Of a DNA stretch of 35,553 nucleotides, positions 1-35,553 are shown piece by piece. Source of the stretch: Silvibacterium sp. (lineage in GTDB: Bacteria; Acidobacteriota; Terriglobia; Terriglobales; Acidobacteriaceae); the NCBI GenBank assembly GCA_030037215.1, contig JASHRS010000156.1, forward strand, positions 1 through 35,553, given 5' to 3'. The position numbers and the translations under genes were made by a program. Position 1 is the stretch's first letter. The number at the start of each line of letters is the position of its first letter. A model generated the notes under the pieces. It was not told the origin of the DNA. It did not search any database and worked only from the letters and a program-made list of their open reading frames with translations.

Positions 1-36
1 CCCTTCAGAGCAGGCCCATACGGCCAATCCCTTTGT

Positions 37-573
37 TTAGCTCGCTGCGGCGAACTTTTCCTTCTCGACCCCCTGGCCGAGGACGACGGCCAGATCGCGG
101 CCGGTTGCGTTGATGACGGTGGCCAGGCGCTGCGCCGGAGCATTGATAAGGAAGAGCAGCTTCGAGAAAATCTCTTCCTTGCCGGGCATGGTGGCCAGAG
201 CCTTGACCTCTTCAACATTGATAACCTTGCCGTCGACAATGCCGAGCTTGAAGGTGAACTCGGCGTTGTCTGCCACCCAGGTCGAAAGCGCCTTGGCCAA
301 TGCGACCGGGTCACCGCTGGTGTAGGCGACGGACGAAACTCCCTTGAGACCCTTCAGCGCGGCCTCAATCTTCGAGCCCTTGGCGGCGCGCTCGGCCAGC
401 TTGTTCTTGAGCACGCGATAGCGTCCGCCAGCAGCGCGAACGGTCTTGCGCAACTCGTAATCCTGCGCGACGGTGAGCTTGGCGAAAGTGCCGATGATGG
501 CGCTGGTCGACGATTCAAGCTCTTTGGCGAGCTGCGCGACTTTCTCCGCTTTCTTTTCCCTGCTTAATGCCAT
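37..573 (-). CDS. rplJ: 50S ribosomal protein L10
   Basis: 178-aa ORF; N-terminal MALSREKKAEKVAQLAKELESSTSAIIGTFAKLTVAQDYELRKTVRAAGGRYRVLKNKL is typical of L10; located downstream of rplA. Confidence 0.96.
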   Translation of the reverse strand: MALSREKKAEKVAQLAKELESSTSAIIGTFAKLTVAQDYELRKTVRAAGGRYRVLKNKLAERAAKGSKIEAALKGLKGVSSVAYTSGDPVALAKALSTWVADNAEFTFKLGIVDGKVINVEEVKALATMPGKEEIFSKLLFLINAPAQRLATVINATGRDLAVVLGQGVEKEKFAAAS

Positions 574-635
574 GATGACAATTCCTTACTGGCCATTTCT
601 GTCAAACAACAGAGGCCAAAAACCCTGAAAATTCG

Positions 636-1346
636 TTACGCCTTTGCGGCAGCTTCTGCGATTGCACTGTCGAGCGGGATACCGGGGCCCATCGTTGAGC
701 TGAGGTAGATGCCCTTGATGTACTTGCCCTTGGCCGCCGAAGGCTTGGCACGAACCACGCTGGTGATGACGGTCTGCGCGTTCTCGACCAGCTTTTCGAC
801 CGGGAACGAGAGCTTACCTACAGGAACGTGTACGAGCGCAGTTTTGTCGGTGCGGAACTCGATTTTGCCTGCCTTGATTTCCTTGATGGCTGCGGTGACA
901 TCGCTGGTGACGGTACCGGTCTTCGGGTTCGGCATGAGGCCGCGTGGACCGAGCACTTTGCCCAGGCGTCCGACGGACTTCATCATGTCGGGCGTGGCGA
1001 TCAGGGCGTCAAAATCGGTCCAGCTTTCCTTCTGAATCTTCTCGACGAGATCTTCGCCGCCGACGAATTCGGCTCCGGCTGCTTCGGCTTCCTTGAGGCG
1101 ATCGCCTGAGGTGATGACGGCGACGCGCTTGGTCTTGCCCAGGCCATGCGGCAGAACGACTGTGCCGCGAACCATCTGGTCGGCGTGCTTGGGGTCGACT
1201 CCGAGACGCAGCGTGAGATCGACGGTCTCGTCAAACTTTGCGAATTTTACTTTTTGCAGGAGCGGAACCGCATCCTGGAGTGCGTAGGGGCGCTGTTCGA
1301 CAGCCGCGCGCGCCTTCGCGACATTCTTGCCTGCTTTTCTCGACAT
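636..1346 (-). CDS. rplA: 50S ribosomal protein L1 (start trimmed from the ORF track to [18 protein letters not shown])
   Basis: L1 signature [25 protein letters not shown] Shine-Dalgarno just upstream of the ATG whose complement is at 1344-1346. Confidence 0.96.
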
Positions 1347-1359
1347 ACTTCCTCGTCTC

Positions 1360-1395
1360 CCACCGCTCGGCGCTGTTGCCTGCCGGCCGTGGTGG
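1360..1395 (-). promoter_or_regulatory. Candidate L1-type autogenous mRNA hairpin in the rplA 5' UTR
   Basis: Minus-strand CCACC-AC-GGC ... GCC-GAGC-GGTGG: two helices separated by an asymmetric internal loop, just upstream of the rplA RBS. Confidence 0.4.
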
Positions 1396-1430
1396 TAATG
1401 CATGCGCCAGGATAAAAGGCGCGTCTTTTG

Positions 1431-1459
1431 ATTATGCGGGAAAGGCGGTGGGATTGCAA
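1431..1459 (-). promoter_or_regulatory. Sigma70-like promoter for rplA-rplJ
   Basis: Minus strand TTGCAA (1454-1459), 17-nt spacer, CATAAT (1431-1436). Confidence 0.65.
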
Positions 1460-1483
1460 GAGATGGTTGCTTACTTATCTCGG

Positions 1484-2977
1484 TTAGCCGCTTTTCTTAA
1501 GAGGCACATGAGCTATGGTCGTGCTGAACACAACGCCCGTGACATCCCCTTGCTTATCTCGGTCGAATGTGAGTTCCTGCGGACCGTCAAGAACGAAGAA
1601 GTGCGTCTGCGATTCCGGATAGAGTCGCTGCGGACGCGAGCCCATCGGTATCTCTGCGATCAGGTGATCATCCTGTATCGAAACCTTTACGAAGCCATAG
1701 GTTCCGACGTACGCACGAAGAACTTGCGGCGAAACGCTAACAACTGTGTGCTCGATTGATTTGAAATCCGGCATGTTGTACACGGTTGCCGCGCTCCGGA
1801 CTACTTCTCCGGTCAATTGACCGCCGTCGCCTCCGCTTGTCATCACGACGATTCCGTCCCCATGCAGATACGCATCCATTTCGTCTTGAAAGAAGGCCGA
1901 ACCTTCGTGCCGTACGAAGGGATCTTGTGGCGAGCCTCCCACCTGAATGCCGAGCCCGACGCGCATAGCGGGAGGGCCAGAGACTGGGGTCAACATGAGT
2001 TTTGCCATAGCCTGGTCTAACACGCGATGCGACGTCCCCGCATATTCACGCTGCAACTCGATGAGAAATTTTGCGAGATCCGTTGGCGTGGTCCACAACC
2101 CACCAGCCGCCAGATTCGGCTCATAAAATTTGGACGGAGGCACCGGTGTCGTGCCATTTTCCGCATAGGCTGTTGCAGCGTGATCCGCCTTTTTGGGTGG
2201 CAATGGTGCGTCAAAGGTGCTGTCATTCATACCGATGGGCTTGAGCACATTTTGTTCCATAAATTTTGCGAACGGCTCTTCACTTACGTCTTCCACAAGC
2301 AGATACAGCACTAGATATCCACCATTGGAATAAGCAAACTTCGATCCAGGTACCGCTTCAACGCGAACCGGAACCGTCTTCGCGGGCTTCTCCCCGTTCA
2401 AAACTTGAATGATTGTCGGTAACGGCTGTGATGGATCGTAAATTGCGCCGTTGTGTGTTCCGATGCCAGAAGTGTGCGATAGTAATTCTCGAACAGTAAC
2501 CTTCTTTTGCGCAGTGAATTGGTTTTCGGGGATTTTCCATCGCTTGAGATATTGATTCACGTCCACATCGAGGTTGATCTTTCCCTCGTCGACAAGCTTC
2601 AAAACTCCCATGGCGGTGACGGGCTTCGATATAGACGCGGCTGCGAAGAGCGTCCTCGGCGTGACTGGCTGGCCTCCGAGCGAACAAACTCCGTAACCAC
2701 GAGTCCAGTCGATTCGGCCATTCCTGATCAAGGCGATGCTGACTCCGGGCGCATTCAGTTGCACCATACGAGATGCCAGGGTCAACTGCTGATTCGGAGC
2801 GTTCTCGATGGATGAGTAGCGGCTTAGGTGGTCTTGCACCGCCTGGATGCGTTGGACCTTTGAAAGTTGAGTCTGCGCCTGAGCAGCAGCAAAAATAACC
2901 AAACTAGCAGATGCACAGGCCATCGAGGTTTTCCAGCACCGAATGACGTCCACACCACCTCCGAGCAATCGCTTCAA
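1484..2977 (-). CDS. Serine hydrolase (beta-lactamase / class C PBP family), secreted; true start may be internal (about 2923)
   Basis: [10 protein letters not shown] (SxxK) motif, YSNGGY motif, beta-lactamase fold sequence, N-terminal hydrophobic signal. Confidence 0.88.
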
Positions 2978-3078
2978 TATCGCCTCAATTATCTACGCAA
3001 TCCTCTTCGGCACCCGCACTTCCTGCTCGATTCATCTTGTCGGATTCGCTGCGGGTTTTGCTGAGGTCGTGCATCAGC

Positions 3079-4044
3079 TTATCGCCAGTCGTCGATTACA
3101 TAAGCGTCAGCACGATTGAATCCGGCGATGTGCGGGCGCTGCATGGCGACACCCTGCATGGCCACCCGGTATCCGCGGGCGCGCATGCGCAGGTAAGCGT
3201 CTTCGCGGGTCAGGTTCACGCCGGCCTCGATCGAGGCTCCGCGTGAACATGCGAATTCCTCGCTGGCGTCGAGCAGTTTGTCGAAGCGCCGGCCCGCGCC
3301 TTCGCCGCCGCGGGCTGCGCCGAACTTGATGTAACAGGTCTTCTCGCCGCCCTCGGAGCCCGGACCGGTCAGGCAAATTGCGAAACCGTCGAGATTATTG
3401 TGCGTATACGTAAGAACGACGTCGCCGGTGCGCTGCGCGAGCACGGCCCGGATTTCTCCGGTGAGGTCGAGGCCTTTATCGATCTTATGGGTGAGCTTGC
3501 GGCATTCCTCGATGGCCTTTTCGCGCTCAGCCTTCCTCGGGGACGACAGCAACACGGGCGCAGTCGTGCCTCCGGTGCGAGGCACGGAGCTGGCACCCGG
3601 AGTGAGCGTCATGATGGCGGTGAGATAGCGCGGCCAGTAGCCGAACTTCTGGTACAGGGCCACGTGTTTGGCGCTATGCGAGAACGTGAACAGCCCGGTG
3701 TGGCGGACGCCCCATGTGTCGAAGGTCTTCATGGTGGGTTCGAGCAGCCGCTGCGCTACTCCACGGTCCCAGTACTCGGGCAGCACGGTCAGAGGGCCGA
3801 AGAAACCGAAAGAACCCCAGCGCGTGAGGACGTTCGATCCGATCAGGCGGCCGCCGTCGCGTGCCGCAATCACTTTGACGTGGGCCGAGCGGAAGCGCGG
3901 CCTCATGAAGTGGCGGTCGCCCATGAATTCGGCTGGATCGGGCACGCCCAGGAATGTTCCAAAGGCCACCCGGGCAATGCGTTCCGCCTCTTCGAGTTCG
4001 CTCTGTTTGAGGGGACTAACTTTGATGGATTGCTTTGTCGGCAT
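3079..4044 (-). CDS. GNAT family N-acetyltransferase
   Basis: GNAT-like segment IGSNVLTRWGSFGFFGPLTVLPEYWDRGVAQRLLEPTM; start trimmed to MPTKQSIKVSPL. Confidence 0.75.
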   Translation of the reverse strand: MPTKQSIKVSPLKQSELEEAERIARVAFGTFLGVPDPAEFMGDRHFMRPRFRSAHVKVIAARDGGRLIGSNVLTRWGSFGFFGPLTVLPEYWDRGVAQRLLEPTMKTFDTWGVRHTGLFTFSHSAKHVALYQKFGYWPRYLTAIMTLTPGASSVPRTGGTTAPVLLSSPRKAEREKAIEECRKLTHKIDKGLDLTGEIRAVLAQRTGDVVLTYTHNNLDGFAICLTGPGSEGGEKTCYIKFGAARGGEGAGRRFDKLLDASEEFACSRGASIEAGVNLTREDAYLRMRARGYRVAMQGVAMQRPHIAGFNRADAYVIDDWR

Positions 4045-4201
4045 TGGTTCAGCGGCTCCTGTGCTCGTCCGAAATCTTATACGACTCATCAATCCGGGAT
4101 AAGCGGATTGCCGAGTCTAACTGATCAGGAGCAGGGCCGGCTATTTTCGTCAACAGCCACCCGCTTGCCCGTTTCGCGGCGAGAGGCGCATTCTATGGGC
4201 T

Positions 4202-4666
4202 ATGACGAAGCGGGAGCGGTCGATTCTGAAGGGCGCGATTGCGGGGGCGATTGGCGGGCTGGCGGGCGCAGGCGCGAAGATGCTGGCGGAAAAGATTTTT
4301 CCGCCGCGGGTCAATGGACAGATTCCGCCGTCGGTAGCTCTGGCCGAGCAGGTTGCCGGGCGCAGCTTGCCGGAGGGGCAGCGGAAGCTTGCTGCGCAGG
4401 GCATTCAATGGGGGTTTGGCGCTGCGGCTGGGGCAGTCTATGGTGCGATGGTCGAGGCAGAGCCGTCGCTGGGCGCCTGGAAGGGCGCGGCGTTTGGGCT
4501 GACTCTGAACAGGATTACGCATGAGTCGGTGCTGCCGAAGCTGGGGCTGGTTCCTCCAAGAGATGAGCAGCCGACGCAGGAGCGCATCAGCGAATGGGTG
4601 ACGCACGCCTTTTACGGCATTGTGACGGACATTGTAAGGCGTGGGGTAAGACGCGCCTTAGACTGA
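4202..4666 (+). CDS. DUF1440-like small membrane protein
   Basis: Gly/Ala-rich hydrophobic helices IAGAIGGLAGAGAKMLAEKIFPPR and GFGAAAGAVYGAM. Confidence 0.6.
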   Translation: MTKRERSILKGAIAGAIGGLAGAGAKMLAEKIFPPRVNGQIPPSVALAEQVAGRSLPEGQRKLAAQGIQWGFGAAAGAVYGAMVEAEPSLGAWKGAAFGLTLNRITHESVLPKLGLVPPRDEQPTQERISEWVTHAFYGIVTDIVRRGVRRALD

Positions 4667-4687
4667 CCGTCGGATATACGCGATGGG

Positions 4688-5779
4688 CTAAGCCTGTGGC
4701 TCAGTCGCTGGTTCGTGCGCGGCGAGGGCGTCGGCGCCTTCGTGTTCGCTTTCTTCGGAGACTTTTCGGAGCGAGACGTGGTCGAAGCGCGCCCAGATCA
4801 GGCCGGTGGGGACGACACACAGGAAGGTAACGATGAGGAGCACGGCTCCGCATCCCAGGGCCGGCTCCCATGCGGCGTTGAAGAACTGCTGCATGGCGGC
4901 AGCGAGGACGGCTATTTGTGTGAACCATCCGACAACAGGCAATTGCAGGGCACTGGCAGCCATTCCGGCGGCCATAAGAACCAGACAACGCGCCAGCGTA
5001 ATGGTATGCAGCGGCGGCGAATCGACGAAGGCGCGGATGGTCTCAAGATAGGCGTAGGTGATGAGGCCCCACATAAAGAGCGAGAGCAGCAGGGCCGCAA
5101 TTACGTCGCGGAGGGACGCCAGCATATCGAGGCCGTCGCGGAAAGCGGTGATCTTTACGGCAACAGAGCTGCCGAGGTTGTGGGAGAGCTTGCCGAGAGT
5201 CTTTTCAGCCAGAGAGGCGACAGCTTTACCGCTGATGCGTATGGTGGTGGCCAGAATGGCCAGCGCCGCGGTGCCGACGAGTCCGACGAGGGCGATATGC
5301 CGCAACAGTTCGGGATGGGGCAGCGTGGCGCGGTCGGGCGCGAAGAAAAGCACGGTTGAAAAGATGAGGGCCATGGCTCCGGCGTCGAACATACGCTCGA
5401 CCACATAGACGGCAACCTGCGAGCTGAGCGGGAGCTTGACGCGACGGGCGACGAGATACGGACGCATGAGGTCGGCGGCACGGCCGATGAGGGCGACTCC
5501 GGTGAAGCCGATGACCTGCGCCCCGAGAACATCGAACCACATGCGGCTGGGAAATGAAACTTTGCGTACGGGCTTGAGAAAGAGTGCCCAGCGAATGGCG
5601 CGAACCACGTAGCCGAAGGAAATGAGCGCGACGGCGAGGACGATCATGGGCCAGTTGGCAAGCTTCAACTGGCGGACAAAGACACCCCAGTTGAAGTTGA
5701 TTCGGTGACGTGCATACACGACAAGCGCAGCCAGCGCGATGGCCACAACCAGATAGAGAATCCAGGTCTTTTTCTTCAA
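4688..5779 (-). CDS. Flippase-like / lysylphosphatidylglycerol synthase transmembrane (UPF0104) protein
   Basis: Multi-TM protein with YVVRAIRWALFLKPVRKVSF, GFTGVALIGRAADLMRPYLVARR and YVVERMFDAGAM motifs of this family. Confidence 0.85.
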   Translation of the reverse strand: MKKKTWILYLVVAIALAALVVYARHRINFNWGVFVRQLKLANWPMIVLAVALISFGYVVRAIRWALFLKPVRKVSFPSRMWFDVLGAQVIGFTGVALIGRAADLMRPYLVARRVKLPLSSQVAVYVVERMFDAGAMALIFSTVLFFAPDRATLPHPELLRHIALVGLVGTAALAILATTIRISGKAVASLAEKTLGKLSHNLGSSVAVKITAFRDGLDMLASLRDVIAALLLSLFMWGLITYAYLETIRAFVDSPPLHTITLARCLVLMAAGMAASALQLPVVGWFTQIAVLAAAMQQFFNAAWEPALGCGAVLLIVTFLCVVPTGLIWARFDHVSLRKVSEESEHEGADALAAHEPATEPQA

Positions 5780-5819
5780 ACTTCCGTCCTTGTTCCTCTA
5801 TTTTGCCCGCTCGCGGGGA

Positions 5820-6596
5820 TTAACGCACAGCGGTTGCGACCTGGGTAAGGGGATGCGCCTTGCGGGCGGCGATGCGCCGGTTGAACTCGTGGATGACGCG
5901 GGCAACATACAACTGCGTTTCGCGGTAGGGAGGGATGCCGTGGTAGCGGTCGACAACTGCGGGACCAGCGTTGTAGGCGGCGAGGGCAAGCGCGAGATTG
6001 TCGTGATAACGGCGGAGCAGGGCATCGAGATAGGCAGTGCCACCTTTTATATTGTCGGCTGGGGCAAAGGCATTGGCGACTCCAAGATCGGTTGCGGTGG
6101 AAGGCATGAGCTGCATGAGGCCTTCGGCTCCGGCACGGCTGATGGCGCGCGTGTGACCGGCGCTTTCTTCGCGAACAACACTGGCGAGCAGATCGGTGTC
6201 GAGATTGTGCGCGGCTCCGGCGGGTGCGAGAAGCTGATGAAGTTCGGCGTCGGATAATTTTTCGTCAGCACGTTGCGGAGCGGGGTTTGAGACTGGGTTT
6301 GCGTCAGGTACAGGAACAGGAAGACTGACGAATTCGCTGGAGGCGATCTCGGAAGGATCGACCTCGATGAAATTGGAGTTGCCGGAGTCCAAATAGAGCC
6401 GGACCTTGCTGCCGTCGGGAGCGCGGTGGTCGCAGATGAGGTTGAACCCGTTGGACAGGGTGATGTACTCGGCGGCACGAGCGGAAGTTGCTCCGCAGAC
6501 AAGAGCGGCGAGCAGGGCGAAGCCTGCGAAGTTGCGAAACGCTCTCGCTGATTTTGGAAAAACTCCCGGCATCACGGTCACTTTACCATTTCCCAT
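5820..6596 (-). CDS. Lytic transglycosylase (SLT domain)
   Basis: VVREESAGHTRAISRAGAEGLMQLMPSTATDLGV...GGTAYLDALLRRYHDNLALALAAYNAGP matches the SLT/goose-lysozyme-like signature; N-terminal signal peptide. Confidence 0.93.
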   Translation of the reverse strand: MGNGKVTVMPGVFPKSARAFRNFAGFALLAALVCGATSARAAEYITLSNGFNLICDHRAPDGSKVRLYLDSGNSNFIEVDPSEIASSEFVSLPVPVPDANPVSNPAPQRADEKLSDAELHQLLAPAGAAHNLDTDLLASVVREESAGHTRAISRAGAEGLMQLMPSTATDLGVANAFAPADNIKGGTAYLDALLRRYHDNLALALAAYNAGPAVVDRYHGIPPYRETQLYVARVIHEFNRRIAARKAHPLTQVATAVR

Positions 6597-6604
6597 CCAC
6601 TTTC

Positions 6605-7510
6605 CTAATCAGGATTCGCGACAGGCTCATTGACAGACTGGACGCCGAGGGCACTGAAGACGCTCTCGATAGCACAGGCGACACCATCGTCGTCGTTGGT
6701 GGAGGTAATCTGCCAGCCGCGGCGACGCGCAGTTTCGAGGAGACCGGGAGCGGCGTTGGCCATGACGACGGGCTGACCAGCGAAGGCTAACATCTCCAGA
6801 TCGTTTAAGTTATCGCCGATGGCCAGGATTTCGGCAGGCGCGATGCCGCGGGATTGAGCCAGGCGGTGAAGGGCCACGCCTTTGGAGCAGCCGGGTGGCA
6901 GGATGTCGAGGATGGCCAGGTCACGGGCTGGGTATTCGGTGCGGTGAAGCTCGATTTTGCGAGAGATTTCATGGGTTTCGAGCCATTCTTCGGCTTCGTG
7001 CATGGCAGCGACGGTTCCGCAGACCATGCCTTGTATGGGAGCTTCCCGGGAGTCGAAGGCGCGTTCGAGAGGACTGATTTCTTCAATCCAGGGGCGGTTG
7101 GCCTCGACCCATGCGGCGATGCGGGCGTGGAGCTGAACGATTGACTCGAGAACGATCTCACCCGGGCCTTCGCGGTCGAAGGTAAAAACGGTGGTTCCCC
7201 CAAAACGGCGCAGGATGGGGCAAAGCTCGCGCGCAGTTTCGACGGGGAGGAAGAAGCGATCAATGCGGTCACCGCCGAGGGTGCGGGTGACGGTTCCGTT
7301 GGAGGTGATCATGACGGTAGAGGGCTTGAGGCCAACCGGCTCAATAAGCGGCGTGGCATAGGCGTGGCGGCGTCCGGTGGCGATGACGATCTGGATGCCG
7401 GCGGCCTCGGCGTCGCGAAGGGCACGACGGTTGCGGGCGCTGATGATGGTTCCGGTGGTGGGAAGCAGGGTGCCGTCGATGTCGATGGCGATGAGTTTGA
7501 CCGGAGCCAT
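6605..7510 (-). CDS. Cof-type HAD family hydrolase
   Basis: HAD motif I AIDIDGTLLPT, GDNLNDLEML motif IV; start trimmed to MAPVKLIAID. Confidence 0.92.
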   Translation of the reverse strand: MAPVKLIAIDIDGTLLPTTGTIISARNRRALRDAEAAGIQIVIATGRRHAYATPLIEPVGLKPSTVMITSNGTVTRTLGGDRIDRFFLPVETARELCPILRRFGGTTVFTFDREGPGEIVLESIVQLHARIAAWVEANRPWIEEISPLERAFDSREAPIQGMVCGTVAAMHEAEEWLETHEISRKIELHRTEYPARDLAILDILPPGCSKGVALHRLAQSRGIAPAEILAIGDNLNDLEMLAFAGQPVVMANAAPGLLETARRRGWQITSTNDDDGVACAIESVFSALGVQSVNEPVANPD

Positions 7511-7620
7511 TGTTTTCAGTCTACATAAGCGGGATTGCGCGGCGGCTTTTCTGCGACTGGGCCTGCAGGTTTCCATCGAATATGGTGTGCATTATGGGAA
7601 TGTGTGGGCTGGAGGATTGT

Positions 7621-8313
7621 TTGCCTGAAGAGATGTTTGTGAATCCGATCTGGCATGCGTTGAAGACGCGCCAAAGCCAGTTTGTGAGGGATGCGGGAAT
7701 AGCGTGCAAGTATGAAACGGATGTGGCTCCATTTGCCGCAGTCGGGAGCCGGAACGAAGAAGCGTCGGAAGCTTTGCGCTCGCTGCTGAAAGCGCATGAG
7801 ATTGTGTATTCGATGGGCGAGCCGCCAGTGGAGGTCCAGGGGTTGAAGGTGCCTGGAATGGTGGCAGGGCTGCAGATGGTGTTTCCGGGAGACGCGGAGA
7901 TTGCAGTGACCGGGCACGCGGCCGAAGTTGAGATTCTGGAGCTTTCGTGCGCGGATGCAGCGGACATGGTGGAACTGACGACGATTGCGTTTCCCGGATA
8001 CTTCCGGATCCGGACATGTGAGATGGGCACCTATTATGGCGTGCGAGTGGATGGACGACTGGTGTCGATGGCCGGCGAGCGGTTCAAATTTGACCGGTAT
8101 GTGGAGATCAGCGGCGTGTGCACGCATCCGGAGCACACGGGCAAGGGCTATGCGGCGGTGCTGATTACCCGGCTGCTCGAAGATCATCGCAGGGATGGAT
8201 GGTTGTCATGTTTGCATTTGAGTGCGGCGAATCAGCGGGCCTTGGATTTATACAAGCGGCTGGGGTTTGAGGTGAATCGCGAGGTGAGCTTTCATAAGGT
8301 GGTGCGCTCGTAA
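7621..8313 (+). CDS. GNAT family acetyltransferase (FR47-like); TTG start proposed
   Basis: GVCTHPEHTGKGYAAVLITRLLEDHRRDGWLSCLHLSAANQRALDLYKRLGFE; GGAGG at 7611-7615 precedes in-frame TTG at 7621. Confidence 0.8.
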   Translation: MPEEMFVNPIWHALKTRQSQFVRDAGIACKYETDVAPFAAVGSRNEEASEALRSLLKAHEIVYSMGEPPVEVQGLKVPGMVAGLQMVFPGDAEIAVTGHAAEVEILELSCADAADMVELTTIAFPGYFRIRTCEMGTYYGVRVDGRLVSMAGERFKFDRYVEISGVCTHPEHTGKGYAAVLITRLLEDHRRDGWLSCLHLSAANQRALDLYKRLGFEVNREVSFHKVVRS

Positions 8314-8409
8314 GCGCGATTCACAACAGAGACCGCAGAGAACACAGCGACGAAAGGTGCTGAAACGCGGCGAGGTTGGCATTACAATCGGGGCTTTGAG
8401 GAAAGTCCG

Positions 8410-10581
8410 ATGAATCCATTGCGCACGCGCTCACTTCAGCAAAAGATGAAAACTGCATTATCGAACATTTCTACTATGGCTGCGGCCGGGGCCATTGTGG
8501 TTGCCTCCGCAAGCGGCCAGACGGCTGCGACTTTTGGGGCAGACAATCCTTTTTATGCGCCGAGCACGCTGCCGTTCCACGCTCCGCCGTTCGACAAGAT
8601 CAAGGACAGCGATTACCAGCCGGCGATCGAAGCGGGGATGGCGGAACAGATCAAAGAAGTCGAGGCGATTGCCGACAATCCCGATGCGCCGACATTTGAG
8701 AACACCATTGTTGCGCTGGAAAAAACGGGCCAATTATTCAACCGGGTGATGGCCGTTTTCAATGGAGTGACGGGCGCGAACACTGATCCTGAATTGCAAG
8801 ACGTGCAGACCGCTGAAGCGCCCAAACTGGCTGCGCTGCAGGACGCGATTTTCCTGAACTCGAAGTTGTTTGCGCGCATCAAGGCGGTTTACGAGAAACG
8901 GGCATCGCTGAATCTCGATCCCGAATCGCTGCGGCTGGTGGAGTGGGACTATACGGAGTTTATTCATAACGGCGCTGCTCTTTCCGACGCGGACAAGGCG
9001 CAGTTGAAGAAGCTGAACGAAGAAGAAGCGACGCTGTCGAACGACTTCATCATGAAGCTGCTGGCCGCGACCAAAGCGGGGGCTTATTCGACGACCAACC
9101 AATCAGACCTGGCGGGACTGAGCGATGCGCAGGTGGCCGCGGCGGCACAGGCCGCAAAGGAGCGCAAGCAGCCGGGATGGGTGCTTCCGCTGCAGAACAC
9201 GACGCAACAGCCGGATCTTGCAGGGTTAGAAAACCGCGCAACGCGCAAAACTATATTCGACAACTCATGGAACCGCGCGGAACACAACGACGCCAATGAC
9301 ACACGGAGCACGATTGCAAGGCTGGCTCAGGAGCGTGCGGAAAAGACGAAGCTGCTGGGCTTTCCCAACTTCGCGGCGTGGAATCTGACGGACCAGATGG
9401 CGAAGACGCCCGAAGCTGCGCTGAAGTTTATGGACGATCTGGTGCCTGCCGCTACGGCAAAGGCTGCGAGCGAGGCCAAAGAGATTCAGGCGATGATCGA
9501 TTCCCAGCACGGAGGGTTCACGCTGGAGCCGTGGGACTGGGAATTCTATGCCGAGCAGGTGCGGAAGGCGAAGTACGATTTGGATGAGTCGCAGGTAAAG
9601 CCGTATTTCGAGCTGAATAATGTTCTGGAGAATGGCGTGTTTTACGCCGCGAATCAGCTCTATGGACTCACGTTTAAGGAGCGGCACGATATTCCGGTGT
9701 ACAACCCGGATGTTCGCGTGTTTGAGGTCTCCGACGCGGACGGCAAACCGCTGGCGCTGTGGTACTGCGACTACTTCAAGCGCGACAACAAGAACGGCGG
9801 CGCATGGATGGACAGTTTTGTGCAGCAATCGAAGCTGCTGGGCACGCTGCCGGTGGTCTACAACGTGGCGAACTTCACGAAGCCTGCTCCGGGCGAGCCC
9901 GCGCTGCTCAGTTTTGATGATGTAACGACGATGTTCCATGAATTCGGACATGCTCTGCACGGAATGTTTGCCGATACGAAATATCCCAGCCTGTCGGGCA
10001 CGCAGGTGCCGCGGGATTTTGTGGAGTTTCCGTCGCAGTTCAATGAGCACTGGGCGAGCTATCCGGCGGTGTTCAACCACTATGCGAAGAATTACAAGAC
10101 AGGCGAGCCAATGCCGGCAGAGCTGGTGGCGAAGATTCAAAAGGCGAGAACATTCAACCAAGGCTACGCGCTGACGGAGATTCTGGCGGCTGCGGAGCTG
10201 GACATGCAATGGCACACACTTCCGGCGGATGCGCCGTTGCAGAATCCGGACGAGTTTGAGACGGAGGCGCTGACGAAGACGCACCTACTAATCAGCAATG
10301 TGCCACCGCGCTACCGGTCGAGCTACTTCATGCACATCTGGGGCAACGGCTACGCGGCTGGATACTATGCCTACCAGTGGAGCGAAATGCTGGATGATAA
10401 CGCGTTCCAGTGGTTCGAGGACCACGGCGGGCTGACGCGCGCGAACGGTGACCGCTTCCGGCAAATGGTGCTGTCGAGAGGCAATACAGAAGACCTGGAA
10501 ACAATGTATGAGCGCTGGCTGGGCGCGAAGCCGAGTATTGAGCCGATGCTGAAATTTAGGGGTTTAACTGGCTCAAACTAA
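8410..10581 (+). CDS. dcp: M3 family peptidyl-dipeptidase (dipeptidyl carboxypeptidase), secreted
   Basis: Zn-binding HEFGHALHG motif in MFHEFGHALHGMFADTKYPSLSGT; M3 family sequence throughout; N-terminal signal-like segment. Confidence 0.93.
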   Translation: MNPLRTRSLQQKMKTALSNISTMAAAGAIVVASASGQTAATFGADNPFYAPSTLPFHAPPFDKIKDSDYQPAIEAGMAEQIKEVEAIADNPDAPTFENTIVALEKTGQLFNRVMAVFNGVTGANTDPELQDVQTAEAPKLAALQDAIFLNSKLFARIKAVYEKRASLNLDPESLRLVEWDYTEFIHNGAALSDADKAQLKKLNEEEATLSNDFIMKLLAATKAGAYSTTNQSDLAGLSDAQVAAAAQAAKERKQPGWVLPLQNTTQQPDLAGLENRATRKTIFDNSWNRAEHNDANDTRSTIARLAQERAEKTKLLGFPNFAAWNLTDQMAKTPEAALKFMDDLVPAATAKAASEAKEIQAMIDSQHGGFTLEPWDWEFYAEQVRKAKYDLDESQVKPYFELNNVLENGVFYAANQLYGLTFKERHDIPVYNPDVRVFEVSDADGKPLALWYCDYFKRDNKNGGAWMDSFVQQSKLLGTLPVVYNVANFTKPAPGEPALLSFDDVTTMFHEFGHALHGMFADTKYPSLSGTQVPRDFVEFPSQFNEHWASYPAVFNHYAKNYKTGEPMPAELVAKIQKARTFNQGYALTEILAAAELDMQWHTLPADAPLQNPDEFETEALTKTHLLISNVPPRYRSSYFMHIWGNGYAAGYYAYQWSEMLDDNAFQWFEDHGGLTRANGDRFRQMVLSRGNTEDLETMYERWLGAKPSIEPMLKFRGLTGSN

Positions 10582-10652
10582 ACGCTGCCTTCAGTGGGAT
10601 CCGGAGAAGATAGAGCTTTGGAGCTGCACTTGAGTTTTAGCGGCTGCCTTTT

Positions 10653-12806
10653 TCAGGGCAAAGCGAAGGCGACGTAGGCTGCTCCTTTTGGACCCTTTGT
10701 GTCTCTCGCGCCGCTGGCTGCGATGACGATGTACTGTTTGCCATCGATCATGTAAGTTGCGGGGGTCGCATTTCCGGAATAGGGCAACTGGGCTGACCAG
10801 AGGAGTTTGCCTGTCGCGCTGTCAAAAGCACGGATGGTGCGATCGAAGTTGGTTGCGCCGATGATCAGGACGCCCCCGGCAGTCAAAAGCGGGCCACCGT
10901 AATTTTCGGTGCCGATGTCTTTCATGCCTTTGGCGGCGAGTTCGGGATAGGTCCCGAGTGGAATCTTCCAAAGATACTTTCCTGTGTTGAGGTCGATGGC
11001 ATTCAGGGTTCCCCATGGGGGCTGAATCGCGGGATAGCCGTCGGGATCGAGGAATTTCCTGTAGCCGGTGAAGTGGTACTTCGCGGTTGACTCCGGCTCG
11101 ATAGCTTCCATGCGTGAATCGCCTGCCTCTGAATTTGCCGTTATCGGCTGGGTGCCAGCTCTCAGAAACCGCAGTAGAGCCGATGCATCCGTGTCGCTTA
11201 TGTCGGAGAACGACGGCATTCTTCCCTTGCCTTCGTGCACGGTCTTCAGGATGTCGCTGTCTGAGAGGCGTTTGGTAATGCCGACGAGCGAAGGGTACGC
11301 CGGAGGCGAGCCCTGGAGGTCGTCTCCGTGACAAAAGGCGCATTGGCTCTCGTAGAAATCGGCGCCACGATCACCACTTTCAGTGTTTAGGGTAAGCCCA
11401 CCCGTCCATGCAACGTCATTCGCATTAATGTAAATAACGCCTGTGTGAGGATCGAAGGCAGGGCCTCCCCACTCTGCTCCTCCATCGAAGCCGGGAAAGA
11501 CCACGGTTTGCTTGTTCACACTGAGGGGAACGAACTGACCGTTGCTGACGAAGGTTTTGAATCGCGCGAGAGCGTAGGCGTGCGCTTCCAGAGTTCGCGT
11601 GGTCAGCATGTCCGCGGTCAACCGCTGGCGCGCATAGGGCGCGGGAGCGAGGGGGATGGGCTGCGTAGGTGAAGTTTTCTCTCCGGGTACATTCGATGAT
11701 GGAAACGGGCGCTCCTTGATGGGGAAGAGCGGCTTTCCGGTCACGCGGTCGAAGAGAAAGACGTATCCCTGCTTGGAGGTTTGCGCCACAGCATCGACTG
11801 TGCGTCCGCCAGAACGAACGGTGACGAGTGCAGGTGGGGCTGGGAAATCGCGGTCCCATACGTCGTGATGGACACCCTGAAAGTACCAGAGCAGCTTGCC
11901 GGTGTTCGCGTCCAATGCGAGCAGGCAATCGGCGTAGATGCCATTGCCGATACGATCAGCGCCATAGAAATCGTTGACGGCTGAGCCAGTCGGGACATAC
12001 ACGATTCCTCGTTTTGCATCGAGCGACATTCCCGCCCAATTGTTAGCCGATCCACTTGTCTTCCATGAATTCGGCATCCAGGTTTCGTATCCGGGTTCAC
12101 CGGGATGGGGAATGGTGTGGAAAGCCCATCGGAGAGCTCCGGTATGCACGTCGAATGCACGAATATCTCCGCGCAGGGCGGGCTCACTTTCCGGCAGGCG
12201 GGAGCCGACGATGATTGTGTCCTTGTAAATGAGACCCGGGGTCGTCATCGCGGCGAATGACTTCGTGTAGTCAGTTCCGGGATCGGCAAGCCCCTTGCGC
12301 AGATCGATGCGTCCGCTTTCGCCGAAGGTGGTTATGGGCTTGCCTGTCGCCGGATCGAGAGCATAGAGGTAGCTCACCATGCCGGCGAAGAGAATTCTCG
12401 TCTTGCCGTTAGTCCAGTAGCTTAATCCGCGAGTGGGTTGTTCGCTGGGCGATTCGGGAACAAATGTCCAGAGTTTTTTGCCGGTGACGGCGTCCAGCGC
12501 GATTACGGACTGCTGTGTGTCATAGGCGTAGAGGGTGTGGCCGATGATGAGGGGATTCGTCTCAAGGCCGCCCTGTTGATGCAGATCGTAAATCCAGATC
12601 TGCCTGAGACTGGCGACATTGCCGCGATTGATTTGCGTGAGCTCGGAATAATGATCGCCGGACTGACCGCCGTTGTATGCGGCCCAATCGGCGTTGCTGA
12701 GTTTTGTGCGAGTAGACTGTGATTCTGCGATTGGAGTAACGATCGGCAGAAATACTGCTAATGTGACAATCGCCGCAAAGTTTCGAACCCGACTGACCAT
12801 CCTCAA
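10653..12806 (-). CDS. PQQ-dependent dehydrogenase (beta-propeller) with internal cytochrome c domain
   Basis: PQQ repeats such as DAVTGKKLWTFVPE and DANTGKLLWYFQGVHHDVWDRDFPAPP; CAFCHGDDLQG heme c motif with downstream GRMPSF. Confidence 0.9.
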   Translation of the reverse strand: MRMVSRVRNFAAIVTLAVFLPIVTPIAESQSTRTKLSNADWAAYNGGQSGDHYSELTQINRGNVASLRQIWIYDLHQQGGLETNPLIIGHTLYAYDTQQSVIALDAVTGKKLWTFVPESPSEQPTRGLSYWTNGKTRILFAGMVSYLYALDPATGKPITTFGESGRIDLRKGLADPGTDYTKSFAAMTTPGLIYKDTIIVGSRLPESEPALRGDIRAFDVHTGALRWAFHTIPHPGEPGYETWMPNSWKTSGSANNWAGMSLDAKRGIVYVPTGSAVNDFYGADRIGNGIYADCLLALDANTGKLLWYFQGVHHDVWDRDFPAPPALVTVRSGGRTVDAVAQTSKQGYVFLFDRVTGKPLFPIKERPFPSSNVPGEKTSPTQPIPLAPAPYARQRLTADMLTTRTLEAHAYALARFKTFVSNGQFVPLSVNKQTVVFPGFDGGAEWGGPAFDPHTGVIYINANDVAWTGGLTLNTESGDRGADFYESQCAFCHGDDLQGSPPAYPSLVGITKRLSDSDILKTVHEGKGRMPSFSDISDTDASALLRFLRAGTQPITANSEAGDSRMEAIEPESTAKYHFTGYRKFLDPDGYPAIQPPWGTLNAIDLNTGKYLWKIPLGTYPELAAKGMKDIGTENYGGPLLTAGGVLIIGATNFDRTIRAFDSATGKLLWSAQLPYSGNATPATYMIDGKQYIVIAASGARDTKGPKGAAYVAFALP

Positions 12807-12905
12807 TCTACATTTCCCCGCTGGTGCGTCAGAGAATTTACCGCAAATGATGATCGTAAATCAGTGGCTCTGATGCGCTAGGGCCGAATTGCGCAATAAG
12901 GCGCA

Positions 12906-13463
12906 CTACGCGGCAATCTTGAGATCTTCGGCGGCTTCAGCGATGAGGCGCGGACGCATCGAGGCAAGGACAAACAGGACAGGACCAGCGACGAAGGTAA
13001 TAGCCAGGCGCGGCATCTGGCGCATGTCATGAAGGAATGAGCGGCTTTCAGTACCGACGCGCATGGCTCCGCTCTGCATGACGTGCCAATGGAACATGGC
13101 GGAGACTACAGTAGTAGCGATGGCTGCGATGCCGAGGGAGCGCATGTTGCCGCTGTCGAGCCAGAGGTGCAGCGCGGAGTCGGCAGCGAGCGAGCCGAGC
13201 GGAATCGCAAGAACGACTATGAACCACGCGAGGTGACGCGGCCTAATGTCGAGCGCCTGTTGCTGCCATGCAGAGAAGATGCCAGCGGTGGCGAGAACGT
13301 AGGCCGCCTCCACCACGCCGAAGTGCTCGCGCGCGTGCAGCGAAGCATGACATAGCGCGACCATGCAGGCGCCCGCGCGGAAAATTGCAGTGAGCAGCGC
13401 GGCCTTCCAGTTCCAGTGCGTCAGCGGAAACAGCAGCGCGTTCCATTGGCGTCGGTTTCTCAT
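12906..13463 (-). CDS. Hypothetical membrane protein
   Basis: Several hydrophobic helices; same strand as the hydroxylase and siderophore receptor; start tentative (MRNRRQWN). Confidence 0.5.
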   Translation of the reverse strand: MRNRRQWNALLFPLTHWNWKAALLTAIFRAGACMVALCHASLHAREHFGVVEAAYVLATAGIFSAWQQQALDIRPRHLAWFIVVLAIPLGSLAADSALHLWLDSGNMRSLGIAAIATTVVSAMFHWHVMQSGAMRVGTESRSFLHDMRQMPRLAITFVAGPVLFVLASMRPRLIAEAAEDLKIAA

Positions 13464-13579
13464 CCTGCGGTCATTAAGACCCAGAAGGCCCGTGCGAATT
13501 GTCAATGCCGGATTACATTCTGAGCAAAATTTGCGCAGCGAACCCGATTTCTACCTGTTTTTTGCCGGTTTTTCCCGTT

Positions 13580-14260
13580 TCAGACCTCAGCCCAGCGGCG
13601 CAAAAGGTTGTGATAGATGCCGGTGAGCTTGACTGCGTTGGGCGAATTCACATCTCCAGCACTGATTTGCTGGATGACGTTATCGAGATCGAAGAGCAGG
13701 GTGCGGGCGCTATCGTCGCGGACCATGCTTTGAATCCAGAAGAAGGAAGAGACGCGTGCACCGCGAGTGACGGGGCGGACGTTGTGCAGGCTGGATGAGG
13801 GATAGAGAACCATGTGTCCAGCAGGCAGTTTGACGGAGTGGATGCCGTAGGTGTCTTCGATGATGAGCTCGCCGCCATCGTATTCTTCGGGATTGCTGAA
13901 GAAGAGTGTGGCGGAGAGATCGCTGCGAACGCGGTGCGATGTGCCCTTGACGTGGCGGATTGCGTTGTCGACGTGGGTGCCGAAGGACTGGCCTCCGCTG
14001 TAGCGATTGAAGAGCGGCGGAAAGACCTTCATGGGCAGCGCGCCAGAGACGAAGAGCAAGTTCTGACTGAGGGTATGCAGGATGAATTCGCCGACTTCTT
14101 TCGCGACGGGGTGACCTTCGGGAATCTGCATGTTGTCTTTGGCGAGCATCGACTGATGACCGGCGGTGACGCGGCCATCGACCCATTCAGCTGTTTCGAG
14201 CTTCTGGCGGATTTGCGAGACCTGTTCGGCAGAGAACAGCTCGGGGATGGTCAAGAGCAT
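13580..14260 (-). CDS. piuC: Fe(II)/2-oxoglutarate-dependent PKHD-type hydroxylase (PiuC/YbiX family)
   Basis: [19 protein letters not shown]...[42 protein letters not shown] is the PiuC/YbiX signature; adjacent to a TonB siderophore receptor. Confidence 0.93.
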
Positions 14261-14284
14261 TGGTTTCCTATTTTTCCTTTGTCC

Positions 14285-16753
14285 TTAGAACTTGTATTTG
14301 AGCCCGAACAGAGCGGATGCTCCGGCTCCGGGAATGACGTGGCCGGGGTGCAACTCGTCAAGATAGAAGCGGTCGAAGAGGTTGTTGACGTTGACCTGGA
14401 AGCTCATACGCTCGGTGATGTCGTACTTGCCCATTGCGTTGAATATCCAGTAGCCGGGCGCGCTTTCGACCACTGTCGTGGGAGTCAGGGTCGCGGTGTT
14501 CGCAGTGCGGCTGTCGACGAAGTTGCCTCCGCCGCCAACTTCGATGCGAGGAGCAAGGCGGTATTCAGTCCAGAGATTGAAGAGGTTTTCAGGAACGTTG
14601 TTCAGCGGCTGGCCGACAGCGGCGGGATAGTATTTCGACGACACCACCTCGCTGTGCATGAAGGTATAGCTTGAAAGCAACTCCCAGCGGTCTGTGACGT
14701 GGCCCTGGACACCGATCTCCGCGCCGTCGACGCGCTGCGTGCCCGCAAGCACATCGATGGATGAGTCGGTAGGATCGGGCTCACGTGCGTTTAGTTTGGT
14801 GGTGCGGAAGAGCGCGGCGCGGGCAGTGAAGCGCCCGTTGTTGAGGTCCCATTTGCTGCCGGCTTCGAAGGTTTCGTTTTCTTCGGGAGGCGTAGCGGCT
14901 GTGGCTGCGGTGAGTGAGAGCGTCTCGGCCGAGGGGTCGAATGAGGTTCCATAGTCGAAGTAAATGCTGCCATTCGAGCTGGGCTTGTAGACGAGAGCGC
15001 CGCGCCATGTTGGTTTGTCGAGTGGCTGAATGAAACTTACAGGCGTACCAATGAGAGCGCCATTTGAGTTGAAGGCGTAGTTGACAGCGTTGTAGGCAGC
15101 GTCAAAGCGGTCCCAACGAGCGCCGCCGCTCAGCTCCCATTGACGACTCAGCTCAAAGGTGTCGAGGACGTATGCTCCGAAGCTATGGGCGGTGGTATGA
15201 ACGTTGGATTTCGGCGACACAGTTCCAGAGAATGGCTGATATGGGTCGGGGTCGAGAAGATTGGTAAGAGGAACGGTGTTGAGTCCGGCTGCATTGGTGT
15301 ACATGGTGCGGGTCGGGTCAGAGGTTTCCTTGCCGCCTTCGATGCCGACGACACCGGTCTGGCGGATTCCGAGGAGCTTTCCCGTAAGGGTGACGTCGGC
15401 CTGGTCCCAGAAAGAAGTTTCAACGCTCTGGCCAGCAAGCTGATTGCGGTTGACCTTGACCTGGTCGAGCGGGGTTTCCGGAGTAATGATTCCCGCGCTG
15501 GCGTTGTTGACCTGCGGCTCGGTGATCTGCCACTTGCGCTGGTAATTGCCATAGCGGACGAAGTTACGGACGAGTCCGTGGCTGCCGAGGTCGTGCTCGA
15601 TCTTCATTCCACCCATGTCCACATCGGTGCGCAGGAAATTGTGGTCGGAGAAGCCGTAATAATTGTGGCGCGGCACTGGCGCAGGGCTGCCGAAGTACCA
15701 GGGAAGACCGTAGTCGGGAATGTCGTCTTCAGTGAAGTGGAAATAGTTGAAGGTGAGGCGCGTCGGCGTGTTGAGACCCATGGCCAGCGTAGGAGCGACA
15801 CCGTAGCGGCGGTTAGTAACTACGTCGCGCTGCGCAATGTCCGAATCGTGGCCCATGACGTTCAGGCGGAAAGCCATGCCGTCGGCAAGCTGGGGCAGCG
15901 GCTCGTTGATGTCGGCAGTGAAGCGGCGCGTGAGATCGGTGCCGCCTTCTCCATCGACAGTGACAAAGGGATGTAATTCGGGAGCCTTGCTCTCCTGGTT
16001 GATGACGCCTCCGGTAGAGCCGCGCCCGAACTCGACTCCAGCGGGACCCTCAAGCACATCGACCTGCTCGTAGTTGAAGGGATCACGATAGTAATTGCCG
16101 ATGTCGCGCATGCCGTCGAGGAAGATGTCGTCCTGAGCGGTGAAACCGCGAATAGTGAGGTTATCGCCCTGTGTGGCTCCTTCGCCAGCGGCGAGGCTGA
16201 TGCCGGGCGCGTTGCGAAGCGTGTCGCGCAAAGTGGAGACGCCCTGATCAGCAAGGATGCCTTTGGGAATCGCGGTGATGGACTGCGGCGTGTCAACAAG
16301 CGGCGTGGGAATTTTGGATAGCGCGACACTGTCGACAGCCGTAGCAGTGACCGTGACCGACTGAGCGTTCTTTACACCGATGGAGACGGCATCCTGGCCG
16401 GAGAAAGTGAAGTCTAGGCCGGTTCCAGCAAGAATTTGTTTGATAGCCTGCTGCTGCGAATAGAGACCAGAGACGCCGCGGGATTTGAAGCCCGGAATCG
16501 TCTCCTTCGGCACAGTGTATTCGAGTGTCAGGCCACAGACTTTGGCGTATTGCTCCAGAGCTATGTCCAGCGGGCCGGGGGGAATGTCGAAGCGCCGGAC
16601 GGTAAGCTGGGCCTGGCTTTCCTGGTGGTGTCCTCTACCCGGCATTGCGAACAGCAGGGCAGCTTTGCTGCTGGTTCCGGCGGCTGCGTAGGCTGCGATG
16701 GTACCCATCGCCAGCCAGGCACGCTTCTTGTTTTTTCTCTGCTTCTTGCTCAA
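14285..16753 (-). CDS. TonB-dependent siderophore receptor with N-terminal STN domain; TTG start
   Basis: STN-like FDIPPGPLDIALEQYAKVCGLTLEYTVPKETIPGFKSRGVSGLYSQQQAIKQILAGTGL; plug TPQSITAIPKGILADQGVSTLRDTLRNAPGI; C-terminal FGLKYKF; AAGGAGT SD before TTG. Confidence 0.94.
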   Translation of the reverse strand: MSKKQRKNKKRAWLAMGTIAAYAAAGTSSKAALLFAMPGRGHHQESQAQLTVRRFDIPPGPLDIALEQYAKVCGLTLEYTVPKETIPGFKSRGVSGLYSQQQAIKQILAGTGLDFTFSGQDAVSIGVKNAQSVTVTATAVDSVALSKIPTPLVDTPQSITAIPKGILADQGVSTLRDTLRNAPGISLAAGEGATQGDNLTIRGFTAQDDIFLDGMRDIGNYYRDPFNYEQVDVLEGPAGVEFGRGSTGGVINQESKAPELHPFVTVDGEGGTDLTRRFTADINEPLPQLADGMAFRLNVMGHDSDIAQRDVVTNRRYGVAPTLAMGLNTPTRLTFNYFHFTEDDIPDYGLPWYFGSPAPVPRHNYYGFSDHNFLRTDVDMGGMKIEHDLGSHGLVRNFVRYGNYQRKWQITEPQVNNASAGIITPETPLDQVKVNRNQLAGQSVETSFWDQADVTLTGKLLGIRQTGVVGIEGGKETSDPTRTMYTNAAGLNTVPLTNLLDPDPYQPFSGTVSPKSNVHTTAHSFGAYVLDTFELSRQWELSGGARWDRFDAAYNAVNYAFNSNGALIGTPVSFIQPLDKPTWRGALVYKPSSNGSIYFDYGTSFDPSAETLSLTAATAATPPEENETFEAGSKWDLNNGRFTARAALFRTTKLNAREPDPTDSSIDVLAGTQRVDGAEIGVQGHVTDRWELLSSYTFMHSEVVSSKYYPAAVGQPLNNVPENLFNLWTEYRLAPRIEVGGGGNFVDSRTANTATLTPTTVVESAPGYWIFNAMGKYDITERMSFQVNVNNLFDRFYLDELHPGHVIPGAGASALFGLKYKF

Positions 16754-16832
16754 CGGATACTCCTTAGAATTTCGCTGACACTCCGGTATGTCGCTGAGGG
16801 GTGTTGCGACAATTGAAGGGAGAAACCGCGAG

Positions 16833-16921
16833 GCCTATAGTAGAGGCAATCCGCGGTCTATCCGGCTGCGGGTCTCCCAGGCCCTGCGCTGCTCCGCCAA
16901 GAGTGATAGCGCGGGGTCTGG
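16833..16921 (-). ncRNA. Candidate structured 5' leader RNA of the siderophore receptor gene (three consecutive hairpins)
   Basis: Hairpin A 16877-16890 with 16908-16921 (CCAG, CCC and GCGCT helices separated by mismatches); hairpin B CCGC 16851-16854 with GCGG 16868-16871; hairpin C GCCT 16833-16836 with AGGC 16844-16847. Confidence 0.5.
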
Positions 16922-16933
16922 ACTTCCTTTCCG

Positions 16934-16958
16934 ATATCCGACTTAACTAGTCCGGATT
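16934..16958 (-). promoter_or_regulatory. IscR/Rrf2-like operator palindrome
   Basis: ATATCCGACTTAACTAGTCCGGATT: TCCGACT-N5-AGTCCGGA dyad resembling the IscR type 1 consensus; immediately downstream of the predicted -10. Confidence 0.5.
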
Positions 16959-16959
16959 A

Positions 16960-16989
16960 AATATACGACAAGAACAGTCGTAATTGCAA
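16960..16989 (-). promoter_or_regulatory. Sigma70-like promoter of the siderophore receptor
   Basis: Minus strand TTGCAA (16984-16989), 18-nt spacer, TATATT (16960-16965). Confidence 0.6.
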
Positions 16990-17059
16990 AGCATAGACAA
17001 ATTTTTTTCTGGCAACCTCTCTTTTTGGGCCTGCCCTCTTAGCGACAAGGAGGTGGGAG

Positions 17060-17272
17060 ATGATTTCAATTCATGCAGGTCAGTGTGGACTCTGTGCTCA
17101 TTTTGGCGAGGGACATATTCCGATGGATCAGAGGCTCATTCAGATTCATGCAAGCAAAAGTGCACCCGAAGATTTTCTGGATGAATGCGGACACCCGAAG
17201 TTTGCTCCGCTGCACTTGAAGGTCACACCTCTGGCGGGCTGCGACGGATTCGTTCCCGTGGCACAAGCTTAG
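17060..17272 (+). CDS. 70-aa Cys/His-rich microprotein
   Basis: AAGGAGGTG Shine-Dalgarno 4 nt before ATG; QCGLCAHFGEGH...DECGHP...AGCDGF motif pattern. Confidence 0.75.
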   Translation: MISIHAGQCGLCAHFGEGHIPMDQRLIQIHASKSAPEDFLDECGHPKFAPLHLKVTPLAGCDGFVPVAQA

Positions 17273-17501
17273 CGACAGATGGCGATGCATGAGCAGGCGG
17301 CCTCGCTGCAAAATTTTTCACCATCGCGGAACTTTCCTGAATTGACTGTGTCTGAATGAGCGGCGAGTCCAGGGTCGAGAGCTCTGCTGGACTTGCACAT
17401 TTATCGATTGAGAATCCCTGCCTGCGACTTGTGTCGAGGTATAAGGAACGGGAATGCCTTCTCCCGGGCCGAAGCGGAGATTCCGGAAAAGCGAGTCCAG
17501 T

Positions 17502-18908
17502 ATGCGTTTCTTTCCATATCCTGAGAGAAAGCGTCTTTGTCTTTCTCTGCTCTCACTGACGGCGATCGTAGCTGCGGCCACCACGGGATGCAGCACCTCG
17601 CCGGGCACTACATCCTCATCTTCCAGCATGAATACCGGTTCCTCATTTGTGATCGGCACAGATGTGCCCGTCGCCGGCGTTGTATCGTTCCAAGTACAAA
17701 TCGACAGCATTGATGCAATCGATGCGAACGGCAATTCAACGTCGCTGCTCAGCGGGCAGCCGACAGTCGATTTCGCGCGCTACAACGGACTGCAGACCCT
17801 GCTGGACATGAACAATGTTCCGGCAGATACATATGACAAGATCTCGGTGACTTTCGGGCCGGCAACGATTGGCTATCTGCAGACGCAGGCGGGTGCAGCG
17901 CCAACGATTCAGACCGAAAACGCGGTGCTTTCGTCAAATACATTCCAGGAAACCTTGAAAACACCGCTGGTGGTGAGCCAGACGGGACCGGTCGGAATCC
18001 GGCTGGATTTTGATCTTTACAAATCGATTCAGGTGGACAGCAGCGGTCAGATCACCGACGAAGTAACACCAACTCTGAATATCAAAGCGGTCAGCCCAAG
18101 CGATGCGGGAGGATATATCGATGAGTTCGACGTTGGGGTTGTAAGCGTGGATGCTACTGGCCAGTCCTTTATGATCCAGGGGCCGCATGGCATGCAGTTC
18201 ACAGTCAATGTGAACGGCCAGACGGAATGGGACAACAACGAAGGGCTGGGAGACCTGACGACAAGCAGCATTGTGCAGATCTCCGGCACGATTGACCGCG
18301 CCAGCTCGACGATTGACGCCGATGAAGTCGCGATCCTTTCGCAAAACGGGTTCTACGCCGGCGGGCAGGTGACCTATGTACAGCCTTCGTCAGGCACAGC
18401 CAACAGTTTCGATCTGTATGTGCGTGGGCTGTTGCCGACCTCGACAGGACTCACGCTGGGTCAGATTGCGCAGGTCAATTTGTCCGGCAATGAGAAGTAT
18501 TTCATCTATTGGATGCACAATCCGCTGACGGAATTTCTATTCAATTCGGGCGGACTCGTTCCGGGTCAGCATGTGACTATCGGCGGGCCGGCAAGCGGTG
18601 CGACAAATGCGCAGGATGTGACATGCAAGCGAATTATGCTGCGGCACTGGGGCTTTAACGGAACGATTGTGCCAAACAGTATGAGCAACAATGGAACGTT
18701 CCAGATGAACGTAACTGGTTTTGCCGGATTGTTGGTTCCGGGGCCGGTAACGGTATACACCGTTCCAGGCACGAGCTGGCGCGATGGTCTCACTGGAATG
18801 AGCGATATGACATCCAGTGATTCGATCCGCGTGGTTGGATTGCTGCTGCGCGATCCTACTTCAAACCAGCTAGTGCTGCTCGCACACTACGTTGATTTGT
18901 TGCAGTAA
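17502..18908 (+). CDS. DUF4382-type lipoprotein
   Basis: Lipobox-like AAATTGCSTSPG; VSFQVQIDSIDAIDANGNSTSLLSGQPTVDFARYNGLQTLLDMNNVPADTYDKISVTFGPA resembles DUF4382; start trimmed to MRFFPYPERK. Confidence 0.75.
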   Translation: MRFFPYPERKRLCLSLLSLTAIVAAATTGCSTSPGTTSSSSSMNTGSSFVIGTDVPVAGVVSFQVQIDSIDAIDANGNSTSLLSGQPTVDFARYNGLQTLLDMNNVPADTYDKISVTFGPATIGYLQTQAGAAPTIQTENAVLSSNTFQETLKTPLVVSQTGPVGIRLDFDLYKSIQVDSSGQITDEVTPTLNIKAVSPSDAGGYIDEFDVGVVSVDATGQSFMIQGPHGMQFTVNVNGQTEWDNNEGLGDLTTSSIVQISGTIDRASSTIDADEVAILSQNGFYAGGQVTYVQPSSGTANSFDLYVRGLLPTSTGLTLGQIAQVNLSGNEKYFIYWMHNPLTEFLFNSGGLVPGQHVTIGGPASGATNAQDVTCKRIMLRHWGFNGTIVPNSMSNNGTFQMNVTGFAGLLVPGPVTVYTVPGTSWRDGLTGMSDMTSSDSIRVVGLLLRDPTSNQLVLLAHYVDLLQ

Positions 18909-18930
18909 CTCGATTCATTCCTCCAGATGC

Positions 18931-18961
18931 CGCCCGACCACGTGCCGGGCGGTTCTTTTTT
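18931..18961 (+). terminator. Rho-independent terminator of the DUF4382 gene
   Basis: CCGCCCG-loop-CGGGCGG followed by TTCTTTTTT. Confidence 0.9.
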
Positions 18962-19020
18962 CTGCGCATATTTTCGAGGCGCTATAGCCGCATCGCTATA
19001 CTGGCGACAGGAGCAGCAAG

Positions 19021-19833
19021 GTGCATCTGGAACGGATTCTGAAGACAACGCGCGCGACGGTTGCCGAGCATAAGCGCAAGGTTCCGGTTGCGGAGCTTGA
19101 GCGGCAGGCTGCGCTGCATACGCCGCGCGGGTTTGCGAGGGCACTGCGGACGCGGGGGGCAACGGCACCGGCGATGATTGCGGAGCTGAAGAAGGCGTCT
19201 CCGTCAAAAGGCTTAATACGAGCAGATTTTGATGTGGCGGCGCTGGCGGATTCACTAAAGTGCGGCGGTGCTACAGCCTTGAGCGTGCTGACAGACGAGC
19301 CGTATTTTCAAGGCAGTCTCGAAAATCTGGAGATTGCCTCGACACACAGCGGGCTTTCCTGTCTGCGCAAAGACTTCGTCGTGGACGAGTACCAAATTGT
19401 GGAGGCGCGGGCACATCGAGCGGACGCGATCCTGCTGATTGCGACTGCGCTGACTGATGCAGAGCTGAAGCGGTTCACGGCTTTTGCTCACGCGATGGAA
19501 CTGGATATTCTGTGCGAGGTGCATACGGACGAAGAGGTTGCACGAGTGCTCGATCTCGATTTGGGATGCGACGCGTATGGAGTGAACAATCGCAATCTGA
19601 GCACGTTTGATGTGAGTCTCGAGACAGGGCTGCGGCTGGTGGAGCGGCTGCCAGCAGGCGCAGTACGCGTGGCCGAGAGCGGTATTCATAAAGCGGAAGA
19701 CATAGAACGGTTGCGGACGGCAGGGTTCGATGCGTTTCTGGTCGGTGAGTCGCTGATGCGGCAAGCCGATCCGGGATTGGCGCTACGGGTGCTGCTGGCT
19801 CCGTTTGCTGAGAAGGTTGCGCCATGTGGGTAA
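19021..19833 (+). CDS. trpC: Indole-3-glycerol-phosphate synthase (GTG start)
   Basis: MIAELKKASPSKGLIRADFD, LRKDFVVDEYQIVEARAHRADAILLI, GVNNRNLSTFDVSLETG, VAESGIHKAEDIERL signatures. Confidence 0.97.
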   Translation: MHLERILKTTRATVAEHKRKVPVAELERQAALHTPRGFARALRTRGATAPAMIAELKKASPSKGLIRADFDVAALADSLKCGGATALSVLTDEPYFQGSLENLEIASTHSGLSCLRKDFVVDEYQIVEARAHRADAILLIATALTDAELKRFTAFAHAMELDILCEVHTDEEVARVLDLDLGCDAYGVNNRNLSTFDVSLETGLRLVERLPAGAVRVAESGIHKAEDIERLRTAGFDAFLVGESLMRQADPGLALRVLLAPFAEKVAPCG

Positions 19834-20495
19834 AGATCTGCGCGAACACCTCGTTAGAAGATGCGCTTGCGGCAGCTGAAGCGGGCGCGGATGCAGTGGG
19901 ATTTGTGTTTGCGGAGAGCGTGCGGAGGGTAACTCCCGCGCAGGTTCGGGCGATAACTCCGCATCTGCCTGCGAGCGTTGAGAAGATCGGCGTCTTCGTC
20001 GATGCGCAGTTTGACGATCTGACGGCTGCGATCAAAGAGTGTGGACTAACGGGAGTGCAGCTGCATTCGGGTTGCGGAGTTGACGCAACGACGCGGCTGC
20101 GCGAGCGGTTTGCTGCGCTGCGTATTCTGCGGGTTATTCATTTTCAGAATGGTCTGGAACGGGAATTACGCGAGGCACAGGCGGACGAGGCGATCGATGC
20201 GGTGCTGGTGGACTCGCGCACGGCGAATTTGCTGGGCGGAACGGGACTGCGCTTTGATTGGCAGGCAGCGCGCGGGAGCTTTGCAGGATCGCAGCTGCGG
20301 ATGGTGGTCGCAGGCGGGCTGAATCCTGCAAATGTGGGTGAAGCAATCGCAGCATTGCGGCCGTGGGGCGTGGACGTAGCGTCGGGGGTGGAGGCCAGTC
20401 CCGGAAAGAAGGATGCAGCAAAGATAAAGGCGTTTGCGGAGTCGGCCAGGATCGCGGCACGGAAACTGAAGCTGGATGCAGCGATTGAAGTTTAA
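19824..20495 (+). CDS. trpF: Phosphoribosylanthranilate isomerase
   Basis: KICANTSLEDALAAAEAGADAVGFVFAESVRRV and VAGGLNPANVGEAIAALRPWGVDVASGVEASPGKKD signatures; overlaps trpC end. Confidence 0.96.
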   Translation: MWVKICANTSLEDALAAAEAGADAVGFVFAESVRRVTPAQVRAITPHLPASVEKIGVFVDAQFDDLTAAIKECGLTGVQLHSGCGVDATTRLRERFAALRILRVIHFQNGLERELREAQADEAIDAVLVDSRTANLLGGTGLRFDWQAARGSFAGSQLRMVVAGGLNPANVGEAIAALRPWGVDVASGVEASPGKKDAAKIKAFAESARIAARKLKLDAAIEV

Positions 20496-20504
20496 AGAAA
20501 TGAT

Positions 20505-20532
20505 TTGCCGTTTTTGCTTTTCTCCGTTATCT
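20505..20532 (+). promoter_or_regulatory. Candidate internal promoter upstream of the trpB leader
   Basis: TTGCCG (20505-20510), 16-nt spacer, TTATCT (20527-20532). Confidence 0.4.
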
Positions 20533-20543
20533 TTGGAAGCAAG

Positions 20544-20633
20544 ATGACGAATGCGTCGCGCCAGTTTTTTACCTTTACGTACCGCTATTGGCGCTCAATA
20601 GCGGCTCTGGCGGACGGTCCCGTGTACATCTGA
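20544..20633 (+). CDS. Leader peptide MTNASRQFFTFTYRYWRSIAALADGPVYI (29 aa), aromatic-rich
   Basis: ATG after GGAAG; codons 8-16 are TTT TTT ACC TTT ACG TAC CGC TAT TGG (F F T F T Y R Y W); stop TGA at 20631-20633; too short for the ORF track. Confidence 0.82.
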   Translation: MTNASRQFFTFTYRYWRSIAALADGPVYI

Positions 20634-20710
20634 AGGATTCAAAAGCAGCAAGACTTTCAGGGTTAAACGAACTTCCATAAGAGCCGCGATCGAAAGATCG
20701 GGGCTTTTTT
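20583..20710 (+). promoter_or_regulatory. Transcription attenuator upstream of trpB (mutually exclusive hairpin / antiterminator / terminator)
   Basis: 1:2 = CGCTATTG(20583-20590)/CAATAGCG(20596-20603); 2:3 = GCGGCTCT(20601-20608)/AGAGCCGC(20680-20687); 3:4 = AGCC-G-CGATC(20682-20691) GAAA GATCG-G-GGCT(20696-20705) plus T run. Confidence 0.85.
20682..20710 (+). terminator. Intrinsic terminator of the attenuator (3:4 hairpin)
   Basis: AGCCGCGATC GAAA GATCGGGGCT followed by TTTTT, 20 nt before the trpB ATG. Confidence 0.9.
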
Positions 20711-20730
20711 AATGCCGGAAAGGTAAGCCG

Positions 20731-21972
20731 ATGGCGAGCAGCACCGAAGTCAACAAAACGGCAACACTCTCTCAGAGCACAACAGGCGCGCAGCGTCCGG
20801 GGCGATTTGGCATTTACGGCGGACGTTATGTGCCGGAGACGCTGGTTGCGGCGCTGGATGAGCTAGAGCACGCGTATGCAGAAGCGCAGGGCGATCCAGC
20901 ATTTCATGCGCGGCTGGATTCGCTGCTTAGCGATTATGCGGGAAGACCGACTCCGCTGTATTTTGCCGAGCGGCTGACAGAAGCACTCGGTGGCGCGAAG
21001 ATTTACCTGAAACGCGAAGACCTGCTGCACACCGGTGCACACAAGATCAACAACTGTATCGGCCAGGGACTGCTGGCGCAGCGGATGGACAAGCACCGCA
21101 TTATTGCCGAGACAGGCGCAGGGCAGCATGGCGTGGCCACCGCAACGGTATGCGCTCTGCTAGGCATGGAGTGCGTGGTCTATATGGGTGAAGAGGACAT
21201 GCACCGGCAGGAGCTGAATGTTTATCGTATGCGGCTGCTGGGCGCGGAGGTGCGCGGGGTTAGTTCGGGATCGAAGACGCTGAAGGATGCTATCAATGAG
21301 GCAATGCGGGACTGGGTAACGAACGTGCGCACTACGCATTACCTGCTGGGCAGCGTGCTGGGGGCGCATCCGTATCCGGCGATGGTGCGGGATTTTCATC
21401 GTGTGATCGGCAAAGAGGCGCGGCAACAGATTCAAGAGAAGGAAGGACGATTGCCGACAGCGGTGATTGCGTGTGTGGGCGGAGGGTCGAATGCGATTGG
21501 CGCGTTCTACGAATTCATTCCGGACAAGAATGTGCGACTGATCGGCGTAGAAGCGGGTGGGCGCGGACCGAAACTGGGCGAACATGCGGCGCGATTCCAA
21601 GGCGGCGCGCCGGGAGTACTGCAAGGAACATATTCATACGTTCTGCAAGATGACGATGGGCAGATTGCACTGACGCATTCGGTTTCGGCCGGACTGGACT
21701 ATGCATCGGTTGGGCCGGAGCATGCAGCACTGCATGATTCAGGGCGCGCAGAGTACGTAAGCGCGACAGATGAGGATGCTCTGGCTGCAACGGTGAAGCT
21801 GGCGAGGATGGAAGGGATTCTGCCTGCTCTTGAAAGTGCACACGCAGTTGCGGAGTGCATCCGCATGGCTCCGTCGCTCGCAGCGTATGAAATCTTGTTG
21901 GTCAATCTTTCCGGGCGCGGCGATAAAGACATGGGTATTCTTTCCCGCGAACTGAAACTGAAGGGAGCATAA
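20731..21972 (+). CDS. trpB: Tryptophan synthase beta subunit
   Basis: [80 protein letters not shown] signatures. Confidence 0.98.
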
Positions 21973-21974
21973 GA

Positions 21975-22754
21975 GTGTCGATTCGTTTTGCCAATAAGCC
22001 GGGCCTGGTGGCCTACCTGACGGCTGGCGATCCTGACTTGAAAACGACGCACGCGATTGCCTTAGCAGCAATCGACGCGGGTGCAGATGTGATCGAGCTG
22101 GGCGTGCCGTTCAGCGATCCGGTGGCCGATGGACCGGTGATACAGCGTGCGAGCGAGCGGGCTCTTGCGCGGGGCACGAGGCTGGCCGATGTGCTGGAAC
22201 TGGGTAAAGAGCTGCGAGCCGCACGTCCTGATGCCGGGCTGGTGATTTTCTCTTACTACAATCCGATTCTGCGCTTTGGGTTGGAAAAGTTTTGTTCTGC
22301 GGCTGCTGAGGCTGGCATGGATGGCGTGCTGGTGACCGACATGATTGTCGAAGAGGCGGATGAGTATCTCGCGTACCTAGCAAAACATCGTCTTGCGCCG
22401 ATTTTCCTGGCGGCGCCGACGAGTCCAGATGCACGGCTGGAGAGGATTGCCGCTGCGTCGAAGGGATTTGTCTATGCCATTTCGCGCACAGGGATCACGG
22501 GAACACAGAAATCACTGGCGGCAGATGCGGAGTCTCTGGTAAAGCGCTTACGGCAGTATACGAATCTGCCGATTGCAGTTGGATTCGGGGTTTCCAATGC
22601 GGAACACTTCGCAACAGTAGGCGAGTTCGCGGATGCGGCCGTGGTTGGCAGCGCGATTGTAGCGCTGATTGAAAAATCCGAGTCTGCGGATGCGCCTAGT
22701 TCGATTGCGCGATTTATTCAGGGCCTGCGCGCACCAGCGATGCAGGCCCGTTAA
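21975..22754 (+). CDS. trpA: Tryptophan synthase alpha subunit (GTG start)
   Basis: LVAYLTAGDPDLKTT, DVIELGVPFSDPVADGPVIQRASERAL, FVYAISRTGITG, VGFGVSNAEH signatures. Confidence 0.97.
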   Translation: MSIRFANKPGLVAYLTAGDPDLKTTHAIALAAIDAGADVIELGVPFSDPVADGPVIQRASERALARGTRLADVLELGKELRAARPDAGLVIFSYYNPILRFGLEKFCSAAAEAGMDGVLVTDMIVEEADEYLAYLAKHRLAPIFLAAPTSPDARLERIAAASKGFVYAISRTGITGTQKSLAADAESLVKRLRQYTNLPIAVGFGVSNAEHFATVGEFADAAVVGSAIVALIEKSESADAPSSIARFIQGLRAPAMQAR

Positions 22755-22828
22755 TGTCCGCGGCTCATACAAAGACTTACGCAGCGGGCGGTGCTTGAGA
22801 GGGCGGCGCTACGCATAAAGGGGAACCC

Positions 22829-23113
22829 ATGGATATTGCAGACTGGCGAAAGAAAATTGATGAGATCGACCGGCAGATTGTAACGCTGCTGAGCGCGCGC
22901 GCCGAGGCGGCAAAGGAGATCGGCAAACTGAAACGTTCGACGGACTTGCCGATCTATGAGCCGAACCGCGAGCGCGTGATTCTGGAGAACGTGCGCTCAG
23001 CTAATAAGGGACCTCTCCCTGACATTGAGCTGACACACGTTTACGAACGCATTATCGACGTGATGCGCGCGCTCCAGAAGAATGAGCTGGCCTCGTCAGG
23101 CGGCGGAAAATAG
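22829..23113 (+). CDS. aroQ: Chorismate mutase (AroQ class)
   Basis: DWRKKIDEIDRQIVTLLSARAEAAKEIGKLKRSTDLPIYEPNRERVIL is a chorismate mutase type II signature. Confidence 0.92.
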   Translation: MDIADWRKKIDEIDRQIVTLLSARAEAAKEIGKLKRSTDLPIYEPNRERVILENVRSANKGPLPDIELTHVYERIIDVMRALQKNELASSGGGK

Positions 23114-23155
23114 TTAAGAGCGCGCAGCGGCGCGCAGGACAGGATAAGGGACACC

Positions 23156-24202
23156 ATGATTGTTGCAATGCAGGAAAAGGCTACCGAAGAGCAGATACAG
23201 ACCGTTGTTGAGCGCATGGTCGAGATCGGATTTAACGTTCACCGTACGACAGGCGCGGTGCAGACCATCCTCGCGGGGGTTGGGACACCAGCTCAGTTCG
23301 ACCACAAAGACTTTGAACTGTTGCCGGGGGTTGCGGAAGCGGTACGCATCTCATCGCCGTACAAGCTGGCCGGGCACAGCTTCCGCCCGGAAGGCACGAT
23401 CGTGCGCTTCCCGAACGGCGTGGAGGTTGGTGGTAATGAAGTTGTGGTGATGGCCGGCCCCTGTTCGGTAGAGAGCCGCGATCAGATTTTTGCCGCGGCC
23501 ACACACGTCAAGGCCGCGGGAGCGAAATTTCTGCGAGGAGGCGCGTTCAAGCCCCGAAGTTCGCCGTACTCATTCCAAGGCATGGGACTTGAGGGGCTGA
23601 AGCTGCTGCGCGAAGTTGGCGATGCGACCGGACTGCTTGTTATCACCGAGGTGATGGATATCTCGCAGATCGGGCTGATGCTGCCATATATCGACTGCTT
23701 CCAGGTGGGAGCGCGCAATATGCAGAATTTCAATCTGCTGCGCGAACTGGGAACAGTACGCAAGCCGGTGCTATTAAAACGCGGTATTGCGGCGACAATC
23801 GAGGAGTTGCTGCTTTCAGCGGAATACATTTTGTCGGGCGGCAATTATGACGTGATCCTGTGCGAGCGCGGCATTCGCACCTATGAGACCTACACGCGCA
23901 ACACGATGGATGTTTCAGCAATTCCAGTCGTGAAGCATCTTTCGCACCTTCCGATCGTGGGCGATCCCTCGCATGGCACGGGACGGCGTGACATGGTTTC
24001 AGCGATGGCGCGCGCGACTATAGCTGCCGGAGCAGACGGATTGTTGATTGAAGTGCACCCAAATCCTGAGAAGGCTGTGTCGGACGGCGCGCAGTCGCTA
24101 TTCCCTGCTCAGTTTGCGAAGCTCATGGATGAACTGCGGATCATCGCTCCAGCGGTGGGACGCACGATTGCTCAGCCGGTTGCGGCTGCCGTAGCCGTCT
24201 AA
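23156..24202 (+). CDS. aroF: 3-deoxy-7-phosphoheptulonate synthase with N-terminal ferredoxin-like domain
   Basis: [51 protein letters not shown] signatures; N-terminal about 70-aa extension as in Thermotoga-type DAHP synthases. Confidence 0.95.
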
Positions 24203-25086
24203 TGCCGATTGAGCGCATTGCGATTCTTGGCACAGGGCTTATCGGGGCCTCCGTCGGGCTTGCGCTGCGCTCGCATGGATTTGCAGGCAAGATTGCCGGT
24301 TGGGATCCGCATACAACGGAACTGACAATTGCGCTAGATCGCGGCGGGATTGATTCCACGGCAGGTGATCCTATTGCCGCAGCACGCGAGAGCGATGTTG
24401 CAGTGCTCTGCGGGCCGGTGTTTACGATAATGGACTGGCTCGACCGGCTGGCTCCGGTTTTGAAGCCGGGCCAGTTGGTGACTGACGTGGGCAGCGTAAA
24501 AAACGCCTTGGTTGAGCGCGCGCGAGGCCACTATAATCTAGCCGATTCCGCAGGATTTTTGCCGGGGCATCCGATGGCGGGCAAAGAGGTGAGCGGGGCG
24601 GCAAACGCCGACGCGGACCTTTTTGACGGCGCGGCATGGCTTTTCACGGAAACTGCGGAATCTCTTTCCATGCATCCGGCATCGCGCGCGATTGCGAATG
24701 AGTGGCGCGAGTGGACGCATCGATTCAACTGCCGGGTACTCGATCTCGACGCGAAACGGCACGATGTTCTTTGCGCCTGGGTGAGCCATCTGCCGCAATT
24801 TGTCTCAACCGCGCTGAGTGCGCTTTTGCAGGATGAGCTCTCGACAAAGGATGAAGTTCTTCCGATCGGAGGCCGCGCATTGCGCGAGATGACGCGTCTG
24901 GGCGCGAGTCCTTACTCGATGTGGCGCGATGTGGCGCATACAAACACAGAGGCAATCGCCGCTTCGCTGCTGGCGCTGGAGCAACGACTGACGCATCTGC
25001 GTGAAAATTTGAAGACCCCGGAGTTGCGCGAAGAGTTCGAGCGCGCAAATCAGTTCCGATTTGTACCGCCATCCGCTAAAAAGTAA
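24202..25086 (+). CDS. tyrA: Prephenate dehydrogenase
   Basis: AILGTGLIGASVGLALR Rossmann motif; DVGSVKNALVERA; FLPGHPMAGKEVSGAANADADLFDGAAW; start overlaps the DAHP synthase stop (TAATG). Confidence 0.95.
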   Translation: MPIERIAILGTGLIGASVGLALRSHGFAGKIAGWDPHTTELTIALDRGGIDSTAGDPIAAARESDVAVLCGPVFTIMDWLDRLAPVLKPGQLVTDVGSVKNALVERARGHYNLADSAGFLPGHPMAGKEVSGAANADADLFDGAAWLFTETAESLSMHPASRAIANEWREWTHRFNCRVLDLDAKRHDVLCAWVSHLPQFVSTALSALLQDELSTKDEVLPIGGRALREMTRLGASPYSMWRDVAHTNTEAIAASLLALEQRLTHLRENLKTPELREEFERANQFRFVPPSAKK

Positions 25087-25109
25087 CTTGTATAGTTACA
25101 CTTCACAGA

Positions 25110-26321
25110 CTAAGCATGGGCGTGGCCAAGCCCAATGCCGATGACGTATGTGACGATGCCTTCAAGCGCGCCGACGGTAGTCATTTCGAATCCGCTGGCC
25201 CACCATGAGCGAACGGTGATGAGCGACTTGGCTGCTCCCACGGCGAAATGCGCGGCGAGCGAGACGACGGCGGAGACGATGATGGCCGCATATCCACCCA
25301 GAAAGAAAAAGGGAATGATGGGGATGAATGCGCCAACGGCAGTTGAGAGAGCAGCGGATACAGCCGAGGTCAATGGCTTACGCAGGCCGTCCTCAGAGGT
25401 ACTGAGGCGTTCCGCAGCGAGGGCGCGGAGAAACTGCTCCTTGTCCTTTGCGATGTGGTCGACGAAGTGGTCAGCGTCGTCTTCCGGCAATCCCTTGACC
25501 TGGAAATAGAGCGAGAGCAGCTCGCGCGCTTCCGGAGCATTCATCTCGATTGCATCGCGCTCGCGGGCCAGTTCGGCTTCGTAGATTTCGCGTTCGCTTT
25601 TTGCTCCGAGATATGCGCCGGAGCCCATAGACAAGGCACTGGCGATCATGCCAGCGAGTCCGGCGAGAAGCACGTAATGGCTGTTACCGAGCGTTGCGCC
25701 GGAGACGCCTGAAACGATGCCGAAAATTGCTCCCAATCCGTCGTTGACTCCATAGATTGCGTCTCCGATCCAGCCAGCAGCCTGACGACCGGAGCCGTTG
25801 CGCTTGGCGAGCAGATCGTCCAGCAACGCTTTGGGATTGGCACGCCCTTCCGATACTGTATGGCGCGGATAACGATTCCGGATAAGGCTGCTGAGCTCGC
25901 GATAATGCTCGCGCTCCTCTTCGATGACCTGGCGCAGGATGGCGAGGCTGGGCTCGTCGTTCAGATCCTGAAGCTGTTTGCTATAGAGGGCGATGGCGCG
26001 GCTCTCGTCAATTTCGAGCCGGCGGAACGCCATGCGTTCACCGCCTATGCGGTTGGCGAGGTTGTCGGCGTCGCCAGCCGGCTTGCCGCGATATTTCGGC
26101 GGCGGTCCGCCGAGAGCCTGAATGCGCTGTGCCCAGAGAGCAGCGTGCTGTTCTTCCGCGTCTGCCATGTGGCGCAAAGTCTGGCTGCGGGCGGGATCGC
26201 CGTCGCGCTCGGCAAGTGCCCGATAGGTATGGAAGCCGATCATTTCGGCTTGCCAGTTGGCTTCGAGAGCACGCAGCAGCTTCCGCCGCTTTTTCGGGTC
26301 GAGACTTTCCGGCATCGGCAA
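25110..26321 (-). CDS. Ferritin-like (rubrerythrin/erythrin) - VIT1 fusion membrane protein (MbfA-like)
   Basis: N-terminal EANWQAEMIGFHTYRALAERDGDPARSQTLRHMADAEEQHAALW and EEREHY iron-ligand-like motifs; C-terminal VIT-like GDAIYGVNDGLGAIFGIVSGVSGA. Confidence 0.9.
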   Translation of the reverse strand: MPMPESLDPKKRRKLLRALEANWQAEMIGFHTYRALAERDGDPARSQTLRHMADAEEQHAALWAQRIQALGGPPPKYRGKPAGDADNLANRIGGERMAFRRLEIDESRAIALYSKQLQDLNDEPSLAILRQVIEEEREHYRELSSLIRNRYPRHTVSEGRANPKALLDDLLAKRNGSGRQAAGWIGDAIYGVNDGLGAIFGIVSGVSGATLGNSHYVLLAGLAGMIASALSMGSGAYLGAKSEREIYEAELARERDAIEMNAPEARELLSLYFQVKGLPEDDADHFVDHIAKDKEQFLRALAAERLSTSEDGLRKPLTSAVSAALSTAVGAFIPIIPFFFLGGYAAIIVSAVVSLAAHFAVGAAKSLITVRSWWASGFEMTTVGALEGIVTYVIGIGLGHAHA

Positions 26322-26322
26322 T

Positions 26323-26838
26323 CTAATCCCCGATCTGGTAGCTGAAGGTAAATCGTCCGATTTGTATCAAGGAGCGATCGGACGGCGGCCAGACTCGAAA
26401 CGATTCTACCCGAGTAATGGAGGGATTCAGGCGGGCTTCAATAGAGCCGAGCGGACGTCCGGAAGCGGAATCATAAAATTTGACGCTCAATGCGTCGTCC
26501 TCATGCTCCCAGCCGATGAGATAAGAGCCAGGCGGAAGGCCGAAGTCGCCAATCTTCAACGGAACCTGGGTCACGAAGAAGTGCGAGTACTTGCCGTCTG
26601 CCGAATAGCCGGCGGTGATGAGGACGACTCCGGCGACGAACTTCCCCTTGCCATCGGTAATGCCGGAGGCGGTGCGCATTTCGGTTTCGATGCGTTCCTG
26701 GACGACAGGCGCGCGCGGGGGGATGATGGACTGGAGTTCCTGCTGAGTGGCGACACGCCACACTTCGTGCGATGCCTGCGCGTTCGCGACGAGACTGTAA
26801 CCGATGAGGACTACTGCAATGGCGAAAATCTTACGCAT
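26323..26838 (-). CDS. Hypothetical secreted protein
   Basis: Signal peptide MRKIFAIAVVLIGYSLVANAQA; located between the VIT gene and the response regulator on the same strand. Confidence 0.7.
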   Translation of the reverse strand: MRKIFAIAVVLIGYSLVANAQASHEVWRVATQQELQSIIPPRAPVVQERIETEMRTASGITDGKGKFVAGVVLITAGYSADGKYSHFFVTQVPLKIGDFGLPPGSYLIGWEHEDDALSVKFYDSASGRPLGSIEARLNPSITRVESFRVWPPSDRSLIQIGRFTFSYQIGD

Positions 26839-26860
26839 TCTGCACTCCGAATTTTGCGGG

Positions 26861-27487
26861 CTATTCCAAATGCACAATGCCGCGTTGCAACGCGCTGGTC
26901 GCGGCCTGTGTGCGATCGCTTACTCCGAGCTTGCTCAGAATACTGTTGATGTGGGTTTTTACGGTGGCCTCTGAGATGTGGAGGTCGCTGGCGATTTCCT
27001 TGTTGCTGCGTCCGGCAACAATGCGCCGCAGCACCTCGAGCTCGCGTGCGGTAAGGGCAGGGCCACCCATGCGTCCAGCGAGCTTTTCTGCCACTGCGGG
27101 AGGGATCCGGGATTTGCCTGCGAAGACGGCGCGAATGGCGTCTGTAAGCTCGGCAGCGTCCATACCTTTCAACAGATAACCTTTTGCCCCGGCCTGGAGG
27201 GCGCGGTAGATATCTTCATCTCCGTCGAAGGTGGTGAGGACGATGATGCGGGCAGCGGGATTCTCCTCGCGTATTTTCGAGATGGCGTCAACGCCTCCCA
27301 TCTTTGGAAGGCGCAAATCCATGAGGGTTACATCGGGCCTGCAGGTACGATGGGCCTGAATGGCCTCCTCGCCATCAGAGGCTTCACCGACAACAGCCAA
27401 GCCTTCAACCGTGTTTAATAAGGCGACGAGTCCCTTGCGGACAATGACGTGATCGTCGACGACGAGAATTCGAATCAGTTCTCTCAT
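26861..27487 (-). CDS. LuxR/NarL-family response regulator
   Basis: ILVVDDHVIVRKGLVALL receiver; LTARELEVLRRIVAGRSNKEIASDLHISEATVKTHINSILSKLGVSDRTQA LuxR HTH. Confidence 0.96.
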   Translation of the reverse strand: MRELIRILVVDDHVIVRKGLVALLNTVEGLAVVGEASDGEEAIQAHRTCRPDVTLMDLRLPKMGGVDAISKIREENPAARIIVLTTFDGDEDIYRALQAGAKGYLLKGMDAAELTDAIRAVFAGKSRIPPAVAEKLAGRMGGPALTARELEVLRRIVAGRSNKEIASDLHISEATVKTHINSILSKLGVSDRTQAATSALQRGIVHLE

Positions 27488-30400
27488 TACGTTTTACTCC
27501 CGGATGCGACTTCGACGTATACCTGCGTTCCCTCTCCGACTTTGCTTGTAACCGTAACGCTGCCGCCAACCTGCTGCGCGCGTTCTTTCATCCCTGTGAT
27601 TCCGAAATGGCCATCGGCTACGGATGGTGCATCGCCAGCAAAACCGCGGCCATTGTCGGTGATCGTCATGGTGACGCGGCTGGGCTCGTAATCAAGGCGA
27701 ATATCAACGCGCGTGGCTGCGGCGTGGCGGACAACGTTGGTGACAGCCTCCTGTGCGATGCGCAACAGCTCGTCTTCGGTCTGCGCCGGCAGCGGCCGGT
27801 AAGCTCCGTGAGCTTCCACCTGAGGCTTGATATCTGTAGATGCAGTGACGCGCTCGGCTGTCTGGATGAGGCGAGAGGCGAGGTCGCGATTTTCCGTGTT
27901 CTGCGAGCGCAGCTCCCATATGGCGCGGCGCGCATCATCAAGTCCCGTGCGGACGAGCTCCTGCGCCTGATCGAGATGCTGTCGCGCGATTTCGGTTGAT
28001 TGCGAAAGCATGCGGCCGACGATCTGCAACTGCACGGAGACAGCGACAAAGCCCTGCGCCAGGGTGTCGTGAATCTCGCGGGCAATACGGTTGCGCTCGG
28101 CAAGCACGGCGTTGAAACGCGCCTCTACCTGGCGAAGACGCCACAGATAGATGCCGTAACCGAGCAGCGCGAGACTGATGGCGACCAAAAGATAAAACCA
28201 AATGGTCTGGTAGAAGTATGGACGCAGATCAAAGGCCACAGATGCATCAGACGCGCTCCGGATGCCGTCGTTATTAACGGCCATGACACGAAAGATGTAG
28301 TGACCAGGCGGCAAGTTTGTGTAATAGGCACTGCGCTGGGAGCCAGCATCGATCCAAGTGTGATCGAAGCCGTCGAGTTTATAGCGAAATTTGACCTTGT
28401 TTGGCGCGGAGAAACTGAGCGCGGTGTAGTCGAAGGCGAAGCGGCGGCGGCCTGCGGCGATTTTTATTGGAGCTGAGACCGCGCTGTGAAAAACAGATTC
28501 AGGCACGGGCTTGTCGTCGACGCTGAATTGTTCGATCGCCATGAGCGGCGGCACGCGATTGAGGTCAAGATGCGCGGGATCGACCGCGGAGACTCCCTTG
28601 AGGGTTGCGAACCATAGAGTTCCGTCCTGCATGTGCCAAGCAGCCGGGTGACCACCGCTGGAAGCTTCGCTGATTTTCATCCCGTCATCGATACCGTAGA
28701 CGGAGACGAGGACATGCGGAATTACGCCGTCTGCGTATTGGTTGAGCGCGCTGCGATCGACGCGATAGATGCCGGTATTCGAGCTGAACCAAAGGTAGCC
28801 GTTGTCGTCGTCAAGGATGCTGTAGATGTTTGCCGGCAGTGGAGCCCCATCGGGACGGATGGCCTTGAAGACCCCGTTGCGCCAGCGGTTGAGGCCGCCG
28901 CCGTCGGTACCGATCCAAAGCGTGCCGTCGGGATCCTGATGCAGCGCGGTGATGATGTGATTCGACAAGCCGTCGCGCTGAGAATAGTTGTGAAAGCGGC
29001 CATTACTCCAATGCGTGAGGCCGCCGAGCGTACTGATCCACATGGAACCGTCAGGCGCCTGCAGCATTGCACCAACCAGATCGCTTCCAAGGCCGTCGAG
29101 CGCTGTCCATGTGGTAAATTTGCCGTTCTTGAGCTGCGAGAGGCCACGGCGGGTGCCGATCCAAAGCGCGCCGCTAGCGTCGAAATACAGCGAGCGAACA
29201 AAGTCATCAGCGAGCCCGTCGGCAGAGGTAAAAATAATAACCTTGCCATTGTGCAACTGGTCGAGACCGTCAGGTGTCCCAACCCAGAGGTCCCCATCGG
29301 GCGCACTGGCGATGGACAGTACGATGTTGCTGGAAAGGCCGCTGGCGATTGTAAGCGCGGAAAAGCCGCCTTTGGCGACTGCATCAGGGTTGGCCTTGTA
29401 GAGCCCACCGCCGCTGGTACCGAGCCAAATGGTTCCTGCCTTGTCCTGCGTGACGGCGAGGATGTGATCGTCGGAGATACCGTCCTGCGCGGTAAATGTG
29501 ATGAATTTGCGGTCGCGCAGAATGTCGACGCCGCCGGATTCAGTGCCGAGCCAGAGATTGCCCTCGCGATCTTCGGCAATCGACAGAATCGTGTTGCTGG
29601 AGAAGCCTTCGCGCGGAGTAAAGGCCTCGATTTTACCGTTCACCAAGCGCGCGATGCCCGCAGACGTACCGATCCAAAGCGCACCTTCGCGGTCGCAGAA
29701 GAGCAGGTTAATATGGGCGGAAGGCAAGCCGTCGGATTCCGAGTAGGCTTGCAGCGGCTGATTGGGATGTGCAGCATCGTAGTAGCGGAGGCCAGTGTCG
29801 GTGCCGATCCAGATATTACCCTGAGGTGTTTCGGCCAAGGCGTGAACGCCTGTATTTGCGAGCGGGGCGAGGTCATCGCAGCCGGACAGACTGCATATTT
29901 CAACCCCGTTCTGCGTGCCGGCCCATACACGACCGCGGCGGTCGAGAGTGACAGCCTGAATCGGCACGTCGCGCCCAATGAGCGTGAAATATGTGGGATT
30001 TCCCGGTGCGGCATGAAAGAGACCTTCGGTTGTCGAGAGCCATAACGAATTGTCCATCGGTTCGAGCATCCGAGCGGTTTCGTCGAGCGGAGGAATGCCG
30101 GGAACACTGACAAAACGAGAACCTTCCAGGCGCGACAGGCCAGAAGAGGTGGCGATCCAGATCCGGTGTTCGCGATCCTGAAAGATTGACCACACGGCGC
30201 TTACGGCTGTCTCGGGGTATGTGCGGAAGGTTCCGTTGCGGTAACTGGTGACACCATTTGCGGTGCCGATCCAGAGCGCACCAGAGTTGTCTTCGATGAG
30301 CGAGTAAATCAGATCGCTGGCAAGCTGCGGCGTGTTCTTACGTGTGAACACAGTAAACTTGATGGAGTCGAAGCGAACGAGCCCGTCTTCTGTCGCAAGC

Positions 30401-30576
30401 CAAATATATCCATTACTGGTCTGGACGACTGCGCGAACGGTGTTCTGCGGAAGACCGCTGTCCGTCTGCCAAGACTGGTAGCCGTAGTGACGTAGATTCT
30501 CGTGTGGGTCGAGGCTCCATGCCGCAACTGTACAGAACAGCAGAGCGGCGAGAGCGGCATAGCGGAGGTTTCGCAT
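27487..30576 (-). CDS. Two-component regulator propeller histidine kinase (Reg_prop repeats, Y_Y_Y, HisKA_3, HATPase_c)
   Basis: Repeated WIGT..GL propeller motifs; KFRYKLDGFDHTWIDAGSQRSAYYTNLPPGHYIFRVMAVN; RIAREIHDTLAQG; ITDNGRGF; start trimmed to MRNLRYAALAALLF. Confidence 0.94.
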   Translation of the reverse strand: MRNLRYAALAALLFCTVAAWSLDPHENLRHYGYQSWQTDSGLPQNTVRAVVQTSNGYIWLATEDGLVRFDSIKFTVFTRKNTPQLASDLIYSLIEDNSGALWIGTANGVTSYRNGTFRTYPETAVSAVWSIFQDREHRIWIATSSGLSRLEGSRFVSVPGIPPLDETARMLEPMDNSLWLSTTEGLFHAAPGNPTYFTLIGRDVPIQAVTLDRRGRVWAGTQNGVEICSLSGCDDLAPLANTGVHALAETPQGNIWIGTDTGLRYYDAAHPNQPLQAYSESDGLPSAHINLLFCDREGALWIGTSAGIARLVNGKIEAFTPREGFSSNTILSIAEDREGNLWLGTESGGVDILRDRKFITFTAQDGISDDHILAVTQDKAGTIWLGTSGGGLYKANPDAVAKGGFSALTIASGLSSNIVLSIASAPDGDLWVGTPDGLDQLHNGKVIIFTSADGLADDFVRSLYFDASGALWIGTRRGLSQLKNGKFTTWTALDGLGSDLVGAMLQAPDGSMWISTLGGLTHWSNGRFHNYSQRDGLSNHIITALHQDPDGTLWIGTDGGGLNRWRNGVFKAIRPDGAPLPANIYSILDDDNGYLWFSSNTGIYRVDRSALNQYADGVIPHVLVSVYGIDDGMKISEASSGGHPAAWHMQDGTLWFATLKGVSAVDPAHLDLNRVPPLMAIEQFSVDDKPVPESVFHSAVSAPIKIAAGRRRFAFDYTALSFSAPNKVKFRYKLDGFDHTWIDAGSQRSAYYTNLPPGHYIFRVMAVNNDGIRSASDASVAFDLRPYFYQTIWFYLLVAISLALLGYGIYLWRLRQVEARFNAVLAERNRIAREIHDTLAQGFVAVSVQLQIVGRMLSQSTEIARQHLDQAQELVRTGLDDARRAIWELRSQNTENRDLASRLIQTAERVTASTDIKPQVEAHGAYRPLPAQTEDELLRIAQEAVTNVVRHAAATRVDIRLDYEPSRVTMTITDNGRGFAGDAPSVADGHFGITGMKERAQQVGGSVTVTSKVGEGTQVYVEVASGSKT

Positions 30577-30644
30577 TCCTGCCTGAATGGTACACACCCG
30601 GATGCCGAGAAAAATATCCATCGATCGATGGAGGTCCAACGGAG

Positions 30645-31328
30645 CTAAGAACCTTTTCTGCCGGGGACGCGTGGCTTGACCCAAACCTTCTCAGCCGCAG
30701 GCGCACCGATAGTTGCGGATCCGGATGGCGTTTCGATTGCCAAGGTCTGATCGTAGTTCTTTTTGAGAATGCGAACTGCACCGCCTGGGGCAATACCGTT
30801 CTCGTGCAGGAAGCGCAGCAGCCTGGGGTCGCGCTCGTAGAGGCTGGCGACGGTGTAGTCAATTTTCTCCTCGCCTTCAGCCAACGTGTGCAGTCCGCGT
30901 TTAGAGCGCTTTGCGGGGCTCTCGGGTAAAACCGCGTTGCCGTGCGGGCAGGTTCCTTGCTCGCCAAGCTTTTCAAGAAGGCGCGCCTCAAAGGCAGGAG
31001 AAACAGCGTGCTCGAGCCGCTCGGCCTCGTTGTGAACCTCGTACCACGGCATCCCGAACATCTCCGAGAGCATACGCTCGATCAGGTGATGCCGCAGTGC
31101 GGTACGATAGGCGGTCTGGCGGCCCTGCGGCGTAAGACGCACGACGCCGTCCGGCTTCACATCGACATAGCCGTCGCGCTTGAGACGGCGAATGGCCATG
31201 GAAACCGCAGGGGGCGAAACACCGAGCCAGTGGGCAAGTGTGGCAGAAATGACAGTCTGGCCCTCACTTTCAGCCTCGAGCACGGCCTTCAGGTAGTCCT
31301 CTTTCGAAACACTGATGCCTGTCTTCAC
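30645..31328 (-). CDS. DtxR/MntR-family metal-dependent transcriptional regulator
   Basis: EDYLKAVLEAESEGQTVISATLAHWLGVSPPAVSMAIRRLKRDGYVDV winged HTH; HNEAERLEHAVSPAFEARL metal-site region; C-terminal FeoA-like domain. Confidence 0.93.
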   Translation of the reverse strand: MKTGISVSKEDYLKAVLEAESEGQTVISATLAHWLGVSPPAVSMAIRRLKRDGYVDVKPDGVVRLTPQGRQTAYRTALRHHLIERMLSEMFGMPWYEVHNEAERLEHAVSPAFEARLLEKLGEQGTCPHGNAVLPESPAKRSKRGLHTLAEGEEKIDYTVASLYERDPRLLRFLHENGIAPGGAVRILKKNYDQTLAIETPSGSATIGAPAAEKVWVKPRVPGRKGS

Positions 31329-31383
31329 AACCTCTTCAGCATCGCCTTTGTGTTTGAAGTTGTAAAGCGTGTTTCCTATGACT

Positions 31384-32517
31384 TTATGGAATGCTAAGAG
31401 CCTTGGGATGGGGGCTCTGGTCCTGCTCCCTTTTCATGGCGCTGACCTTGGTAAACTCGGCTTTAGCCTCCTCAGTCCGGCCCATGGATTGATAAAGGCG
31501 TGCAAGGCGCCAGTGCGAATCAACATCTTCCGGCTCGAGCGCAATGGCTTTCTGAAATGCGCGAATGGCATCCTCGTTATGACTGGAGCTAGCGTAGATG
31601 ATTCCGAGATCGAGGTACGGCAGCGCAAAAGATGGATCAACAACGGCGGCCTGCTTTAACTGCGCCTCGGCACCTGCATAATCGTTCTGATGGAGCATTG
31701 AGTCACCGAGATAGGCACGTGCCTGGCCGTGCTGGGGATTATTAACCAGCTCAGCCTGGAATTCTTTCGCGGCGTCGGCATACTGCCTTTGGGTCCAGAG
31801 CAGGTAGCCGAGACCGAAGTGAACATTCGGCTCATTCGGGTTGGCACGCTCAGCGGCGCGGAACTGCTCGATGGCTCCATTGGTGTTGCCCATGCCGTCC
31901 ATTGCCTCGCCTGCGAGCATGTCGGCCTCGGCGGATTCAGCGTTGAGCGCGAGAATTTGCTGGTACACATCGAGGACGCATGCAAATTGCTTTGCCCAGA
32001 GGCAGCTATGCACCAGGGTGAGCCGAAGAGGCAGGTTCTGCGGGTCTTTTTCGGCGGCTTGCTTCAGATAAGGGACGGCTTTGGCGTAGCTATGCATTCC
32101 GTAATACGACATGCCGAGCAGGATTGTGAGGCGCTGATTGCCGGGATCTTTTTGCAGTGCGGATTTAAAGGACAGAGCCGCCTCGCGAAATTGGCTGGTC
32201 TTGAATAGGGCGAGTCCGAGGTCGAGTTGAAGATCGGGAAATGCTGGCTCGATGGCGAGAGCTTTCCGATAGTAAACAATGGCCGAGTCGTAGCGATCCT
32301 GGCGGGCTTCGAGCAGGCCGATATGCGCGAGCGCCTCGGCGTCGCGCGGGTGAGCTTGAACGATCTCACGCCAAGCCTGCTCGGCTTCTACCTCTTGACC
32401 CTGCTGCTCAAACGCAAGAGCCTGGGAGCGCGCGTTGGACTGCGCCAACGCGAAATTCTGAGAGCCATGGGTCGAACATGCGAGGCACAAGAGCAGTATC
32501 CCAAGAAGCAACTTCAC
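31384..32517 (-). CDS. Tetratricopeptide repeat protein, secreted
   Basis: Signal peptide MKLLLGILLLCLACSTHG; many TPR motifs (e.g. YDSAIVYYRKALAIEPAFPDLQLDLGLALFKT). Confidence 0.92.
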   Translation of the reverse strand: MKLLLGILLLCLACSTHGSQNFALAQSNARSQALAFEQQGQEVEAEQAWREIVQAHPRDAEALAHIGLLEARQDRYDSAIVYYRKALAIEPAFPDLQLDLGLALFKTSQFREAALSFKSALQKDPGNQRLTILLGMSYYGMHSYAKAVPYLKQAAEKDPQNLPLRLTLVHSCLWAKQFACVLDVYQQILALNAESAEADMLAGEAMDGMGNTNGAIEQFRAAERANPNEPNVHFGLGYLLWTQRQYADAAKEFQAELVNNPQHGQARAYLGDSMLHQNDYAGAEAQLKQAAVVDPSFALPYLDLGIIYASSSHNEDAIRAFQKAIALEPEDVDSHWRLARLYQSMGRTEEAKAEFTKVSAMKREQDQSPHPKALSIP

Positions 32518-32597
32518 TTATGACTCCATGCAGGTCTTTTGTCCACGGTACGCTGCCAGCCAAGCTGGTGGCAACCTGAGGTACTGGACAAAGAAAA

Positions 32598-32620
32598 AGG
32601 GGCCTGCGGAACAGGCCCCT
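32598..32620 (-). terminator. Rho-independent terminator of the TonB-dependent receptor gene
   Basis: Minus strand AGGGGCCTG TTCCG CAGGCCCCT followed by TTTTCTTT; perfect 9-bp stem. Confidence 0.9.
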
Positions 32621-32644
32621 GATTGCGAAAGAAATGATGTCTGG

Positions 32645-35553
32645 CTAGAAGAGGAACTTGCCTCCAAACTGCCAGGTTCTCGGATCATAGGTGGAAGTCA
32701 CCTCTCCAAAGTTTGTATCGCTGGATCCAGTATCGATGTTGTTCCATTCGGTGTGATTGAAGGTGTTGTAGGACTCAGCGCGAAGCTGGATCCGTGGGCC
32801 ACTTTCATGCGACGTCAATGCGAATTCCTTGAAGAGGCTGAGGTTCCAGTTGAAGAGTCCCGGGCCTACAACAGCGTCTTTGCGGGCGGTGCCGAAGCCC
32901 TCGTTGGTGCCTCCGTTCCAAGGAGCCACGGGATCAGCGAAAGATGCGGTGCTGAACCACGCGGCCTGCGTTTTAGGATAGCTGACACCGCTGACCAGGT
33001 TAGGACGGTTGGTCGTACCACCACCCAAACCGAGGGTATCCGGGCCGTTGTACGTGACGTTGACCGGGTTTCCACTTTGTGCCACGGTGATGCCGGAGAT
33101 CTGCCACCCGCCGAGCGCTGTCCGAGCAATTGCGTTGCTGGAGTGGAGGAAGAAAGGAAGGTTGTAAATGTAGTTCGCGCTGAAGACATTCCGTCGATCG
33201 ATGGTACCCGAACCGCGATCGTACTCGATGTTGAACGGATCGGAGATCTGGCCCCCGGAACCCTGCTGATTGGTGGAGGTAAGATCACCGCTTTGGATGT
33301 CAATTTCGTGCGACCAGGTGTAGCCGAACTGAAGAGTCAGTCCGTGCTTGTTGTCCATGCGGAGGGCCGCCTGGAGGGAGTGGTAGCTGCTGTTGGTTGC
33401 GTTTTCTATCTGGGTGATGCCGCCGAATCCCGGAAAGGTCCTGTAGAGATTTGAGTTTTTCCCGCCGGCAACTGCTTCCCTGTCCGTAACGTCACTGAGG
33501 GGCAGCGTGTTAATGGCACGCTCATCGTTCTGGTGCCAGGCTGTCATACCGACATACTGGACTGTGGCGATGGTGGACGGTGCAACCTCCCGCTGCACAC
33601 CCAAACTGAACTGGGCGGTGCCCGGGTTGGGATAGCTATAAGCAAGATTGGTGAAGTTGCTTGGGAAGAACGGAGCGGAAGCGGTCAGCCCCGTCTGATT
33701 GCTGGTATTGGGATTGGAGAAGTACACAGCACTGACGGAAGGCTGATATGCGTATGGGGGGTTTGTGTCCGTACCGTAGATATCGTTGCCCTGGACGCGC
33801 TCGAAGAACATTCCGAAGCCGCCGCGAAGAATGGTCTTACCGTCTCCCAAGAGGTCATCGGCGAAGCCCACGCGCGGCTGAACTGTTCCATAGGTGTTTT
33901 TCACAAGGCCCCTTGGGAACCCGTTCGCACCAGCAAGCTGGACGCCGTTCAGATAGAACGGAACAGGCGCGCCGGCCGGCTGGCTGAAGCCGGGACCTGT
34001 GGGATCCAGCTGTCCGGAGGCGTTCGGAACCTGAGCGTCGGCAGCGTTGAAGTCACCCGGAATAAAGTTGGAAGTCCGGTTGTTTTTCTCATAGACATGC
34101 GGCAGTGCATCGTAACGTACACCCAGGTTGAGGGTAAGACGTGGAAGCACATGCCAATTGTCGTTGACGTAGAAGGAGTAGGTGTTATTCACCCAGTGGT
34201 CGGTGGCCAGGTTCTGAAGCTGCTGATAACTGCTGGCGAATCCCAGCAGGAAGTTGCCATAGGCGTCTCCCGAGTATGACGAGTTGCTGAAGGTGTAGTC
34301 ACCCTGCGTATCCGCCTGCTGCTGCTGGTTCTTGTCGTTGCGCATATAACCGAAGCCGAACTTAAAGGCGTGCAGCCCTTTGGTCCAGGACAGGTCGTCG
34401 CGAATCTGATAGTTGAGGTAAGAGTTGTGCCAAGGCCAATAATTGATCGTCCAGTTGGTGTTTGGCGCGCCCTGGAAGTCTACTGACGGCATGCGGTTCA
34501 AGGCATTATTACCGCTGAAAATGCCGACTGCGCTCCAGCCGGAGGGTTGAGCATAGATGCCGGCGGGCGTGATATCAATGGTGTTTCCATTCACATAGAG
34601 GCCAGTTTCATTCAGCAAGGTTGGAGAAAGAGTCTGGGTCAGCTTGATGACCGAGCCCCACGACGGATTAGCGAATACGTCGCCCGTTGTGACGTAGCTG
34701 TTATTGCTCCACATGTCCGGATAGATGGTCTGGGACATTTGATCGTGAACCCAGTGACCCATCAGCGTGTACTTGTCGTTGAAGTGGTGGTCGATACGAA
34801 CCACATCCTCACGGACATAGGTAGGCTGTTTCGGCGATGCAATATATTGGGTGCCATTGGCAGTGTTGGGATGAGGAATAGCTCCGGTTCCCATGAACAG
34901 CACCGCATTGGGATCCATCAGATTAGCCGGGATGGTATAGACGCCGGCTGAAGACTGTTTGAACGGCTGCCCAGCGACCAGTCCATCCTGGTTGTAAAGC
35001 GCGAGCTTTGCGGGATCCGAGGTATTCGGAACGATGAGCGCTGATCCGCTTAACGGAGCGTATTGCAGGGCTTGGCCAGCGGTCGGGAAATATGCCGACG
35101 GGATCGTATTCGTGACGGATGCATTGGCTCCCTGAATGAACTTGCGCCATTCTTCGTTCACGAAGAAGAAGGTCTTACTCCGGCTGTCGTTATAAACATG
35201 GGGAATCCAGACCGGTCCGCCGATGTTTCCGCCGAAGATGTTCAGGCGAAGTTCGGGGCTGGGTAAATTTTCTTGCTTGTAGAAGTAATAGCCGGAATCG
35301 AATGCGTCATTGCGATTGAACTCCCAGACGCCGCCGTGAAAATTGCGGCTGCCGGACTTGAGAACCATCAACACGGTGCCGCCTGAGGCGATTCCGTAAT
35401 CGGGCTGATAGTTACTTGCGAGCACCTGGAACTCTGCCAGCGCATCAGGGCTGATGGCAACGTCGAGTTTGCCGCCACTGCCGCGGTCGTAGACCTCGCC
35501 GCCGTCAATCATCCAGTTGTTATGGTCATAGCGCATGCCGTTGAAGTTGATCT
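32645..35553 (-). CDS. TonB-dependent receptor, Oar-like acidobacterial type; 5' end outside the window
   Basis: SRNFHGGVWEFNRNDAFDSGYYFYKQENLP, NIGGPVWIP, C-terminal NNIDTGSSDTNFGEVTSTYDPRTWQFGGKFLF; open frame runs to the right edge. Confidence 0.92.
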   Translation of the reverse strand, partial: INFNGMRYDHNNWMIDGGEVYDRGSGGKLDVAISPDALAEFQVLASNYQPDYGIASGGTVLMVLKSGSRNFHGGVWEFNRNDAFDSGYYFYKQENLPSPELRLNIFGGNIGGPVWIPHVYNDSRSKTFFFVNEEWRKFIQGANASVTNTIPSAYFPTAGQALQYAPLSGSALIVPNTSDPAKLALYNQDGLVAGQPFKQSSAGVYTIPANLMDPNAVLFMGTGAIPHPNTANGTQYIASPKQPTYVREDVVRIDHHFNDKYTLMGHWVHDQMSQTIYPDMWSNNSYVTTGDVFANPSWGSVIKLTQTLSPTLLNETGLYVNGNTIDITPAGIYAQPSGWSAVGIFSGNNALNRMPSVDFQGAPNTNWTINYWPWHNSYLNYQIRDDLSWTKGLHAFKFGFGYMRNDKNQQQQADTQGDYTFSNSSYSGDAYGNFLLGFASSYQQLQNLATDHWVNNTYSFYVNDNWHVLPRLTLNLGVRYDALPHVYEKNNRTSNFIPGDFNAADAQVPNASGQLDPTGPGFSQPAGAPVPFYLNGVQLAGANGFPRGLVKNTYGTVQPRVGFADDLLGDGKTILRGGFGMFFERVQGNDIYGTDTNPPYAYQPSVSAVYFSNPNTSNQTGLTASAPFFPSNFTNLAYSYPNPGTAQFSLGVQREVAPSTIATVQYVGMTAWHQNDERAINTLPLSDVTDREAVAGGKNSNLYRTFPGFGGITQIENATNSSYHSLQAALRMDNKHGLTLQFGYTWSHEIDIQSGDLTSTNQQGSGGQISDPFNIEYDRGSGTIDRRNVFSANYIYNLPFFLHSSNAIARTALGGWQISGITVAQSGNPVNVTYNGPDTLGLGGGTTNRPNLVSGVSYPKTQAAWFSTASFADPVAPWNGGTNEGFGTARKDAVVGPGLFNWNLSLFKEFALTSHESGPRIQLRAESYNTFNHTEWNNIDTGSSDTNFGEVTSTYDPRTWQFGGKFLF

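Follow-up and report, generated by a model that had tools for sequence, protein, structure and literature searches.

A conserved antisense small RNA family facing the leaders of iron-uptake genes in Acidobacteriaceae, as proposed from comparative sequence analysis

The siderophore receptor locus

The window analysed in this work, meaning the whole stretch of 35,553 nucleotides from Silvibacterium sp., harbours on its minus strand a gene for a TonB-dependent receptor, which best matches models of the catecholate receptor Fiu and whose TTG start is preceded by AAGGAG at a distance of 7-12 nt. Receptors of this kind are usually accompanied by a PiuC/YbiX-type dioxygenase, which is encoded here by the neighbouring gene. 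Upstream of the receptor gene a promoter and two operator-like sequences were identified, whereby the receptor mRNA probably starts at about position 16953:

13580-14260, minus strand: PiuC/YbiX-type Fe2+-dependent dioxygenase, downstream of the receptor
14285-16753, minus strand: TonB-dependent siderophore receptor, Fiu-like, STN-Plug-barrel
16754-16953, minus strand: 5' leader of the receptor mRNA, about 200 nt, which spans the whole of the antisense RNA described below
16940-16952, minus strand: GACTAGTTAAGTC, another operator-like copy at 27 nt downstream of that in the promoter spacer, recognised by its sequence
16960-16989, minus strand: receptor mRNA promoter TTGCAA-18-TATATT, its -35 and -10 boxes matching across operator-bearing loci
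16967-16979, minus strand: operator GACTGTTCTTGTC in the spacer of this promoter, presumed Fur-family site of an iron regulon

An earlier note on this DNA had assigned the region to the 5' leader of the siderophore receptor mRNA, which is supported here, and had described three inverted repeats within it as structure of this mRNA. All three repeats are present:

16921-16877, minus strand: repeat 1, CCAGACCCCGCGCT-17 nt-AGCGCAGGGCCTGG
16871-16851, minus strand: repeat 2, CCGC-N13-GCGG
16847-16833, minus strand: repeat 3, GCCT-N7-AGGC

The structure under selection, as judged from the asymmetry of G-U and A-C pairs, the promoter and the folding energy, is to be assigned to a small RNA on the opposite (plus) strand and not to the receptor mRNA. 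When folded as minus-strand RNA, the 89 nt of the region yielded a z of -0.25, with 78 of 200 shuffled sequences folding equally well, and the minus-strand fold of the whole receptor leader (z -1.67) was rejected as selected structure, as it did not go beyond that of shuffles. The plus strand of positions 16849-16921 (73 nt) reached -46.4 kcal/mol with a z of -4.50, which none of 200 shuffles equalled. This far better folding results from the fact that the two A-C mismatches of the hairpin formed by repeat 1 become G-U pairs on the plus strand. The plus-strand reading furthermore reveals a second hairpin, both hairpins being preceded by a promoter of the sigma-70 type:

16813-16841, plus strand: antisense RNA promoter, sigma-70 type, TTGAAG-17-TATAGT, conserved across loci at a fixed distance
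16849 to about 16930, plus strand: probable antisense small RNA, about 80 nt (covariance models R1/R2, folding z -4.50, covariation)
16849-16873, plus strand: hairpin H1, AUCCGCGGUC-UAUCC-GGCUGCGGGU, 10 bp (fold, covariation)
16877-16921, plus strand: hairpin H2, 14-bp stem with inner CUC/GAG (fold, covariation, loop tally)

The first hairpin of the earlier note is hence real and conserved, and corresponds to H2 as read on the plus strand, the second turned out to be a poor minus-strand view of H1, and the third covers the -10 box of the plus-strand promoter and lies outside the conserved RNA. The apical loop of H2 reads CGCCAA on the plus strand (16895-16900), which is seen on the mRNA strand as UUGGCG within CUC..GAG. 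The 5' end of the RNA presumably lies 7 nt after the -10 box, and its 3' end was placed just past H2, a position that is uncertain because the tails following H2 are pyrimidine-rich across loci and usually possess only a weak U-tract.

Divergent from the receptor gene, an open reading frame of 70 amino acids (MISIHAGQCGLCAHFG..., 17060-17272, plus strand) was noted, which has a homologue in the corresponding position of locus L004 and no Pfam or NCBIfam match. The plus-strand RNA was considered as 5' leader of this frame and the idea was dismissed, as the arrangement occurs only in two Silvibacterium receptor loci.

Distribution and covariation of the RNA family

A DNA search of 61 relatives returned two further copies, both from one genome of the same genus and located before two different genes, one preceding the orthologous receptor (L004) and the other a multicopper oxidase gene that comes right after one of the fur family (L003). 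Among these first copies the stem arms vary by compensating changes, and neither the loop ACTCTTGGCGGAG nor the stretch CAGCCGGATAGAC is altered. A first covariance model, built from two sequences, matched 42 of 250 Acidobacteriaceae genomes, which belong to 19 of 79 genera, and a second model, comprising both hairpins and applied to 396 genomes from the phylum, matched 15 Acidobacteriaceae genomes and one genome outside that family, the latter looking like a chance match. Metagenome-assembled genomes make up a large share of this wider genome set; matches in the scan of named genomes were obtained for Silvibacterium, Edaphobacter, Granulicella, Acidicapsa, Terracidiphilus and Acidobacteriales. 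Three candidates were set aside, namely a hairpin of 76% GC from another family of the phylum (L070), treated as a chance match, a Paenibacillus sequence (L043), which has no model match, and the lone extra exact-pattern match from 200 family genomes (L005), which has no stem, no CTC before TTGGCG and a different setting. No copies were found in the viral contigs searched.

Most copies examined oppose a 5' leader that belongs to the gene of a TonB receptor or of a multicopper oxidase. The opposed genes encode TonB receptors (Plug/STN), Oar-like proteins (CarboxypepD_reg, OMP_b-brl_4) and multicopper oxidases, some of them adjoining fur, and about 85-320 nt separate the conserved block from the start codon of the downstream gene.

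The earlier note had proposed to judge its hairpins by conservation and by covariation in the leaders of orthologous receptor genes, and both were clearly found. Among 52 distinct sequences, compensatory double changes occur in 22 of 25 pairs (7 of the 8 modelled pairs of H1; 14 of 14 stem pairs of H2), with 119 double-change cells as compared to 20.9 in shuffles, whereby these pair counts lean towards the proposed structure, as the alignment was fitted to it. The covariation score amounts to 0.388, whereas shuffles yield 0.188 and slid partners do not exceed 0.125. Within 48 curated sequences, 142 G-U cells but only 16 A-C cells were counted on the plus strand, an asymmetry which is too large to originate from the alignment fitting and was visible already in a 31-sequence alignment derived from the first model. 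This excess fixes the strand of the RNA as plus, and 45 of the 48 sequences fold more stably as plus strand.

These findings bear on the reading put forward in the earlier note, according to which the structure would be a cis-regulatory leader of the minus-strand mRNA, i.e., a riboswitch or a protein-binding element, with the plus-strand promoter being incidental. The conserved block does reside within the leader of the downstream gene and the long hairpin also forms on the mRNA strand, but both the G-U to A-C ratio and the folding energy favour the plus strand, the minus-strand fold is no better than chance, and a near-consensus plus-strand promoter is kept at a fixed distance. Rfam 15, searched at gathering thresholds, returned zero matches for the whole window and none for 20 homologous loci, and a relaxed threshold around the feature gave chance-level matches only, for which reason a riboswitch or other Rfam cis-element was rejected. 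The covariance-model check proposed earlier (cobalamin, acido-1 and others) hence came out negative, and the conserved loop is to be seen as an antisense-recognition loop and not as an aptamer core. Acido-1 and Acido-Lenti-1 (RF01686, RF01687), structured RNA motifs originally detected in Acidobacteria (PMC2864571), were not reported by the scans of the window or of the 20 loci either. Taken as a whole, a minus-strand leader element is given little probability. The antisense RNA family itself is absent from Rfam.

Next to the main group, divergent copies were observed (L028, L034, L036, L037, L068, L073 and others), several of them with the loop CTTCGCCAAAAG. They lack the iron operator and are partly located before other genes (DUF6662, GH43, Oar-like/outer-membrane protein), and may represent a separate subfamily responding to another signal.

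Two facing promoters and the iron operator

Across loci, the plus-strand promoter follows the pattern TTGAA-17/18-TATART and in most of them ends 7 nt before the RNA. A score of at least 9 of 12 was obtained in 22 of 36 loci as compared to 1.9% of shuffled sequences, a count that excludes 12 loci which had been selected with the TATART pattern. The facing mRNA promoter was identified to be of a different kind, as upstream of the RNA, in the sense of the mRNA, GAC-N7-GTC[GT][TC]ATAT is found in 39 of 48 loci, whereas the plus-strand promoter is without a recognisable iron operator, no full operator being present on its side in any of the 48. This distinguishes the family from a RyhB-like trans-acting sRNA, as the operator belongs to the promoter of the facing mRNA and never to that of the small RNA. 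In 37 of the 39 operator-bearing loci a TTG-type -35 box matching at least 4 of 6 bases is located 17-18 nt from the TATATT -10 box, and the operator therefore occupies the spacer of the mRNA promoter. For nearly all loci, the mRNA start deduced from this promoter falls 20-90 nt ahead of the overlap. Tandem operator copies, as in the window, are also present in L014, L015, L026, L027, L033, L045, L046 and L055, and in fur-containing operons the operator is located about 490-520 nt away, before fur, with the RNA residing between fur and the next gene.

The operator also occurs without the antisense RNA (GAC-N7-GTCGTATATT in L096, L104, L105, L106, L111, L112 and L113), where it precedes genes for FTR1/FtrD iron permeases and for cysteine desulfurases, along with those for a sigma factor and a further multicopper oxidase, and therefore is considered to mark an iron regulon. 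GAC-N7-GTCGTATATT is accordingly put forward as candidate iron-regulon operator for the Acidobacteriaceae, and the GAC-N7-GTC operator may be bound by the product of a Fur-family gene.

As the two promoters converge at a distance of about 120 bp, colliding transcription has to be weighed, i.e., the plus-strand promoter could act by firing into the facing mRNA promoter, with the RNA being a mere by-product. Such a function needs neither a conserved fold nor a conserved loop, yet covariation extends to 22 of the 25 pairs and the loop hardly varies, and colliding transcription is therefore regarded as the least probable of the explanations considered in this work.

Proposed loop recognition and mode of action

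On the mRNA strand the loop reads UUGGCG in 42 of 48 distinct loci and a YUNR U-turn is present in all 48. UUGGCG is the target loop within the rep mRNA of plasmid ColIb-P9 for the antisense Inc RNA (PMC7646527 and the reference cited there), and the antisense RNA of I-complex plasmids binds to the rep mRNA via a kissing complex (PMC7646527, PMC10724649). The best meaningful Rfam match to the mRNA hairpin of locus L011 is RF01089 (PK-repBA), with 17.1 bits (E 0.1) as compared to a gathering score of 45, which was not reached in any of 20 loci. The identity of loop and U-turn with the ColIb-P9 target motif, along with this weak match, is the reason for which loop kissing is proposed.

Positions 16849-16930 of the plus strand probably constitute a small-RNA gene of a conserved and so far undescribed family in Acidobacteriaceae, which acts as cis-antisense RNA and dampens iron-uptake mRNAs through loop-loop kissing. 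Comparison among loci well supports the anatomy of this RNA, and it is likewise by comparison that the predicted RNA, its strand and promoter, the regulated promoter facing it, the loop, and the target genes along with their overlap with the RNA are documented; expression of the RNA, binding of a Fur-family protein to the operator, kissing as well as sign and step of the regulation are put forward as a model.

The model assumes that the operator-free promoter drives the synthesis of a two-hairpin RNA of about 80 nt, which would be the perfect complement of receptor mRNA nucleotides of about +25 to +105. The receptor mRNA would be made from the facing promoter when iron is short, under control of the Fur-family-like operator. 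The UUGGCG loop of the mRNA would then kiss the CGCCAA loop of the small RNA, whereupon both could zip into a duplex. Most likely, this duplex would make the mRNA of the receptor or multicopper oxidase less productive, with cleavage by RNase III, a block of translation or early termination as the conceivable routes, and a steady antisense supply opposing an iron-starvation promoter would set a threshold which that promoter has to exceed. Repression is the likely sign of regulation by analogy to the DonS antisense RNAs opposite susC and to plasmid RNAI.

As to the step affected, masking of the antisense target in silico had no consistent effect on the ribosome-binding site, Shine-Dalgarno accessibility going up in 5 and down in 9 of 25 cases, and direct masking of this site was rejected on account of this inconsistency. 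No conserved leader peptide was found in the mRNA leaders, and a leader peptide as in IncFII/IncI was thus rejected. A pseudoknot of the mRNA loop was rejected too, as a downstream partner for UUGGCG is not enriched over shuffles (longest complement 4.23 nt as compared to 4.21 nt). Neither of the known plasmid ways of turning kissing into control is therefore visible, and of the downstream options that remain, cleavage by RNase III and premature termination are proposed as the simplest.

The loop is more strongly conserved than a purely cis-acting pair would need, which could point to a trans target or a bound protein. It was therefore asked how well a trans-acting sRNA would account for the findings, i.e., an RNA acting mainly on other mRNAs by means of its invariant CUCCGCCAAGAG loop, for which the iron-gene neighbourhood would be a mere place of origin. 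Own promoter and compact fold would suit such an RNA, as would the CUCC within the loop, a tetramer resembling an anti-Shine-Dalgarno sequence. Its position opposite the leaders of iron genes is kept over 19 genera and several unrelated target genes, however, and genomes with multiple targets carry several copies instead of one central copy; moreover, the full iron operator was not found beside its own promoter. Within six genomes, the 12-nt loop complement showed no excess elsewhere, its number being on a par with that of a reversed-pattern control apart from the loci themselves, and remote targets sharing this 12-nt complement were rejected on this basis. With the complement not being enriched elsewhere and the copies sitting opposite their genes, cis action is favoured and a trans-acting sRNA appears unlikely.

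Comparison with known antisense systems

Like the Inc RNA/RNAI of I-complex plasmids (IncI-alpha ColIb-P9, IncB, IncK), the family proposed here is a short antisense hairpin RNA directed against an mRNA leader, and the mRNA, like stem-loop I of the rep mRNA, exposes a UUGGCG target loop opposed by an RNA from the opposite strand. It differs from the plasmid system by possessing two hairpins instead of one, by having chromosomal iron genes and no rep gene downstream, and by lacking both the downstream CGCCAA pseudoknot partner and the conserved leader peptide. In the polysaccharide-utilisation loci of Bacteroides, DonS cis-antisense RNAs repress susC homologues (PMC7366714). The likeness to DonS is one of arrangement, as a short divergent RNA overlaps the leader of a TonB-dependent transporter; the phylum is a different one and DonS opposes sugar uptake, whereas the family described here opposes iron uptake. 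RNA-alpha and RNA-beta of the Vibrio anguillarum plasmid pJM1 are antisense RNAs that tune the anguibactin siderophore receptor/transport operon, their transcripts being much longer than the RNA of about 80 nt and located inside the operon. We know of no small covarying two-hairpin family among them.

Whether this chromosomal antisense family shares the UUGGCG/CGCCAA U-turn kissing device of the I-complex, either by convergence or by capture from a plasmid, and uses it to tune iron-uptake mRNAs as a second layer of control on top of an iron-responsive operator, is considered an even bet. Acidobacteria are major soil organisms. Few structured sRNAs are annotated for them, with four distinct ones given in a 2022 survey (PMC9029176). 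If true, the proposal would add a new sRNA family present in about one sixth of the sampled Acidobacteriaceae genomes, a dual control of siderophore receptors and multicopper oxidases by operator and antisense RNA, and an iron-regulon operator sequence for a phylum for which none is described in the literature searched; it would also suggest the UUGGCG kissing loop to be a general antisense-recognition module and not a plasmid peculiarity.

Further elements of the opposed leaders

Long TonB receptor leaders of the Edaphobacter/Granulicella type contain a second conserved element, AGCGGTCRACGRTGAGGTGCG, which, in the sense of the mRNA, follows the RNA at a distance of about 120 nt (L020, L022, L024, L029, L047, L049 and L052). 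Leaders of the multicopper-oxidase type (L003, L011, L013, L015, L017 and L019) possess an inverted repeat, TGCGGGC...GCCCGCA, which flanks the -10 box of the antisense promoter. Between its arms CCUUCAC is found, which could pair with the GUGAGG ribosome-binding site, and an alternative mRNA structure is thus possible for these leaders.
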